From assembly GCA_937139405.1 (NCBI GenBank), contig CAKZPV010000034.1, positions 62,001-126,000 on the forward strand: 64,000 bases of DNA, in the 5' to 3' direction. Within the stretch, counting starts at the first letter, position 1; each line of letters begins with the position of its first letter. A program made the position numbers and the translations under genes. Origin of the DNA: an uncultured Nitrospirota bacterium (GTDB lineage: Bacteria > Nitrospirota > Nitrospiria > Nitrospirales > UBA8639). Shown here in pieces: positions 1 through 64,000 of the stretch. The notes under the pieces are model-generated. The model ran no database searches, had not been told where the DNA came from, and saw only the letters and a list, made by a program, of their open reading frames with translations.

Positions 1-1
1 A

Positions 2-874
2 GAACTCTTCACCATTCTCCATCCATCCTATGTGTTGCGGAACGCCTTATACGGAGGGATCGTTGCAGGGATCGTTCTCCCTCTTATTGGTGTGTTCATG
101 TATTGCAGAAGGATGGTGTTCTTAGGGGTGACCCTTCCGCAATTATCAACCTGTGGAATAGCTGCCGCGGTGTTTTGGCATTTGAGCTTTCATCAACAAC
201 AACCCACTCATAGTGATTTTCTCCTCGCTCTTTTGGGATCTACCATTGTAACCACGGGAACCTTGTTGCTTCTTGCAGCGTTTGAACGACGTGGGCATGA
301 AGTTGGGGAAAGCCGCATAGGAACGCTGTATGTGTTAGCAGGAGCCGTGACCATTCTGTTGCTGGCATCTGAACGGGTGCCCGAGATAGGTATCGTCACC
401 CTATTACGCGGACAAATCATCGCCATTTCCGATATGGACATGGCCATTCTCCTCGTTGCCTTTACGGGCATCGTTATCCTTATTACTCTATTTCGCAGAG
501 AACTCTTATTGGTGTCAGTCGATCGAGATCTGGCCTTGTCACTGGGGAAACAACTGTGGATGTGGGATTTGCTCCTCTATGGGCTAGTGGGTTTGGCCAT
601 TTCTTTGGGTGTCCTGATGGTCGGGCCCTTGCTCACGTTTGCCTTTCTTCTCCTCCCTACGATGATGGCGATCCAACTCGCAAAGAGGTTTTTTCTCGTC
701 CCACTTTTTGGAGGAATATTAGGAGCGGCAATAGCTCTCTTGGGATTTATTGGTTCATATTTCCTAGATTGGCCTACTGGGGCAACAGATTCGTTGTTTG
801 CTTGTCTCCTGCTTGGCGTCATCACCCTTGGACAATGGCTACGTCGGCTGGTGTTTCGACCTATTTCGAGATAA
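2..874 (+). CDS. Metal-type ABC transporter permease (ABC-3 family), 5' end cut by window
   Basis: Inner-membrane permease of the zinc/manganese/iron ABC-3 family, which would work with an ATPase and a periplasmic metal-binding protein. The protein is almost wholly hydrophobic, with about eight membrane segments. It has the family's opening (a hydrophobic run ending in LPLIGVFMYCRRMVFLG) and the later block GLAISLGVLMVGPLLTFAFL that precedes the last helices. The reading frame is open to base 2 and encodes plausible family sequence (ELFTILHPSYVLRN) before the GTG at 32, so I take the real start to be just outside the window. Its partner genes would lie upstream. It is convergent with the lipoprotein gene that follows; the gap between them shows no clear terminator. 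Which metal is carried cannot be told from the permease. Confidence 0.85.
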   Translation, partial: ELFTILHPSYVLRNALYGGIVAGIVLPLIGVFMYCRRMVFLGVTLPQLSTCGIAAAVFWHLSFHQQQPTHSDFLLALLGSTIVTTGTLLLLAAFERRGHEVGESRIGTLYVLAGAVTILLLASERVPEIGIVTLLRGQIIAISDMDMAILLVAFTGIVILITLFRRELLLVSVDRDLALSLGKQLWMWDLLLYGLVGLAISLGVLMVGPLLTFAFLLLPTMMAIQLAKRFFLVPLFGGILGAAIALLGFIGSYFLDWPTGATDSLFACLLLGVITLGQWLRRLVFRPISR

Positions 875-955
875 GGTTTTTCGTCAAGCGAGTTTGTAGA
901 ACCCGGACCCTGAACTTAGAATGGCTTGTGATGGCTTTGGTGCATATGTTCATTA

Positions 956-1738
956 TTAAGGCTGCGGGAGACTGTCTGTCTGAAGTTGGTTCTCTAGGCG
1001 TTCGATTTGTCGATGTTGCTGTTGGAGGGAGTCACGCAATCCTTCCAGTTCCTCATGAACTGACGAGGATCCCGGAGAAATGGGATGGGTATTTTGCTCC
1101 ATCGTTTGGGTGAATCGAGGAAGATGGATCGCAAAGTGAAAGGGAAAAGATGCCTGGGAAGCGGTATCTAGGCTCTTGTTGATCAACGCCCTACTTGGTT
1201 GAAATGACATGGTCCACATTTTTGAGCGGCTAAATGAGGTGGATGGTCTAGAAAGTAAGCGAGATTTTTTAGAAGCTTCATGATACCCATGAATGATGAC
1301 ATGGACCGTGTTATCTACATAATACAGGGAACCGGTTGTATACTGCGTACGGGGCGATGGGGTTGAGTGCACTCGAAATATAATCTCTTCCTCTGGGGTG
1401 GCTTTTTCTAATCCGGCAATGACGTGTGGGACTAAAAAATGAATTTCTTTTTCCGTGAAGGCCTGGAGTGGAGGAGTATTGTTAGTCAGTGCTGATTCAA
1501 GTAGGCCTTGGGTGTCTTGGACATACAGCCCCTTGAGTACGCCCCGTATGATGTGAGGTTCCAGGGTGACAGGGTGCTGAGCCCTTTGCATCGGCTCGGC
1601 AAAGACGCGTAAAGAAATGGATCCTTGCCGTCCTTCAAAGAGGGGCGTTTGGACCCTGGGAACTGCCACACAACTCGTCAAAGCATAGCCAATGCTGATC
1701 AACATTAAAAAGGTCGTTTGTCGAAAAATTAAGCTCAT
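956..1738 (-). CDS. Putative lipoprotein with C-terminal coiled coil (paralogue of the gene at 21376-22200)
   Basis: 260 residues of unknown function. The N-terminus is a lipoprotein signal: a hydrophobic stretch followed by LTSC at about residues 20-23, with Cys as the expected lipidated residue. The middle (about residues 60-120) contains the pattern 'E-hydrophobic-HFL-PHV...ATPEEEIIFR'. The last 35 residues (EELEGLRDSLQQQHRQIERL and onward) form a short coiled coil. The protein at 21376-22200 has the same layout, with a matching IEFLAPHL...ATSEELITFR block and the same type of coiled-coil tail, so the two are paralogues. No named domain is recognised. The topology suggests an envelope-anchored protein that may oligomerise through its tail. 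The ATG at 1738 directly precedes the signal sequence. Confidence 0.7.
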   Translation of the reverse strand: MSLIFRQTTFLMLISIGYALTSCVAVPRVQTPLFEGRQGSISLRVFAEPMQRAQHPVTLEPHIIRGVLKGLYVQDTQGLLESALTNNTPPLQAFTEKEIHFLVPHVIAGLEKATPEEEIIFRVHSTPSPRTQYTTGSLYYVDNTVHVIIHGYHEASKKSRLLSRPSTSFSRSKMWTMSFQPSRALINKSLDTASQASFPFHFAIHLPRFTQTMEQNTHPISPGSSSVHEELEGLRDSLQQQHRQIERLENQLQTDSLPQP

Positions 1739-2008
1739 GAGCTAATATGCTTTCTAAAAAATTTGAAATAATACGAAATTATGAAGCGGATTGAAAGCAT
1801 GAACCATATGCTATCCTGCCGCAAATAGTAAATGGGACTTCTTTGCTCATCAGCCTCTAGAGCCAATTGCCCACCCCCAAGTTGTTTGATACATGATCTT
1901 GGTTCGGACAAGAAAACGGATCTAACAAGATCATCCATAGTTGGCTATAGATTTCAAAAGAAACAGACCCTCATTTTTGCGGAAACGGTCTCGAAAAAAA
2001 CGAGGAGT

Positions 2009-2611
2009 TCACCTTAAAGATGCAATCTCTTTGGAGGCTTCTCGGATGATAGAAATCGCGGACCGAACGAACAGCGTGGCGATCATGAGGCCGACCACAA
2101 TATCTGGCCATGGGGAATGAAGAAGGTAAACCATAAGAGCTGCAATAAGCACTCCCGCATTGCCAATGACATCATTGCGAGAACATATCCACGCGGATCG
2201 CATATTGATGTCATCGCTACGGTGTTGCCGAAGGAGCATAAGACAGATGAGATTGGCAACAAGCGCCATCATCCCTACCACTCCCATCATCTCGGCAACC
2301 GGTACCAAACCATGCACAGCTTTGAAGACCACATGAGCCAGGACACCTATGCCAAACGCCCCCATGATGACACCCTTCAGCAAGGCCGCACGTCCTAGCC
2401 ACACCGAACCCCGTCCAATCACATAAAGACTGAATCCATAGACAATGGCATCACCTAACATATCCACTGAGTCGGCAAGAAGCGAAGTCGAATGGATCAG
2501 AAGGCCAGCAAATGCCTCTATAAGAAACATACTGATGTTGATCCAGAGGACTACTCGTATAACCCCCTGCTGCTGTTCTGAAATGGTTGTGACTTTGCAA
2601 CATTCGTCCAT
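2009..2611 (-). CDS. CDF-family cation transporter (membrane domain only)
   Basis: 200-residue cation diffusion facilitator homologue, an inner-membrane divalent-metal/proton antiporter. The sequence begins with MDECC and then has five to six membrane helices. The second helix region has the family metal-site pattern HSTSLLADSVDMLGDA, where the D...D pair replaces the usual HxxxD. A later helix contains RSAWICSRNDVIGNAGVL, matching the second metal-binding segment (S-R-N-D). The cytoplasmic C-terminal domain of typical 300-residue CDF proteins is absent; short forms like this are known near heavy-metal resistance genes. The Cys-rich N-terminus may bind metal. It lies beside a broken surface-domain gene and a His-rich DUF2946-like gene on the same strand, which fits a former metal-efflux locus. 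A direct repeat sits 30 bp upstream of the start. Confidence 0.8.
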   Translation of the reverse strand: MDECCKVTTISEQQQGVIRVVLWINISMFLIEAFAGLLIHSTSLLADSVDMLGDAIVYGFSLYVIGRGSVWLGRAALLKGVIMGAFGIGVLAHVVFKAVHGLVPVAEMMGVVGMMALVANLICLMLLRQHRSDDINMRSAWICSRNDVIGNAGVLIAALMVYLLHSPWPDIVVGLMIATLFVRSAISIIREASKEIASLR

Positions 2612-2640
2612 TGAGTAATCCTAGCATTCAACGTTCCTGA

Positions 2641-2667
2641 AAATCTCTAGATTCAGCAAATCTCTAG
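2641..2667. promoter_or_regulatory. Tandem 10-bp direct repeat upstream of the CDF transporter
   Basis: AAATCTCTAG occurs twice, at 2641-2650 and 2658-2667, separated by 7 bp (17-bp period, less than two helical turns). It lies about 30 bp before the start of the - strand CDF gene, a position suited to an operator. No regulator gene is adjacent. Function is inferred from position only. Confidence 0.3.
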
Positions 2668-2746
2668 CTCACTAGTCATCGCGGTGGGATCAAACAAAAT
2701 AAAAGCATCTTGAATGTACCAGGTAACTTGACCCGTCAGACTAAAT

Positions 2747-3193
2747 TTACTTGAAATCAGATAAAGAATAGCGTTGAGTCGGCGGCAACAGTGCCACGAC
2801 TTCTAAGGTTAATTCTTGCCAAAAGGCCAAAGTTAGCATTACCTCGGTTATTGGTTCCGTGGTAATTTTTACAATAGCTTATTCACTGGATAAAGAGTCC
2901 TGAAGAGCTCGAATGGAATAGATACCTGGATCAGGAGCCCCCTAAATAAATTCACCTCCTTCGTTTGTCATCTGTGTCTCAAGTACGGACCCTTCTTGAT
3001 CTCGCAATTGCACCGTTGCTTGGGAAACATGACGAAGATCTTCATATTGCATGACTCCGGTTATGATCCAGACTCGTTCTATGTTTTTGGTCGTCTTCTC
3101 TTCGGCAAAAACCAGCCCATCCCCTATCAAGAGTGAGAAGAGGCTCACACATGCCATCCAACGTCGTATACCAAATAGTTGCCACACTTGCAT
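2747..3193 (-). pseudogene. Broken gene for a secreted carboxypeptidase-regulatory-like domain protein
   Basis: One frame runs from the ATG at 3193 to a stop at 2747-2749 and would encode about 149 residues, but it is interrupted by TAG at 2942-2944 and TAA at 2879-2881. Before the first stop there is a signal peptide (to about FAEEK) and a beta-sandwich start, ATVQLRDQEGSVLETQMTNE, ending GGEFI. Right after the first stop the same frame continues GAPDPGIYSIRALQDSLSSE, which is how these domains go on (the usual GEF...PPGxYxIRA pattern). After the second stop it continues AIVKITTEPITEVMLTLAFW up to PPTQRYSLSDFK. Protein-like text on both sides of both stops means recent decay by point mutation. 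A functional truncated 83-residue secreted protein is possible but less likely. Confidence 0.7.
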
Positions 3194-3421
3194 AGATCTT
3201 TTCTCCTATTTCACAGCCAGAATATCTACGGGTCTATCAAGACGAAAATAGACACCGATTCTTGGGCAACCCATAGCATCTTGCTAGATAAACCTAGATC
3301 AAAATTAAAAGAAAAGAAAATTGGGCGGACCACGAGAATGTAGAAGACAAGAAGAAAAAGTGTGAGGGATTTGACTGTTCGTTATTGTAAGCCGCGAATA
3401 GAGCCAAGACTGTTGCCCTAA

Positions 3422-3649
3422 TTAAGGAATATCCCAAGCCAAAGAATTGCTGGTGTGTTGTTCCACCCATTGACATAAATCAGCATCGGCATGTTGGTGC
3501 CCATCATGGTCGATTTCCGAAAAAATATGATGAATTTCAAGCGCATGCCCAAACGGAACCGAGACCACCAGCAGTAAAGCAAGGGAGAGCGTCAGGGACG
3601 CAAAGAATGAAGAGGTTAAAAAAAGTTTTGACCGGCACATCATGATCAT
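3422..3649 (-). CDS. Small secreted His-rich protein, DUF2946-like
   Basis: About 75 residues. An N-terminal signal peptide (hydrophobic run ending VVSVPFGHA) is followed by a short mature part with six histidines and a Cys: HALEIHHIFSEIDHDGHQHA, then DLCQWVEQHTSNSL. Small proteins of this type (DUF2946 and relatives) typically precede CusA/CzcA-type RND metal-efflux operons and are presumed periplasmic metal-binding or sensing proteins. Here no RND genes follow; instead a broken gene and a CDF transporter lie downstream on the same strand. I start the gene at the ATG at 3649 because it gives a normal signal peptide; an in-frame ATG at 3700 would add 17 mostly hydrophobic residues. No strong ribosome-binding site is seen at either. 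Confidence 0.55.
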   Translation of the reverse strand: MIMMCRSKLFLTSSFFASLTLSLALLLVVSVPFGHALEIHHIFSEIDHDGHQHADADLCQWVEQHTSNSLAWDIP

Positions 3650-3916
3650 TTCTAGGGGCAAGCTAGCAAAGAAGATTTTAACTGTCAGTATTAATTGCAT
3701 ATTATTTGTAATATAAAATTAACCAATTGCTCAGCTCCGTATTTGAACGGTGAGTAACGAGATTCAACAACCTCACAGCATGAAATGATGCAGAAGTGCG
3801 CGCGACTACTGCCACATAGATCAAGAGTGTAACCAAAGAAACCGAAAAGCTCTAAGACACCAACCCCATCTGTGGGTTGAAATATTTTCTGCAATGCAGC
3901 GTTAGGAGTATTTCTT

Positions 3917-4465
3917 ATGGGATCCAGTCGATTTTTCATTGTAATCGCGCTGCTTATCATCGGAACAGTTGCAAGCGGGCAAGCCATTTTTAGTCGTGTT
4001 CCCTTAGATCAAGCCCTAGAAAAAGCGAGAAGAAGCCTTCCAAGTTCTGGAAATCTGACAATAGGATCGGAAGATTCAGTTATTCCTATGGAACGAGAAG
4101 GTGGTCTCTGGACCGTGAATGTCGAGTTCAACGATTTCACTCAGGCCAAACTTATCGTGGATACAGGGGCGACGTATACAACTATTTCCGAAGACCTAGC
4201 GTTTAACGCGAATATGCAAGCGACCCCACCTAATCAACAGGTTAATTTGATTACCGCAGGAGGAAAGGTGAAAGCTGAATTGGGCATTGCCTCAAGGATC
4301 CGAGTAGGCCATGCCGGGCGTGATAATGTGCGTGTCGTCATCCACACGATTCCCAATCTACCAGAGGGGACAGACGGACTTTTAGGCCTCAGCTTCTTCG
4401 ATAAATTTATGGTTCGATTGGACCATTCTGAACAACAACTTCATCTCATCCCTAAAAATTCCTAA
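3917..4465 (+). CDS. Retropepsin-like aspartic protease (clan AA), secreted or membrane-anchored
   Basis: 182 residues. An N-terminal hydrophobic segment (residues 5-25) acts as signal or anchor. The catalytic motif AKLIVDTGATYTTISEDLA lies at about residues 78-96 with the signature Asp-Thr-Gly, and GTDGLLGLSFFDKFMVRLD near the end is the conserved retropepsin flap/C-terminal block. This matches the bacterial single-domain family described as TIGR02281-type clan AA proteases, which act as dimers in the periplasm; natural substrates are not known. AGGAG at about 3904 precedes the ATG with good spacing. The gene stands alone on the + strand, 167 bp before the next gene. Confidence 0.85.
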   Translation: MGSSRFFIVIALLIIGTVASGQAIFSRVPLDQALEKARRSLPSSGNLTIGSEDSVIPMEREGGLWTVNVEFNDFTQAKLIVDTGATYTTISEDLAFNANMQATPPNQQVNLITAGGKVKAELGIASRIRVGHAGRDNVRVVIHTIPNLPEGTDGLLGLSFFDKFMVRLDHSEQQLHLIPKNS

Positions 4466-4570
4466 CCAAGCTCGCTTCTGGCAGACAATGGTCAAATTTG
4501 TCTTCTTGCCTGAAGACTTGTTTAATTCATTCAGACCTTTCGCTCAAAAAGCCTAGACCAAAATCTTTCC

Positions 4571-4601
4571 TTGACAGTCTGCAAAGGCAGTATGGTAATA
4601 C
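4571..4601 (+). promoter_or_regulatory. Candidate sigma-70 promoter before the gamma-glutamylcyclotransferase-like gene
   Basis: A perfect TTGACA at 4571-4576 is followed by TAATAC at 4596-4601 (19-bp spacing; GTAATA one base earlier gives 18). The ATG of the next gene lies about 30 bp downstream. The interval contains CTGC-AAAG-GCAG and GGTA-ATAC-TACC inverted repeats that could be operator half-sites. Seen by eye only. Confidence 0.35.
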
Positions 4602-4632
4602 TACCTGTTGCCCAAACGAACAGGATATAATT

Positions 4633-5076
4633 ATGCGATTTTTCATGTATGCAGATAATCTCAATCTCACCCAATTAAAACGGCGTGCACCAGAGCACCA
4701 GTTTTTATTCAACGCTTACATTCCTGATCACACCATTACGTTCGGACGATGGTCCAATCAATGGCGATGCGGCCTCGCCACAATCACGCCTTCTTCTGGT
4801 GAACGCGTGTGGGGTTCCGTATTTGAATTAACTCCTGAAGATTTACAAGAATTAGACAAATTCGAAGGTGATCTACCAGAAGAAGCCTTTCGGCATGTTG
4901 AAATTCATGTGTTTACTGAAGACGACCAAAAAGAATTTGTGACGACACATGTCGGGCAAGCTATCGGAAAATTTAAACCCAAAGAACATTATTTGGATTG
5001 GGTTATGGCTGGTGTTCGACAGTGGAAACTACCAGATGAATGTATTGATATGTGGGATCTTTTCCGCGCTCGGTAA
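4633..5076 (+). CDS. Gamma-glutamylcyclotransferase-like (AIG2/GGCT fold) protein
   Basis: 147 residues. The opening MRFFMYADNLNLTQLKRRAP is the variant of the family's 'YGSNL' substrate loop. Next come FGRWSNQWRCGLATITPSSG, VWGSVFELTPEDLQELDKFE (the conserved 'V-G-V-F-L...L-D-E' block with the probable catalytic Glu near LDKFEG), and a C-terminal YLDWVMAGVRQWKLP. GGCT-fold enzymes release 5-oxoproline from gamma-glutamyl amines or peptides in the cytosol; the exact substrate here is unknown. I start at 4633 (AGGAT just upstream) rather than the longer frame at 4498, whose extra 45 residues lack family similarity and contain the promoter. It may share transcription with the 2Fe-2S protein gene 70 bp downstream. 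Confidence 0.75.
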   Translation: MRFFMYADNLNLTQLKRRAPEHQFLFNAYIPDHTITFGRWSNQWRCGLATITPSSGERVWGSVFELTPEDLQELDKFEGDLPEEAFRHVEIHVFTEDDQKEFVTTHVGQAIGKFKPKEHYLDWVMAGVRQWKLPDECIDMWDLFRAR

Positions 5077-5146
5077 CGTCACAATACGCAAACACGTCCC
5101 ATCTTCATCCCAAATTCTTTTACACCATTTGACGCAAGGAGGTTCT

Positions 5147-5473
5147 ATGCCTAAACCTAAATATCATATCCTCGTATGTACAAATTCACGCCCTCCTGGT
5201 CATCCAAAACCTTCTTGTGGATCAGCAGGTGCGCAGAATTTACTCATGGCATTGAATATGGGACTCATTGAACGTGGAGTACAACCTGGTGAAGTGCTCG
5301 TCACAGGCACCACCTGTCTTGGACCTTGTGAGCAAGGCCCCAATGTTGTGGTATACCCGACAGGCACATGGTATTCGCAAGTAAAAGATGCTGATGTGGC
5401 CGTTATTTTAGATGAACATATCAAAAAAGGTGAGCCTGCAACACAGCTCAATCCAGATTCGGTGTGGTCGTAA
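5147..5473 (+). CDS. Thioredoxin-like [2Fe-2S] ferredoxin
   Basis: 108 residues. This is the small thioredoxin-fold 2Fe-2S protein related to the NuoE C-terminal domain and the Azotobacter 'Shethna' ferredoxin. The likely ligands are visible: Cys in ILVCTNSRPPGHPKPSCG (residues about 10 and 22) and the pair in TTCLGPCEQGP (about 58 and 62). The block NVVVYPTGTWYSQVKDADV is typical of the family, whose members have roles in electron transfer or cluster protection that vary by organism. A strong AAGGAGG at 5137-5142 fixes the start at 5147, although the frame is open further upstream. The next gene, moaB, follows after 27 bp on the same strand, so the two are probably co-transcribed. Confidence 0.85.
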   Translation: MPKPKYHILVCTNSRPPGHPKPSCGSAGAQNLLMALNMGLIERGVQPGEVLVTGTTCLGPCEQGPNVVVYPTGTWYSQVKDADVAVILDEHIKKGEPATQLNPDSVWS

Positions 5474-5500
5474 CTCGATTGCTTAAGAAAGTATCCGATC

Positions 5501-6055
5501 ATGGGTGATCCCCGCCCACACACCCAGCATACGTCTCATGCAGAGCATGGCCAACCCTCTCATGTCTCCCATAAGGCTAATTCCTTATCTTTAGGTTGTA
5601 TGGTGGTCACCTGTAGCGACACACGAACAAAGGATACCGATACGAGCGGGAAACTGATTTGTCATTTGCTCAAAGAACACGGACATTCAATCAACCAATC
5701 CTATCTGATCAAAGATGAACCATCCGATATTATACGAATTTTAGAAGAAGCCTCTCATCAAACAGACAATCAGGTGGTTATCATCAACGGTGGTACTGGG
5801 ATTTCGCGTCGCGACTCAACCTTCGAAGCCGTAGATAGATTTTTGCAAAAACGGTTGGACGGATTTGGTGAGTTGTTTCGCTATCTAAGTTACAAGGATA
5901 TTGGATCGTCAGCCATGTTAAGCCGAGCGACAGCTGGCATTCATGGGCATTTGGTTATTTTTTCTATCCCTGGTTCTCAAGGAGCCGTTCGACTCGCCAT
6001 GGAACAATTGATTCTCCCTGAAATGAGTCATATTGCCGGAGAGATAACAAAATAG
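5501..6055 (+). CDS. moaB: MoaB/MogA-family molybdopterin adenylyltransferase-like protein
   Basis: 184 residues. This is the MoaB fold that binds molybdopterin and, in MogA-type enzymes, adenylylates it before molybdenum insertion. The signatures are VVTCSDTRTKDTDTSGKLI near residue 38, VIINGGTGISRRDSTFEAV around residue 90 (GGTG substrate loop) and FSIPGSQGAVRLA near 150. The first 28 residues are an extra His-rich segment (MGDPRPHTQHTSHAEHGQPS and on), not part of the fold; they could be an artefact of start choice or a metal-binding tail. A second family member is encoded at 61171-61662 in the cofactor operon, so roles may be divided (MoaB here, MogA there). The gene follows the ferredoxin gene closely and is convergent with phzF. 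Confidence 0.85.
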   Translation: MGDPRPHTQHTSHAEHGQPSHVSHKANSLSLGCMVVTCSDTRTKDTDTSGKLICHLLKEHGHSINQSYLIKDEPSDIIRILEEASHQTDNQVVIINGGTGISRRDSTFEAVDRFLQKRLDGFGELFRYLSYKDIGSSAMLSRATAGIHGHLVIFSIPGSQGAVRLAMEQLILPEMSHIAGEITK

Positions 6056-6082
6056 CATTCCAAACTTCTTGAAAAGAATGTC

Positions 6083-7015
6083 TTAATACACCATCTTGCC
6101 TTCCGCAACCATCACAACCTGACCACCGACTTTGATAGTTTGTATCATATCGTCATCAGAAAAAACATGAACAAGGATTCTAGAGGGACGATTAATTTCA
6201 TAACCTTGCTCTATCACCACTTCAGTTGTCGGTCCCACTTCCACTACTCCGTTCTTCACCAAATAGGCCCCTAACGCCCCACTGGCACTCCCTGTCGCTG
6301 GATCTTCTGAAATCCCAATGGGATCAGCAAACATCCGGGTATGCACGGTCGCATCTTCTTCAAGAGTCATAGTGGTATAGACCATGATGCCATTGGTGCC
6401 TAATCTGGCACAGACGTCTTGAATAGCAGCATGATTGACTTGCATGGACTTAATTGCAGTGAGGGTTCGTATGGGAACGAGTAAGACTGGCAATCCCGTT
6501 GAAACGACTTCTACGGGAAAAGGAGAGTCGGTAATCAGTGATTTATGCACGCCCAGGGCCTTAGCCAATTCATAAATCATCTCAACCTTCGTCACCACCT
6601 CGAGAAATTCGGGCGAGGGTTGAGACATTACGACTTGCTCAATCTGTCCTTTTAATGTAATGAGCTCAATTGGGAATACCCCCAAATGACATTCATAGAA
6701 TAAGTTCGTCACAGGCTCCTGTATAGGAAGTCGCTTCAATGTTCCCAAAACATAAAACGTCCCCAAGACAGGATGTCCGGCAAATGGAATTTCTTGAGAT
6801 GGGGTAAAGATACGAATCTTTGCCACCGCTCGAGTATCAGTCGGTGGCAGAACAAACACGGTTTCTGAGAGATTCATCTCTCTAGCAATTTGCTGAAATT
6901 CTCGCTCAGTCAATTCAGCTGCATCAGGAAAAACGGCAACAGGATTACCTCCGAATGGTTCATTCGAAAAAACATCCGCCTGATAAAACTGGAGCCAGTG
7001 CCGAGAAGTATCCAT
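6083..7015 (-). CDS. PhzF-family isomerase/epimerase
   Basis: 310 residues, the usual length. The opening 'FYQADVFSNEPFGGNPVAVF' is the strongest signature of the PhzF family. MNLSETVFVLPP carries the conserved catalytic Glu, IFTPSQEIPFAGHPVLGT is the second half-site, and DPATGSASGALGAYLVKNG is the C-terminal hallmark. The fold is a duplicated diaminopimelate-epimerase-like barrel. Characterised members isomerise small unsaturated acids (PhzF in phenazine synthesis), but most, including this one, have unknown substrates, and no phenazine genes lie nearby. Transcribed leftward, convergent with moaB across 27 bp. Confidence 0.9.
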   Translation of the reverse strand: MDTSRHWLQFYQADVFSNEPFGGNPVAVFPDAAELTEREFQQIAREMNLSETVFVLPPTDTRAVAKIRIFTPSQEIPFAGHPVLGTFYVLGTLKRLPIQEPVTNLFYECHLGVFPIELITLKGQIEQVVMSQPSPEFLEVVTKVEMIYELAKALGVHKSLITDSPFPVEVVSTGLPVLLVPIRTLTAIKSMQVNHAAIQDVCARLGTNGIMVYTTMTLEEDATVHTRMFADPIGISEDPATGSASGALGAYLVKNGVVEVGPTTEVVIEQGYEINRPSRILVHVFSDDDMIQTIKVGGQVVMVAEGKMVY

Positions 7016-7097
7016 TCAGGTTACGGTATCAGACAAGAGCAAGGAAGCAAATAATTATTGTTTGAATACGTAATGAACGTGAGACAGATCTCCTCAT

Positions 7098-8336
7098 TTA
7101 TGCCGAGAGAGAAAACGACTCATATGAACGGATAAGCGGATTTCGCACATAATCTTCCACATAATTTTGCAAAGAGCCGTTTCGATATAACCGATTATTG
7201 GCAAATTTGGTATCGATTTTCCGTAAGGTCCTCACTTTGACCCCAGTCATTTTTACAAACTCATCAACGTGCACCCCAGCAATATCTCGGCCGGAACCTC
7301 GTCCCGATTCCACAATACATTGAGGAATGTACACATATTTTTCATTCGTTAACCGTTTGGCAATATCATTTAAAGTCAACAGAACAGTGCAGTCTGAATC
7401 TCCACCCAACGTCGCATTTGGCACATGTAAAAATTTAGCACGATTTTTACGGAACATTGTCAAAATACGATATACACTCCCCGCCATCACAACAGGATCT
7501 CGCTTTTCTAACTCTAACGAATCAAATAAACTGATAATTCGCCGCCGGTTTAAAAAAGCCGTGACGTAGGCTTCGGTATGAATCGTCGTAGAATTCAGAA
7601 GACCCGCATCATAGATTTTTTCAGCTTCAACCGGTAGATATTGTCGACCTTGTCGCATGATGGATTTGGTCGAGTCATTAATACCGCCTACCGGCGTCAG
7701 GCACCCCATCCATAACACACACTTAGAATTAATTTTTGAAATTGTTTTGGCATCTTCAGACATCGTATTCTGATCAAATGCATAAAAGTTGGCAGAAGAA
7801 ACAGCAGGACCATCCAGCACTTTCATCAAATGCTTCACCGAGGGCGCATGCGGCATCAACTTCTGACGATATTCACCCAGGGTAATCACCGACAATTCAA
7901 AATTGATGCGTCCAGGATATTGCTCCACCAAACGATGAATTTTGGGCACATGAACAAAACCAACCGTAAAGAACTGCACATTCTTGTCAGTATGGATCAA
8001 GAAATCTTCCAACCATTCCATTGCCTTTGGATGAAGGAAGAGATCGGTCCATTCCATAAATTCATTGCCACCCAAACACCAAAACTGTAGCGGATCCGTC
8101 GGACGAGAATTAATATAATTCAACATAAACTCCCAGTCTTCCTGAGTTGTCTTTGGGGGATCCAGCGTTTCCCGATAGGAATGATCCAATTCATAACAAA
8201 ATTCACATTTGACCGGGCAGGCCTTCCCCAGACTGAGCGGGATTTTTCCAGCATCCATTTCACGCTTCAACACATCTCGATAGTTCTGCTGAGCAAATAA
8301 CTGCGGCGCTTCTAATAGGGGAAGTTCACGGGACAT
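7098..8336 (-). CDS. Radical SAM protein of unknown function
   Basis: 412 residues. The canonical CX3CX2C motif for the 4Fe-4S/SAM cluster is at about residue 40 (KACPVKCEFCYELD). It is followed by a radical SAM barrel with LQFWCLGGNEFMEW in place of the usual 'GGEP' SAM-binding turn. The C-terminal half (LHVPNATLGGDSDCTVLLTL, CIVESGRGSGRDIAG) is outside the common SPASM or Elp3 patterns, and I do not recognise a subfamily. It is transcribed in the same direction as the two large B12-type radical SAM genes upstream; the small J-domain-like gene between them is on the opposite strand. The proximity suggests a shared pathway, but no substrate can be named. Confidence 0.75.
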   Translation of the reverse strand: MSRELPLLEAPQLFAQQNYRDVLKREMDAGKIPLSLGKACPVKCEFCYELDHSYRETLDPPKTTQEDWEFMLNYINSRPTDPLQFWCLGGNEFMEWTDLFLHPKAMEWLEDFLIHTDKNVQFFTVGFVHVPKIHRLVEQYPGRINFELSVITLGEYRQKLMPHAPSVKHLMKVLDGPAVSSANFYAFDQNTMSEDAKTISKINSKCVLWMGCLTPVGGINDSTKSIMRQGRQYLPVEAEKIYDAGLLNSTTIHTEAYVTAFLNRRRIISLFDSLELEKRDPVVMAGSVYRILTMFRKNRAKFLHVPNATLGGDSDCTVLLTLNDIAKRLTNEKYVYIPQCIVESGRGSGRDIAGVHVDEFVKMTGVKVRTLRKIDTKFANNRLYRNGSLQNYVEDYVRNPLIRSYESFSLSA

Positions 8337-8460
8337 TGTATTGCTATTGTCTATGAAAATATTTCAGAGGAACATTTCAACGAATACAGATTGACAAGAG
8401 ACCCAATCCTTTGAAAAACTTCAACCAATTACTAGAAGAAAAATTTGAGACACCATCCTC

Positions 8461-8724
8461 ATGGCAAGCCCAGAACCATCTCCATCAACACCTTTTGAAG
8501 AGGCCATTCAATTGTTCAACCTCATCACACCATTTTCGAAAGAGACCCTGACTCAACGATATGAAGAAGCCCGTCGCACATGGTATCCTTCCCGTTATGC
8601 CGGTCTCACCAACAACCCTGGGAAATATATGGAAATGTATAAAAAAGGAGAGGCTAAGACGAAAGAGATTCAAGCAGCCTATCAATTACTCCTGACCTAC
8701 TTGAACACTTCTCAGGAACGCTAG
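8461..8724 (+). CDS. Small J-domain-like protein lacking the HPD tripeptide
   Basis: 87 residues, cytosolic. The pattern 'FNLITPFSKETLTQRYEEAR' followed by KKGEAKTKEIQAAYQLLLTY resembles J-domain helices I-II and III of DnaJ co-chaperones (compare 'LGL..f....lk.aYr.la' and 'k..eIn.AYe.L'). Where J-domains carry His-Pro-Asp, this protein has TWYPSRYAG, so it should not stimulate DnaK ATPase and may serve as a binding module. It lies alone on the + strand between leftward radical SAM genes, 124 bp from the divergent 7098-8336 gene and convergent with 8811-10784. The assignment rests on pattern only. Confidence 0.55.
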   Translation: MASPEPSPSTPFEEAIQLFNLITPFSKETLTQRYEEARRTWYPSRYAGLTNNPGKYMEMYKKGEAKTKEIQAAYQLLLTYLNTSQER

Positions 8725-8810
8725 CCGTCTATTCCTTCAGATATTCGTTGTCGATCAAAACTTCTTTCTTCAGAACAACTCAGAATTCCATCATAGGTGT
8801 ACATAAGAAG

Positions 8811-10784
8811 CTAAGGTGCCGCATGACTCACCACACGGGACATCCCCGATTCCCCAGTCGGATCATTGTCGGCAGGACCATGAGCGACCGGCCAAGTCAC
8901 TAGACCTTGCACCCCATCAGTTCGTGGTTCTTCCTGCCCGGCTTCCATGGCATAAATTTGTGGGAGATAATTAGTGCCATATTTCGAAATATAGAGAAAG
9001 ACATGTTCACGAGCATTCACGCGAACGGCCCAGGGCTCGAAGTCTTTTTGATAAAATTCTTCGGCCTTTTTCATCGCGTCTAAACACGTCATGCCACCTG
9101 GTTCGTTCAGCGTATAATAGTAATCCAATGGCATATCGTAGTCGTCCTGTTTATGAATCGTAATCCCGAATTTATCAGGATTCCTGACCATAGGTGTATG
9201 CCGATACGCCACAAAATAGAACAACTCAACCGAATGAATATATCGCTTGTTATCCAAAAGAAATTGACGAGTATCTTCAGCTTCATCATGTGTCTCGCCA
9301 GGAAATCCGTAGAAGGCCATCACATGATTCCAAATCCCAGCTTTGGCCGCCTCTCGTAAATTATTCTCAATGACAGATTTTTTTGCATGTTTATCCATCA
9401 ACTCTAAAACACGTTCATTTGCTGATTCCATCCCATAATAGAGGGTACAACAACCAGCTTCCACGGCCTGCTCCCATATTTCCGGATCTTGTAATGTTTC
9501 CTCAAAGCGAATCAAGGTGGTCCATTTAATCTTCACTTTTTCTTGTATCAGGAGTTGCGAGACTTTTTTCAACAACGCGGGTGGGTACGATTCATCTGAA
9601 AACAGAAAATGTTTCGCGTCATATTTGTCCTGTAATGCCTTAATCTCTCGAACAACATCTTGCGCGGGCTTCCCTCGATATTGATCAAAATATCCTTGTC
9701 CATGGTCGCAAAACGTACAGCGTCCCCAATAACACCCTCTCGTCGCGAGATACGGCAGAATCCGCTCTGGCACAAAATACATATCGAGTGGCAGACCATC
9801 AAAATCTGGAAGCGGCAATGCGGTCGTTTTTTCAGTATAAATTTCCGTGTTGACTTTAACTTCGCCCTCTTGATGCCACATTAAGTTAGGCACCTGTTCC
9901 CATGAACGCTCACCAGCTAACGCTTCTAATAGCCAGAGCAGAGCATGTTCACCTTCATACAGAATGGCCGTATCGAATACAGTTGAAAAAAACTTCTCCT
10001 GTTTCGGTAAATCTTCTTGCAACCTTGTGATAACATTCCCACCGACCGTCACATGAATGTCGGGAAATTCTGTTTTAATCATTTTGCAAAAGGTCATCCC
10101 CGCTAGCAACTGCATCTGCGTTCCAATAGAAATACCGACAACCTCGGGTTTTTCCTTATTGATAGCGGGAAGGACGAGTTGTCGACAGACATCTCTGTAG
10201 ATATTAACGCTCTCATCTTCCAAGCTTGCCAACACTTCAGTAGACACTCCTGAACGGTATCCCAAATTACTTTCCATGGGGTAAAACACCAAGGAAGCAG
10301 GGAAATATGCTGCTGAAATATATTGCATCGCATCGCGGAAAATCGTGAGCGCTCCTTCCAATTTTTCAGCCTGATAAAACCCTTCTCCCCGCACAATGGC
10401 TTTCGCTTCCTGCGCTTGCTCCGCTAGAGCCATCACATCAATATGATCTTGCGTGCGAAGACAGGTCAAACGCCCACGCTCGACATCAGACAGTTGCTGA
10501 CGGGCTTCTCGCTCTTCTAAACCTCGCCGCTGCTGATCCATGCGCATTTTAACCCAGATGAGAAAAGTGTCGGTAAAAAACAAATCATACATTTCAATAT
10601 TAATGTCTTTTTGAATGACCTCATGCCCATATGCACGAAGGACGGCGGTGAGACTGGGGAGTGCAAGGTACGGCGCGGTAGGAACCCATTCCGGCGGGAA
10701 CAAGAGCATGGTCCTAAACGTCCTGCGTGGCTTAGTGATTGATGGTGCCCCGTCAATATCAATGAGGGTATCAGTCATCGTCAT
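8811..10784 (-). CDS. B12-binding-type radical SAM protein with CX4CX2C motif (downstream paralogue)
   Basis: 657 residues. The N-terminal Rossmann-like cobalamin-binding type domain starts LLFPPEWVPTAPYLALPSLT and includes ...VVGISIGTQMQLLAGMTFCK and IHVTVGGNVITRL (about residues 215-260). It lacks the DxHxxG histidine that ligates cobalt in MetH-type domains. The radical SAM cluster motif at about residue 350 reads RGCYWGRCTFCDHG, four residues between the first two cysteines instead of three. The SAM domain continues with FLFSDESYPPALLKKV and VMAFYGFPGETHDEAED. The insert between the domains is helical. It shares this architecture with the gene 13 bp upstream, so both form one operon. A GGAAGG sequence precedes the start (ATG at 10784 or 10778). 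Candidate chemistry: methylation or ring rearrangement of an unknown substrate. Confidence 0.85.
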   Translation of the reverse strand: MTMTDTLIDIDGAPSITKPRRTFRTMLLFPPEWVPTAPYLALPSLTAVLRAYGHEVIQKDINIEMYDLFFTDTFLIWVKMRMDQQRRGLEEREARQQLSDVERGRLTCLRTQDHIDVMALAEQAQEAKAIVRGEGFYQAEKLEGALTIFRDAMQYISAAYFPASLVFYPMESNLGYRSGVSTEVLASLEDESVNIYRDVCRQLVLPAINKEKPEVVGISIGTQMQLLAGMTFCKMIKTEFPDIHVTVGGNVITRLQEDLPKQEKFFSTVFDTAILYEGEHALLWLLEALAGERSWEQVPNLMWHQEGEVKVNTEIYTEKTTALPLPDFDGLPLDMYFVPERILPYLATRGCYWGRCTFCDHGQGYFDQYRGKPAQDVVREIKALQDKYDAKHFLFSDESYPPALLKKVSQLLIQEKVKIKWTTLIRFEETLQDPEIWEQAVEAGCCTLYYGMESANERVLELMDKHAKKSVIENNLREAAKAGIWNHVMAFYGFPGETHDEAEDTRQFLLDNKRYIHSVELFYFVAYRHTPMVRNPDKFGITIHKQDDYDMPLDYYYTLNEPGGMTCLDAMKKAEEFYQKDFEPWAVRVNAREHVFLYISKYGTNYLPQIYAMEAGQEEPRTDGVQGLVTWPVAHGPADNDPTGESGMSRVVSHAAP

Positions 10785-10797
10785 CCCTTCCTAAAGG

Positions 10798-12693
10798 TTA
10801 AACCGAGGCGAGATTCGAGGAAGGATCTTGTGAGCCTAATTGAAACTGCAAGGTTGGCAATTTATTAGATCCAAAATGCGACACATAGAGGAAGACATAT
10901 TCACGAACAAAGATTTTCAAATCCCACCCTGCATAATGATTTTGCTCAAATTCCTCAAAGACTCGTTCTGCATCTTCAATACTCAGGCCCTCTTTGACCG
11001 TAAAGTAATAGTCCATGGCCAAATCCCATTCAGGATTTTGATAAAAAGTAATACCGAACTTTTCGGGATTCTTTGCCACCGGAGTATGTTTGCTCAAATC
11101 AAAGGTACCAAACCCGATGGAATGCACATGTTCTCGATTATCCTCCAGAAATTGCGTCGAAAACTTCGCATCTGCATAAGTTTCTCCCGGAAACCCAAAA
11201 AAGCCCATCACATGATTCCACACCCCATGTCGTGAAGACAGCTCCAAACTCTGTTGGATAATTTCAGTGGTCGTCGCCTTATCCATGAGTTGTAAGACCC
11301 GCTCGCTCCCCGATTCATAGCCCATATGCAAATACTTGCATCCCGCATCTTGCGCGTCCTGCCAAATCTCATCAGACAACAAACTCTTTTCAAATCGAAT
11401 ATGTGTGGTCCAGGCAAGATCCAACTTGGATTCTACCAACTTTTTCGTCAACTTCCGGAAGAGGGCTGGCGGATAGGACTCATCGGTAAAATGGAAATGA
11501 CGGGTTTGGTATTTCTTTTTCAAAAATGTGAGCTCGTCGATAATTTGCCAGTCTTTTTTCGTACGATAACCCGAAGCATAGCCCTCACCATGATCGCAAA
11601 ATTCACATCGTCCCCAATAACAACCCCTTGTCGCCAAATACGGCAAAATCGGTTCCGGAACAAAATATTTTTCTATTGGCAATCCATCAAAGTTCGGCGG
11701 AGGGAGGGCTCCCATATTCTCAGCGAAGGTTTCGCTATTGGTATGAATGCCGGTTTCATCTCGAAAAATCAGATTAGGCACATGCGAGATATCGGTCTTA
11801 TTGGCAATACCTTCCACCAATCGTAACAGTGCCGTTTCACCTTCATAGACGATAGCACTGTCGAACAAAGCAAAGAGTTTTGGAGTATTCGGCAGAACGT
11901 CACGAAACCGCGTTACTGTATTCCCACCAATCGTGACATGGATGTTTGGGAATTGTTCTTTTATCAGCGCGCAAAATGTCATAGAGGAAAATAATTGCTG
12001 ACGAAGAACAATCGAAATGCCAATCACATCAGGCTGTTCCGCAATAATAGCCGGCTTTAAAATGTGCTCAAATACGTCGCGATACACATTGACTTGTGTA
12101 TCATTCACTGCATCCAAGACCTCAGACGACATAAAGAGCTTATAGGATAAATCCGTCTCCATAGGCGGCATACAAATTCTGGCGGGGGAATACACAAGAG
12201 AAATCGTGGCAGTCACCTCTCGAAACACAGCAATCGCCCATTCCAGTTTGTCACCATCATAAAATTCAGGCGTGCGCACAATGCGTTTGGCCTCCTCAGC
12301 TTTTTCAATCAACTCTCCTATTCGACTCCGGGAACAGTCACAGAGAGCAAGCTGCAACTCGACTTCGGCCTCTGATAAATCTCGATCTCGGGCTATCTTC
12401 TTCAACCGATCTAACTGTTGAGGCACTTTTTTCAACACACGACGCAAAAAATCCCCACTAAAAAACCAATCATACATTTCAAGATTGACGTCTTTTTGCA
12501 CCACCTCGTGCCCAGCCTCACGCAGGAACGCGGTTAATGTTGGAAGACTCAGGTAAGGTTCTGAAGGATACCAATCGGGAGGAAAAACCAACATGACCTT
12601 AGCCTGCTTCCCCGCACCGACAGAATTCTGCGAGGGTTGGGGTTTCGCGCGAAGAGGACTTATCAAACCACCTTTGTCATAATTGATTCTCAT
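10798..12693 (-). CDS. B12-binding-type radical SAM protein with CX4CX2C motif (upstream paralogue)
   Basis: 631 residues, clearly paralogous to the downstream 657-residue protein: VFPPDWYPSEPYLSLPTLTA, DVIGISIVLRQQLFSSMTFC, IHVTIGGNTVTRF, RGCYWGRCEFCDHGEGY and HFTDESYPPALFRKL all have counterparts there. The cysteine spacing is again CX4CX2C (about residue 356), and no DxHxxG cobalamin ligand is visible. AGGA 8 bp before the ATG at 12693 supports the start, and the stop is 13 bp before the next gene, so the pair is co-transcribed. The two probably act on related substrates or as a heterodimer; the conserved block ATRGCYWGRC...FCDHG...Y is nearly invariant, while the insert (about residues 80-200) has drifted. 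Confidence 0.85.
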   Translation of the reverse strand: MRINYDKGGLISPLRAKPQPSQNSVGAGKQAKVMLVFPPDWYPSEPYLSLPTLTAFLREAGHEVVQKDVNLEMYDWFFSGDFLRRVLKKVPQQLDRLKKIARDRDLSEAEVELQLALCDCSRSRIGELIEKAEEAKRIVRTPEFYDGDKLEWAIAVFREVTATISLVYSPARICMPPMETDLSYKLFMSSEVLDAVNDTQVNVYRDVFEHILKPAIIAEQPDVIGISIVLRQQLFSSMTFCALIKEQFPNIHVTIGGNTVTRFRDVLPNTPKLFALFDSAIVYEGETALLRLVEGIANKTDISHVPNLIFRDETGIHTNSETFAENMGALPPPNFDGLPIEKYFVPEPILPYLATRGCYWGRCEFCDHGEGYASGYRTKKDWQIIDELTFLKKKYQTRHFHFTDESYPPALFRKLTKKLVESKLDLAWTTHIRFEKSLLSDEIWQDAQDAGCKYLHMGYESGSERVLQLMDKATTTEIIQQSLELSSRHGVWNHVMGFFGFPGETYADAKFSTQFLEDNREHVHSIGFGTFDLSKHTPVAKNPEKFGITFYQNPEWDLAMDYYFTVKEGLSIEDAERVFEEFEQNHYAGWDLKIFVREYVFLYVSHFGSNKLPTLQFQLGSQDPSSNLASV

Positions 12694-13028
12694 CTATAAT
12701 TCCTAGGTAAAAATATTAATTATCTATCACCGGAAAATATCCGAGAAAGACAACGTCCATACAAAGGATCACAAGAAAAGTAACTCTTTGATTTATCAAT
12801 AATTTTTGACCAATCGATTGTGCATTCTAAGTCCTTGAAAAATGGATGGTCAAGGGCCAAGCAAAATGAACCATAAAAATTGATCATGGTTAAAAATTGA
12901 CCAAAATAGCTTTATCAATTAACATACGTATTCACATGTAAACAGTCCCGCCTAAAAAGCAGACGCTTTCAACCACTACCTATTAGCTTCCTTGTCAACA
13001 GAAAAAGGATGCGTTTGGAGAATCAAGC
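12694..13028. promoter_or_regulatory. Divergent intergenic region with palindromes
   Basis: 335 bp of AT-rich sequence between the leftward radical SAM operon and the rightward gene at 13029. It contains a perfect 10-bp palindrome CAATCGATTG (12811-12820), two copies of TTGACCAA/TGACCAAA-type sequence (about 12806 and 12897), and AATTGAT...ATCAATT arms around the second copy. This is a plausible shared regulatory region, but no promoter boxes could be assigned with confidence. Confidence 0.3.
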
Positions 13029-13535
13029 ATGAATGCCATGTCTCTGCATAAACCGCGAAATTGGATGTCGTACATGACGGACTCGTTAGTCAATTCTGGA
13101 GTCATGCCAACCTGGGAAGCTATCGAGTACCTGACAACAAATCTTGTAGGAGAAGCACCAAATACCAATTTACATCATTCAAAGTCTCCCTATGAGACCA
13201 TTCAACAATTCTTGCATCGTATCTACGAACCCATTGTAGAAGCGGCATCGCGAACCGTGGAAATTCCGCCACAGGCCATGCTTCACATGTTTACCGACAT
13301 TAGTCTTATGGGAAAATCGGCCGTTTTAGTGGTGTATTATCCGGGGCACAATCAACCTCATAAGTTACTCTTGCTCGATTCCGCCCCCGCCTGGGATTTG
13401 ATCTTTGACAGTACGGCTGCATTTAATGAATGGGCCGAGGAGCGTTATGGCTGGATCATCTCCGCCTTAAAAACAGTAGGCCATCAAGCTGAATCATCTC
13501 CTACTGAACAATCAGCCGCTCTTCAGGCGGTTTAA
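13029..13535 (+). CDS. Conserved-looking hypothetical protein, 168 residues
   Basis: Not recognised. A soluble, probably cytosolic, alpha/beta protein without signal peptide. It is rich in aromatic and helical segments (YETIQQFLHRIYEPIVEAAS, LMGKSAVLVVYYPGHNQPHK, NEWAEERYGWIISALKTVG), with a polar C-terminal tail. Normal codon use and GGAG about 9 bp before the ATG support it as real. It is divergently transcribed from the radical SAM operon, 335 bp away, and is followed after 39 bp by another small gene. The arrangement makes it a candidate accessory protein of the radical SAM block, but nothing in the sequence shows a function. Confidence 0.6.
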   Translation: MNAMSLHKPRNWMSYMTDSLVNSGVMPTWEAIEYLTTNLVGEAPNTNLHHSKSPYETIQQFLHRIYEPIVEAASRTVEIPPQAMLHMFTDISLMGKSAVLVVYYPGHNQPHKLLLLDSAPAWDLIFDSTAAFNEWAEERYGWIISALKTVGHQAESSPTEQSAALQAV

Positions 13536-13574
13536 GTGGAATACGAACCTCTCGCCCTGCTATGATGAGGACTT

Positions 13575-13796
13575 ATGCCTATTAATGTCCTACCCAAAGA
13601 AACTCCACGGGGTCGAGGCCCAGACCCAACTCAAGCAGTTGGTGAGAAACAAAAAGAAGCATTGCCCGAAGGGGAAGAACAATTAAAAGAAGCAGATCTC
13701 GCAGATCAAGAAATCCAAGCCCTCTGGGAATCCCAAGAAGTTGGCCACACAAGCTGGTCCGGTCAAGGTGGCGACCGATACTCCGACCCTAATTAA
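13575..13796 (+). CDS. Small hydrophilic hypothetical protein, 73 residues
   Basis: Not recognised. Highly charged and probably disordered: MPINVLPKETPRGRGPDPTQ, then a Glu/Lys-rich helix (EEQLKEADLADQEIQALWES) and a short tail with HTSWSGQGGDRYSDPN. No membrane segment or signal peptide. It lies 39 bp after the 168-residue gene on the same strand and may be co-transcribed. The amphipathic helix suggests a small binding or adaptor protein; this is only a guess. Confidence 0.45.
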   Translation: MPINVLPKETPRGRGPDPTQAVGEKQKEALPEGEEQLKEADLADQEIQALWESQEVGHTSWSGQGGDRYSDPN

Positions 13797-14004
13797 ACGA
13801 CAAAAAAAATCGAACATTAGGGGTCAGACACGAATTAAATCCTCATACACACAATACATTTTACCTCCTCCCCGATATTCCTAATCCTAATTTGTCGAAT
13901 CCGGCAAAAAATACATTCTCTGTCAGTGTTAGGAATGTCATCTTACCACAGATGAAAATCGATCTCCCAGAAATAGCTCTTTGAGCAAGTCTAGCTAGGT
14001 TTTG

Positions 14005-14082
14005 TTAAATCCCTTTCTGACTAAACACATGACCACCGTTAACACGAATAACCTGACGCAACTCATAAAAGAAAGAATTCAC
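14005..14082 (-). pseudogene. Possible remnant of a short-chain dehydrogenase 3' end
   Basis: In the 446-bp gap 13797-14242, one - strand frame reads ELRQVIRVNGGHVFSQKGI followed by a stop at 14005-14007. 'GQVIRVNGG-V' is a very common C-terminal ending of FabG-like short-chain dehydrogenases. Upstream in the same frame there is a TAG within 30 codons and nothing SDR-like, so at most a fragment of about 20 residues is left. The rest of the gap is AT-rich with nothing recognisable. Chance similarity is not excluded. Confidence 0.25.
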
Positions 14083-14242
14083 AATCTAGTCGGAGTCTGT
14101 TTGTCAAAGGGTATGCAGAAAAAATTGAACAAAAACGATTAAATAATACTTCAGTGGTGCTAGTTTTAGAATAAACCACTCCGACAATTAAAAATCTGCC
14201 CCGAAACATCAGTCGTTAAGTCCTCGTAGATGTTTATTCACG

Positions 14243-14470
14243 TCATCCCATGACTTTCTGGAAAAAATAAAACTGTATCTTTTTTTCAAGTTGCTCAAAA
14301 TCAGGCCAAATGGCCAAACTTTCTTTCTTAGGGATATCCTCAACGCCAAAATATCTGGCCGAGTCCTCTCGTCGGCTATTCATTGTACAAATCCAATCTT
14401 CTAGTTTCCAAGCAGCCTCCCGAAAATGAGGGAAGACCATTCCGTTCCTGATATATTTCTTGTCAATCAA
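14243..14470 (-). CDS. Small hypothetical protein downstream of metH, 75 residues
   Basis: Not recognised. Sequence MIDKKYIRNGMVFPHFREAA, then EDWICTMNSRREDSARYFG and a C-terminal FEQLEKKIQFYFFQKVMG. It is aromatic, mixed charge, without signal or membrane segment. Same strand as metH, starting 52 bp after the metH stop, so it could be the last gene of that transcript. No clear ribosome-binding site. It may be a genuine short gene or the remnant of a longer one. Confidence 0.35.
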   Translation of the reverse strand: MIDKKYIRNGMVFPHFREAAWKLEDWICTMNSRREDSARYFGVEDIPKKESLAIWPDFEQLEKKIQFYFFQKVMG

Positions 14471-14522
14471 AGTATGAACACTGGGTTGAGCATGAACACT
14501 CTTCCCTGTTCAAGAGAATTTT

Positions 14523-17500
14523 TCAAACTTTATCTGGATCGTAGCCAAGGTTAGGTGAGAGCCAACGCTCCACTTCCGATATCTCCATATCTTTCCGCTT
14601 GGCGTAGTCTTGAATTTGATCGTGTTTTAATTTTCCCACTGAAAAATATTTGGCTTGAGGATGGGCAAAGTAAAAACCACTGACGGACGCGGCCGGATAC
14701 ATGGCGTATGACTCAGTCAGTTTAATCCCTATCGATTTCTCCGCCTGCAGTAACTCAAACAAATGATGTTTCTCAGTATGGTCTGGACAGGCTGGATAGC
14801 CAGGAGCCGGACGAATCCCACGATATTTTTCTTGAATGAGTTCTTGGTTGGTCAATTGCTCATCTTGCCCGAAACCCCAGTCCTTGCGCACTTCTCGATG
14901 CAACCATTCCGCAAAAGCTTCAGCTAATCGATCGGCTAGGGCTTTGGCCATAATGGAGTTATAATCATCATGATCTTTCTCAAATCTCTCGCACAGTGCT
15001 TCGATACCAATACCAGCTGTCACCGCAAAGCCCCCAATATAATCAGCTGTACCACTGGATTGCGGCGCCACAAAATCGGCAAGTGCAAAATTTAGATCTC
15101 CCTTGGGCTTCTCAGTTTGCTGACGTAACGTATGGAAGACAGACACAGCCTTTGAACGGGTCTCATTCTCATAGATGGTAATATCATCACCCTGACTGTT
15201 CGCTGGGAACAGACCATAGACTCCTTTGGCCGTCAGCAATTTCTTATCAATGATTTCCTGCAAAAGCTTTTGTGCATCGTCAAAGAGCTCTTTAGCTTTG
15301 GGACCGACGACGGGATCTTCAAATATCTTCGGATATTTTCCTCGCAATTCCCAGGCATGAAAAAATGGCGACCAATCAATGACTGGAACCAGAGTTTCCA
15401 GAGAGACGTCTTTAAGAACTTTAATTCCTAGCGAGCTTGGCTTAGGAATGTCCGTTGTTTCCCAATCAATATCCACTCGCTGTTTTCTGGCCTCTTCTAA
15501 AGAAACAAGTTTTTTGGCGGTGGTTTTGGCTTGATAAGCCTCCCGAGTTTTCTGCTGTTTATTCTGAATATCCTGCACAAACGCCGCTTTATCGTCTGTA
15601 CTCATAAGCTTTCGCACAACATTCACAGCTAAGGACGCATCCAACACATGTACGACCGGGCTCGTATAGCCCGGGGCAATTTTCACGGCTGTATGTGCCT
15701 TACTGGTTGTAGCACCTCCAATGAGTAGGGGAACAGAAAACCCTTGGCGCGTCATTTCTTTTGCATTTTGAACCATTTCGTCCAACGACGGCGTAATCAG
15801 GCCGCTGAGTCCTATAATATCGACATTTTCCTCACGGGCCCTTTGCAGAATCTTATCGCACGGAATCATGACCCCAAGATCAATGATTTCGTAGTTATTG
15901 CACGCCAGCACGACTCCAACGATATTTTTCCCGATATCATGCACATCCCCTTTGACAGTGGCGAGCAACACTTTTCCTTGGCTTCTGCTTGCGCCTTTTT
16001 CTTTCTCGGCATCCATAAACGGCAACAAGTATGCTACGGCCTTTTTCATGACACGCGCGCTTTTGACAACTTGTGGCAAAAACATCTTTCCGGCACCAAA
16101 TAATTCTCCGACGATATTCATGCCGTCCATTAACGGACCTTCAATAACATCCAAAGGCTTATTGAGTCTCTGACGGGCTTCTTCCACATCGCCATCAATG
16201 AACTCTACGATGCCCTTGATCAACGCATGTGAGAGGCGTTCTTCAACGGTCCCCTTCCGCCAGGCATCATCTTTAACAACGGTCTTACCTTGTTGTTTGA
16301 CCGTCTCTGCAAAGCTGACTAATTCCTCTGTGGCTTCCGGCCGACGATTTAACAAGACATCTTCAACCAACGTGAGCAGGTCTTTTGGAATTTCTTCATA
16401 CACCCCTAATTGACCAGCGTTCACAATCCCCATATCTAACCCAGCTTTGATGGCATGGTAGAGAAAGGCTGAATGCATAGCTTCGCGCACGACATTATTC
16501 CCACGAAACGAGAAGGAAATATTGCTCACGCCTCCGCTAACTTTACAAAAAGGCAGCGTGGCTTTGATTTGCCTCGTGGCTTCGATGAAATTCACAGCAT
16601 AGCCATTGTGTTCTTCCATGCCAGTGGCAACTGTCAAGATATTTGGGTCAAAGATAATATCTTCTGGTGGGAAATTTAGCTTGTCCGTTAAGAGCCGATA
16701 AGCTCTTGTACAAATTTCTACTTTTCGTTCGAGCGTATCCGCCTGCCCGGATTCGTCGAACGCCATAATGACCGCGGCTGCGCCATATCGTTGGATGAGT
16801 TTGGCCTGTTCTAGAAATTTTTCTTCACCCTCTTTGAGACTGATGGAATTGACGACACCTTTCCCCTGAATACATTTCAGCCCAGCTTCAATGACAGACC
16901 ATTTGGAGCTATCGATCATAATGGGGACCCGGGCAATATCTGGTTCTGAGCCAATTAAATTTAAAAATTCCACCATGGCTTTTTCCGAGTCTAAAAGTCC
17001 TTCATCCATGTTGACATCGATGATTTGGGCGCCACCTTCGACTTGCTGCCGAGCAACGGCCAAGGCCTCTTCTAACTCTCCATTCAGAATCAATTTCGCG
17101 AATTTAGGGGATCCCGTCACATTGGTCCGTTCACCAATATTGAGGAAATTAGCTTCTGGCCGAATCGTGACCGGTTCAAATCCACTTAAGCGGGTCACTC
17201 GAGGCACATGTGTTTTTTTGTGGGGAGCACAATCCTTCACTCCCTCTGCAATGGCCCTAATATGATCAGGCGTACTCCCACAACATCCGCCTACAAAATT
17301 GACCCACCCTTGATTGGCAAAATCTCTGAGATCCGCGCCCATTCGTTCTGGAGTTTCATCAAAACCACCGAACGCGTTAGGCAAACCTGCATTGGGATAA
17401 CAGCTGATATAGATGGGAGCGACATTGGATAGTTCTGCGATATACGGGCGCATTTGTTTGGCCCCTAAAGCACAATTAATTCCTACACTCAAGAGATTGG

Positions 17501-18203
17501 CATGGGAAATAGAATTCCAAAAGGCCTCGATCAACTGCCCTGATAAAGTACGGCCACTCAGATCGGTGATGGTCACCGACGCCATAATAGGAATATCGCG
17601 GTGAATTTCTTCGCAATATTGAGCAATAGCAAAAAAGGCGGCCTTGGCATTCAACGTGTCAAAAATAGTTTCCACCATGAGAAGGTCTGCGCCACCCTCA
17701 ACCAAACCTCGAACCTGGTCATAATAGGCTTGAGATAAATTATCAAATGTGACTGCGCGAAAGGCTGGATTGTTCACATCAGGCGACATCGAAGCCGTTC
17801 TATTAGTCGGTCCCAAAGCTCCAGCCACAAAACACTGCCGACCGGGTTGCTCTGCTTCAACCCTGGCCGCCGCTCGTTTAGCGACTTGCGCACCCGCCAC
17901 ATTTAATTCATGCACCAGCGATTCCATCTGATAATCCGCCATGGAAATGGCATTGGAATTAAAGGTATTGGTTTCGATGATGTCGGCTCCAGCCTGAAGG
18001 TATTGCACGTGGATATCTTCGATAATTTTTGGCTGAGTCAACACCAACAGATCATTATTGCCTTTCACATCACACACGTGGTTCACATATTGCGCTCCAC
18101 GAAAATCGGCTTCATTTAAATTATGGTTTTGAATCATTGTCCCCATCGCGCCATCAAGCACAAGGATTCGATTATTCAACAGCTCATCTAATTTTTTGAT
18201 CAT
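14523..18203 (-). CDS. metH: Cobalamin-dependent methionine synthase
   Basis: 1226 residues, the full four-module length. It transfers a methyl group from methyltetrahydrofolate to homocysteine through methylcobalamin in the cytosol. Module 1 (about 1-330) begins [12 protein letters not shown] and carries the zinc ligands in GINCALGAK and GGCCGST. Module 2 (about 350-620) binds folate ([18 protein letters not shown]). Module 3 has the helical cap and the cobalamin loop [14 protein letters not shown] with the His ligand (about 740-900). Module 4 is the reactivation domain with [17 protein letters not shown] and the C-terminal [21 protein letters not shown] start at 18203 because GGGAGGAC lies just upstream; the in-frame ATG at 18224 lies upstream of that site. 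The 147-bp upstream gap is too short for a cobalamin riboswitch and shows none of its boxes. Confidence 0.97.
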
Positions 18204-18350
18204 GTTTGTCCTCCCATCACACACTCATGTCTCACATACTGTTTTCAATTACTTTCGGCCTATCCAACTAGATTTTCCATACCACTTTCTTGACTTCATT
18301 GATTTTCAACAAATAGGATAAATAATTGTTCATCCATCAAGACTATTGTT

Positions 18351-19157
18351 ATGACATTTCTTCATCAATGTTGTAAAAGATTTTTCTCTCAGGTCTCTAT
18401 TTTGCTCGCTGGGATTCTATTCTTCTCGATAATCACAGACTCTCCTACGCCTTCCTTTGCAAAGCCCTATTTTGAAGATGGATTCTTAGGCCTGACGCAA
18501 GACGAATTGCGCACCCAGCTGGGTACACCCATGGCCGTTCGTTCTCGAAAAGCCGCCCTACGAATCTTCAGTTACTACACGTTTACAGATTGGAAAAAAT
18601 ATTTCAAAAATTTAGTTTCCCCGGAAAATGGGGAAGACGTGTATACCTATACGCGCGATGGCATTCAAGTGCGGTATTCATTTACCTATATCCCTGACCT
18701 CAATGAAGGGAAAGACTTTCCGACATTGTATGTACGGCGATGTGAAATCGAATTTTCTCCCGCCGTCTCTTTGGATACCATTCAATCTCTTGTCCCAGAA
18801 TTTATTCCGCCTTCCACAAAAAATGCCCCTGCGTTTCGCTCAAATTTATGGGTGTTAGTCTTTAAAGGTTCACCTTCACCAGAAGCCTCCTTCATCGTCA
18901 AGGAACGGGATCGGGAAAAACTGTCCTGGTCATTAGCCTACCAAATGTTTGCCATTAACGGGATTCCAGGTTTGCTTTCGACTAAAACCCCAATCGATCG
19001 ATTGGAAATCACCACTCAAAGCCTCCAACTTGTGCAACGACGCCAACGCTTAACGCACGAGCCTATCAATAACCCCTTTTCTCCAGAATTCGAGCAACAA
19101 CCTCCCATGGAAACACCAACCACTAAATCCATTCCTGTTCCTCAGTATGAAAATTAG
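18351..19157 (+). CDS. Secreted hypothetical protein with BamE/SmpA-like start
   Basis: 268 residues. A signal peptide (hydrophobic residues about 13-28, cleavage near PSFAKP) is followed by YFEDGFLGLTQDELRTQLGT-P, the 'G-h-T...vr..lG.P' pattern of BamE/SmpA-type domains. A mixed beta domain follows (VYTYTRDGIQVRYSFTYIPD, LYVRRCEIEFSP). The last 50 residues are Pro/Gln-rich and probably disordered. Periplasmic or outer-membrane location is likely; function unknown. The neighbouring + strand gene at 19676 encodes another BamE-like protein, so this region has several envelope proteins. Divergent from metH. Confidence 0.6.
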   Translation: MTFLHQCCKRFFSQVSILLAGILFFSIITDSPTPSFAKPYFEDGFLGLTQDELRTQLGTPMAVRSRKAALRIFSYYTFTDWKKYFKNLVSPENGEDVYTYTRDGIQVRYSFTYIPDLNEGKDFPTLYVRRCEIEFSPAVSLDTIQSLVPEFIPPSTKNAPAFRSNLWVLVFKGSPSPEASFIVKERDREKLSWSLAYQMFAINGIPGLLSTKTPIDRLEITTQSLQLVQRRQRLTHEPINNPFSPEFEQQPPMETPTTKSIPVPQYEN

Positions 19158-19175
19158 GTCTGTTTCAAACAATTA

Positions 19176-19544
19176 TTACTGACAATTATCTTCAGAAAAT
19201 CGAAGGTCTCGCTCTTCGCCTATAGACAGATACCCCTCTCCCCATTGAGCATTATCATAGAGATTCCATTCTCCAAGATTACCCTCAGGTCTTAGCCGGA
19301 TTCCCCAATTTCCCCCATAGATAATATAGGTAGATCCCGCTCCGGAATCTTCCACCTTTTGAGCATACGCAGGGCACAAGGCTTGCTCAACGTCGTCAGA
19401 CCATCCGGTTACCTCACACCACTCCCCTCGAGACAGTCGTTCATACGACTTCACATGCGTTATGAGGCGAGCTGGTCCCAATTCATTGAATCTGACAAAG
19501 TACGACCCCTCAAAATTTGGATTACTTTCAACTTCAACAAACAT
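19176..19544 (-). CDS. Hypothetical protein, 122 residues
   Basis: Not recognised. Compact, acidic, beta-rich sequence with many Gly and aromatic residues (YFVRFNELGPARLITHVKSY, WCEVTGWSDDVEQALCPAYA, YIIYGGNWGIRLRPEGNLGE). It has four cysteines that could form disulfides or bind metal, and no signal peptide with this start (ATG at 19544, AAGG upstream). Convergent with the 18351-19157 gene, 18 bp between the stops. Its regular codon use suggests a real gene. Confidence 0.5.
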   Translation of the reverse strand: MFVEVESNPNFEGSYFVRFNELGPARLITHVKSYERLSRGEWCEVTGWSDDVEQALCPAYAQKVEDSGAGSTYIIYGGNWGIRLRPEGNLGEWNLYDNAQWGEGYLSIGEERDLRFSEDNCQ

Positions 19545-19675
19545 ACATGCGTTACCTTGACCCCTTTTCAGACCTACTGATAGAGTATTTGATTATCCCC
19601 CCAGAGTGACAACAATTCAAAGCCAGAGCCCATCTTTCCCGAGAGACTTGAATCCTTTATATTTTAGTTGACAAT

Positions 19676-20041
19676 ATGTCTATTTCTAATAGCCACGCCT
19701 CCCAAACATCCCCAATTCCTTGGATTTGTCGAAAGCCTGTTCGGATTAGTCTTTATGTGCTTTTAGGAGCCTTTGCTCTCTGGATGATAGGCTGGGGCAT
19801 TGTCCCTCGCTTACTGGACCCAACAGGGGAACAACATATTGAAGATAAGGCCGTGATGGCTGGCATGAGTCGAGAACAAGTCATGAAAGCTTGGGGTTCT
19901 CCCTATCAAATGAATGTCAGCTATACAGAAAAAGGGGTCCGTCGTGAAGAATGGGTTTACGAGGACTGGATTGATGCTAGCACAATTAAACACCGCTATT
20001 TATATTTTGAAGAAGGAAAGCTTTTAGGAGGATGGTACTAA
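19676..20041 (+). CDS. BamE/SmpA-like membrane-anchored protein
   Basis: 121 residues. One N-terminal membrane segment (about residues 26-46, ISLYVLLGAFALWMIGWGIV) serves as an anchor or uncleaved signal. The rest is a single small domain: DKAVMAGMSREQVMKAWGSP (the 'GMs.eeV...wG.P' motif of BamE/SmpA-like domains), YTEKGVRREEWVYEDW and KHRYLYFEEGKLLGGWY, a typical beta-strand ending for the fold. BamE is a lipoprotein of the outer-membrane beta-barrel assembly machine; this protein lacks a lipobox, so a different envelope role is likely. It stands alone between genes on the other strand. Confidence 0.6.
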   Translation: MSISNSHASQTSPIPWICRKPVRISLYVLLGAFALWMIGWGIVPRLLDPTGEQHIEDKAVMAGMSREQVMKAWGSPYQMNVSYTEKGVRREEWVYEDWIDASTIKHRYLYFEEGKLLGGWY

Positions 20042-20108
20042 TCTCCAACTTGCTCTGTCCCCCCCAACATTCTTTCACACCAGCTCGGAATCATTATTCT
20101 TTGGCCTA

Positions 20109-20393
20109 TTATGGAGTTTCAGTAATTTGCATCCTACGCTCTTTGCCAGGTCCACCAGAAATTATCAGAACTCGCTTCCATTCTCTCAATTGATACACAG
20201 CCCATGCATTGGCCTGTCCCTGGTAATAGGCCTCGGGGTCCTCACCCTTTGCGCTCAAGTATGTCGGTTCCATAAAGCCCTCATCCATCACGTATTCCAT
20301 CAGATTGTCAGTTGTGACACCCTCCCCGTGCAACGCCACATCGGCTAAGAGCTCCAAGATAGCCTGAGGGTCCGCGATACTCACTGGTTGCAT
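20109..20393 (-). CDS. Small hypothetical protein, 94 residues
   Basis: Not recognised. Acidic helical N-terminal part (ADPQAILELLADVALHGEGV, TDNLMEYVMDEGFMEPTYLS) followed by QANAWAVYQLREWKRVLIIS and a short tail. Cytosolic, no cysteine. GGAG 8 bp before the ATG at 20393 supports translation. Convergent with the BamE-like gene and divergent from the haem-oxygenase-fold gene at 20526. Confidence 0.5.
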   Translation of the reverse strand: MQPVSIADPQAILELLADVALHGEGVTTDNLMEYVMDEGFMEPTYLSAKGEDPEAYYQGQANAWAVYQLREWKRVLIISGGPGKERRMQITETP

Positions 20394-20525
20394 AGTTACA
20401 GACTCCCTGCATATGTGATAATGTATAAGTCATTGAACGAAACACGGTTATGTTATATCGAATGAGAGATCTGGGACAACCCGCCTGTCAAAAAAAGCAA
20501 CCTTCAAACCGTTCACCAAAGCTAG

Positions 20526-21275
20526 ATGTTTAACACACTTTCCCCCGAACAATTTCGCGACCGTATTTTTGATGTCCTACGCCGCAAACAACATTGGGCC
20601 ACTCCATGTTTTCAAAGTAGCACGATCACAAAAAAACAATTAAACATTTTCTTTCATCAAGAATATGTGGTGTATGTGCGGGACTTTTCCATTCTTCTTG
20701 CACAAATCCTTGGAAAAAATCCTCCATGGGAAGCTCGGCGACGCCTCGCCACGATCATTTACGAAGAAGAGACCGGAGGATTTTCGCTGGGTCATCCTCA
20801 CCAAGAATTATTCTTACAAATGATGAAAGGCCTCGGATTCAACAGAGCTGGATTTCGTGATGTAGAATTATTGGCCCCTAGCCGGCTTTATCGAGAATGG
20901 CTCAATCAGATTTGCCAAGAAGATGATTGGACATTGGGTGCAGCGGCTCTTGCCATTTTCATCAAAGGCACATCCAGCGACCCCGAAGAAGTGTTATATC
21001 CCAAAGCACCACAAAATCAGACCGAAATTGAAGATGTGATAAAAAAATACGCACTCGTCCAACATCAAGGTCTCTCTGCAGAATCTATGGATTATATTCG
21101 AGCTCAACACATGTTCGCGCCTGGGTCTAGAAAAATCATGTACGATATGATTACACACCATGCCACTGAAACCGACCAACAGCACCAAATCATTTCTTGT
21201 TTAGAAGAAGCATTAACATTGTGGGGCCGCTATCAAGACGGCATTGCCCGAGCTTGTGGGATACGGCAAAAATAA
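20526..21275 (+). CDS. Haem-oxygenase-fold (PqqC/CADD/TenA-like) putative di-metal enzyme
   Basis: 249 residues, all helical. The family pattern is clear: FFHQEYVVYVRDFSILLAQI, RRLATIIYEEETGGFSLGHP followed by HQELFLQMMKGLG. The glutamates and histidines (EEE...GHPHQELF, later HQGLSAESMDYIRAQH) are where haem-oxygenase-like diiron oxidases and CADD/PqqC proteins bind metal or cofactor. PqqC proper matures pyrroloquinoline quinone and CADD makes para-aminobenzoate from its own tyrosine; neither PQQ nor folate genes are adjacent, so the substrate is open. The gene is monocistronic and followed by the lipoprotein gene at 21376. Confidence 0.75.
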   Translation: MFNTLSPEQFRDRIFDVLRRKQHWATPCFQSSTITKKQLNIFFHQEYVVYVRDFSILLAQILGKNPPWEARRRLATIIYEEETGGFSLGHPHQELFLQMMKGLGFNRAGFRDVELLAPSRLYREWLNQICQEDDWTLGAAALAIFIKGTSSDPEEVLYPKAPQNQTEIEDVIKKYALVQHQGLSAESMDYIRAQHMFAPGSRKIMYDMITHHATETDQQHQIISCLEEALTLWGRYQDGIARACGIRQK

Positions 21276-21375
21276 ATACAAGGTACAATTTTTATTGTGA
21301 TTTTTCTCTTGTCTTTATGCGAACTCACTCAATGCATGACACCCACGGACAAACTACGCCACAGTCATTATTCTT

Positions 21376-22200
21376 TTGAGCACTAGACTCTTCACAACAC
21401 CACGTGACTCATTCCTCAAATTATGTGGAACGATCGCCACTTTTTTTTTATTGACGATTCATTGCACATGGACACCTGAAATCAAAACGCCGATCCATAG
21501 TAGCGATGAAGGGAATGTTGCCTTACAGACTTTTAGCGATTTCAAGATACCACCTCAACATCCCGCCGAGCTTTCAGAAGCACTCATCAAACAATTATTG
21601 CAAGGAATTTTTCAAAGGCAAGAACGAGGTATTCTTCAAGAGCTCTTGATTGCTGATTCACAAGCATCTCCCGTTTTCTCTCCTACTCACATTGAGTTCT
21701 TAGCTCCCCATCTTACCGATGCCTTTTCACAAGCAACATCGGAAGAACTTATTACTTTTCGAAGCTTAGGGAACGAAGAAGGGTCAAGGCAGATACGCGG
21801 AACGATTGCTGTATTTTCTCCAACCATCTTCTTCCTGTCCTTACAGCAAGCTCGGACTGATCAAAGAAATCTCTCCAAGACTACATCTTCATCGCGAAAC
21901 CTTCAGAACCACATTTCGCTTACGTATTCGGAGAAACAGGCTATCGTGCAATCAGAAGAAGCCAAAAAATTCATGACGATATCCTCAAAAAATGCCTGGA
22001 TCGCGATTAATTATGGAGAGATTAATCTCAGTTCCACAACGGAAACTCACCAAGAAAAAAATCAGGTATCTCCTACTCCACAGGTAAAAGAAACTCAATC
22101 AGACTTGAAAATTCTTCGAGAACAGGTGCAGGGCTTGCGCCAAACAGTTGATGAGCAAGCAGAGGAAATTCAACGGCTTCAGCAAACAGACCTTCAATAA
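21376..22200 (+). CDS. Putative lipoprotein with C-terminal coiled coil (paralogue of the gene at 956-1738)
   Basis: 274 residues of unknown function. A signal segment (IATFFLLTIHC, Cys at about residue 30) suggests a lipoprotein or exported protein. The middle has the block PTHIEFLAPHLTDAFSQATS-EELITFRS, matching the gene at 956-1738, and the tail (about residues 235-272) is a coiled coil (LREQVQGLRQTVDEQAEEIQ). The start is the TTG at 21376; an in-frame TGA 36 bp upstream rules out any earlier ATG. No good ribosome-binding site is seen, so expression may be weak. It is not part of an operon: the neighbours are 100 bp upstream and, on the other strand, 116 bp downstream. Confidence 0.65.
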   Translation: MSTRLFTTPRDSFLKLCGTIATFFLLTIHCTWTPEIKTPIHSSDEGNVALQTFSDFKIPPQHPAELSEALIKQLLQGIFQRQERGILQELLIADSQASPVFSPTHIEFLAPHLTDAFSQATSEELITFRSLGNEEGSRQIRGTIAVFSPTIFFLSLQQARTDQRNLSKTTSSSRNLQNHISLTYSEKQAIVQSEEAKKFMTISSKNAWIAINYGEINLSSTTETHQEKNQVSPTPQVKETQSDLKILREQVQGLRQTVDEQAEEIQRLQQTDLQ

Positions 22201-22316
22201 TTCCTCTCAAAGAAAACCAAGATTCTTTGCTGCAGTTCCAAGTTAAGCACTATATTGCCCTGCTCATTAAAAACCTGCAATCCATAGACTTCTACCTTTA
22301 ACCCGTACAGTTTCCA

Positions 22317-22760
22317 TCAATCGCCTGACGCACTGCGTTCTCCATCAAGTTTCCCCTCTAGAATTTTTTTCAAGACTGGTTGATCAGCGGCAGGAAACTC
22401 ATAGGACACTAATTCACATTGAGAAACCCAGACCCATTCTAGGCACCCAAGCGCCTTGGGCCTTCCTTTGTCCATTGAACATGAGAAAAAATGTAATTCG
22501 ACTTCTTTTTCAGGGTAGCGATAACGGAAAATAGAGAAAAGCTTCAAATCCCTCACTTCAATGTCAATTTCCTCTTTTAACTCTCTTCGCAAACATTGCT
22601 CCAACGTCTCACCCACTTCTTGCTTGCCACCAGGAAACTCCCACAATCCGCCCTGGTGAGCATCAAGTTTTCTCCTTGTTAACAAAATTTTGCCTTCCTG
22701 CTGAAGAATGGCTACAGCCACGACAACAAACGGCACTTGTTTTTTGCTTTGGTTATTCAT
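22317..22760 (-). CDS. MutT-type NUDIX hydrolase
   Basis: 147 residues. The NUDIX box is complete (GGKQEVGETLEQCLRRELKE-EI, about residues 40-62), with the REUxEE core that binds metal. The opening VVVAVAILQQEGKILLTRRK and GGLWEFPGG are typical of MutT/NudG enzymes that hydrolyse oxidised or other nucleoside triphosphates. It overlaps the upstream mutY gene by 8 bp in another frame, so translation is coupled. In most bacteria MutY carries a C-terminal MutT-like domain; here that arrangement is split into two proteins, but this one keeps catalytic residues that the MutY domain lacks, so it is likely an active sanitising enzyme. Confidence 0.9.
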   Translation of the reverse strand: MNNQSKKQVPFVVVAVAILQQEGKILLTRRKLDAHQGGLWEFPGGKQEVGETLEQCLRRELKEEIDIEVRDLKLFSIFRYRYPEKEVELHFFSCSMDKGRPKALGCLEWVWVSQCELVSYEFPAADQPVLKKILEGKLDGERSASGD

Positions 22761-23484
22761 GAGAAGAAACGGTATGACAAATATCTCTCATCGGACAAAG
22801 CAAACAGAAGGGTTTTCGTGCTGTACAGACCATGGCCCCAAAATCCATTAAGGCTTGATTGAAATCATAGCCTTTTCCTTTGGGAATCAGTTTTTCGGAC
22901 AGCAACCACAATATCTTTTTTTGTTTTTTGGGATCACCGGTCCCAAGAAAGATCCGATGCAAGACTCGGATAACATTCGTATCAAGAATAGCCGCATCCT
23001 TCTGAAACGCAAATGATTGAATGGCCCCAGCGGTATACCGACCTATACCCTTCATCGACAATAATTCTTCTTCTTCGCTGGGAATGCTTCCTCCATATCG
23101 CTCCATAGCTTCGCACGCAATTCCATGAAGACGATAAGGCCGAACATTATACCCTAAGGGATACCACGTCTTTCGAACGTCTTCCGGTTTGGCTTCGGCA
23201 AGATCTTGTACGGTCGGGTACTTTTGCAAAAACTCATGAAATTTAGGAATCACACGGTCGACCTGGGTCTGCTGAAGCATGACTTCCGAGACCAAGATCT
23301 TATAGGGATCCTCAGTCCTCCTCCAAGGTAAATCTCGGCCAGATTCGCCATACCATTTCAATAACCGTTTTTGAAACTTTCGCCTTTTTGATAGAGAAAT
23401 ATTTTGTATTTCTGCAACAGTTACCTTTAGCTTTTTTTTTATTTGCATTTTTTTGGGAATAGCCATAAGAGCCAGACATTTCAC
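22753..23484 (-). CDS. mutY: A/G-specific adenine glycosylase, short form
   Basis: 243 residues. It removes adenine opposite 8-oxoguanine in DNA. Helix-hairpin-helix GlcNAc-type glycosylase core: RDLPWRRTEDPYKILVSEVM, LQQTQVDRVIPKF (with the catalytic Glu in SEVMLQQT), MKGIGRYTAGAIQSFAF and the catalytic Asp in DTNVIRVLHR. The C-terminal 4Fe-4S cluster ligands follow the expected spacing: CTARKPFCLLCPMRDIC (C-x6-C-x2-C-x5-C). The usual C-terminal 8-oxoG-recognition domain is missing and the gene ends soon after the cluster, overlapping the mutT-like gene. The start is uncertain (ATG at 23484, 23466 or 23448); the extra N-terminus is Lys-rich. Confidence 0.92.
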   Translation of the reverse strand: MKCLALMAIPKKMQIKKKLKVTVAEIQNISLSKRRKFQKRLLKWYGESGRDLPWRRTEDPYKILVSEVMLQQTQVDRVIPKFHEFLQKYPTVQDLAEAKPEDVRKTWYPLGYNVRPYRLHGIACEAMERYGGSIPSEEEELLSMKGIGRYTAGAIQSFAFQKDAAILDTNVIRVLHRIFLGTGDPKKQKKILWLLSEKLIPKGKGYDFNQALMDFGAMVCTARKPFCLLCPMRDICHTVSSHE

Positions 23485-23961
23485 CTTACATCGCTATGAG
23501 GTAACCACTTATCTACAAACAACCATAAACCGTACATCAAATACATTTATCTCGTTTAGTTTAAAAGTTACTCAAGTCGAGACTAACTCCTGTGGACTGT
23601 TTGTTGTTTTTCAGGTAATGTCCATTTTTTATGCAGGATCATTAATTATATTCCTTTTTCATGAACGCAACCCCCAATGCTATTCATTCAATACCCCCAA
23701 ATTAGGAGGAATAGGCGATGATCCTTAAGCCACCGTAACATTTCATTAACCATCCAACCGCCTAATTCCAGGGTCTTTGTCCTATCATGTGGACGAACTC
23801 CTGCACGAGCATTCCGTTTTTTCTTCCCTATCCCAGGGGAACGTTTCTCTTTAGCTCAACTCACAGTTCCGGAATATATCCAGAGATTCACTGCTCATCA
23901 GAGTGGGAATTTTGTATTTTTTTACTTAAACGGTGTTCTAACACCAAAAGGAGGCCCTCGT
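23485..23961. other. 477-bp gap with a strong ribosome-binding site and a six-codon mini-ORF
   Basis: No gene of normal length is convincing here. At 23704-23709 there is a perfect AGGAGG, and 8 bp later an ATG opens a frame of six codons (Met-Ile-Leu-Lys-Pro-Pro) ending TAA at 23736-23738. It might be a leader peptide for the methyltransferase gene 223 bp downstream, since consecutive prolines stall ribosomes, or a chance match. Longer open frames across the gap have poor composition. A second AGGAGG just before 23962 belongs to the methyltransferase. Confidence 0.3.
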
Positions 23962-24927
23962 ATGGCTAATTATCTTCCAAGCAACTTACTCTCATCTCAC
24001 AACAAAACCCTAGACCAACCGCGCAAAGATTCAATAGCCAATATCACGCTTGAGTATCTTAAAATGTCGGCTCGAAAAGGTGGGCCAATCCCCTCAGAAT
24101 ATGGAGAAATGAATTTGGCCATGAACACGGTAGCTCAATTACACCACTCCGGGAATCTCTCTCATCAAGATCTTGAAGCCATTCGCTTGGAATTGGGAGA
24201 GGCTATGACGCCAAAAACCATTCAAGGATTTGCGTACCAACAACCACATGGTTATGCCGGTGATTTCGAAATTATCGAAAAGATTTACAACAACCACGTC
24301 ACCGCGGAGCCACATCTAGCGAATTGGGATAATTTTTTCCAGTCACATCCCGCAGCTCAGGCCGTAAGAAATCGTGTGTCGTTTTTCCTTGATCAAGTCT
24401 GGAGCGTAAGAGATCAGCCAGGCCGAACAGCTCGAATATTAAATGTCGCAAGTGGTCCTGGACGAGACTTACATGAATGTCTAAAAGTCATGGGACCAAC
24501 TGGCCTTCATTTTGATTGTATCGATCAGGACCTCAACGCCATTCAACATGCCAGTCACCTTTGTGAAAAATTTACATCGAACATTAGTTTTCTCCATCAA
24601 AATATTTTCAAATTTGTCGCGAACAAAACCTATGACCTCATTTGGTCAGCTGGACTTTTTGATTATTTCTCAGACAGCTTATTCAAACGGGTCATCAAAA
24701 GGCTGCTACCTTCTCTTGAGAAATCAGGAAAACTCGTCGTGGGTAATTTTGCTGATGATAATCCAAGCCAAGACTATATGGAATTTTTCAATTGGCTACT
24801 CCATCATCGAAGCACCAAGAAATTACAACAATTAGCCCAAGAATGTGGCATACCCAAAAATAATATTCAAGTTCAAAGAGAGCCAGAAGGCGTCAATTTA
24901 TTTTTGATCATTTCGGCACATAGTTAG
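23962..24927 (+). CDS. Class I SAM-dependent methyltransferase
   Basis: 321 residues. The C-terminal two thirds are a Rossmann methyltransferase: ARILNVASGPGRDLHECLKV is motif I (G-x-G with Asp), FDCIDQDLNAIQHASHLCEK carries the acidic residue that binds the SAM ribose, and YDLIWSAGLFDYFSDSLFKR is motif IV. The N-terminal 100 residues (helical, then GFAYQQPHGYAGDFEIIEKI) resemble methyltransferases found with cyclic-nucleotide or extracellular-factor proteins (such as those proposed to make 3-hydroxypalmitate methyl ester); this link is tentative. AAAGGAGG a few bases before the ATG gives strong translation. Cytosolic; monocistronic and convergent with the hybrid kinase, with a hairpin in between. 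Confidence 0.8.
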   Translation: MANYLPSNLLSSHNKTLDQPRKDSIANITLEYLKMSARKGGPIPSEYGEMNLAMNTVAQLHHSGNLSHQDLEAIRLELGEAMTPKTIQGFAYQQPHGYAGDFEIIEKIYNNHVTAEPHLANWDNFFQSHPAAQAVRNRVSFFLDQVWSVRDQPGRTARILNVASGPGRDLHECLKVMGPTGLHFDCIDQDLNAIQHASHLCEKFTSNISFLHQNIFKFVANKTYDLIWSAGLFDYFSDSLFKRVIKRLLPSLEKSGKLVVGNFADDNPSQDYMEFFNWLLHHRSTKKLQQLAQECGIPKNNIQVQREPEGVNLFLIISAHS

Positions 24928-24972
24928 GTTACTCTTGATATGCCAAACAAGGGACTTCAGCTATTTCTAGGA

Positions 24973-24998
24973 TCTTCGCTGCAAATAAGCAGCGAAGA
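24973..24998. terminator. Perfect 10-bp hairpin between convergent genes
   Basis: TCTTCGCTGC at 24973-24982 and GCAGCGAAGA at 24989-24998 are exact reverse complements around an AAATAA loop. It lies 46 bp after the methyltransferase stop and 158 bp from the kinase stop. No T-run follows on either strand, so it is not a textbook intrinsic terminator; it may stabilise 3' ends or act in both directions. Confidence 0.45.
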
Positions 24999-25155
24999 GA
25001 ATCGGTAAAGCAACCACGAGGAAGGCTTGATAGTGAGATGACAATACTCGCTGTCAAGTCTTCCGATTTTTCTAGATTTATTGTCAGACGGCTTCGGATA
25101 GCACGACGAAGGTCAAAGCACACGCAACCCCTGAACTACTCATGCACCAAAAAGG

Positions 25156-27453
25156 TTATCCTTCTATCACAGCATTCAACACAACACTTAAATCTACTAA
25201 ATTAAAAGGCTTTGCGACTCTACCTTTAAACCCATAGTCCTGGTAATTCGCCAAAACTGGGTCATTCGAATAGCCACTCACGACTATGGCTCGTACGTGA
25301 GGGTCCATATCTAACAATTGATTAATGACATCTTTACCACCGAGTCCACCAGGAATGGTTAAATCTAAAATAACAGCGGAAAAGGGATCACCGGATATTT
25401 GAGCTTGATTAAAAACCCTCAATGCTTCTTCCCCATCTTTAGTTGCTTGGCTGTGATATCCACACGTTTCAATCATTTCGCCAAGAACCTGACGAATTTG
25501 GCTTTCATCATCCATAATCAAAATCTTCCCATGGCCCAATCTCACAGTAGTTTCTACTGGCTGCTCGAACGTCTCCTTTTTGGGATTAGCCGGCAACACA
25601 AAAGAAAAGGTACTGCCACTACTGAGCTTAGATTCAGCAGATAAAAAGCCTCCATGACTTTTGATGATCGAATACGAAGTGGCTAACCCAAGCCCGGATC
25701 CTGTCGGTTTGGTTGTAAAGTACGGATCAAAAATTTTAGTAAGGTTTTCTTTTGATATACCAATTCCCTTATCAATAATCTCTATCCGCACCCATTGACC
25801 ATGGGAGGCCCTTGGCAGTTCTGCTTTCTCAGCGTCATCCTGACTGAGATTGTAGGCCTGAACAATACATTCCCCCCCTTCTGCCATGGCTTGTCGTGCA
25901 TTAATCACCAAATTGTGAATAACCTGGCAAATTTGTCCGACGTCAATATTCACAGGCCATAAGTCCGAAGAAATTTGAAACACCGGCTTAATCTTGGACC
26001 CAGCCAAAACCAAACGAACATTTTCTTCTAAAATATTTTTGAGAGACACCTCTTTTTTAACAGGAACACCCCCCTTCGAAAATGTGAGGAGTTGTCTCGC
26101 AATATCTTGTGCTCTTAATGACGCTTGTTCGGCTTCAATAATTCTCGGAAACAAGGGATTAGAATGCTCCAAGCCATATTTAGCTAATGATAATTGTCCC
26201 ACTATCGCGGTCAACAGATTATTAAAGTCATGAGCAAGCCCCCCGGCTAATAATCCAAGCGACTCTAATTTTGCCGCACGTACTTGCTCTTCCTCCCATT
26301 TTTTTCGTTCCGTGACATCCTGAGCCAGACCAATGATCCGGGAGATCTCACCAGACGGTTCCTCCACCGGAAAAGTCCGATTATGAACCCAGCGCACTTC
26401 ATCATTTTTTCGAATGATTCGGTATTCGATATCTAGAGTTTTTCCATCTAACCGTTTCAGAAAGAGATTTTCCACACGCACTCGATCTTCAGGTAAAACA
26501 ATGGCCAACCAAGCAAATGGATTGTTCATAAGTTTTTGAGCATCGCCTCCCCATAGGCGCTCATAGGCTGGACTGACGTAAATCATCTGCTGTAATTTCG
26601 TATCCCATATCCAAAAAACACTATCGATGGCTTCTGCCAATTGCTTAAATTTTTCATCACTCTCCTTAAACGCTAATTCTGCCATTCTGGCATCAGTGAC
26701 ATCTCGCCATATAAACAAAATGCTAGGCATTGGCTTCACAGAATTCGATTCTGGGCAAAACCGAACGTCAAATATTCGCATACCACGAGAAGTAGGATAC
26801 GAGATTTCTATAGACTCGATAGTTTCCTGTTGGAACACTTCTTGAATTTTTTCTTCGAAAATCTTGGCTACTGTTGAAGATAATTCTAAATCAGAGAGTT
26901 GTTTGCCTAGATAACGCTCAGGAGGAAGCGGATTAGCACTATCCCACCATCGATTCAAATATAACAATCGATTCCTGCGATCAACTCTACCGACAATATC
27001 AGGGAGATTGCTGGTCAATGACTGAAGCTCACGATCCCATCTATGCAATTCATCGGTGATAAATTGTGAATCACGATTTGGTATCAACACCCCATCACAG
27101 ACTATTTCACAATCTTCATCATTCCGTGATATCCAGCAATGCTCGTTGATATCAATGAGACAATCATCCTTACCCATGATTCGATAATTGACACTCACCC
27201 TTCTTGGCAACGCGCTCTCATCAGCCCAAGCCTTTAAAAATGTATTGCGATCATCAGAATGAATTCGACGAAAAAACGCTCGAGAATCTTGAAGCATTGT
27301 TTCGGGCGTCACACCAAAAACTTCTTGGACGTTAGGTGTAATAAAGTGAAATTGCCGATCTAGACCAGTTTGCACACAACGATAACCTACCACCGGAAGA
27401 TTGGTCATGAAAGACGAGATTAATTGCTCAGTATCATCCATGTCGCAAGTCAC
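25156..27453 (-). CDS. Soluble hybrid sensor histidine kinase (PAS x3, HisKA, HATPase, receiver)
   Basis: 765 residues without membrane segments. Order: PAS (about 10-125), PAS (about 140-255), PAS-PAC (about 270-385, VRWVHNRTFPVEEPSGEISR, IIGLAQDVTERKK), a short coiled coil, the dimerisation/phospho-acceptor helix with LLAGGLAHDFNNLL (His near residue 410), an ATPase domain with the boxes VIHNLVINARQAM, IEIIDKGIGI and TGSGLGLATSYSI, and a C-terminal receiver (ILIMDDESQIRQVL, acceptor Asp in VILDLTIPGGLGG, Lys in GRVAKPFNLV). It autophosphorylates and passes phosphate to its own receiver; the HDFNN acceptor type is common in such hybrids. No separate regulator or phosphotransfer protein is nearby. 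GTG at 27453 or ATG at 27441 could be the start. It lies downstream of the other kinase gene on the same strand. Confidence 0.92.
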   Translation of the reverse strand: MTCDMDDTEQLISSFMTNLPVVGYRCVQTGLDRQFHFITPNVQEVFGVTPETMLQDSRAFFRRIHSDDRNTFLKAWADESALPRRVSVNYRIMGKDDCLIDINEHCWISRNDEDCEIVCDGVLIPNRDSQFITDELHRWDRELQSLTSNLPDIVGRVDRRNRLLYLNRWWDSANPLPPERYLGKQLSDLELSSTVAKIFEEKIQEVFQQETIESIEISYPTSRGMRIFDVRFCPESNSVKPMPSILFIWRDVTDARMAELAFKESDEKFKQLAEAIDSVFWIWDTKLQQMIYVSPAYERLWGGDAQKLMNNPFAWLAIVLPEDRVRVENLFLKRLDGKTLDIEYRIIRKNDEVRWVHNRTFPVEEPSGEISRIIGLAQDVTERKKWEEEQVRAAKLESLGLLAGGLAHDFNNLLTAIVGQLSLAKYGLEHSNPLFPRIIEAEQASLRAQDIARQLLTFSKGGVPVKKEVSLKNILEENVRLVLAGSKIKPVFQISSDLWPVNIDVGQICQVIHNLVINARQAMAEGGECIVQAYNLSQDDAEKAELPRASHGQWVRIEIIDKGIGISKENLTKIFDPYFTTKPTGSGLGLATSYSIIKSHGGFLSAESKLSSGSTFSFVLPANPKKETFEQPVETTVRLGHGKILIMDDESQIRQVLGEMIETCGYHSQATKDGEEALRVFNQAQISGDPFSAVILDLTIPGGLGGKDVINQLLDMDPHVRAIVVSGYSNDPVLANYQDYGFKGRVAKPFNLVDLSVVLNAVIEG

Positions 27454-27546
27454 TCACTCTTTTGCTTGAATAGTGCCGCCAAATCGGAACGAGCATATTG
27501 TATCAATTTCTTCAAGGAAGAAAAGCTGTGAACCGAGTCCAAAGAA

Positions 27547-29736
27547 TTAAATATCTTGAACCGCGATAGTAGAGACGGGAGATTCAGAAATCATTTTCGA
27601 GCTAACCGTGGGGGAATAGACAGGAATTTGGATACGGATGCCAGAAACATGCTCTTGAGAATTTGCCAGGAATTCTAAGGAGCCAGAATAGCGTTGAACG
27701 ATTTGGCTTGCAAGAAGTAGTCCTCGTTTTTCACGACCATCGACAGATGCTAACCCGATTGACTCAAAATCATCTTTTCCAATGTTAATAACCATAGCAT
27801 ATTTAGACTCTTCTTGAGTGAGCCACGTAAAATTAAGAACGACCCAACATTGTCCAGAACTTCTTCTGTCAGCATCAACTCGAACATGTAAAGTTTGCGC
27901 TGTACTATTTGTACTTTTCAAAAGAAATAACAGAACATTAAACATCACCTGCATAAGTCCCTGTCGATCAATAGTCAGACTTGGAAGTAGGACGTCATAC
28001 TGCTTTTCAAATCGAATATGTTGATACACAGGGTTATCAGAGAAAAACAACAAACACGCCTCAATCGCGTCGTCAACATTAACCTTATGGTGTTCCATTT
28101 CAGCTAGGGGTTTCACATATGCTCGAATCTCGTGGGTTAATTGTTCAATTTTGGCTAGGTCGTCTCCAACAACACGATGAAGAGTATCCATAAATTCTGT
28201 ATCATGACGTCTCAATTGAGCTAATTGAACAAAAGTCTTAATGGACATCACCGGATTATGAAGTTCTTGAGTTAACCCTTCAGTCATGGCTTCGACAGAA
28301 TGTAGCCGATCAATCTGTCGGAGACTGTGTTGTGAGCGTAAAAGCTCTTCACGAAGGATCGCATTCTCTAATGCTAATGTTGATTCATGAATCAGGGTGC
28401 TCCAGACGAGACTTTGGCCTAATTTTCGACGAGCTTCCTTAGGGACAGGCCCCAGTGCGATAATCCCAACTAACTGGTAATTACTAAATACAGGATAACA
28501 AACTTCAAAACCTAAGCGCTCCATGTAGAATCTAACCTTATTTTCCCAAGGATCAAATGGTCCAACACTTAACTCTTTAAAAGAAATTTTGGTTTGGGTA
28601 TACAAGAGCAGCTGAGGTAAATCATCAGACAGCTTGATGTTTGCTTGATGAATGGGATGCTCAGAAAAAAATCCGCATGTCGCGACAGTCTGAAATGCGT
28701 TTTCCTTTTGTTGATAGACATAAATAGCTGCTTTTGAGACAACGACTCCATGCTGAAAAGCCTCAAGAATGGCTTGTCCAATTTCTGGAACACTTTTCAC
28801 TTGAGAAACCTTGGACGATAATTGATTGAGAGTTTTCAATCGGTACTCACGGCCTTTTAATATAGTCCTCGCCACAGCCCCTCTTGTACCCAATTTCATT
28901 TGATACGCGCCAGCTACGGTCAAAATATGTACAATCAATTGCACCATAGAATATCGAAGAGAAATAGACCCAAAAATAGACTTTTGGGCGATTAACAAAA
29001 CAGGATAGACGGGCTGGGAAACTAAAAGTAAAAGAGAAAAATAAGAAAGCCCTTTTTCAACAAATACCGAAAATTCCATAAGATGGTAACGTAAAAAGGT
29101 ATATCCCACGATTGCCACGTAGATAGTCACGAAGATATTCCCAAATGGCGGCAGCTCGATTCCATACCATAACGGAAAATTTGTGGCCCCACCTGAGAAT
29201 CCAATGGCCGAAGCAATTAAGAGGTAGCGATATTGTTTCCGGTGAACGCCTTTTTCATGCCGATATGCTTGAAATAATTGCCAATGGGCATAGATGATGA
29301 CAAGAGCCCACCATATCAAGGAAAGATGAAATGCTATCCCAGGTACCGGCCAAAAAAGAAATCCTGAAACAGGAGCAACTCCCTTAATAAAATACGGAGT
29401 CCAAACCAACAACGAAAAAATTATGCCAATATAATATTGAACTTTGAGAAATTTGTGAAAACGATGAAGTGTCCCGAGAAGACTGATAACATGATGAAAA
29501 AAAGCTACAGGAATAAATATGGCCCCGGCCATAAGAACCCTTGAGAAAAATAATGCAGGGTCAGGAGAATTTGAACTTAGCCAGAAAAAATATCCAAAAC
29601 TCCAAAGAGCGATAGTGGACCAAAAAAAAGCATAGGTCCAATACCGAGGATCTCGTGGGGAACGATTGTAGATTAAAAGGGCGAGCCCAGTAGCGGCAAT
29701 TCCGTTGAGAAGCCCACTGATAGCAAAAAAATCCAT
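27547..29736 (-). CDS. Membrane histidine-kinase homologue, probably a pseudokinase
   Basis: 729 residues. The N-terminus has about seven to eight membrane helices (residues 5-285), followed by a GAF domain (about 310-465, VVSKAAIYVYQQKENAFQTV) and a kinase-like core. At the phospho-acceptor position, where kinases of this type read AHEIRNPL, this protein reads TQELHNPVMSIKTFVQLAQL (about residues 488-506): the His is a Gln. In the ATPase domain the N-box is QVMFNVLLFLLKST and the D-x-G-x-G box cannot be found; only REKRGLLLASQIVQRYSG resembles the lid and the following helix. It therefore looks unable to bind ATP or accept phosphate in the normal way. It may serve as a receptor or scaffold for the hybrid kinase encoded 93 bp downstream on the same strand. 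Confidence 0.8.
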   Translation of the reverse strand: MDFFAISGLLNGIAATGLALLIYNRSPRDPRYWTYAFFWSTIALWSFGYFFWLSSNSPDPALFFSRVLMAGAIFIPVAFFHHVISLLGTLHRFHKFLKVQYYIGIIFSLLVWTPYFIKGVAPVSGFLFWPVPGIAFHLSLIWWALVIIYAHWQLFQAYRHEKGVHRKQYRYLLIASAIGFSGGATNFPLWYGIELPPFGNIFVTIYVAIVGYTFLRYHLMEFSVFVEKGLSYFSLLLLVSQPVYPVLLIAQKSIFGSISLRYSMVQLIVHILTVAGAYQMKLGTRGAVARTILKGREYRLKTLNQLSSKVSQVKSVPEIGQAILEAFQHGVVVSKAAIYVYQQKENAFQTVATCGFFSEHPIHQANIKLSDDLPQLLLYTQTKISFKELSVGPFDPWENKVRFYMERLGFEVCYPVFSNYQLVGIIALGPVPKEARRKLGQSLVWSTLIHESTLALENAILREELLRSQHSLRQIDRLHSVEAMTEGLTQELHNPVMSIKTFVQLAQLRRHDTEFMDTLHRVVGDDLAKIEQLTHEIRAYVKPLAEMEHHKVNVDDAIEACLLFFSDNPVYQHIRFEKQYDVLLPSLTIDRQGLMQVMFNVLLFLLKSTNSTAQTLHVRVDADRRSSGQCWVVLNFTWLTQEESKYAMVINIGKDDFESIGLASVDGREKRGLLLASQIVQRYSGSLEFLANSQEHVSGIRIQIPVYSPTVSSKMISESPVSTIAVQDI

Positions 29737-29971
29737 AGCTATCGCTCTACGATAGGAAAATACTTAATACAAATGTCGCTCGTGGGGAAAAAGATTTGCA
29801 TACCAAAAAGGCCGCACCAGCCTTGAGGGGGCTCGCTTTGACATGGAACATTACGCCTAATGACTAAAATGGTCAAGTCTACACATAAATTTTCTTGAAG
29901 ATGAGGCTCTGTGTAATAAAACCCACTTCCTTCCCTGGAAGATTTCAACACAAAATCGGTGAAAGGAAAAA

Positions 29972-30703
29972 TTAAGAAACAGATGCCTGGAGAAGAGGAA
30001 GCTGAAGTAATGGCAGTAAAGTTGATAGCGTTTGATCATCATCCACAACCAATCCAGAACGATTAATTAAGACCGTATGAAGACCAGCCTGCTGGGCTCC
30101 TTCAACATCTTCGACTGGATGATCCCCGACGTGAAGAACTTCCTCAGGAGTGAGCATGTGTTGTTCCATCGCATACGAAAATATTTTAGTAGCAGGCTTG
30201 GCAGCCCCGGCCAAACTAGAAATCGTTACAGAATCAAAAAATTGATTGATCTCAAGTGCACGAGCCAACTGAAAAAAACGACTGTCGAAATTGGAAATGA
30301 TTCCCAATTCAAACCCTCGTTCCTTTAATTGTGTCAAAACAGTACGTGTTTCAGGAAAAAGCTCCCAATGCGTGGCTTGCCCAAACGCGTCAAAGACTTC
30401 ATCAAAAAAATCATCAAACCCTTCAAACATACCCACTCGATAAAAAACGGCATGTACGACGTCAAACCACCACAAGCGTTCACATTGTTTCAATTTCTCC
30501 GGTCGTTCAACAGAAAAAATAGGGGCAGGCATGTCCTTCATCGTTTCTCTAAATGTTGCATTCAACTTTATGACCATTTCTTCAGTCTCAGGAACCCCGT
30601 ATTTTTTGGCGTACGTCAGGTAGACCTGTCCAACTGAACCTTTGACATCAAACAACGTGCCAACGGCATCAAAAAAAATAGCTTTAATAGGAGATGATGC
30701 CAT
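29972..30703 (-). CDS. HAD-superfamily hydrolase (HDHD3-like)
   Basis: About 243 residues. Motif I is KAIFFDAVGTLFDVKGSVGQ, with the nucleophile Asp but Ala-Val in place of the common Leu-Asp, so the second Asp is replaced (FDAVGT). Motif II is LGIISNFDSRF, motif III the Lys in AAKPATKIFSYA, and motif IV EEVLHVGDHPVEDVEGAQQA. The cap is helical (subfamily IA). The missing second Asp of motif I is usual in HDHD3-like proteins and may reduce phosphatase activity. The substrate is unknown. I start at the ATG at 30703 (GAG 8 bp upstream); a GTG at 30712 is the alternative. Confidence 0.85.
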   Translation of the reverse strand: MASSPIKAIFFDAVGTLFDVKGSVGQVYLTYAKKYGVPETEEMVIKLNATFRETMKDMPAPIFSVERPEKLKQCERLWWFDVVHAVFYRVGMFEGFDDFFDEVFDAFGQATHWELFPETRTVLTQLKERGFELGIISNFDSRFFQLARALEINQFFDSVTISSLAGAAKPATKIFSYAMEQHMLTPEEVLHVGDHPVEDVEGAQQAGLHTVLINRSGLVVDDDQTLSTLLPLLQLPLLQASVS

Positions 30704-30851
30704 GAATTTCACTCAAACCGATGAGGACATATCGCCGACATCAATCCTATATATTGTCAGCATGACCAAAAGATGGGGTACTGAAAAAAATCTGGCAGGT
30801 AATAAGCTAGCAAGAAAACGGAACCGACTGCTTGATTAAACGAGGAAGCGC

Positions 30852-30962
30852 CTACTTCTTTTTGCCTTTTTCACGTCGAGCCGTTTCGAGACTTTTCACA
30901 CGGCGTTGATTTTTTCGATGTTTCCTTCTCATTTCACGATCTTTTTCACGTCCACGAGGCAT
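30852..30962 (-). CDS. Very small, highly basic protein (36 residues)
   Basis: ATG at 30962 preceded by AGGAGA with ideal spacing, and a short frame encoding MPRGREKDREMRRKHRKNQR-RVKSLETARREKGKKK. More than half of the residues are Lys or Arg, and the whole chain can form one helix. It resembles tiny ribosome-associated or RNA-binding proteins (bTHX-like, DUF6800-like), but I cannot assign a family. It lies between the HAD gene (same strand, 139 bp downstream) and valS (opposite strand). The strong ribosome-binding site and lack of any other explanation make it a credible gene. Confidence 0.65.
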   Translation of the reverse strand: MPRGREKDREMRRKHRKNQRRVKSLETARREKGKKK

Positions 30963-31101
30963 AGGGAATCTCCTTCAATGTATTGAGTGAATAAGCTCAT
31001 TCTATACCATACGGTTCCTTGAAGGAACAAGACTCTATATTGCAGGGACTCAGGTCCCATGATAACATCCAGCCGCCTTTAACACGGATTCCATAACATC
31101 T

Positions 31102-33891
31102 ATGTCGCTTCCATTAGATAAAAACTACAACCCAACAGCTGTCGAGAAAAAATGGGTGGCCCATTGGGCAGAGCACAAGCTTTTCCAACCACGTCAAACG
31201 GAAAAGTCTGCATCCTATTGTATGGTCATTCCACCACCAAATGTCACAGGCTCACTCCATATCGGTCATGCCCTTAATAATACGCTTCAAGATATCCTCA
31301 TTCGCTGGAAACGCATGCAAGGGTTGCAAACGCTTTGGATCCCGGGAACAGATCATGCCGGAATTGCGACCCAAAATGTCGTTGAACGCCAACTAAAAGA
31401 AGAAGGCCTATCGCGTGAAGATCTTGGCCGTCAAGCATTTATTGAGCGCGTATGGGATTGGAGGCACCAATCAGGGGACACGATTGTTGGGCAACTGAAA
31501 CAATTGGGGGCATCCTGCGATTGGGACCGTCAACGGTTCACGATGGACGAGGGGCTTTCCTTTGCCGTTAGAAAAGTATTCGTTCAACTCTATGACGAAG
31601 GATTAATCTATCGAGGCGAACGACTCATTAATTGGTGTCCTCGTTGCCTCACTGCGCTTTCTGACATAGAAGTCGAACACGAAGACATCAAAGGCATGCT
31701 CTATCACATTCGGTATAACCTTGCAGATGATCCTGAAGCTTTTCTCACAATAGCAACAACTAGGCCAGAAACCTTATTAGGCGACATGGCTGTTGCCGTT
31801 CATCCAGACGATCCTCGCTATCAACACTTCATCGGCAAACAGATCAAGCTCCCCTTAACAGCACGCACGATTCCCATTATAGCCGACTCCATTTTAGTGG
31901 ACCGTGAATTTGGTACCGGTGCGGTTAAAATTACCCCAGCCCATGATTTCAATGACTTCGAAGCCGGCGAACGGCATGGATTAAAATCCCTCACCATTCT
32001 TGATTTTAAAGCTCGAATGGATGAACTGGGGCTCAAGGCTGCCAAAGTGGATCAAAACCTATTGACGAAGTTGAGCTTCAAATCTAGTCAAGAAGCTCGG
32101 CCACTCGTTATTGAGGCCTTACAAGCACAGGAGCTAATGCTTCAAGAAGAAGACCATCCCATGGCATTAGGGAAATGCTATCGCTGTAAAACTGTGGTTG
32201 AGCCCTACCTATCACCCCAGTGGTTCGTCAAAACGCCTCCATTAGCTGCCCCGGCTATTCACGCCGTTGAAACTGGAAACATTCGTATCATCCCCGAAGG
32301 ATGGCAAAATAATTATCTGGGTTGGATGCGGCAAATAAAAGATTGGTGCATTTCTCGACAAATATGGTGGGGGCATCAAATCCCGGCATGGTACTGTCGA
32401 AGTTGCAACAAAGAGCATGTCCTCGAACCGAATGCTACGGGTGAAGGAACAGCAACGGGGCAAGGGAGTTCTCGCACCCCCACCATGAGCTGCTTCATCA
32501 CACCAGAAGCACAACCCATCGTATCCGAAACGGACCCAACCGTCTGTCCTAATTGTGGAGGCTCGGATGTATTTCAAGACCCTGATGTCTTAGACACTTG
32601 GTTTTCCTCAGCATTATGGCCCTTCTCCACACTCGGATGGCCAGAACACACACCAGACCTCAAGACCTTCTACCCCACTTCAACGCTAGTCACCGGCTTA
32701 GATATCCTCTTCTTTTGGGTGGCCCGAATGGTGATGATGGGGATCAAATTGACGGGACAAGTCCCCTTCCGTGATGTCTATATTCATGCCTTGGTTCGAG
32801 ATGCTGAAGGACAAAAAATGAGTAAGTCCAAAGGCAATGTCATTGATCCCCTCACCAAAATGAGCCAATACGGAACCGACGCCTTACGATTTACCATGGC
32901 CTCAATGGCTTCGCCAGGGCGCGATATGAAATTGGCCGAAGAACGAATTGAAGGGTACCGTAATTTTGTCACCAAGATTTGGAATGCCGCGCGCTTCATT
33001 CAGCTCCATACCGATGGAGCCATGGTCTCAGTGCCACCGGAGTCTCGGCCATTCCCAGATCGATGGATACTCTGTCGCCTCAACCATGCCGTTCGAGAAG
33101 TGACTAAAGCCTTAGACAACTATCGCTTTGACCAAGCCACATCTCACCTCTATCAGTTTATCTGGCATGAATATTGTGATTGGTATATTGAATTGGCAAA
33201 GCCCAGCCTTCAACAGAACGATCATCCAGATGCCGGCACCACGCGTCATACGCTCTTAGAATCCTTCGAAATCATTCAACGTCTGCTCCATCCGGTCATG
33301 CCATTTATCACCGAGGAAATTTGGCAATCGCTCCCCCATGATGGCATTTCAATTATGACTCAACCATTTCCCATCGAGCGAGAGGAATGGATCAATCCCC
33401 AAGCTGAACAGGATTTTTCTCTCCTTCAAGGTTTTGTGTCGACGACCCGAACTGGTCGCGCCCTTTTAAACATTCCAGCCAATCAAACCCTCTCTACCTT
33501 TGGAACGACCACAAATAAGGATGAGGCAAACAGCCTCAAAAACTTAGAACCTTATATCGAGTCAATATTGCGCTCCACTCTCACTCTGACTCCAACGACG
33601 GTTTGGCCTTCGGATCGCATTTTGCAACTTGTGGCTGGAAATCTCACAATCGGTTTGCCTGTAGAACCTAATTTAGATCTCCAACAGATTGTCAAAAAAG
33701 TAAAGAAACAGGGAGAGGCTAAGCAGAAGGAATGCAGTCGTCTTCAGAGCCGTATCTCATCTCCAACATTTCGAGAAAAAGCTGAGTCTTCAGTCATTCA
33801 AGAATCCGAAGAGCGGGTCGCTAGCCTCCAGCAGGAGCTAGCCTTGCTCACCAGCAGCGAACAACAACTCGCCACCATGTTGCACTCATGA
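31102..33891 (+). CDS. valS: Valyl-tRNA synthetase
   Basis: 929 residues, full length for the bacterial enzyme that charges tRNA-Val. The HIGH signature is in PPPNVTGSLHIGHALNNTLQ (about residues 46-65), and KMSKS in GQKMSKSKGNVIDPL (about 570). The large CP1 editing domain lies between (TIATTRPETLLGDMAVAVHP), together with Cys-rich knuckles (CYRCKTVVEP, CRSCNKEH, CPNCGGSD). An anticodon-binding domain follows, and the C-terminal coiled coil that contacts tRNA starts near residue 860 (IVKKVKKQGEAKQKECSRLQ). It is the first gene of a run of co-oriented housekeeping genes and overlaps nadC by 4 bp (ATGA), so the two are translationally coupled. Confidence 0.97.
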   Translation: MSLPLDKNYNPTAVEKKWVAHWAEHKLFQPRQTEKSASYCMVIPPPNVTGSLHIGHALNNTLQDILIRWKRMQGLQTLWIPGTDHAGIATQNVVERQLKEEGLSREDLGRQAFIERVWDWRHQSGDTIVGQLKQLGASCDWDRQRFTMDEGLSFAVRKVFVQLYDEGLIYRGERLINWCPRCLTALSDIEVEHEDIKGMLYHIRYNLADDPEAFLTIATTRPETLLGDMAVAVHPDDPRYQHFIGKQIKLPLTARTIPIIADSILVDREFGTGAVKITPAHDFNDFEAGERHGLKSLTILDFKARMDELGLKAAKVDQNLLTKLSFKSSQEARPLVIEALQAQELMLQEEDHPMALGKCYRCKTVVEPYLSPQWFVKTPPLAAPAIHAVETGNIRIIPEGWQNNYLGWMRQIKDWCISRQIWWGHQIPAWYCRSCNKEHVLEPNATGEGTATGQGSSRTPTMSCFITPEAQPIVSETDPTVCPNCGGSDVFQDPDVLDTWFSSALWPFSTLGWPEHTPDLKTFYPTSTLVTGLDILFFWVARMVMMGIKLTGQVPFRDVYIHALVRDAEGQKMSKSKGNVIDPLTKMSQYGTDALRFTMASMASPGRDMKLAEERIEGYRNFVTKIWNAARFIQLHTDGAMVSVPPESRPFPDRWILCRLNHAVREVTKALDNYRFDQATSHLYQFIWHEYCDWYIELAKPSLQQNDHPDAGTTRHTLLESFEIIQRLLHPVMPFITEEIWQSLPHDGISIMTQPFPIEREEWINPQAEQDFSLLQGFVSTTRTGRALLNIPANQTLSTFGTTTNKDEANSLKNLEPYIESILRSTLTLTPTTVWPSDRILQLVAGNLTIGLPVEPNLDLQQIVKKVKKQGEAKQKECSRLQSRISSPTFREKAESSVIQESEERVASLQQELALLTSSEQQLATMLHS

Positions 33892-34787
33892 GCACAAAAA
33901 AACTTGTGCCTCCGCCACCACGATCTTTTATTCGGGAGATCGTCAGAGCCGCGTTGCGGGAAGACCTTGGATTTGGGGACTTGACGACTAATGCTCTTAT
34001 CTCTGATGGCATGTCCGCCAAAGCCAAAATCGTGGCGAAAGAAGCCATGGTTGTGGCAGGTATCGTGGTCGCGCAAGAAGTCTTTCATCAGATCGACGGC
34101 TCGCTCACCGTTAAACTTCACCAACACGATGGAACCTGGATAAAAGCCAATAGTGAAATCCTCACTATTGCAGGGAAAGCCCAATCCCTCCTTCAAGCTG
34201 AGCGAGTGGCCCTCAATTTCATGCAACGGCTCTCTGGAATTAGCACCCTCACCCACCAATTTTGTCGTGCTGTTGACAGGCATTCAATCAAAATTGCCGA
34301 TACCAGAAAAACCACTCCTGGGCTCCGCACGTTGGAAAAATGGGCGGTCCGCCTTGGGGGAGGCTATAACCACAGGTTTTCCCTCCACGATGGCATCCTG
34401 ATTAAAGACAATCACCTCATGGTTCTTGCAATCAATAACATATCCCTCAGCCAAGCATGCCAATTAGCAAGACAACGGGCTCCGCATGGCCTTCGAATTA
34501 GCGTAGAAGTTGAATCTTTGAAACAAGTTCGAGAAGCCCTGCAAGGGAAGGCCGATATTATTCTGCTAGACAATATGCCTCCCTCAAAAATTCAGCAGGC
34601 TGTGAAGATCATCAAGGGTAAAGCATTAGTCGAAATTTCTGGTGGAATTACTCTGAATAACATTCAGGATATGGCCACCACAGGGGCAGACATTATCTCA
34701 ATCGGGGCACTCACCCATTCTGCACCAGCCATGGACATCTCAATGGATACGACTTCAACTTCACCTCAACGAAAAAAGAAAAAATAG
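33888..34787 (+). CDS. nadC: Nicotinate-nucleotide pyrophosphorylase (carboxylating)
   Basis: 299 residues. It converts quinolinate and PRPP to nicotinate mononucleotide in de novo NAD synthesis. Recognised by REDLGFGDLTTNALI, LNFMQRLSGISTLT, DTRKTTPGLRTLEKWAVRLG, HRFSLHDGILIKDNHL (active-site His-Lys block) and LVEISGGITLNNI near the C-terminus. Length and order match the family. The last residues (SPQRKKKK) are an extra basic tail. It begins inside the valS stop codon and precedes birA by 47 bp on the same strand. Confidence 0.96.
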   Translation: MSTKKLVPPPPRSFIREIVRAALREDLGFGDLTTNALISDGMSAKAKIVAKEAMVVAGIVVAQEVFHQIDGSLTVKLHQHDGTWIKANSEILTIAGKAQSLLQAERVALNFMQRLSGISTLTHQFCRAVDRHSIKIADTRKTTPGLRTLEKWAVRLGGGYNHRFSLHDGILIKDNHLMVLAINNISLSQACQLARQRAPHGLRISVEVESLKQVREALQGKADIILLDNMPPSKIQQAVKIIKGKALVEISGGITLNNIQDMATTGADIISIGALTHSAPAMDISMDTTSTSPQRKKKK

Positions 34788-34834
34788 TAAATCCATCGTA
34801 AATCTGATCCTCTTATTACCCCTTCTTTCCAAAC

Positions 34835-35656
34835 GTGCTATCTCCAGAAACATTAGTAGCCCGACTCCCCTCAAAAGTTCTTGATCACTCTCTTTTTATT
34901 TTTGATGAAGTATCTTCAACCAATACATTCGCTTTGGACCTCGCAAAGAACCCTACACCTCAAGGCACTGTGATACTGGCCGATAGACAAACGGCTGGAA
35001 GAGGACGCTTGAATCGCTTGTGGTTTTCTCCGCCTGGAGCCAACATTTATGGATCGCTTATTTTCTCGCTCAAGGGCCAATTCCAAGACTTTGGATGGAT
35101 TCCCTTGATGGCTGGATTAGCTATCGCCCAAGCCATTGAGGGCACCACGAATATCAACATCAGCCTCAAATGGCCCAATGACATTTTGCTCAACGAACTC
35201 AAGGTGGGGGGCATACTCTGTGAATCCTTCAAGAAAACCTCGACCGAAACCTGCGTGGTCATTGGATTCGGAATCAACGTCAATTTGACAAAATCGGCAT
35301 TCCCAAAAGATCTCGAATACATGGCGACTTCTCTGCTTATTCATACCCAGCACCCGCTAGATCGCCATCAGCTTCTTACATCGATTATCCCCTCTCTAGA
35401 AAATGGCTGGGACGCACTCATCACGCAAGGACCATCAGCTTGCCAAGAGAAATACAGTAAACGCTGCAGCACATTAGGAAAAGAGATTTTGGTTCAATTT
35501 CCGGATGGCAACACATTGGAGGGAATGGCAGAATCCATCGGCGAGCAAGGGCAACTACAAATAATTCCCTACTCTTCCGGCAAGGAAGGAGAATCAGCTA
35601 GGATAGTCGATATACATGCTGGAGACATTCGCCACATCCGAAAAACTAAAAACTAA
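34835..35656 (+). CDS. birA: Biotin-protein ligase without DNA-binding domain
   Basis: 273 residues. It activates biotin with ATP and attaches it to carboxylase carrier domains. The catalytic core shows DEVSSTNTFALDLAKN, GRGRLNRLWFSPPGANIYGS (biotinyl-AMP loop), ISLKWPNDILLNELKVGGIL with the key Lys, and a small C-terminal SH3-like domain (VQFPDGNTLEGMAESIGEQG). The N-terminal winged helix of the E. coli repressor-type BirA is absent, so it does not act as a biotin-responsive repressor. Start codon GTG at 34835; no clear ribosome-binding site. It lies between nadC and coaX, a cofactor-biosynthesis group. Confidence 0.93.
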   Translation: MLSPETLVARLPSKVLDHSLFIFDEVSSTNTFALDLAKNPTPQGTVILADRQTAGRGRLNRLWFSPPGANIYGSLIFSLKGQFQDFGWIPLMAGLAIAQAIEGTTNINISLKWPNDILLNELKVGGILCESFKKTSTETCVVIGFGINVNLTKSAFPKDLEYMATSLLIHTQHPLDRHQLLTSIIPSLENGWDALITQGPSACQEKYSKRCSTLGKEILVQFPDGNTLEGMAESIGEQGQLQIIPYSSGKEGESARIVDIHAGDIRHIRKTKN

Positions 35657-35700
35657 TAAAATTCAAATATTAATGTATTTCTTTAATTTATAAGCCAAGC

Positions 35701-36477
35701 ATGCTACTCGCGATCGACATTGGAAACTCACAAATTGCCTGTGGCGTGCTCCGAGAAAACAATTTGATAGCAGACTGGAGACTCGCCACCGACCACACCA
35801 AAACACCAGATGAATACGACATCATACTCAGATCTTTACTGAATATTCACAAAATAGAACTCTCTAGCATCCACGGCTGCATCATCTCCAGCGTCGTCCC
35901 TCCCCTTACAAAATCCTTTGAAGTCCTGCTCCACGCATTCATCGGAAAATCTCCACATATCGTGACAAGCTCTTGCCCCTTGGGACTGACTCTTCGTTAT
36001 GACAATCCTGAAGAAATTGGAACGGACCGCTTAGTGAATGCAGCCGCAGCCTATGCTCATTACCAACAAGGTCTGATTATTGTCGACTTCGGAACAGCCA
36101 CAACCTTCTGCACAATCACTCAACAAGGTGAATATCTTGGGGGTGCGATCGCACCCGGCCTGAAAAGCGCAGCGGACTCACTGCACCTCAAGACCGCAAA
36201 ACTCCCTAAGGTTGATCTAGCTATCCCAGACAGGATCATCGGTCGGGACACCGCCACCAGCATGCAATCAGGCATTATGTTCGGTTACGCAGGGCTAGTG
36301 GATGCCATCGTGAAAAGAATTCAACAAGATATTCAACAATCCCTCTTTGTCATTGCAACAGGAGGATTGGCTTCGACAATCAGCCCTATTTCAGAGACAA
36401 TTCAAGAAGTGAGGCCACATCTCACCTTAGAAGGACTCGCTCTCATTTACTCCCGCATGAATCCACCCTGTGGATAA
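35701..36477 (+). CDS. coaX: Type III pantothenate kinase
   Basis: 258 residues. First step of coenzyme A synthesis, a cytosolic ASKHA-fold kinase. Motifs: LLAIDIGNSQIACGVLREN (phosphate loop), the pantothenate-site region PEEIGTDRLVNAAAAYAHY, LIIVDFGTATTFCTITQQGE with the catalytic Asp, GGAIAPGLKSAADSL, and VIATGGLA near the end. The length agrees with other CoaX proteins. The upstream gap of 44 bp after birA is AT-rich, with no obvious terminator, so co-transcription with birA is possible. Confidence 0.95.
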   Translation: MLLAIDIGNSQIACGVLRENNLIADWRLATDHTKTPDEYDIILRSLLNIHKIELSSIHGCIISSVVPPLTKSFEVLLHAFIGKSPHIVTSSCPLGLTLRYDNPEEIGTDRLVNAAAAYAHYQQGLIIVDFGTATTFCTITQQGEYLGGAIAPGLKSAADSLHLKTAKLPKVDLAIPDRIIGRDTATSMQSGIMFGYAGLVDAIVKRIQQDIQQSLFVIATGGLASTISPISETIQEVRPHLTLEGLALIYSRMNPPCG

Positions 36478-36553
36478 TTATTCCTCTCGTTTCTCTTCAT
36501 CACTATCTTTACAGAGTCTCCATCAAAAACTTGAAGAAATTTACGAGGATGGG

Positions 36554-36581
36554 TTGACTTGCCAGCCTCAGTGACTATCTA
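36554..36581 (+). promoter_or_regulatory. Candidate sigma-70 promoter for the grpE-dnaK genes
   Basis: TTGACT (36554-36559), 16-bp spacer, TATCTA (36576-36581), 46 bp before the grpE ATG. No CIRCE inverted repeat and no hrcA gene are present in this gap, so HrcA control is not supported; a heat-shock sigma promoter could not be recognised. Confidence 0.3.
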
Positions 36582-36627
36582 ACCTAGGAATGCGCAAATC
36601 TTTGTTAATGCTCATGAAATAAGACCT

Positions 36628-37266
36628 ATGACTACATTCTCTGAAGAAAGTCAGCCCACATCGGCATCGGAAAACCCAATAGGGGAAACTCTTTCTGAAA
36701 CTGAGTCATTGCAACCGGATGAGGTCTCGGAATCCCTTCCAGGTGATTCGTTAAGTGCCGAACAACAAGCGCAAGAAGAACTTCAGATTTCCCAAGATAA
36801 ATACATGCGACTTGCGGCGGAATTTGAAAATTACAAACGACGCGCACAACGAGACCAAAGTGATTCCATTCGATATGCCAATGAATCGCTCTTAAAAAAC
36901 CTGCTTTCGACTATTGATAATCTCGAACGAGCTATCCAAAGCGGAAAAGATGCCGGAACAACCGGGCCGTTATTGGAAGGGGTTGAACTCACCCATAAAC
37001 ACATTTTAGAAACCGTCGGAAAATTGGGTGTACGCCAGGTATCCAGCACTGGAGGAGTCTTTGACCCTAACATTCATCAAGCCGTGGCCCAAGTCGAGTC
37101 CGACATTGCCGAACCGAATACGGTAGTCGAAGAATTTCAAAAAGGCTATTTTTTACACGACCGTATTTTACGCCCGGCGATGGTCACCGTGGCAAAAGAA
37201 AAAACTGAGCAAACTGAACCAACATCTGCAGAAGACGCTGGCAAAGAGGGAGGAATACAAGCATGA
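36628..37266 (+). CDS. grpE: Nucleotide exchange factor of DnaK
   Basis: 212 residues. An acidic, disordered N-terminus (about 1-50) leads into the long dimerising helix ([28 protein letters not shown]), the four-helix bundle region ([17 protein letters not shown]), and the C-terminal beta domain with [16 protein letters not shown] and [20 protein letters not shown], which is the most conserved part of the family. It releases ADP from DnaK during the chaperone cycle. The stop overlaps the dnaK start by 4 bp (ATGA), so the two are translationally coupled. Confidence 0.96.
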
Positions 37267-39212
37267 GTAAAATTATCGGAATTGATTTAGGAACCACAAA
37301 TTCATGTGTAGCGGTGATGAGTGGAGGAGAACCCAACGTTATTGCCAATTCTGAAGGCGCACGTACCACCCCATCTGTCGTCGCCATCACTGACAAAGAC
37401 GAACGCTTGATCGGACAAATTGCCAAGCGACAAGCCATTACCAACCCCGAAAATACCATCTTCTCCGTGAAACGACTGATGGGGAGAAAAATGTCCTCCC
37501 GTGAAGTCCAAGATTCAGCCAAACGTCTTCCTTATAAGATTGTTGACGGCAACAATGGCGATGCGAATGTGCAAATACGAGGCAAGAGCTATAGCCCGGC
37601 AGAAGTCTCAGCCATGATTCTTCAAAAAATGAAACAAACCGCAGAAGATTATTTAGGTGAAACCGTCACCGATGCTGTGATTACCGTACCTGCGTACTTT
37701 GACGATAGCCAACGACAAGCCACCAAAGATGCCGGACAAATCGCCGGCCTCAATGTCCTACGTATCATTAACGAACCCACGGCCGCCTCATTGGCCTATG
37801 GGCTCGACAAGAAAACAGATGAACGAATTGCCGTCTACGATTTAGGGGGCGGGACCTTCGATGTGTCTATCCTTGAAATCGGCGAAGGCGTCTTTGAAGT
37901 GAAATCAACCAACGGAGACACCTTCTTAGGTGGTGACGATTTCGATCTCCGAGTGATTGATTGGCTCATCGAGGAATTCAAGAAAGACCAAGGCATTGAT
38001 CTCCGCAAAGACAAAATGGCTCTTCAACGGCTTAAAGAAGCCGCCGAACGGGCCAAAATTGAATTATCCAGCTCACAAGAAACCGAAATCAACTTGCCCT
38101 TCGTCACGGCAGACGCAAGTGGGCCAAAACATTTAGTCCTCAAACTCACACGATCCAAGTTTGAGCAATTAGTCGACGACCTGATTGAACGGTCTATCGC
38201 CCCCTGCAAAAAGGCTTTAGCTGATGCGGAACTGACAACCGGCGATGTTAATGAAATCGTCTTAGTTGGCGGAATGACCCGTATGCCCAAGGTCATTGAA
38301 CGAGTCAAACAATTTTTTGGAAAAGAACCACATCGGGGCGTGAACCCTGACGAAGTCGTGGCCATCGGAGCCGCCATTCAAGGTGGTGTGCTCAAAGGTG
38401 ACGTCAAAGACGTCTTGTTATTGGATGTCACTCCACTTTCATTAGGAATTGAAACCTTAGGTGGGGTCTTTACACGACTCATAGAACGCAATACGACGAT
38501 TCCTACGAAAAAGAGCCAAATTTTCTCGACGGCTGCCGACAACCAAACGGCCGTCACAATTAGAGTCTTCCAAGGTGAACGAGAAATGGCCAATGACAAT
38601 AAATTATTAGGCCAATTTGATCTGGTCGGCCTTCCTCCTGCACCACGAGGCATGCCACAAATTGAAGTCACCTTTGATATTGATGCCAACGGAATTGTGC
38701 ATGTATCGGCCAAAGATATGGCCACTCAAAAAGAACAGTCTATTAAAATTACCGCCTCCAGTGGGTTGAGCAAAGAAGAAGTGGAACGGCTGGTTAAGGA
38801 CGCAGAAGCCCACACCGAAGAAGACAAAAAGAAACGTGAATTAGTTGAGCTAAAAAATCAAGCTGATACACTGATATATAGCACTGAAAAGAATTTAAGC
38901 GAACATGGTGATAAAATTGATGAAGAAGAAAAAACCAATATCACGACCGCCATTGATGGGGTCAAAAAGTCGCTTGAAGAAGAAGATGTCGAAGCCGTAA
39001 AAACCGCCATGCAAAACCTCACAACGGCTTCACATAAATTGGCCGAAGAAATGTATAAAAAGGCTTCGGCAGATGCAGCCGAATCTGCCGGTCCAGGACC
39101 GGACGGCGAATCAGGCCCATCCGATACCGGTGGAGCAGGAGACGCCTCTGCCAGTGGCGATGAAAAAGTTGTTGATGCCGAATTTGAAGAAGTTGATAAA
39201 GGCAAAGGGTAA
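37263..39212 (+). CDS. dnaK: Hsp70 chaperone DnaK
   Basis: 649 residues, normal length. The ATPase domain begins [20 protein letters not shown], with [39 protein letters not shown] and [17 protein letters not shown]. The interdomain linker [15 protein letters not shown] leads to the substrate-binding domain and helical lid ([20 protein letters not shown]). The tail is acidic and ends [14 protein letters not shown], the EEVD-like end usual for bacterial DnaK. Works with GrpE (upstream, overlapping) and DnaJ (71 bp downstream). Confidence 0.98.
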
Positions 39213-39283
39213 TAACAACAATTCATGGTGATTCACATTTTGCATTCGATTCATCCTCAGCAGTTCTCTGTTAGGCAGGCTTA

Positions 39284-40402
39284 ATGGCACAAACAGGGAA
39301 ACGTGATTATTACGATGTGCTGGGGGTGGAGCGAAATGCTTCCGATGATGAAATAAAAAAAGCCTTCAGAAAACTCGCTCGGCAACACCACCCCGACCTT
39401 CATTCTGAAGCCGACAAGAAAAAAGCGGCTGAGGAAAAATTTAAAGAGGCAGGCGAAGCCTATGAAGTTCTCAGTGACGGGGAACGTCGCCAAAAATACG
39501 ACATGTTCGGACATGCCGCTGCCGGGCAAGGCGGCGGGCCTCAAGGATTTGGTGGCGGCGGATTTGGGGATGTCTTTGGAGATATTTTTGAAGACTTCTT
39601 TGGGGGTGGTCGAGGACGAAGCCGCGCCGAACAAGGGAATGATCTTCAATATAATCTAGAGATTTCTTTCGAAGAAGCCATTAACGGGAAAGAAGCCAAG
39701 CTAAAAATTCCTCGTTGGGAAATTTGTGACACCTGCGATGGAACCGGTGCCAAATCGGAGCAATCAGTCAAAGCCTGTTCAGCCTGTCGGGGGGCCGGTC
39801 AAATTCGACTCCAACAAGGATTTTTCACCATTAACCGAACCTGTGGGCAATGCCAAGGATCTGGGAAAATCATTGCCGATCCGTGCAAAACCTGCCGAGG
39901 ACAACAGCGTGTCCATAAAGAACGCATGCTTTCGGTCACAATTCCAGCCGGTGTCGAAACCGGTATGCGCCTGCGACTGTCCCATGAAGGCGAACATGGG
40001 GCGAATGGAGGCCCACCAGGAGATCTCTACGTCGCCTTAAGTGTCAAAGCCCACCCTCATTTCGTACGAAAAGGGCAAGACATCCTCTATGACCGCCGCT
40101 TGCATTTTGTCACAGCCATCTTGGGTGGCAAGGTAGAAGTGCCCACGTTAGACGGCAATACCAAGGTCAAAATTCCAGAAGGCACACAACATGACCAAAT
40201 TCTTCGGTTAAAAGGACTGGGCGCACCAAGTCTCAAGTCTCAAACTCGTGGCGACCAATTGATTCGAATTAAAATCGATATTCCCACCAAATTGACACCT
40301 CAACAGCGAGAACTCTTAATGGCCTTCGCAGAAGAGAGCGACCTCGACACCGATGAGCAAGAGGAAGGCCTCTTCGACAAAGTCAAGAATTTGTTTGACT
40401 GA
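39284..40402 (+). CDS. dnaJ: Chaperone DnaJ (Hsp40)
   Basis: 372 residues. J-domain 1-75 with the HPD tripeptide (KLARQHHPDLHSEADKKKA), then a Gly/Phe-rich linker (GFGGGGFGDVFGDIFEDFFG). Four zinc-binding repeats follow: CDTCDGTG, CSACRGAG, CGQCQGSG and CKTCRGQQ; the last has Gln-Gln instead of the final x-Gly. The two C-terminal beta domains and dimerisation tail are complete (ILYDRRLHFVTAILGGKVEV, PEGTQHDQILRLKGLGAP). It stimulates DnaK ATPase and delivers substrates. Completes the grpE-dnaK-dnaJ cluster. Confidence 0.97.
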   Translation: MAQTGKRDYYDVLGVERNASDDEIKKAFRKLARQHHPDLHSEADKKKAAEEKFKEAGEAYEVLSDGERRQKYDMFGHAAAGQGGGPQGFGGGGFGDVFGDIFEDFFGGGRGRSRAEQGNDLQYNLEISFEEAINGKEAKLKIPRWEICDTCDGTGAKSEQSVKACSACRGAGQIRLQQGFFTINRTCGQCQGSGKIIADPCKTCRGQQRVHKERMLSVTIPAGVETGMRLRLSHEGEHGANGGPPGDLYVALSVKAHPHFVRKGQDILYDRRLHFVTAILGGKVEVPTLDGNTKVKIPEGTQHDQILRLKGLGAPSLKSQTRGDQLIRIKIDIPTKLTPQQRELLMAFAEESDLDTDEQEEGLFDKVKNLFD

Positions 40403-40443
40403 ATAATTCCTTCCACTTTCACATCTCCATCGCCTCCATTCAC

Positions 40444-41187
40444 ATGCCTGTTTTCTTCATCCATTCTCAAGATGTTGTGGATGGAGTCATCACGATCACT
40501 GATCCCCTCCTCACGCATATCTCCAAAAGTTTGCGCACAAAGTCTGGCGACCCTCTTGTCTTCAATGACAACCAGGGGCATCGCTATCAGGCAATCGTTG
40601 ATCAGATCACCAAGAAAACGCTACAAGCCAGGATTCTACAGATTGAGACTCTTCCTCTCTCAACTCGCCCTTCCCTCATTCTGGTTCAAGCCCTTCTCAA
40701 AGGAGAAAAAATGGGATGGGTGATACAAAAAGCCACTGAACTGGGAGTATCCACGATTATTCCTCTCATCACAGATCGAGTCATTCTTAAACTAACAGGC
40801 AAACAAGAAGAGACCCATCAGGCACGCTGGCAGCGTATTAGCTTGGAAGCCGCGCAGCAAAGTGAGAGACGGACGCTGCCAAACATTTTACCGGTGCAAA
40901 CTTTTCAGCAGTTCTTGGCAACCGCTCAAGAACATCACGTTATCTTGATGGCCGAACGAGAAGAAGCGGCAGGCCTCTTAACTATTCCCTGTTCGATGGA
41001 GACTAGAAAATTAGGGGTTACAGTTATGATTGGACCGGAAGGAGGCTGGTCAGCAGAGGAATTACAAGCAGCCCAATCTCACCATTGGGTGTTTGCGTCT
41101 TTCGGAAAAGAAATTTTACGTGCAGAAACCGCAAGCCTCGCAGCTTTAGCAATTCTGCAGGCTCGCTTCAATGTCGAGAATGCTTAG
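40444..41187 (+). CDS. rsmE: 16S rRNA m3U1498 methyltransferase
   Basis: 247 residues. A SPOUT-class enzyme that methylates U1498 of 16S rRNA. An N-terminal PUA-like domain (ITDPLLTHISKSLRTKSGDP, LVFNDNQGHRYQAIV) is followed by a knotted SAM domain: KGEKMGWVIQKATELGVSTI, RWQRISLEAAQQSERRTLPN, VMIGPEGGWSAEELQAA and LRAETASLAALAILQARF, all hallmark blocks of RsmE. It follows dnaJ by 41 bp on the same strand, an order found in many bacteria. Convergent with the YCF48-like gene across 16 bp. Confidence 0.95.
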   Translation: MPVFFIHSQDVVDGVITITDPLLTHISKSLRTKSGDPLVFNDNQGHRYQAIVDQITKKTLQARILQIETLPLSTRPSLILVQALLKGEKMGWVIQKATELGVSTIIPLITDRVILKLTGKQEETHQARWQRISLEAAQQSERRTLPNILPVQTFQQFLATAQEHHVILMAEREEAAGLLTIPCSMETRKLGVTVMIGPEGGWSAEELQAAQSHHWVFASFGKEILRAETASLAALAILQARFNVENA

Positions 41188-41203
41188 TAAAGGAAGGAAA
41201 TAC

Positions 41204-42187
41204 CTACGAATCAGAAGGTGCCAATGGGGTGGGCGTGAAATGCAGGATCGTCCCATGATCACCCACCGCATATCCATGTTTGCCATCTGGTAAGGAGAGG
41301 CCATAGAGCGTTTCAGTATTCACGGTTTCAACTTCTTCCCAGGTAAACCCAGCATCTTCAGTCATCAAAATCGTCCCACGCTCTCCAATAATTCGGCCAC
41401 TCAAAGTCGTGAGGAATTGGATATTCACTAAGTCTGCAGGCTTCAGACAGGGGCTTCCACAGGCACGAGGCCGAGCGACCCATTCTTTTCCAGCATTGAA
41501 TGTTTGGAAAATCGTTCCCTGCGTTCCAACCGCCCATCCTGAGACATTATCGGTAAACGTAATATCAAAAAAAGTGGCTAGGTTATTCGTGGCCTGGGCA
41601 TTCCAAGATGCACCGCCATCATTCGTCATGAGAATTGTCCCGAGGGCTCCGACAACCCACCCTTGCTTCTCATCTAAAAAGTGTACACCAAATAAATCAG
41701 AAGTCAGCCCACTATCTTGATCATCCCAGGTCTCGCCACCATCTTTGGTCACCAAAATCACGCCACGCGCGCCCACGATCCACCCATGCTGAGGGGAAAG
41801 AAAATACGCCCCATATAACATGCTATTCGTCCCACTTACCTGAGGTCTCCATTTTGCGCCACCATCGGTGGTGTGAAACACCGTGCCATTTTGTCCGAGA
41901 ATCCAGCCATGCTGCACATCCGCAAAGGTCACATCCGTCAATAACATATTGGTCCGACGTGGAGCTTTCTTCCAGGTGGCGCCGCCATCCTTTGTCTGCA
42001 ACATCGTGCCTCCTGCTCCGACAACCCATCCATGTTGGACATCCTGAAAATGGACATCCAACAACGTCCCTGGCGTTGGACTTTCTTGAAGCGTCATCGT
42101 CAATGGAGATTCTTGTGCGAATCCCACCAACGGAGTACCGCCTAGGCAGAGCGCCAATAGCGCAGAGATCACAAATGTATTTTTCAT
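41204..42187 (-). CDS. Secreted YCF48/BNR-type beta-propeller protein
   Basis: About 327 residues. Signal peptide MKNTFVISALLALCLGGTPL-VGFAQ, then about six repeats of the type 'F-D-x-QHGWVVGAxGTMLQTKDGGATW' (for example HFQDVQHGWVVGAGGTMLQT and HFLDEKQGWVVGALGTILMT). This is the YCF48/BNR propeller seen in photosystem II assembly factor Ycf48 and in many secreted bacterial proteins that are not photosynthetic; it usually mediates protein binding. Near the end, residues FNAGKEWVARPRACGSPCLK carry two cysteines that could form a disulfide. I start at 42187, where the signal peptide begins; upstream in-frame starts at 42202 and 42208 add acidic residues. It follows the IPT/TIG gene by 94 bp. 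Confidence 0.8.
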   Translation of the reverse strand: MKNTFVISALLALCLGGTPLVGFAQESPLTMTLQESPTPGTLLDVHFQDVQHGWVVGAGGTMLQTKDGGATWKKAPRRTNMLLTDVTFADVQHGWILGQNGTVFHTTDGGAKWRPQVSGTNSMLYGAYFLSPQHGWIVGARGVILVTKDGGETWDDQDSGLTSDLFGVHFLDEKQGWVVGALGTILMTNDGGASWNAQATNNLATFFDITFTDNVSGWAVGTQGTIFQTFNAGKEWVARPRACGSPCLKPADLVNIQFLTTLSGRIIGERGTILMTEDAGFTWEEVETVNTETLYGLSLPDGKHGYAVGDHGTILHFTPTPLAPSDS

Positions 42188-42281
42188 ATCTTCAATCAAC
42201 ATAGTCAACGCAGTCCTATCAACATCAAGATTTCAAATAAACACACAGGATGATCAAGAAAAAAATGGGAACGAATCAGCC

Positions 42282-43937
42282 TTACTGAGCTCGACCCTTC
42301 TCATTCCAATAATCCGTATCCGGGAGCCCACGTCGAAGAATTTTAAACGGCCCACCCACAATGGTGATCCATTGCTTAGGTTTGCAACAATTCCCGTTCT
42401 CCAACATATCCCAAGACCCTCGCTTGATCAGGAGCGTACCATTCATCAAATCCGTTTCAAACCCTTCCGGATTGCCGATCCCAAAAGCCTGACGTCGGGG
42501 AATGCGCACTTGAATTTCCGTATCAGTCCACGACACTACCTGCACTGCCAGCCCATTGATAAAGGCTTCCGTCCGGGAAATATCCTCACCTAAACGATAA
42601 TTCTGCCAGGAATGCGCTTTCTGATTCAGAGTAAGCCGAGTCGCTTCGGATATTTTGAGAAATTCACCAAAGCCCGAACCCTTGATGGTTACAACTTCAT
42701 CCAACCCACCTTCTTTTGGCGAGTAGTCATCGATTTTTGGCCTCACGACAGTAAACTCCCCAGCCATATATTTCACCACTTCTTTGCGTTCACAGCAGGT
42801 TCCATCAGCACGAGGAATGCCCCCGCCACGCTTCACCACAATCGGCCCGCTTTGAGCACTAAACGGGACCCACACATCAATTTGGTCATCAAGCCAACGA
42901 TGAATCACACCAGGCACACCACCAATCGTGACCCCATTATTGGCCGCTTCAAAATCAAAGGCATAGGCCGTATCACCACCTTCGGAATGAATACCGAAGT
43001 TTTTACCTCGAATAATAATCAACGTGCCTATGGGACCTTTCTTGGGAAAATATTCACCGACCTCCGTGGCCACCACATCAAAACTTCCAATCGTCCGATC
43101 CTGGCCATCACGATGCAGGACTAAGGGGCCTGGCTCAGCATTCAAGGGCACATGGACCACAATCGTCCGATCCGACCATTGCGCAATTGAGGCAGGTTTT
43201 CCACCAAAGGAAACACGACCATCTTTGGGAGCCGCCGTTCCAAAACTTTGGCCTGATAGCACCACCTTGCTACCAATGGGACCCATTTGCGGATCATAGG
43301 CAATAGGCGGAATCACGGTCAGCGGCTTGGAATTGCTCACAACATAGTCAACCGGAGCACAACATGAACCATCCGGCAACGGATCACTCGATGCCAAACG
43401 CACTTGGACGTCACCTGTCATCGCATTGGCGGGAATCTGCACTTCAATCTTATTGGGCCGCCACCGGCGCACCTCCGCCCGAATGCCATTAATCAACACC
43501 TGGTTGACACCAAACATCGTATTGGGATCACGGGAACCTGCAGTGTTCCCAAAGTTCTCACCCGTAATCGTCACCAACGAACCCGCTTCAACGGTCGAAG
43601 GCGCGATCGCCGTAATCTTGACCGTCTGAAGCGCAAAGGTCCCCGCTTCATGCGTCGTCCCACCATTCATCACGATCACAGGCCCGGACGTCGCTTTCAA
43701 CGGAACCTTCACAAGAATAAAATCTGGCTCCCAAGATTGGATGAGCGCCGATGCTCCTTGAAACTCCACTCGATTATCTTGAGTATTTTTAAAATCCCCA
43801 AACCCTTCTCCACTAATCGTGACCGTTGTTCCGGGAGGACCCTCAGCAGGAAAAATTTCGCCTTGAGCCACTGAACCCATATGAAAAGTCAAAAGAACTG
43901 ATGCACTCACCAATGAAAGGCGCATAATGTATTTCAT
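42282..43937 (-). CDS. Secreted IPT/TIG-repeat protein
   Basis: 551 residues. After a signal peptide (MRLSLVSASVLLTFHMGSVA-QG) come five IPT/TIG immunoglobulin-like repeats, each starting with an 'IFPAEGPPGTTVTISGEGFG'-type strand (P-x-x-G-x-x-V-T-I-x-G-x-x-F-G): about residues 30, 115, 230, 320 and 420. The CC pairs in DGSCCAPVD, DGTCCERKE and ENGNCCKPK occur at regular intervals in repeats 2, 4 and 5 and may form disulfides. Such domains mediate adhesion or surface assembly. I start at 43937 (AAGG upstream), not at the in-frame ATG at 44003, because only the later Met is followed directly by the signal sequence. Probably an operon with the YCF48-like gene. Confidence 0.8.
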   Translation of the reverse strand: MKYIMRLSLVSASVLLTFHMGSVAQGEIFPAEGPPGTTVTISGEGFGDFKNTQDNRVEFQGASALIQSWEPDFILVKVPLKATSGPVIVMNGGTTHEAGTFALQTVKITAIAPSTVEAGSLVTITGENFGNTAGSRDPNTMFGVNQVLINGIRAEVRRWRPNKIEVQIPANAMTGDVQVRLASSDPLPDGSCCAPVDYVVSNSKPLTVIPPIAYDPQMGPIGSKVVLSGQSFGTAAPKDGRVSFGGKPASIAQWSDRTIVVHVPLNAEPGPLVLHRDGQDRTIGSFDVVATEVGEYFPKKGPIGTLIIIRGKNFGIHSEGGDTAYAFDFEAANNGVTIGGVPGVIHRWLDDQIDVWVPFSAQSGPIVVKRGGGIPRADGTCCERKEVVKYMAGEFTVVRPKIDDYSPKEGGLDEVVTIKGSGFGEFLKISEATRLTLNQKAHSWQNYRLGEDISRTEAFINGLAVQVVSWTDTEIQVRIPRRQAFGIGNPEGFETDLMNGTLLIKRGSWDMLENGNCCKPKQWITIVGGPFKILRRGLPDTDYWNEKGRAQ

Positions 43938-44122
43938 AGTGCTGACAACCTTATGATAGTAAAAGAAAATGTGATGAATGATGTCGTTTTCCGAAAACCA
44001 CACACCTAGAAGACCAACCTAATCTGGGGGTACCAACTATCGAGGTGGGACCAAACAGTGAAGGTGGACAAATGACTATATCAAGCCCTCTTTTTGGCCG
44101 TCAATTTACTTAATCTGCCTGC

Positions 44123-44149
44123 CTTTCCAGAGCAGAATGCTTTGGAAAG
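44123..44149. other. Imperfect 11-bp hairpin in the divergent gap
   Basis: CTTTCCA-G-AGC, AGAAT loop, GCT-T-TGGAAAG pair with one G-T wobble. It lies in the 604-bp gap between the IPT/TIG gene (leftward) and the lipocalin gene (rightward), before the first dispersed element. No T-run follows, and the function is unknown. The rest of the gap outside the element at 44269-44458 shows nothing recognisable. Confidence 0.35.
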
Positions 44150-44268
44150 AACAAGGGAAATCAGCGACATATTTGCGAGACGCGGTTGCACACATCCCCT
44201 CTTCGCCTTTCTTTTCTAATCCTTCTCTGTCGTATCCTTATCATAGATTTCAATCGGTTTTCTGTGAT

Positions 44269-44458
44269 GCCGGGGTTCGTCCCGACGGCCGAGCTCCTTT
44301 TGTTTCGGCAAAAGGAACCAAAACCATTGACGCCCAGTCTGGCCAGATAGAGAAGGGTCAGACGTTCACTTTAGGAGCGGGGACCAACTCGCTACGCTCA
44401 CACAAGGCTCGCGTCACAATACGACCGTCCGCCCCAGTGGCCAGCCAGAAGGCGTCAT
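44269..44458 (+). repeat. Dispersed three-hairpin element, copy 1
   Basis: Begins with the GC hairpin GCCGGGG-TTCGT-CCCGAC, then the second hairpin (CTCCTTTTG / CAAAAGGA-A arms, loop TTTCGG), then ACCATTGACGCCCAGTCTGG. A third stem (GAGC / GCTC) encloses the conserved CAACTCGCTACGCTCACACA, followed by a tail with GTCCGCCCCAGTGGCCAGCC and GGCGTC. It lies in the divergent gap before the lipocalin operon. This is the most diverged complete copy. Confidence 0.8.
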
Positions 44459-44541
44459 ATAATTGCTCTATGTCAGAGGGGATGAGTTCTTAGGGAACAA
44501 AGGGCTCGACTCGGTCTAGCCTTAATTGAGACAATAAAAAG

Positions 44542-45138
44542 ATGAAATTGAAAAACACGCCCAAAGGAGTTCACGTTCTCAAAATTATGGTGACCTTGCG
44601 CACAGTATTCGCCGTGCTGTTCCTTCTGGTTACAGCCTGTGCAACTGTCGATTCAGTTGAGCAGTTACCGACCGCGACCTCTGTCGATCTCTCCCGCTAT
44701 GTCGGTAAATGGCATGAGATAGCCAGATTGCCCATGTGGGCACAACAGAACTGCGTGCGGTCTACAGCAGAATATACCTTATTGGAATCCGGAGAAATCG
44801 GTGTGACAAACACCTGTGCCACGGCAGAAGGCCAAGAGACCAGCATTGATGGAATAGCGACTACTGTAGACCCAGAAGATGAAGCAAAGTTAAATGTGGT
44901 GTTCTACCAATGGATGGCAGATATCGTCTCGTTCTATACTCCACTTAACAATGGGAACTACTGGATTCTCCGCGTGGACCCAGAGTACCGTCACGCCATA
45001 GTAGCCACACCAGATCGTGAGTACTTATGGATCTTGGCTCGAACACCCAACCTTCCAGAAGACACGTATCAAGAACTCGTGACGTTCAGTCAACGCCTCG
45101 GGTTCACGACTGAGAACCTGATCCGCGCATCCCCATAA
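44542..45138 (+). CDS. Lipocalin-family lipoprotein (Blc-like)
   Basis: 198 residues. A lipoprotein signal ends LLVTAC with Cys at about residue 33. The lipocalin signature follows: VDLSRYVGKWHEIARLPMWA (G-x-W at the first strand), then EYTLLESGEIGVTNTCATAE, YWILRVDPEYRHAIVATPDR and YLWILARTPNLPEDTY. Bacterial Blc proteins sit in the outer membrane and bind lysolipids or fatty acids. The protein probably heads a three-gene unit with the Vgb-like and TPR genes (19 bp and 210 bp gaps). The start at 44542 is weakly supported; a Met 16 codons further (44590) gives a cleaner signal peptide. Confidence 0.88.
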   Translation: MKLKNTPKGVHVLKIMVTLRTVFAVLFLLVTACATVDSVEQLPTATSVDLSRYVGKWHEIARLPMWAQQNCVRSTAEYTLLESGEIGVTNTCATAEGQETSIDGIATTVDPEDEAKLNVVFYQWMADIVSFYTPLNNGNYWILRVDPEYRHAIVATPDREYLWILARTPNLPEDTYQELVTFSQRLGFTTENLIRASP

Positions 45139-45156
45139 TCTTCGAGGCCACGAAAT

Positions 45157-46170
45157 ATGAATCCCTATTCAATGATCACAAGCCTGTTCATCTCTCTACT
45201 AACCATTCTGAGTTCCAGCATGCTCACGCATGGGGCCGAAACCGAACTCAATCCAGTCATCATCAAGGAATGGAACGTGCCTTGGGCACAAACCCGGCCG
45301 CGGGATCCCTATGTGGATCAGCAAAACCGAACGTGGTTTGTGGGCCAGACCGGTGATTACATCGCCGTATTCGATCCCAAGGACGGTCTGTTTGAACAGT
45401 TTCCGTTAGAGTCTGGCACAGGTCCCCATAATCTGATTGTCGATAACCAGGGGTTTGTCTGGTATGCCGGCAATCGCGCCGCATATATCGGCAAACTCAA
45501 TCCCAAGAACGGTCACATCACGAAATATGCAATGCCCAATTCTTCCGCCGGCGATCCACACACACTTGTCTTTGGAAAACCCAATGAAATCTGGTTTACC
45601 GTGCAACAAGGAAACTATATCGGAACACTCCATATGGATACGGGCAGTATTCTCCTGACTCCGCTCTTCACACATAACGCCCGTCCCTACGGCATCGTCG
45701 TTGATGCCACACACCAACCATGGTTCACCGAATTCGGCACGAATAAACTCGGCACCATCGATTCGACGACTCAATCAATTAAAGAAATGACACTGCCTCG
45801 CACAAACGCACGCCCACGCCGACTTGCGCTCACCTCCAATGGTGCGGTCTGGTATGTGGACTATGCCGAAGGGTATCTCGGGCAGTTCATCCCCACCACT
45901 AAAAAAGTAGAAGAATGGCCATCGCCGGGAGGAGATGATGCACGGCCGTACGGCATGACGGTCGATGATCAGGATCGGGTGTGGTATGTGGAAACCGGCC
46001 TATACCCGAACCGTCTCGTAGGCTTTGATACCAAGAATCAACAACTCATCAGCGTCACCAATATTGAAAGTGGGGGGGGAACGGTACGACATATGTTTTA
46101 TCATCAACCCACGCAAACGATTTGGTTCGGCACCGATGCCAACACCATCGGACGTGCCACCCTCCCCTAA
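45157..46170 (+). CDS. Secreted Vgb-like (streptogramin-lyase-type) beta-propeller
   Basis: 337 residues with a signal peptide (residues 1-27, SSSMLTHGAETE). It has seven propeller repeats of the type 'DNQGFVWYAGNRAAYIGKLN-PKNGHITKY' (V-W-Y/F...G...I-G-x-L/I-D). These match the virginiamycin B lyase fold; the catalytic His-Glu-His of Vgb cannot be assigned with confidence and most homologues are not antibiotic lyases. The secreted location suggests a binding or enzymatic role in the periplasm. A decayed 3' end of a second copy lies at 48086-48193, after the TPR gene, so this locus was once larger or duplicated. Confidence 0.8.
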   Translation: MNPYSMITSLFISLLTILSSSMLTHGAETELNPVIIKEWNVPWAQTRPRDPYVDQQNRTWFVGQTGDYIAVFDPKDGLFEQFPLESGTGPHNLIVDNQGFVWYAGNRAAYIGKLNPKNGHITKYAMPNSSAGDPHTLVFGKPNEIWFTVQQGNYIGTLHMDTGSILLTPLFTHNARPYGIVVDATHQPWFTEFGTNKLGTIDSTTQSIKEMTLPRTNARPRRLALTSNGAVWYVDYAEGYLGQFIPTTKKVEEWPSPGGDDARPYGMTVDDQDRVWYVETGLYPNRLVGFDTKNQQLISVTNIESGGGTVRHMFYHQPTQTIWFGTDANTIGRATLP

Positions 46171-46380
46171 CAATATTCTTCTTGTCACAGGCTGCAGAAG
46201 TCATCGTGACTTGGAGATTGCCGTCGAGAAAAAACGCCTAGAAATGAATCGCGTTTTCACGTCGAGGATCCTTGAACATCAAACGAGAGACCTCACAGCG
46301 ACGACTTTGCATGAAAAAAGAAAAAGATGGCAACATCAAAAAACAACCAAGCAACTGATTCAAGAGGATTCGAGATAAGT

Positions 46381-48084
46381 ATGAACACAACCTTGCTGTC
46401 ACGCATCTGGAACTATGGGTGCCTCTCAGCGTTGCTCATAGTCTTCATGATAGGTTACCGCCCACCCTTGAGCCTGGGAAAAGTGGATCAATCTACGACT
46501 GTAACCATTGAACCTTCCTCATTAGGAAAATTGGGAACCATAGATTTTCCTACTTCAGGGTCGGCAGCGGCTCAACCCCACTTTCTCCGTGGAGTCGCCG
46601 CCCTGCATTCTTTCTGGTATGAGGAAGCCGTCGAGGCCTTTCGTCGTTCAACCGCCATCGATCCAAATTTTGCCATGGGATACTGGGGCGAAGCGATGGC
46701 CCATCATCACCCTGTTTGGAAAGAAGAAAACCTTGAGGCAGCCCGGACTGCCCTTCAACATATTTCGGACACTGCCTCCGTAACCGGTAGAGAAGGCCAG
46801 TATCTCCAAGCCGTTCAGACGTTGTTTGGGGAGGAGAATAAACTTGTCCGCGATCAAGCCTATGCAGCCCAAATGGAAAGCCTGGCCGGTGAATACCCAG
46901 AAGATCTGGAAGCCACCTGTTTCTATGCCCTATCCCTGCTCGGGTTAGCCACGCATTTCAATATGGAACCTGACCGTCAGGAGAAATATCGTATGCAGGC
47001 CGGTGCTCTGACCTTAGGGGTGTATGGGGTCAATCCCCATCACCCGTGCGCCGCGCACTATACGATCCATGCCTTCGACGATCCGATTCACGCCATTCTG
47101 GCTCTGCCGCAAGCCCGTCGCTATGCCCAAATCGCCCCAGAAGCCCATCACGCGCAACATATGCCCGCCCATATCTTTGTCCAACTCGGTATGTGGGAAG
47201 AAGCGGTGGCCTCAAACAAAGCCGGCTGGGAAAGTTCACGGAGCTGGGTCAAGGACAAACAGTTACCGTTATCGCTCCAGGATTACCATAGCCTCTATTG
47301 GTTGCAGTATGCCTATCTCCAACAAGGCCGGTACAACGCCGCAGCCGCGCTGATATTGGAGAAGCAACAAGATATGGCCCAATCCTTATCCAGCGACCAA
47401 TCCCAAATTCATGGCTCTGACCGACAAGTCACCCGAAATTACGATCAGATGGTCGCCGCCTTTATTATCGAAACGGAACGATGGGGTCAGGCTCGACAGG
47501 CCTGGCAGGTTAAAGATATTCGCTTTGGTGACGAATCACCAGGGAAAGCCGCTTATGTTCAAGAATTTGCGCAGAGCATGGGCACAATAAGAAATCAGGC
47601 TACCGTTCAACACCCAATACACCCTAGCGCAGTCCCGCCAGCGACGGAACCACCTACGAAATTAGGTGAATCAATCACCTCACAAATCTGGAATTTACAA
47701 CTGGCCGCATTAAAACAGTTCATGAACGGAAGTCTTAACCAGGTCACAGAACTGCTCGAACAAGCCACCGCCCTTGAGGAATCCCTCCCGCCTCCTTCCG
47801 GTCCACCCGACCTCATCAAGCCCACCCATGAACTCTATGGCGAAATTCTGCTGTTCATCGACCGGCCAAAGGAAGCCCGGCAACAATTCGAACGGGCACT
47901 CTTCAGACATCACAACCGTGCACGGTCGCTCCTTGGCCTGGCACGAGCGTCCCTCCAATTGGGACATATACAAGCGACTCGCCAAGCCTATGCCAACTTT
48001 CTGAATATCTGGAAACAGGCCGATCCAGGCCTTCCCGAGTTGCAGGAAGCTAAAGCATTTCTTCAACAAACTACTCGGCAATAA
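46381..48084 (+). CDS. Exported TPR-repeat protein
   Basis: 567 residues. A signal or anchor segment (about 12-33, CLSALLIVFMIGYRPPLSLG) is followed by TPR helices: AAQPHFLRGVAALHSFWYEE, EAVEAFRRSTAIDPNFAMGY, then a His-rich middle (WGEAMAHHHPVWKEE, HHPCAAHYTIHAFDDPIHAI and HHAQHMPAHIFVQLGMWEEA) and further TPR-like pairs to the C-terminus (FERALFRHHNRARSLLGLAR). The His pattern could bind metal. Members of this kind are annotated only as TPR proteins; the function is unknown. ATG at 46381 is preferred because the signal follows directly; 18 residues further upstream (ATG 46327) look non-native. It ends one base before the vgb-like remnant. Confidence 0.75.
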   Translation: MNTTLLSRIWNYGCLSALLIVFMIGYRPPLSLGKVDQSTTVTIEPSSLGKLGTIDFPTSGSAAAQPHFLRGVAALHSFWYEEAVEAFRRSTAIDPNFAMGYWGEAMAHHHPVWKEENLEAARTALQHISDTASVTGREGQYLQAVQTLFGEENKLVRDQAYAAQMESLAGEYPEDLEATCFYALSLLGLATHFNMEPDRQEKYRMQAGALTLGVYGVNPHHPCAAHYTIHAFDDPIHAILALPQARRYAQIAPEAHHAQHMPAHIFVQLGMWEEAVASNKAGWESSRSWVKDKQLPLSLQDYHSLYWLQYAYLQQGRYNAAAALILEKQQDMAQSLSSDQSQIHGSDRQVTRNYDQMVAAFIIETERWGQARQAWQVKDIRFGDESPGKAAYVQEFAQSMGTIRNQATVQHPIHPSAVPPATEPPTKLGESITSQIWNLQLAALKQFMNGSLNQVTELLEQATALEESLPPPSGPPDLIKPTHELYGEILLFIDRPKEARQQFERALFRHHNRARSLLGLARASLQLGHIQATRQAYANFLNIWKQADPGLPELQEAKAFLQQTTRQ

Positions 48085-48085
48085 A

Positions 48086-48193
48086 GTTGGAAGTGGGAGT
48101 GAAACGGTCCGGCATATGTTTTATCACCGGCCTACGCAGACTATTTGGTTTGGGACTGATGCCAATACGATTGGGCGCGCCACCCTACCCTAA
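48086..48193 (+). pseudogene. 3' remnant of a second vgb-like gene
   Basis: 35 codons and a stop, with no start. The translated text SGSETVRHMFYHRPTQTIWF and onward to GRATLP is identical at 30 of the last 33 residues to the end of the intact protein at 45157-46170. At the DNA level the last 30 codons differ from it by about 15 silent changes and only one amino-acid change, so this piece diverged while still under selection as a protein and was cut off later. It begins one base after the TPR stop codon and is followed after 8 bp by dispersed element copy 2. Confidence 0.85.
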
Positions 48194-48201
48194 CTGAAGT
48201 T

Positions 48202-48387
48202 GCCGGGTTTCGCCCCGGCAGGCGAGGCCCTTTTGTTTCGGCAAAAGGACCCAAAACCATTGACGCCCAGTCTGGCCAGATTAGGATGGGTCGGACGCCA
48301 GACAGAAGACGGGCCAACTCGCTCCGCTCAAACAAGCCCGCGAAACGACAAGAGCGTCCGACCCAAGAGCCAGCCAGCAGGCGTCGG
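48202..48387 (+). repeat. Dispersed three-hairpin element, copy 2
   Basis: GCCGGGTTTCGCCCCGGC hairpin, second hairpin with GGCCCTTTTG / CAAAAGGACC arms around TTTCGG, then CCATTGACGCCCAGTCTGG. A third stem (CGGGC / GCCCG) closes on CAACTCGCTCCGCTCAAACA, and the tail GAGCGTCCGACCCAAGAGCC ends GCAGGCGTCGG. Tandem orientation between the TPR-vgb remnant and the OLD-family gene. The remaining gap to 48545 is AT-rich, with TTGGA...TCCAA arms about 40 bp before the next ATG. Confidence 0.85.
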
Positions 48388-48545
48388 ATAATCTGTACTT
48401 TTTTCGAGGTCTTGGGTAGCATGGTCAGGAATATAAGCCAATAAGTAATGCCTGCATCATCAGAAAAAATTGCATTCTCTTTTCTAATTCTTATTGGAAT
48501 TGATTTTCATCCAATTGCACCCATCTCTAAGCCAACCCACCACAG

Positions 48546-50414
48546 ATGAAACTCGCTCGACTACGAATTAGGAACTTTCGATGCTACAAAAACGAAATCG
48601 CATTTGATTTCGATGACATGACTGCTTTCATTGGGAAAAATGACGTAGGAAAGTCAACAGTTACAGATGCACTAGATATTTTTTTAAATGACGGAACGCC
48701 AGACAAGAATGACGCAAACAAAAACGGTAATCCAAAGGACCTTACATTTATTTGCGAATTCACAGATCTACCTACGCGGGTAATTCTCGATGAAGATTTC
48801 CACACAAGTTTTCAAGCGGAATACCTTTTGAATGAACAAGACCATTTAGAAATCCACAAAACCTATAGTGGCCACATTGCTACTCCTAAATGTACCAACA
48901 TTGCAGCCTATGCAGTACATCCAACAGCAAATGGAACTGAAAACTTGTTACAACTTAAAAATTCAGACCTAAAAAGGCGCGCAAAAGATCTAAATGTCGA
49001 CCTTATTGGTGTCGATCAAAGAATCAATGCTCAGCTTCGCCAACGTATTCGCGAAACGATCGGTGAACTAAAACTGAAGGCGGCCTTGGTCCCTCTCAAT
49101 GAAGAAAATGCAAAGAAGACTTGGGATGGGATCAAAACTTATATTCCAGTATTAGCACTTTTCAAATCTGACCGGGCGAGCACGGACCAAGATGCAGAAG
49201 CGCAAGACCCTTTAAAAGTAGCAGTAAAAGAAGCAATTAAACAGAAAGAAGCCGAGCTAAAAAACATCGTCTCCCATGTTGAATCTGAAGTCAAAAAAAT
49301 TGCTCAAAAAACTTTGGAGAAATTAAATGAAATGGATCCGAGTCTGTCCCAGCAACTTAATCCTCAATTTACCACATCCAAATGGGAGTCTCTTTTTAAG
49401 GTAAGCATAACTGGCGACGAAGATATCCCCCTCAACAAGCGAGGAAGTGGAGTGAGGCGTCTGGTACTCCTGAATTTTTTCCGTGCAAAAGCAGAACAGC
49501 AAGGGAAAGAAAGGGACAACGCCCCAGTCCTATATGCGATTGAGGAACCAGAGACTAGTCAGCACCCCAATAATCAGCGAAGGTTACTTAGTGCTTTAAT
49601 AGAATTATCAGTAGAAAACCAAGTCCTTATTACAACTCACACACCTATGCTTGCAAGGTCCTTACCGAATACATGCCTCCGTTATATTCATGAGAAGTCA
49701 GACAAGACGCGAGAAGTAGTTAAAGGAGGCAATGATACAAACAAGTTAATGGCCCAATCATTAGGAATTCTTCCTGATAATTCCGTTAAACTTTTTGTTG
49801 GAGTTGAAGGTCCGAATGACATAACGTTTCTTAAACATATGGCGAAAATGTTTAGACTCGCTGGCACAGATGTCCTCGATTTAGAAAAAATGGAAATAAA
49901 TGGGGAACTTATTTTCTTTCCTTTAGGAGGTTCAACTTTGGCCTATTGGATTTCACGGTTAGAAAAATTGAACCGACCTGAGTTTCATCTTTTTGATCGG
50001 GATACTCAACCACCGGCTAATCCAAAATATAAGGCTGCGGCTGATGAAATCAATCAAAGAGAAAGATGTAAGGCCCTCCACACAGGAAAAAAGGAAATGG
50101 AGAATTATTTACATTTTAGTGCAATTAATACGGCCTTTGCTGAAAATAATATTCCCCTTCATCTTTCGGCCAACTTTTCAAGTTTTGAAGATTTACCAAT
50201 GGAAGTCGCCAAAGGGGTGCATATTGCTTCTGGAAGCCCTCAAGCATGGACGGAGTTAGATCAAGCAGAACAGAAGAAGAAAATTTCCAAGACGAAGAAA
50301 ACCCTTAACAACTCTGCGGCTTCATTCATGACAAAAGAGCGTTTGGACGAAATTGATCAGGATGGCGATATTACTGAATGGTTCAGAATGATGAAGGAAC
50401 TTGCTGATTCTTAG
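48546..50414 (+). CDS. OLD-family ATPase with TOPRIM nuclease domain
   Basis: 622 residues. The ABC/SMC-type ATPase begins ARLRIRNFRCYKNEIAFDFD; the Walker A is IGKNDVGKSTVTDAL (about 29-43), then a coiled-coil-like insert, signature region NKRGSGVRRLVLLNFF, Walker B VLYAIEEPETSQHPNNQR and H-loop VLITTHTPMLARSL (about residue 363). The C-terminal TOPRIM domain has VEGPNDITFLKHMAK (catalytic Glu, about 418) and HLFDRDTQPP (Asp-x-Asp, about 482). Members act as DNA nucleases in phage defence (OLD, GajA) or repair. There is no UvrD-like GajB partner or other defence gene next to it, so it is a single-gene type. Codons are more AT-rich than its neighbours, suggesting transfer. Confidence 0.88.
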   Translation: MKLARLRIRNFRCYKNEIAFDFDDMTAFIGKNDVGKSTVTDALDIFLNDGTPDKNDANKNGNPKDLTFICEFTDLPTRVILDEDFHTSFQAEYLLNEQDHLEIHKTYSGHIATPKCTNIAAYAVHPTANGTENLLQLKNSDLKRRAKDLNVDLIGVDQRINAQLRQRIRETIGELKLKAALVPLNEENAKKTWDGIKTYIPVLALFKSDRASTDQDAEAQDPLKVAVKEAIKQKEAELKNIVSHVESEVKKIAQKTLEKLNEMDPSLSQQLNPQFTTSKWESLFKVSITGDEDIPLNKRGSGVRRLVLLNFFRAKAEQQGKERDNAPVLYAIEEPETSQHPNNQRRLLSALIELSVENQVLITTHTPMLARSLPNTCLRYIHEKSDKTREVVKGGNDTNKLMAQSLGILPDNSVKLFVGVEGPNDITFLKHMAKMFRLAGTDVLDLEKMEINGELIFFPLGGSTLAYWISRLEKLNRPEFHLFDRDTQPPANPKYKAAADEINQRERCKALHTGKKEMENYLHFSAINTAFAENNIPLHLSANFSSFEDLPMEVAKGVHIASGSPQAWTELDQAEQKKKISKTKKTLNNSAASFMTKERLDEIDQDGDITEWFRMMKELADS

Positions 50415-50527
50415 ACCGAACTAATTACGCATAAAATTAAATTCAAATATGAATACGGGTCAAGTCTGTTTTTACTCAGTACTTTTCTCAGAGAACGGAA
50501 ATAAAAATAGGCTATTCGGGATTTGAA

Positions 50528-50830
50528 TCAGGGCATTTCCATCATCTGAGAGACTCGTATGGTTCCGCCATTTTCTAGAAACGGGTCTGATTGGACGATT
50601 TCGACGGCTGCTTCCATGCTTTTCGCTTCGACTACGGCAAACCCTTTCATTGCATTAGGATCATCATCATCTTTCACAGTCTTTGATGTGACAATTCTTG
50701 AATCGGTTAACGGTGTGCCTGGATTTACGACCTTCTCACCAAGACTTTCAACCCACATTTTCCATTTCTCCATCTGCGCCAAGCCCTCTTCTTGTGAACT
50801 CGGCTGAGTTCCTCCGTAATAGGCAACCAT
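50528..50830 (-). CDS. YCII-domain (YciI-like) protein
   Basis: 100 residues. Alpha/beta ferredoxin-like fold with the family pattern VAYYGGTQPSSQEEGLAQME-KWKMWVESLG, then NPGTPLTDSRIVTSKTVKDD and MKGFAVVEAKSMEAAVEIVQ followed by SDPFLENGGTIRVSQM. YCII-related proteins are small cytosolic, sometimes enzymatic or redox proteins; most have no known role. ATG at 50830 preceded by GGGA. Convergent with the OLD gene; 113 bp separate the stops, and no dispersed element lies in this gap. Confidence 0.8.
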   Translation of the reverse strand: MVAYYGGTQPSSQEEGLAQMEKWKMWVESLGEKVVNPGTPLTDSRIVTSKTVKDDDDPNAMKGFAVVEAKSMEAAVEIVQSDPFLENGGTIRVSQMMEMP

Positions 50831-51004
50831 AAACTTTTCCCATCTTGATTCTCCCTGTTATGAGTTTTGATAAATTCAGGACCGAATTCGGATATTTGAG
50901 GAAACCTGTTTGAGTACAACGGAATACCCTACGCTTCGACAATATTTTCTTCAACACTGACCGATGCCTCCCCCATAGGTTCCCCCTGGCCTGGTGGCAT
51001 GGCT

Positions 51005-51201
51005 GAGCAGTGGAACCGACACCGGAGAAAAGGTGGGCAGTGTTTGAGCGAAGCGAGTTTGCCCACCGCCGGTGTCGGTGAACCGCGCAAGGCACCCGAA
51101 GAGCTTGCCCCTGCGAAGGCAGGGGGTCATGTCACGGTCAAAATGGTTTTGGGTCCTTTTGCCGAAACAAAAGGACCTCGGCTGCCGGGCCGAAACCCGG
51201 C
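51005..51201 (-). repeat. Dispersed three-hairpin element, copy 3
   Basis: On the - strand: GCCGGGTTTCGGCCCGGC (51184-51201), second hairpin with GGTCCTTTTG / CAAAAGGACC arms around TTTCGG, then CCATTTTGACCGTGACATG. An inserted extra hairpin (CCCCTGC-CTTC-GCAGGGG) follows, and then a third stem GGTGGGCA / TGCCCACC around AACTCGCTTCGCTCAAACAC. The third stem is a perfect 8-bp pair with a different sequence from other copies. Located in the divergent gap between the YCII gene and the SulP gene. Confidence 0.85.
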
Positions 51202-51571
51202 ATTACGGAAAATGATACATAGCGCTTGTTCTATAATGGGGTCCCCCATGCCAAGGGATGTCTGACGCGTGACGGCATACTGTACATGATGTTCAAGCTT
51301 GGACAATGCACGGAGAACACGTGGAAATGATTACGAGGCTTCAATGAATTGCTTAAAATCATTACGGCCATTCCATGTCTTGATGGAATCGAACAAGTAC
51401 CCCCGATTCGGTCACCACGTGATCAATTTGCTCAAACACGACATTTGACGATAACTTAGTAGTCTTTAAGGATGCTCTTAACTTTTCACTTTTATTCGTT
51501 CACAATTAACCTACTGGGAGTATGACCAGTACGGATTCGTGTTAAAGCAGACGATTGAGGAAACCATAGCC
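51202..51571. other. Gap between element copy 3 and the SulP gene; possible decayed coding fragments
   Basis: No intact gene. On the - strand two short overlapping frames read protein-like text: one contains SNVVFEQIDHVVTESGVLVR (about 51380-51450), the other GYLFDSIKTWNGRNDFKQFI (about 51340-51400), each soon ended by stops and shifted relative to each other. They may be parts of a degraded gene, but I cannot name a family. No promoter could be assigned for the SulP gene. Confidence 0.25.
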
Positions 51572-53170
51572 ATGAGTAGATCATCCGATGCTACTGACAT
51601 TCCCAAGGGGAATCTTGACGGGTTTAAAACCCATGCGAAACACGACATTCTCTCTGGATTTTTAGTTTTTCTGATTGCGTTGCCGCTGTGTCTGGGAATT
51701 TCTCTGGCTTCGGGATATCCCGCGGTGGCAGGCATCTTTACGGCAATTATTGGCGGTCTCGTTGCCACCTTCCTGAGCAATTCAGAACTGACGATTAAGG
51801 GACCTGCTGCTGGTTTAATTGTTATTGCATTAGGTTGCGTTCAGGATTTTGGTTATACGGGCGGAGAGGACCCTGCGAAGGACTTTCAGGCCTATCGTTT
51901 GGCGCTGGGTGTTGGGGTGATGGCAGGCGTCTACCAAATGATACTCGGACTTTTTCGCGTAGGAATCCTTGTAAAGCTATTTCCAAAGGCGGCGATTCAC
52001 GGTTTGCTGGCTTCCATTGGAATCATCATCATCACCAAACAATTTCCTGTATTGATGGGCTTAAATCCACAGGGAGCTCCTCTAGAGTTACTTGCTGGTA
52101 TCCCTTCCTTTGTCATGAGCATGAACCCGAAAGTGGCGTTTATTGGAATGATGGGTCTGACGATTGTGGTGGTGTATAGCTATATAAAAAATCCCAAATT
52201 GAAGGTCATTCCCGCACCCATGTTGATGTTAATGATCACTGTTCCATTAGCAATATTGTTAGGAATTGGGGAAAAGGGGTCTTATACCTTCAATCATCAT
52301 ATCTACGAACTCGGTGAAAAGTTTTTAGTCAATGTTCCAGGTAATTTGCTGAATGCCATCACCTTTCCGGATTTTTCAGGCGTAACCACGGAGACTGGAA
52401 TTAAATATACAGTTCTTTTTGCGATCATTGGAAGTTTGGAGGGCATTCTCAGTGCAAAGGCTATCGATGGGATCGATCCGTGGGGTCGACAAACCAATCT
52501 GGATCGAGACTTGTTGGCCACCGGTATCGCTAACACTTTGTCGGCTTTCATTGGTGGGTTACCCATGATTTCTGAAATTGTTCGAAGTAAAGCCAATATC
52601 GATAACGGGGCAAGAACCCGGTTTGCCAATTTTTACCACGGAATGTTTTTACTGCTATGTGTGGCATTGATTCCAGGCGTTATTAATCAAATTCCTCTCG
52701 CTGCCCTGGCCGCGTTATTGGTTATCACAGGATCTCGTCTGGCATCTCCCAAGGAGTTTGTGTCGGTGTATCGTGAGGGAACAGACCAGTTCATTATTTT
52801 TATCTCTACCATATTGGGTGTACTCGCGACTGATCTCTTAATAGGGTTGGCCATTGGAATTGGAGTCATGTTGGTCATCCGTTTTATTCGCGGGGGCTCC
52901 ATGTTCAAATTGAATGCCAAGATCATTCATGAACGGGATCAGTCTGTCAGGATTCTTTTACGAGGTTCCATCATTTTCAGTTCATGGATTCCTCTAAGAA
53001 AACAACTTGATCGTTTCTTTCTGGAAGGGAAGCGAGTGACCTTGGATTTGACAGAAACGAAGTTTGTGGACCGTAGGGTCAGGTCTAAGATTGACGAGCG
53101 GATAAGGAAATTCAGAGAAAACGGTCTAGAGTTATCTGTGCGAGGTAAAATGACATCAATTGATGAGTGA
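51572..53170 (+). CDS. SulP-family anion transporter with C-terminal STAS-like domain
   Basis: 532 residues. About 11-12 membrane segments with the SulP/SLC26 landmarks: FLVFLIALPLCLGISLASGY-PAVAGIFTAIIGG, the substrate-site region ELTIKGPAAGLIVIALGCVQ, and NTLSAFIGGLPMISEIVRSK. The cytoplasmic C-terminus (about residues 440-530) has an STAS-like fold (SVRILLRGSIIFSSWIPLRK, RVTLDLTETKFVDRRVRSKI). SulP proteins carry sulfate, bicarbonate or other anions; bicarbonate would suit an autotroph, but the sequence does not decide. Start set at 51572 (GAGGAA upstream) rather than a GTG at 51539 that lacks a ribosome-binding site. Flanked on both sides by dispersed elements. Confidence 0.9.
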   Translation: MSRSSDATDIPKGNLDGFKTHAKHDILSGFLVFLIALPLCLGISLASGYPAVAGIFTAIIGGLVATFLSNSELTIKGPAAGLIVIALGCVQDFGYTGGEDPAKDFQAYRLALGVGVMAGVYQMILGLFRVGILVKLFPKAAIHGLLASIGIIIITKQFPVLMGLNPQGAPLELLAGIPSFVMSMNPKVAFIGMMGLTIVVVYSYIKNPKLKVIPAPMLMLMITVPLAILLGIGEKGSYTFNHHIYELGEKFLVNVPGNLLNAITFPDFSGVTTETGIKYTVLFAIIGSLEGILSAKAIDGIDPWGRQTNLDRDLLATGIANTLSAFIGGLPMISEIVRSKANIDNGARTRFANFYHGMFLLLCVALIPGVINQIPLAALAALLVITGSRLASPKEFVSVYREGTDQFIIFISTILGVLATDLLIGLAIGIGVMLVIRFIRGGSMFKLNAKIIHERDQSVRILLRGSIIFSSWIPLRKQLDRFFLEGKRVTLDLTETKFVDRRVRSKIDERIRKFRENGLELSVRGKMTSIDE

Positions 53171-53253
53171 TTCTACTATAGCCATTCTAAATAATTTCCA
53201 TTTACTTTAAAGCTCTACTCAGCAGAATGGAATCTGTTTCGTCCATGGACAAT

Positions 53254-53440
53254 GCCGGGTTTCGGCCCGGCAACCGAGGTCCTTTTGTTTCGGCAAAAGG
53301 ACCCAAAACCATTGACGCCCAGTTCGGGCAGATGGGATGGGACGGCCGCACAGAAGAGGAGCGGACCAACTCGCTACGCTCAAACACGGTCCGCCGAAGA
53401 CCAGGAGCGTCCGACCCAAGGGCCGAACAGCAGGCGTCGG
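53254..53440 (+). repeat. Dispersed three-hairpin element, copy 4
   Basis: The most regular copy: GCCGGGTTTCGGCCCGGC, then perfect 10-bp arms GGTCCTTTTG / CAAAAGGACC around TTTCGG, CCATTGACGCCCAGTTCGGG, a third stem GCGGACC / GGTCCGC enclosing AACTCGCTACGCTCAAACAC, and tail GAGCGTCCGACCCAAGGGCC ending GCAGGCGTCGG. Lies between the convergent SulP and HAMP-receptor genes. Short open frames on both strands here arise from the element and are not genes. Confidence 0.88.
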
Positions 53441-53620
53441 AGAACAGAATGGAAAGGCAGAACAACAAGAAATAATCTTTGGAAATTATTTGGAACGACT
53501 GTATCGTAGTATTTCAGCGCGATAACGCCACCCCTGGTGGGAGGGAAGTGATCTTGGAATTCCAACTGCAAAAGACATCGTACCTTGCGCGCATGCCTCC
53601 ATGTAATTTTTTGCAGGAAG

Positions 53621-54820
53621 TCAGTCGTTATCTTGTGACTTCTCTTTCTGCAATCGATCCAAAAGTTTGTTGAAACTTTGGCTCAGGGTGCCCAATTCAT
53701 TTCGGGAATGAACTGGGAGGCGTTTGTTTTTGTCATTTCCATGCGCCAGCTCATCTGCCAGTCTGCAAACATCTAGGATGGGTTCGCTGATTGAGCGAGT
53801 GATGTTTGCCCCCAACACGCCGCTGATCAGTACCGCCGTCACAAACAATGCCACTAACAGAACAATTAAAAAATGAGTGCTGCTGGAAATCGTCTCAACA
53901 TCATTTTCCAGCAATCGCTCCTGAACCGTAGTCATTTCATTTAAGAGTTCCTTGATTCGAAATCCTAAAGGGGCAGCCTCGGTTTTCACCCAATAATTAG
54001 CCCGGTTCCAATCTTCTCCAGACCGAATGCGGATAATTTCTTTCAGTAAAGGTTCGAACTGATAGAGTCCACCTTGCAGGGATTCAAAATTCTTCAACTG
54101 CTCTTTACTTAAGTTGTGTTCATTGTCCTTTAATGCTTCCATAGACGCAGCACTTTTTCCCCAGTTTTCCAGAGATTCCTTTTTAAATTCTTGTTTACCA
54201 GATAACAAAAACTCGTCAGCTCTTTCCAACGCCAGACTGGTTGTCGTCTCAATATTAGCGAGAATTTCTATCAGTCGCCTATTTTGGGGAGTAATTTTGC
54301 CTTTCATATTCTGCTTGATCATTTTAGAAACGGTGGCCACGATGGTTTTTTCCAAAGGTTCCGCTTGATCAAATAGAATTTTTTGTGCAGGAGAATTTTC
54401 CGGGGTTTGTGCCATATCTTCGATCTTCTGTTGGACCTTGTTAAAATCATCGATTTCTTTTTCGATGGTTTGTAACCGGGCCTTATTTTCAGGATCTGTC
54501 CAGTGGGGAGCAAGCTGATGCATCTGCTTCAGGGATGGGTTGATTTGTTCTGCCCAGGCAAGAGCTCGTTCTGTCTGGAATTTAGGATCTCCAAGGAGTA
54601 TCCACCCACGCAGCGAAGCCAGGGAATGGTTGATACCATTTAACATCATCAGACTGGCATGAGCCGTGGGAGTTCGAATATCGACAACCCTCTTCGTGAT
54701 TGTCTCCATCGTTTTTACTTGCTGAATGGTGAGCAATACCACTCCCATTAAAATAAGAGTCGTGACCCCAAAACCCAAGCCCACTTTCTTCCCTATCGTC
54801 ATATCCCTAAAATTAAACAT
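53621..54820 (-). CDS. Membrane receptor with four-helix ligand domain and HAMP, no output domain
   Basis: 399 residues. Membrane helix 1 (MTIGKKVGLGFGVTTLILMG, about 7-32), a periplasmic helical domain of about 280 residues of the 4HB_MCP type (TPTAHASLMMLNGINHSLAS at its start), membrane helix 2 (FLIVLLVALFVTAVLISGVL, about 320), then HAMP (ITRSISEPILDVCRLADELA, HSRNELGTLSQSFNKLL), ending at LQKEKSQDND. A chemoreceptor, kinase or GGDEF would normally follow; here the protein stops and the next 150 bp encode none. It may signal by partner binding, or be a truncated chemoreceptor. ATG at 54820 directly precedes the first helix (54844 is an alternative). Element copies 4 and 5 flank it. Confidence 0.82.
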   Translation of the reverse strand: MFNFRDMTIGKKVGLGFGVTTLILMGVVLLTIQQVKTMETITKRVVDIRTPTAHASLMMLNGINHSLASLRGWILLGDPKFQTERALAWAEQINPSLKQMHQLAPHWTDPENKARLQTIEKEIDDFNKVQQKIEDMAQTPENSPAQKILFDQAEPLEKTIVATVSKMIKQNMKGKITPQNRRLIEILANIETTTSLALERADEFLLSGKQEFKKESLENWGKSAASMEALKDNEHNLSKEQLKNFESLQGGLYQFEPLLKEIIRIRSGEDWNRANYWVKTEAAPLGFRIKELLNEMTTVQERLLENDVETISSSTHFLIVLLVALFVTAVLISGVLGANITRSISEPILDVCRLADELAHGNDKNKRLPVHSRNELGTLSQSFNKLLDRLQKEKSQDND

Positions 54821-54961
54821 CTCGACTCCCGAAAAATACCTCACCCTGAAAACCCGCGAATCTAACTTTTCATCAACTCTTACGCTGTAGCGAGGATGAG
54901 GAATTTATCAAATTGTTAAGTTATTATCATAGCAAAACTTGAAGTCTGTCCTAAAGCATTG

Positions 54962-55106
54962 GGGGACCTTGTTTGAATGGAGCGAGTTGGTGCACCTTCC
55001 TACTTCCCGCGTCCGCTTAATCTGATGAGGCCGAATTGGACGTCAATGGTTTTAGGTCCTCTGGCCCAAACAAAAGGACCTCATCGTAAGGGGACGAGAC
55101 CCCGTG
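54962..55106 (-). repeat. Dispersed three-hairpin element, copy 5 (truncated)
   Basis: On the - strand the first hairpin is GGGG-TCTCGT-CCCC, the second GGTCCTTTTG / CCAGAGGACC around TTTGGG, then AAACCATTGACGTCCAAT, a long variable spacer, and ACCAACTCGCTCCATTCAAA with a weak closing stem (ACC / GGT). The tail present in copies 1, 2, 4 and 6 is missing. Divergent gap between the HAMP receptor and sixA. Confidence 0.75.
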
Positions 55107-55170
55107 ACTATCATTTGTGGTATAAACAACGATTGTAAACTAAACATTCATTATCCTATAGAGCACCAAA

Positions 55171-55668
55171 ATGAAAACTCTGTATCTCGTTCGTCACGCC
55201 AAATCTTCCTGGAACAATGCCAATATGTCCGATCATGCCCGACCTCTCAACGATCGAGGGAAACGGGATGCGCCACACATGGGAGAACGATTGCGCGAGC
55301 GCACACCGCAGCCCTCAATTATTATCTCCAGCTCAGCCGTCAGAGCTGAAAGCACCGCAACCATTTTGGCCGAAGCAATCGACTATCCTATTGAAGACTT
55401 GAAAATTGATGAACGACTTTATGGGGCCGAATCAAACGATGTGCTTGTGATTATACGAGAATTAAATGATGCCATTGATTGCGCCATGTTCGTCGGTCAC
55501 AACCCCACGTTTACGCACGTGATTAATGCTCTGAGTGGGAGTCAGCTCGAAGAGGTTCCAACCTGCAGTATGGCTGTTTTGACGTTTCCAACCAATACAT
55601 GGTCAAAGATTAGCCAAACTCAGGGAGAGCTCCTGGATTTTGATTTCCCCAAAAAAGACATAGCCTAA
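55171..55668 (+). CDS. sixA: Phosphohistidine phosphatase SixA
   Basis: 165 residues. Histidine-phosphatase fold with the catalytic RHA motif at the start (LYLVRHAKSSWNNANMSDHA-RPLNDRG) and the second His in AMFVGHNPTFTHVINALSG. Conserved PSIIISSSAVRAESTATILA lies between. E. coli SixA removes phosphate from the histidine of ArcB and PTS proteins; the partner here is unknown, though the kinases at 25-30 kb are candidates. Cytosolic. The gene stands alone, enclosed by element copies 5 and 6. Confidence 0.92.
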   Translation: MKTLYLVRHAKSSWNNANMSDHARPLNDRGKRDAPHMGERLRERTPQPSIIISSSAVRAESTATILAEAIDYPIEDLKIDERLYGAESNDVLVIIRELNDAIDCAMFVGHNPTFTHVINALSGSQLEEVPTCSMAVLTFPTNTWSKISQTQGELLDFDFPKKDIA

Positions 55669-55732
55669 CGTGAATACGACGATCCCTTCTGAGCATCCAC
55701 ATTCCTCCCTCACGTTCTCTTCTTCTTCACTA

Positions 55733-55922
55733 CCGATGCCCCTGCTATCCGGCCCCAGGAATGGACGCTCTTATGAAACGGCGGGCCTTGTTTGAGCCAC
55801 GCGAGTTGGCCCGCGCTCATAGAATTCGCGTCCAACTCATGTAATGAGGCCGGATTGGGCATCAATGGTTTTGGGTCATTTTCCCGAAAGAAAAGGACCT
55901 CGGCCGCCGGGACGAAACCCGG
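55733..55922 (-). repeat. Dispersed three-hairpin element, copy 6
   Basis: On the - strand: CCGGGTTTCGTCCCGGC, then a second hairpin with GGTCCTTTTC / GAAAATGACC arms around TTTCGG. Here the pair next to the loop is C-G instead of G-C, a compensatory change. Then AAACCATTGATGCCCAATCC, a third stem GCGGGCC / GGCCCGC around AACTCGCGTGGCTCAAACAA, and the tail GAGCGTCCATTCCTGGGGCC running to 55733. Convergent gap between sixA and the ABC-2 permease. Confidence 0.83.
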
Positions 55923-56031
55923 AAAGTCATATTATTGAGAATCAGCTAGGAAATGGAAGAAGGGCTTGCAGGTAACTCACTCAACATGAGTGGCAAAAAA
56001 CGAAACACCGAGATCTTCAGGTTAGAGCCGG

Positions 56032-56823
56032 TTATTCACCCACACGTACGAGCATGCCCTTCTCTTTGCAGACGTTGAAGGTGTGATAAAACCAGGCCAC
56101 AATGGCCACTAAGAAGAACAGGTTCAAACCTGTGGCCCAGATGATATGCGTGACGGGCAAGATCCCATCAACTAGCACCGCACGCATCCCTTCAAAAATA
56201 TGCGCAGGCGGAACCATCCAGGCAATGGATTGAAGCCACGATGGGAGAACTTCAAGCGGATAGAACACACAAGAAATCGGCTGAAAGAGAAAGACCATCC
56301 CCCAGGCTAAAACTTCGGCTTGTTGGCCGAAACGCATAATAATAGAGGTCGTCAACACGCCGATAATCCAGCCCGAGAGCACCAAGTTCAAAATAAAGGG
56401 AAGCAGTGAGAATCCTATTTTCAACATATCATAGGAATAGAACACCCAGGCGAACACCATCATGAGACTGGCCACCGCCGTCACTTTCAAAATACTCATG
56501 ATCATGGTCGAGACTAAATATTCTCCAACCGTCAAGGGACTGGCAAAGAGATTCATGAGATTCCGAGACCACATTTCCTCAAGAAAGGAGACAGCCACTC
56601 CTTGTTGAGCGCGAAACAAGACATCCCATAAAATTAACGCGCCCAAGAAAAAGGCAACGGCTCCATGAAGGGAGACTCCCGCATCCTTCAAATACATGGT
56701 GATGAATCCCCACACGACCAGATCTAAAAATGGCCAATAGAAAATCTCTAACATGCGCGCAAAGCTACGCTGATAGAGATATAAATGGCGAGAGAGGAGT
56801 CCTCCAATTCGTCCGACGTTCAT
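56032..56823 (-). CDS. ABC-2 type transporter permease
   Basis: 263 residues with six membrane segments. This is the membrane half of an ABC exporter of the NatB/DrrB/NodJ kind: the N-terminal FARMLEIFYWPFLDLVVWGF, central LFRAQQGVAVSFLEEMWSRN-LMNLFASPLTVGEYL (the hallmark 'E...R-N...L-L-x-S-P' loop of ABC-2 exporters), and FLFQPISCVFYPLEVLPSWL near the C-terminus. Its start overlaps the ATPase stop by 4 bp (ATGA), so both are made together. The substrate is unknown; position after the cytochrome and cofactor genes hints at an envelope or cofactor-related export role. Last gene of the leftward operon. Confidence 0.88.
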   Translation of the reverse strand: MNVGRIGGLLSRHLYLYQRSFARMLEIFYWPFLDLVVWGFITMYLKDAGVSLHGAVAFFLGALILWDVLFRAQQGVAVSFLEEMWSRNLMNLFASPLTVGEYLVSTMIMSILKVTAVASLMMVFAWVFYSYDMLKIGFSLLPFILNLVLSGWIIGVLTTSIIMRFGQQAEVLAWGMVFLFQPISCVFYPLEVLPSWLQSIAWMVPPAHIFEGMRAVLVDGILPVTHIIWATGLNLFFLVAIVAWFYHTFNVCKEKGMLVRVGE

Positions 56824-57557
56824 TGTGCTTTGGGTTCCCTGGCTAATTTCAGAAAGACTTCTTCTAAATCCCGTTGTGCATATCGTTGGACAATTTGGTC
56901 TGCCGTCCCTTCGGCAACAATTTGACCATGTTGCAGAAAGATAATGCGATTCGACATCTCTTCCATTTCACGCATGTTATGGGAGGTATACAGAATGCTT
57001 AACCCGGCATTCCGTTGGTATTCTTTTAAAAAAGCCTTAATTTTATCGACAATGTCCGGGTCTAAGCTCGCTGTGGGTTCGTCTAAAAAAAGGACTTTGG
57101 GCTCGGTCATCAACGCCTTGGCTAACGTGAGCCGGGACATCTGTCCTGATGACAATTTTCGGGTGAGTCTGGTGCGAATGTCCTCCATCTCTAATTTTTC
57201 AATAATGCTATCCACCTGCTGTTGCATGTTTTTGACGCTATATAGCCGAGCCACGACCTTGAGATTTTCCTCGACTGTCAGGGAAAACGGCATCGAAATA
57301 TACGTGGACGAAAAATTGACTTGTTGAAGAATCGTTTCGCGATGTTGAGCCAGATCGAGCCCAAACATGTGAATGGTGCCTGAGCTGGGAGTGATGAGCC
57401 CCAGCAACATATGAATGGTGGTCGTTTTTCCAGCACCATTGGGCCCCAACAACCCTAAGATTTCCCCTTTATGAATATCAAAGGAAATATTATCGACCGC
57501 GGTAAAGTCGCCAAAGCGCTTGGTCAGATTTCGAACTTGGACAATAGGGTTAGACAT
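56820..57557 (-). CDS. ABC transporter ATP-binding protein
   Basis: 245 residues. Walker A LGLLGPNGAGKTTTIHMLLG (about 34-53), Q-loop near VNFSSTYISMPFSLTVEENL, signature KLSSGQMSRLTLAKALM, Walker B VLFLDEPTASLDPDIV and H-loop LYTSHNMREMEEMSNRIIFL. Short C-terminal region. The sequence type matches ATPases of ABC-2 exporters. It works with the permease whose gene overlaps its end. The upstream gene is the multihaem cytochrome (17 bp away), so it is transcribed with the cofactor operon. Confidence 0.93.
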   Translation of the reverse strand: MSNPIVQVRNLTKRFGDFTAVDNISFDIHKGEILGLLGPNGAGKTTTIHMLLGLITPSSGTIHMFGLDLAQHRETILQQVNFSSTYISMPFSLTVEENLKVVARLYSVKNMQQQVDSIIEKLEMEDIRTRLTRKLSSGQMSRLTLAKALMTEPKVLFLDEPTASLDPDIVDKIKAFLKEYQRNAGLSILYTSHNMREMEEMSNRIIFLQHGQIVAEGTADQIVQRYAQRDLEEVFLKLAREPKAQ

Positions 57558-57574
57558 GAAAACGGAGGACCTTC

Positions 57575-58273
57575 TTAAAATAAAAATCCACCGATTTTAT
57601 CTGGCAGGTGACAGGTTTCACAGCGGTCACTCAGGATTTTTCCCTCATGAGTCTGTTTGCCATCGTGGCAGCGCATGCAATCGGCCATGGTGGTTTTCCA
57701 CAACAATGAATCCTCTGGAAGATTGGGCGGATGGGGTTGATCATCAAGTTTCACATGTCCACGGGGAATGACAATGGGGTAGTCCTTAATCGGTGCCCCA
57801 TGCACGACACGAGAATGGCACGTTGTACAGCCTTCTCCCTGAGCACGTTTATCAAACGCTTGCATGTGTTGCCGATGGTCCATGATCAATCCGACTTCTT
57901 TCACCGGTGGCGGTAAATCTCGGCTTGGCACTTCATTGACTCGAAGGATGGCACGATGACAGCCAAGACAGACGGAAGTCGACACGTGGGATTGAAGATT
58001 ATGTGGTTCGGTTGGTGATCCAAAAAACGTAATGGCCACGTCTTCTAACCCTGCCAATACTTTATCTTCAATAAACCCAGAAATTCCAGGCCTCACATGA
58101 CAATCCACACAGGTCACGTCCTTATGGCTCGAACGTGTCCAGGAATCATAGGCAGGTTTAATGGTATGACAGCTCGCACAGAAGGTGGGCTGATTGGTGA
58201 GGGGAATGGCTGCCGCCCCTCCTAAGGCCAGCACAACAAGCGTGGCCATGATAAGGGTCAGACTTTTACCCAT
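57575..58273 (-). CDS. Membrane-anchored six-haem cytochrome c (NapC/NirT-like)
   Basis: 232 residues. One N-terminal membrane helix (LTLIMATLVVLALGGAAAIP) anchors a periplasmic domain with six CxxCH haem motifs in order: CASCH, CVDCH, CLGCH, CTTCH, CMRCH, CETCH. The first half (QPTFCASCHTIKPAYDSWTR, SSHKDVTCVDCHVRPGISGF) is typical of the NapC/NirT family of quinol-oxidising electron distributors. Canonical NapC has four haems, so this is an expanded form. It likely moves electrons between the quinone pool and a periplasmic enzyme. It lies between mobB (5 bp) and the ABC ATPase (17 bp), so it is co-transcribed with molybdenum-cofactor genes, which suggests a molybdoenzyme partner. Confidence 0.88.
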   Translation of the reverse strand: MGKSLTLIMATLVVLALGGAAAIPLTNQPTFCASCHTIKPAYDSWTRSSHKDVTCVDCHVRPGISGFIEDKVLAGLEDVAITFFGSPTEPHNLQSHVSTSVCLGCHRAILRVNEVPSRDLPPPVKEVGLIMDHRQHMQAFDKRAQGEGCTTCHSRVVHGAPIKDYPIVIPRGHVKLDDQPHPPNLPEDSLLWKTTMADCMRCHDGKQTHEGKILSDRCETCHLPDKIGGFLF

Positions 58274-58278
58274 GAGCT

Positions 58279-58782
58279 TTACAAATCTGTTTGACGTGGG
58301 AACTTGGTGGTAATGACCTTGGCCAACCCTTGGACATCATCTCGATCAAACCAGGGTACATCGACCTCGATGGGTTTGATCGAAGCGACGGCAATTAACC
58401 CTTCGAGAGAGACATCCACTTCTCGAAGTTCCTCTCGCACCACAATCACTTTCGGGAGCCCCTGGCTTTTCCAGCCTTCAGCAATAATTAAATCTATATC
58501 GCTGTTGATGTAACGATCACGAATGTTCTCAACCGGGAGCTCTTCAGACACATCGGTAAACATCGCCAAGCTACTTTTGGATAATACGACCACTTGGCTC
58601 GCCCCTGCCCGTTTATGGCGCCAACTATCCTTGCCTTCGGTATCAAGATCAAATCCATGTCCCGCATGTTTGATCGTGGCCACTCGATAGCCTTCTCCTG
58701 TTAATTCTAGGATTAATCGTTCGATGAGAGTGGTTTTTCCGCTGTTGGAGCGGCCCACAAAACACACAATAGGGGGTACCAT
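58279..58782 (-). CDS. mobB: Molybdopterin-guanine dinucleotide biosynthesis adaptor MobB
   Basis: 167 residues. P-loop GTPase of the MobB family: PPIVCFVGRSNSGKTTLIER (Walker A at residues 9-17), RVATIKHAGHGFDLDTEGKD followed by SWRHKRAGASQVVVLSKS, and LIIAEGWKSQGLPKVIVVRE, all characteristic. MobB helps MobA attach GMP to molybdopterin or deliver the cofactor to enzymes of the DMSO-reductase type. No mobA is in the window. It starts 72 bp after moeA and ends 5 bp before the cytochrome gene on the same strand. Confidence 0.93.
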   Translation of the reverse strand: MVPPIVCFVGRSNSGKTTLIERLILELTGEGYRVATIKHAGHGFDLDTEGKDSWRHKRAGASQVVVLSKSSLAMFTDVSEELPVENIRDRYINSDIDLIIAEGWKSQGLPKVIVVREELREVDVSLEGLIAVASIKPIEVDVPWFDRDDVQGLAKVITTKFPRQTDL

Positions 58783-58854
58783 GTTGAAACCTGCATATTC
58801 TTGAATAAATTTGAGGAATGATCAATGCTTATCGAAACACATGAATGAAATCGG

Positions 58855-60081
58855 CTAAAAATTTCTGGATAATAGTTGCACAGTGACCACGTCGCCTGGT
58901 TCCAGGCTCTCGACGTCTTCAGGTACATCAATAAATCCGTTGGCTTTGACCATCGAGGTCAAAATACCCGATCCCTGTTTACCCGTGGTCCGGACAACCA
59001 AGGCTTCATTTTCATACGAGAGCACACCGCGAAGAAGATGCCGACGATCCGTCTGTTTCGAAAATTTCTCCTGGAATGTCGCTTTGACCATTGGACGTTC
59101 CCAGGTTCTATGACCTCCGAGTTTCCTCATAGCCGGTCGAACTAACTGGTCAAAGGTCACCATGGAAGACACTGGATTTCCAGGCAATCCAAATGCCAAT
59201 TTTCCTTGAATTTTTCCAAAGGCCACAGGCTGCCCAGGCCGAATGGCTAATTTCCAAAAATTCATATCTGCCCCAAGCTCTGCAAATACGGGCTTGGTGA
59301 AATCATAATCTCCCATCGAGACGCCACCGGATAACACAAGAATATCGCAAGTCCCCCCTTGCCGAATCTTGTCTTTCAATGAATCCGGATTATCTTTTGC
59401 AATGCCCAATAAGACCGGAATACCTCCGGCTTCTTGCACACCAGCGGCAATACCATAGCTATTGGAGTTGACAATTTTATTCTCATCGAATGACTCATCA
59501 AGATCAGCCAACTCGTCTCCAGTGGACAGAATCCCCACGCGTGGTCGTTGATGAACGAGCACAAAAGATTTTGCCAAAATGGCCAACATGCCAATCTCTC
59601 CGGACCGCAGTTGCGTGCCTTTGGCAATAATACAATCTCCTTCTCGAACATCATCTCCTTTTGGTCGAATATTTGCCCCTTGTCCATATTCAGCCATCAT
59701 GATTCGAACCGACGTTTCAGTATGTTCGGTATATTCAACACGCACGACCGTATCCGCCCCAGCCGGCATAGGTGCTCCCGTCATGATGCGAATAGCTTCC
59801 CCAGGTCCGACAGATTTTGTGGCGACGGCGCCAGCGGCTACGTCTTCGACAATTTTTAATTCAGGAATTTTGGCAATGGCATGTTCAGAATGAATATCGG
59901 CCCACCGAACGGCAAACCCATCCATTGCTGAATTATCCCAAGGAGGATTTGCACGTGGGGCAATAATATCTTCTCCCAACACGCGGCCTAACGCATCAAG
60001 CAACCCAACTTTTTCACAACCCAATTGACTGGTCGCCTCTAGCACAATGTGCTGCGCGGTAATTAACGACGTTAAAGACAT
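58855..60081 (-). CDS. moeA: Molybdopterin molybdenumtransferase MoeA
   Basis: 408 residues, full length. It inserts molybdate into adenylylated molybdopterin. Domain I/II: ANPPWDNSAMDGFAVRWADI (the 'P..d.SamDGyA' hallmark), RIMTGAPMPAGADTVVRVEY and GADMNFWKLAIRPGQPVAFG. The catalytic domain III has VGILSTGDELADLDESFDEN, ILVLSGGVSMGDYDFTKPVF and FGLPGNPVSSMVTFDQLVRP. The C-terminal domain IV is complete. It lies between the mrp/NBP35 gene (56 bp) and mobB (72 bp) on the same strand. Confidence 0.96.
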   Translation of the reverse strand: MSLTSLITAQHIVLEATSQLGCEKVGLLDALGRVLGEDIIAPRANPPWDNSAMDGFAVRWADIHSEHAIAKIPELKIVEDVAAGAVATKSVGPGEAIRIMTGAPMPAGADTVVRVEYTEHTETSVRIMMAEYGQGANIRPKGDDVREGDCIIAKGTQLRSGEIGMLAILAKSFVLVHQRPRVGILSTGDELADLDESFDENKIVNSNSYGIAAGVQEAGGIPVLLGIAKDNPDSLKDKIRQGGTCDILVLSGGVSMGDYDFTKPVFAELGADMNFWKLAIRPGQPVAFGKIQGKLAFGLPGNPVSSMVTFDQLVRPAMRKLGGHRTWERPMVKATFQEKFSKQTDRRHLLRGVLSYENEALVVRTTGKQGSGILTSMVKANGFIDVPEDVESLEPGDVVTVQLLSRNF

Positions 60082-60137
60082 GATATGCCTACATTCCTAA
60101 AGACCATGGAAACTCAATATGTGACGTGGCTGAACAA

Positions 60138-61103
60138 TTATGGCTTTTTAAATGGCGCCGGACGTGCTGAGACGTTGACCAAGGAACCTTTCTTTTTGCA
60201 GAACTCTTCGATTTTATTTGCCGCGCCATGAATCGCATCTGCCGTCGGCAGATCAGAATGAAATAGGGCATACGGTTCCCCTCGGTCACATTGCAACACC
60301 ATTTCTGGATCAAGTGGCACTCGCCCAAGGAACGGCACATTCATATCGGCCGCGGAGGCTTCTCCCCCACCTCTCCGAAACACTTCAATTTCCTTATGAC
60401 AATGCGGGCAATCCATACCGCTCATGTTTTCGATAATGCCAATAATCGGCAATTCACTATCTCTGACAAAGGTAACGGACTTTCGAGCATCTAATAACGA
60501 CACTTCCTGGGGAGTCGAGATAATCACGCAACCGGTGACATCGCCAATCAAGTCCATCGTCGTGACGGATTCATTCCCAGTACCCGGAGGCAAATCAATG
60601 AATAAATAATTGAGATCTTGCCATTCAACTCCGCCCAACAATTGATTGATAAATTCAAACTTATACGCATCGCGCCAGATAATAGGATCATCAGAATTCT
60701 GTAAAAGAAAGGACATCGACGCAATTTTCAGATTATACACTTGATGAGGAATGATTCCTCCACCAGTACTAATTTTGAGCTTTTCCCCCTCGACGCCCAT
60801 CATTTTAGGAATGTTAGGACCATGGATATCCATGTCACACACCCCCACCTCATATCCCTTCAAGGCTAAACTAATCGCTAAGTTCGTCGTCATGGTGCTC
60901 TTTCCAACGCCACCTTTGTTACTCATGACGAGAATTTTATGTTCAATCCGTTCCATTCGTTTGTTCACGAGCCATCGGCTATGGCCTTCTCGATCTTTCT
61001 GACAGGTTTCGGTTTCGTCACAAATTGCACAGGCCCACATATAGGTACAGACATCGCCACTTGACGAGGGCGACGGTTGCACCATTTTCAGTTCGCTTGC
61101 CAT
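60138..61103 (-). CDS. mrp: Mrp/NBP35-family P-loop ATPase (Fe-S cluster carrier)
   Basis: 321 residues. The N-terminal extension has cysteines CTYMWACAICDETETC (about 19-34), as in NBP35-type proteins that bind a 4Fe-4S cluster. The deviant Walker A is MSNKGGVGKSTMTTNLAIS (about 59-77), followed by VGVCDMDIHGPNIPKMMGVE, YLFIDLPPGTGNESVTTMDL and the bridging cluster motif CPHC in SGMDCPHCHKEIEVFRRGGG. It carries and transfers Fe-S clusters to apoproteins in the cytosol. Its place between mogA and moeA suggests delivery of clusters to a molybdoenzyme or to cofactor-synthesis enzymes. Confidence 0.93.
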   Translation of the reverse strand: MASELKMVQPSPSSSGDVCTYMWACAICDETETCQKDREGHSRWLVNKRMERIEHKILVMSNKGGVGKSTMTTNLAISLALKGYEVGVCDMDIHGPNIPKMMGVEGEKLKISTGGGIIPHQVYNLKIASMSFLLQNSDDPIIWRDAYKFEFINQLLGGVEWQDLNYLFIDLPPGTGNESVTTMDLIGDVTGCVIISTPQEVSLLDARKSVTFVRDSELPIIGIIENMSGMDCPHCHKEIEVFRRGGGEASAADMNVPFLGRVPLDPEMVLQCDRGEPYALFHSDLPTADAIHGAANKIEEFCKKKGSLVNVSARPAPFKKP

Positions 61104-61170
61104 TTATTCTCTTCCTCCAAAATAAAGCCAATAAAATTTCATGATCTCAGACGACCTATTCATGCTTTGT

Positions 61171-61662
61171 TCATATCACGCTGTTCTTTTCTTCGACATA
61201 CCCTATCTTTTGAACGATATGATCAAGAAGAGGTAAGACAACCTCACAATTGTCTTTGATGCCCTTTGCACTACCAGGCAAATTAATAATGACAGTCTTG
61301 TCCTTAATGCCGACAATCCCTCGAGAAAGCATCGCCGTGCGAATTTTTTTGAGACTTTCCGCACGCATGGCTTCTGCTATCCCGGGTATTTCCTTATCAA
61401 TGACTTCCTTGGTCGCCTCAGGGACCCAATCGGTTGGTCGTACTCCCGTTCCACCAAGAGTCAGCACAACGGGTGAAGTCCCTTCCTGACAATGTGCCCT
61501 CAGGCGTTGAACGATCACATCGCGCTGATCAGAGAGAACTTCATAGGATAAGAGAGTCATTTGGTAGTTCGTCAAGGTATCTTCTAAGATTTTTCGACAA
61601 CCATCTGGTTCTTGGCCTGAAAACACTTTCTGACTAATCATCAGAGCAGCCACACCGATCAC
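61171..61662 (-). CDS. mogA: Molybdopterin adenylyltransferase MogA-type
   Basis: 163 residues. MogA/MoaB fold: MIGVAALMISQKVFSGQEPD (start strand), LLSYEVLSDQRDVIVQRLRA, VVLTLGGTGVRPTDWVPEAT (GGTG loop), GIVGIKDKTVIINLPGSAKG near the end. It activates molybdopterin with AMP before MoeA inserts molybdenum. Being in the operon with moeA and mobB, it is the likely housekeeping MogA, in contrast to the MoaB-type protein at 5501-6055. 67 bp separate it from mrp and 35 bp from tatC. Confidence 0.9.
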   Translation of the reverse strand: MIGVAALMISQKVFSGQEPDGCRKILEDTLTNYQMTLLSYEVLSDQRDVIVQRLRAHCQEGTSPVVLTLGGTGVRPTDWVPEATKEVIDKEIPGIAEAMRAESLKKIRTAMLSRGIVGIKDKTVIINLPGSAKGIKDNCEVVLPLLDHIVQKIGYVEEKNSVI

Positions 61663-61697
61663 GCCATATCACCATTTTCTCTTTGCCACATCTACCG

Positions 61698-62642
61698 TTA
61701 TCGTGGACCTGAATCTGGAACACTGACATAGTCATCATCACCAGCGGTCACTGCTCCTGCCGGCTGAGCAAGAGGACGAGCAACCGCAGGGGTGGCAGGG
61801 CTATCCGAAACTTCATCCTCGGTTTCCTTCGGTTTCTTTTTCCCAAATATTTGGGCACTGATAATTCCAACTTCGTAAAAGAAATACATGGGCAAGGCCA
61901 TAATACATTGGTTAAACGGATCAGGCGTCGGTGTCAAAATCGCAGCAAACAGGAAAGACCCTAGAAAAGCCCACTTTCGGTATTGCCTTAATAAGGGGGC
62001 ATCGACCCAACCCAATTTAGCCATCAGCGTCAGGGCTAACGGCACCTCAAATATCAGCCCAAAGACCAAGAGAAACCACAAGATAAATCCCACAAAATTG
62101 GCAATGGAGATTTGAGCAATAAACCCTGAAGCCAATCCGTAGGAAAGAAGAAAGTGCAAGGCAAAGGGGAGCACAAAAAAGAAACAAAAGGTCAACCCTA
62201 GAAAAAATGCAACCGTACTAATCGCTGTAAATGGAGCAACAAAACGCCGTTCTTGCGCATGGAGCCCAGGCACCACAAATTGCCACACCTCCCATAACCA
62301 ATACGGCGTGGTGAGCACTAAGGCAGACAGACCAGCGACCTTCACGTTTTGCCAGAGAGCTTCAGCCGGTGCAAGAAACACTAAGGGAATCTTAGGTAAA
62401 TCCGAAGGAACCCATTCCCATGAATCCAAAATAAAATAATTTTGTAGTGGGACTCTCAGCCACGTGACAAGCGCATCGGCATAAAAGAATGTCCCCACAA
62501 ACACCAAAGCCATCACGACAACCGCACGAGTCAGACGATGTTGAAATTCATGAAGATGCTCCATAACGGGCATCTTCTTATCTTCCAAGGGTTTAAAGAC
62601 TTTTTCTTCAAACCACTGACCCATTTGACTTTGTTTAGCCAT
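61698..62642 (-). CDS. tatC: Twin-arginine translocase subunit TatC
   Basis: 314 residues with six membrane helices. The conserved N-terminal block is MEHLHEFQHRLTRAVVVMAL (the family's 'hl-ELR-R' region, with Phe-Gln in place of the usual Leu-Arg), and later LTTPYWLWEVWQFVVPGLHA, the 'P....q.w.Fv.PgL' signature. The C-terminal tail (about 260-314) is long, charged and Pro/Ala-rich. TatC receives folded proteins with twin-arginine signals, typically cofactor-loaded enzymes. I start at 62642 because an intrinsic terminator occupies 62661-62692, so the longer frame to 62699 would put coding sequence over a terminator. No tatA gene is in the window. Confidence 0.93.
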   Translation of the reverse strand: MAKQSQMGQWFEEKVFKPLEDKKMPVMEHLHEFQHRLTRAVVVMALVFVGTFFYADALVTWLRVPLQNYFILDSWEWVPSDLPKIPLVFLAPAEALWQNVKVAGLSALVLTTPYWLWEVWQFVVPGLHAQERRFVAPFTAISTVAFFLGLTFCFFFVLPFALHFLLSYGLASGFIAQISIANFVGFILWFLLVFGLIFEVPLALTLMAKLGWVDAPLLRQYRKWAFLGSFLFAAILTPTPDPFNQCIMALPMYFFYEVGIISAQIFGKKKPKETEDEVSDSPATPAVARPLAQPAGAVTAGDDDYVSVPDSGPR

Positions 62643-62660
62643 ATATTTTCTGAGTGTCCT

Positions 62661-62692
62661 AAAAAAGAAGAGGGAGGCGTGATGCCTCCCTC
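62661..62692 (-). terminator. Intrinsic terminator after the htrA-type gene
   Basis: On the - strand: GAGGGAGGC, loop ATCAC, GCCTCCCTC (perfect 9-bp stem), directly followed by TTCTTTTTT. It lies 19 bp after the protease stop and 19 bp before the tatC ATG. It ends the upstream transcript and means tatC needs its own promoter or read-through. It also excludes the upstream tatC start candidates. Confidence 0.85.
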
Positions 62693-62710
62693 TTTGCATG
62701 AGTTGTGAGG

Positions 62711-64000
62711 TTATTTAGGATTCACCGCCACAAACAAGTTATTCCCTCGACGGCTGACCAAAAGAACGACGAGTTCTTTTTTAGGAATCTTTGAGGCAAT
62801 TTGCTTATAGTCATCCAGACTTTTTACCGCACTTCGGCTGATCTCCTGAAGAAGATCACCTGGTTGGAGCCCCGCAGCTTCCACTTCGCTCCCAGATTCC
62901 ACTTTGGTGATCACTACGCCTTTAGCCTCTTCTGGAATACCGAATTGATTTCGATTATCTTTCGAAAGAGCCTCAACGGTTAATCCAGATAACACATTAT
63001 CGAGTTTATCCATGGCTGGCGGCTTTTCTCCTGGGGGGGCGGCCTTGGCCAAGACTTGATCAGACGGCCGCTCTCCTAACACCAAGGTTAATGGCGTTTC
63101 CTTTCCTTCCCTTAGCACTTTGATCTCTTTTTGTTTTCCGACTTTTGTTCGAGCCACAATATTACGCAGGTGATTGACATCTTTTACCGATTCATTGCCG
63201 TATTCCAAAATCACATCACCACGCTGCAGTCCAGCTTTTGCCGAAGGCCCGTCTTCATGCACTTCACTAATGAGCACTCCGCCGTCTTGCCCTTCGGGCA
63301 ACTGAAAGGATTCTGCCAAGGATGGGGTGAGTTCCTGAATAGCCACACCCATCCACCCCCGCACAACTTTTCCAGAATCAATCAAACTATTGGCAATATC
63401 CTTTGCAATACTCACGGCGATAGCAAATCCCACACCTTCCGACCCACCGGTCCGAGAAAAGATAGCCGTGTTAATCCCAATCAGTTCCCCTTTCATATTG
63501 ACCAAGGCTCCACCGGAATTTCCCGGATTAATGGCAGCATCGGTTTGAATGAAATCTTCGTATTCAGTAATGCCCACACTCCCCCGACCCAATGCGCTGA
63601 TAATCCCGAAAGACACTGATGATTTCAGCCCAAATGGACTTCCTAACGCTAAGACCACATCGCCGACACGAAGAGTGTCATAGCTCCCCCATGGAATGAA
63701 GGGAAGTTGCTCATTTTCTAATTTCACTTTAATCACGGCGAGGTCTGTTTTCGGATCCATTCCGACAACTGTCGCAGGAATTTCCCGTCCATCGTTAAGA
63801 GTCACATTGATATCCTTGGCATCTTCGACAACATGATTATTCGTCAGAATATAGCCACGCGCGTCAATGACTACTCCAGAGCCAGCACTCAAGCCTGGGC
63901 CACCAGGAGGTCGTCCGGGAGGGCCTCCACCTGGTCCACCGCCACCGGGAGGGCCACCAAATGGTCCTGGGGGCAATTGTCTCGATGAACTTCCACCATT
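62711..64000 (-). CDS. htrA: HtrA/DegP-family periplasmic serine protease, 5' end beyond window
   Basis: At least 430 residues; the frame is open to the right edge (NGGSSRQLPPGPFGG...), so the signal peptide and first part are missing. A Gly/Pro-rich linker (PPGGGGPGGGPPGRPPGGPG) precedes the trypsin-like domain: VIDARGYILTNNHVVEDAKD with catalytic His, DPKTDLAVIKVKLE with Asp, and DAAINPGNSGGALVNMKGEL with Ser. Two PDZ domains follow (about GGVLISEVHEDGPSAKAGLQ and GVVITKVESGSEVEAAGLQP). It degrades or refolds damaged envelope proteins. The linker in front of the catalytic domain is unusually rich in Gly-Pro. The terminator after it separates it from the tatC operon. Confidence 0.95.
   Translation of the reverse strand, partial: NGGSSSRQLPPGPFGGPPGGGGPGGGPPGRPPGGPGLSAGSGVVIDARGYILTNNHVVEDAKDINVTLNDGREIPATVVGMDPKTDLAVIKVKLENEQLPFIPWGSYDTLRVGDVVLALGSPFGLKSSVSFGIISALGRGSVGITEYEDFIQTDAAINPGNSGGALVNMKGELIGINTAIFSRTGGSEGVGFAIAVSIAKDIANSLIDSGKVVRGWMGVAIQELTPSLAESFQLPEGQDGGVLISEVHEDGPSAKAGLQRGDVILEYGNESVKDVNHLRNIVARTKVGKQKEIKVLREGKETPLTLVLGERPSDQVLAKAAPPGEKPPAMDKLDNVLSGLTVEALSKDNRNQFGIPEEAKGVVITKVESGSEVEAAGLQPGDLLQEISRSAVKSLDDYKQIASKIPKKELVVLLVSRRGNNLFVAVNPK

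Follow-up and report, generated by a model that had tools for sequence, protein, structure and literature searches.

The window analysed here is a stretch of 64,000 nucleotides (64 kb) from the genome of an uncultured Nitrospirota bacterium. It contains six copies of a dispersed element of about 190 nt, and the intergenic spaces of this bacterium in general hold scattered copies of this hairpin-forming DNA unit: a covariance-model search recovered 59 of them from the whole assembly (4.46 Mb in 51 contigs). The focal element, copy 4, is an entire unit on the plus strand at positions 53253-53438 of the window (C34:115253-115438 on the contig; 198.8 bits and E 6.6e-52 with the R1 model). Copies 1 (44268-44456; 170.1 bits with the same model) and 2 (48201-48385; 191.9 bits) lie on the plus strand as well. 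On the minus strand we found copy 3 (50986-51202; 82.5 bits; sequence L027), a degenerate copy 5 (54936-55103; 67.2 bits) and copy 6 (55735-55924; 180.2 bits), in which the loop has diverged. Spurious ORFs run across element copies at 44137-44493 and 48141-48422 (with peptides like NSLRSHK and LFERSELA). The stretch between copies 2 (+) and 3 (-) encodes an AAA_15 ATPase of OLD-like type (48546-50414), possibly a defence gene.

The element is made up of two short hairpins (1 and 2), then a CAAAACC linker, then a long imperfect hairpin whose loop reads AACTCGCTnCGCTCARACA. In copy 4 (all positions on the plus strand), hairpin 1 reads TGCCGGG-TTTCGG-CCCGGCA (53253-53272; 95.1% of the cells paired over 27 aligned copies) and hairpin 2, the part with the strongest covariation, reads GGTCCTTTTG-TTTCGG-CAAAAGGACC (53278-53303). 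It is followed by the linker CAAAACCATT (53304-53313), and across phyla it is CAAA[A/G] that comes after hairpin 2. The long hairpin is closed at its base by GACGCC and GGCGTC (53314-53319 and 53433-53438; 96.2% of the cells paired). Further inward, the 5' arm of helix 5, GGGACGGCCGC (53339-53349), has its partner at 53407-53417, and the tip is formed by the apical hairpin GCGGACC-AACTCGCTnCGCTCAAACA-GGTCCGC (53361-53394), whose constant loop AACTCGCTACGCTCAAACA (53368-53386) is near-invariant in the 27 copies and recurs across bacterial phyla. The 3' arms together span 53407-53438 and comprise those of helix 5 (GCGTCCGACCC), helix 4 (CCGAAC) and the outer stem (GGCGTC). What had been described in a first-pass annotation as the third stem is the mere tip of this long hairpin, and two more helices lie between that tip and the outer stem.

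The sequence variants on which that annotation had built its case are all present. The third stem is GCGGACC/GGTCCGC in copy 4 (53361-53367 and 53388-53394), GGTGGGCA/TGCCCACC in copy 3 (minus strand, 51202-50986) and GCGGGCC/GGCCCGC in copy 6 (minus strand, 55924-55735), and the stem 2 pair that adjoins the TTTCGG loop, G-C in copies 1-4, is reversed to C-G in copy 6. The associated claim that these stems pair around a nearly constant loop is supported, and hairpin and loop are found together across bacterial phyla. In copy 6 the loop has diverged (AACTCGCGTGGCTCAAACA) and one of the stem 2 pairs is broken, so that this copy does not make a clean example. The copies of the genome come in two types: in type A the arms are related though diverged, and in type B (e.g. 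copy 3) hairpins 1 and 2 and the loop have been retained while the arms are wholly different. The genome has 28 occurrences of the exact loop and none of the reversed pattern.

Compensatory covariation in the stems is confirmed and exceeds what is expected by chance. In an alignment of 27 genomic copies with 46 proposed pairs, 89.4% of the cells pair and 25 of the 46 pairs show changes on both sides. None of 500 shuffles reached the observed percentage paired, the covariation score, or the number of pairs or of cells with two-sided changes (14 of 500 matched the further pair types), and at most 11 pairs with two-sided changes were left, versus 25, when the partner was slid by 1-3 columns. Because relatedness can mimic covariation, we built a tree-based null in which parsimony substitutions are reassigned along a FastTree tree (a home-made script that is R-scape-like, not R-scape itself). 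Under this null, significance (E<0.05 over 46) is retained by ten of the 46 pairs, and by two of these even when all column pairs are considered; five of the ten lie in stem 2, three in the outer stem, one in helix 5 (pair 97-171) and one in the apical stem (pair 120-149). Of the 13 column pairs that score highest, 10 belong to the structure, and two of the other three lie inside hairpin 2. The first-pass annotation had read such changes as a sign of selection on an RNA or a single-stranded DNA structure with a constant loop as the recognised part. The compensatory changes are real and the arms keep structure rather than sequence; the choice between RNA and DNA, which had been left open, now leans towards DNA, and recognition through the constant loop is plausible. 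The comparison with Rfam that had been proposed returned no family among 4227 covariance models, neither at the gathering threshold (window and 31 loci) nor at E<=10 (element).

Within the lineage, the element is dispersed, patchy in its distribution and differs in presence between species. The number of exact loops per genome is 28, 19 and 25 in the genus of the window, 21, 14, 20, 6, 1, 1 and four times zero in genus g2 of the same family, and 51, 0 and 0 in genus g5; there are none in all members listed of the sister family, and the reversed loop pattern has no match in any genome compared. Genome G081 has about 20 copies of the element; G065 and G125 have many more. When G065 is compared with G081, the element is present in one genome and missing from the other at no fewer than six orthologous intergenic gaps, one of them with a half-deleted remnant, and in the gaps without the element other palindromic repeats stand in its place. 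These substitute repeats (L453, L455 and L456; at ~273.5, 1118 and 1758.7 kb in G081) are GTCATCCCCGAC..GATCGGGGATCCAG, which is CGTC-like, GTAGGTCGGGTTAGCCGAAGGCGTAACCCGAC and CCCCCTCAATCCCCCTTATCAGGGGG; the GTAGGTCGGGTTAGCCGAAGGCGTAACCCGAC repeat has an AGCGnAGCG-like loop centre in common with the element. Among the matches listed, no counterpart of window copy 2 adjoins the orthologous TPR gene of two congeners. The six polymorphic gaps yielded no target-site duplication, clean empty site or clean insertion boundary, and in the lineage of the window the element has no bias with respect to replichore or replication strand. Where two elements lie within 600 bp of each other, head-to-head pairs outnumber tail-to-tail pairs by 9 to 1.

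To look beyond the lineage, 84,980 species genomes were searched for the exact loop AACTCGCTNCGCTCARACA, which yielded at least 118 stretches (not a census), and viral contigs added 87 more. In the resulting pan-bacterial set the constancy of the loop follows from the design of the search, but the arms are free of that bias. The matches listed include named isolates of Marinobacter, Variovorax, Stenotrophomonas, Haemophilus, Rodentibacter, Fusobacterium, Parabacteroides, Flavobacterium, Sphingobacterium, Clostridium, Cellulosilyticum and Selenomonas, and the loop stands on arms that pair with each other but are unrelated in sequence in Proteobacteria, Bacteroidota, Firmicutes, Fusobacteria, Patescibacteria and Desulfo- lineages. 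Among the matches listed, the flanking arms are complementary in 140 of 166 non-redundant loci, with a median anchored arm pairing score of 41.75 versus 12.5 when arms are swapped between loci, and the arm sequences are unrelated between taxa. A hairpin 2 (at least 9 bp and at the right distance) lies upstream in 55 of the 117 genome loci listed, versus downstream in 15. The upstream hairpin mostly runs directly into CAAAA or CAAAG, and its stems vary as well (CCTACTTTCTTTT/AAAAGAAAGTAGG, GTTACTTTT/AAAAGTAAC, CTTCATTTTT/AAAAACGAAG). Since distant taxa have the loop, the paired but unrelated arms and the hairpin 2-CAAA module in common, the element of the window is one member of a multi-phylum family, and the loop-sharing hairpins point to a widespread and apparently undescribed family of mobile DNA. 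The open literature (5.4 million papers), as queried by the loop, its complement, hairpin 2, related-loop strings and the concept, contained no description of it, although the closed literature may differ; the string matches that did turn up were short and in unrelated papers, and were dismissed. The 'skipping-rope' motif was considered as a candidate and dropped, as no description and no Rfam match were found.

Several related sequences surfaced alongside. A subfamily CTGCGG-[loop]-GTCCTCGCC is identical over 36-39 bp between distant taxa, i.e. in loci of Bacteroidota, Lachnospiraceae, Patescibacteria and relatives (e.g. L165, L179, L186, L192, L058). In viral contigs (L205, L213, L217, L222, L229, L231, L243, L245, L250 and others) the exact loop lies outside any hairpin and leads into CTGGCGCACTTCGTTTGCGG or AACCACTTGAAGCT, a separate and recurrent phage context. 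A related hairpin 1-2 module that does not have the AACTCGCT loop is found on Paraburkholderia replicons (L289-L296), with at least 38 copies on each replicon, and in the region examined two such modules are oriented towards each other at a distance of about 512 bp (e.g. L292:20024 and 20536). The module copy examined on these chromids occupies one site that is shared by four related replicons, and for that reason gave no empty site. When the window element was compared with plasmid and phage DNA, there was no match or only short ones to hairpin 2, and no DNA similar to the Haemophilus element was found in E. coli.

Whether the structure is selected as DNA or as RNA can be judged from the pairs themselves and from the surrounding genes, and on balance this evidence leans towards DNA. 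Covarying stems are equally what one would see if the selected product were a structured non-coding RNA (a small RNA, 3' UTR element or attenuator) of which the copies serve a regulatory role, an explanation that we consider unlikely. In other phyla, 46 of 67 upstream genes are directed into the element, a possible hint of a function at the ends of transcripts, but in the lineage of the window the orientation is random (the upstream gene faces the element in 16 of 30 and in 13 of 26 cases) and the copies occupy divergent, convergent and tandem gaps alike. Similarly, A.C exceeds G.T among the deduplicated isolated mismatches of the pan-bacterial set (47 versus 16; p=1e-4), as is expected from G.U pairs in a minus-strand RNA, and the window genome's own copies lack this asymmetry (11 versus 9). 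The patchiness and turnover of the element and the missing Rfam match speak against an RNA too. In the pan-bacterial loci listed, the pairs no more than 8 bp from the loop comprise 982 of Watson-Crick type versus 10 G.T and 12 A.C, i.e. very few wobbles on either strand; G.U pairs are normally commoner than this in selected RNA helices, and pairing that is almost purely Watson-Crick therefore fits DNA better than RNA. If only a single strand folds, the minus strand (TGTYTGAGCGnAGCGAGTT) is the better fit, on weak evidence from the pan-bacterial set. Near-perfect pairing on both strands is also the expected copying product of template-switch repair or gene conversion between the arms of a palindrome, long palindromes being known substrates of template switching, in which case complementarity would be maintained by a mutational process and not by selection on structure. 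As a full account this is improbable: at some of the proposed pairs many copies retain a mismatch (columns 122-147, for instance, are A.C in 13 of 27), and the constant loop, the cross-phylum hairpin 2-CAAA module and the dispersal are left unexplained. Such repair could nevertheless be a partial source of the covariation in the arms, in place of selection.

The other alternatives concern the way in which the element spreads. Its palindromic, intergenic and high-copy nature and its head-to-head pairs would suit a REP/REPIN element moved by a REP-associated tyrosine transposase (RAYT), and the genome of the window encodes three Y1_Tnp/RAYT-like proteins (G000 C4:423939, C47:182109 and C31:222539). 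The flanks covered for these three genes, up to about 1.5 kb, are free of the element, however, and it is the loop that is constant, not a GTAG-tagged hairpin foot. Moreover, G065 (21 exact loops) and G081 (14; a single-contig genome) have no PF01797 gene, whereas G133 and G137 have five and three Y1_Tnp genes and no loop. With two element-rich genomes lacking any such transposase and two element-free relatives having several, a RAYT is dispensable. Membership of the REP/RAYT system was rejected given the missing foot tag and the absence of Y1 from two element-rich genomes, and we regard movement by a RAYT as highly improbable. Among the genes that flank the loop in other phyla no protein family is enriched as a candidate mover. 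A recombination site of a putative cassette system, at which elements part small accessory genes (toxin-antitoxin, defence) in the manner of integron attC sites, is suggested by five polarised clusters in three congeneric genomes (one on contig C32 of the genome of the window, two each in G191 and G251). In these, several minus copies lie to the left and several plus copies to the right of a core of 7-16 kb. In G251 the two cores are located on C1 (3439.9-3454.6 and 3634.3-3641.5 kb), and in G191 on C3 (26.5-42.7 and 240.2-249.7 kb). The one core that was read (G000:C32:24500-34300; L470) is a Mza-like defence locus between oppositely oriented element clusters, with genes for MzaB, MzaC, MzaD and MzaE (GHKL ATPase, Z1 helicase, MzaD, AIPR/MzaE), a Dcm cytosine methyltransferase and Vsr, and genes for ParE, PIN and nucleotidyltransferase proteins are interleaved with element copies. 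Yet this core represents a single cluster, and the cluster flanks are partly segmental, inverted duplicates, which may explain part of the polarity. In addition, most copies stand singly amid ordinary chromosomal genes, and no attC core motifs (RYYYAAC / GTTRRRY) were noted by eye, so that we think a cassette system very unlikely.

The reading that we prefer, with a probability of about 0.6, is that the element is a non-autonomous, intergenic and palindromic piece of mobile DNA, a member of a very widespread family that is composed of a conserved short hairpin, CAAA[A/G], and a variable-arm hairpin with a constant loop. In its way of working it is probably best seen as REP/MITE-like. When the DNA of such an element is single-stranded or extruded, the hairpin would fold, and a putative enzyme acting in trans would bind it through the constant loop and copy or move it; with the enzyme bound to the loop, the arms may drift as long as pairing persists. 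The moving unit may often be an inverted dimer, as in REPINs, which is what the head-to-head pairs suggest. A more specific proposal, in which a pan-bacterial mobile hairpin is recognised by its invariant 19-nt loop, tolerates any complementary sequence in its arms, is moved by an enzyme outside the known HUH/RAYT proteins and forms outward-polarised arrays around defence loci, is put forward tentatively, as in its entirety it is rather doubtful.

The usual definition of a palindromic repeat rests on its stem or foot together with a RAYT partner. The design of the present element, with a constant loop and a free stem, in many phyla and without a known mover or Rfam family, raises, if confirmed, a testable question: what protein recognises a hairpin loop of the sequence TGTYTGAGCGnAGCGAGTT, or of its complement? 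Genus g2, which has element-rich (G065, G081, G202, G187) and element-free (G173, G179, G199, G243) sister species within the family of the window genome, offers a natural system in which to find that protein. In practical terms, the elements enter genome annotation as spurious ORFs, and they mark polarised clusters, one of which surrounds a defence locus.

Among the known systems, GTAG REPs and REPINs are likewise short, palindromic, intergenic DNA with many copies, frequent head-to-head pairs and variable stems. They are defined by a GTAG (or GTGG) tetranucleotide 0-2 nt 5' of the hairpin foot (PMC6006769), a tag of which the 27-copy consensus contains neither form; the element differs further in its 19-nt constant apical loop, its three-hairpin unit of ~190 nt and its presence in Y1-free genomes. 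According to Quentin et al. (2018, PMC6006769), RAYT subclasses 2.1 and 2.3 have no identifiable flanking REPs and subclass 2.6 is flanked by atypical structures. These would be the natural candidates for an orphan or atypical Y1 partner, yet Y1 genes anti-correlate with the element in the family of the window. CGTC repeats, as described by Di Nocera et al. (2013, PMC3733652), are multi-phylum palindromes too, mostly head-to-head dimers, and were reported there without an associated transposase gene, but with stems of 8-9 bp, loops of 4-5 nt, a CGTC tag and a CCA tail they differ from the element in stem, loop and tail. Membership was rejected on the basis of structure and consensus, and CGTC-like repeats adjoin the element as separate repeats. 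With integron attC sites it shares imperfect palindromes, a conserved folding of variable sequence and arrays with small accessory genes; attC sites, however, are conserved at their ends and the element in its loop, and most of its copies lie outside arrays. Like MITEs, finally, the element is non-autonomous, intergenic, palindromic and dispersed, but its conserved part is internal; neither terminal inverted repeats nor a target-site duplication were seen, with no clean empty site among the six polymorphic gaps.
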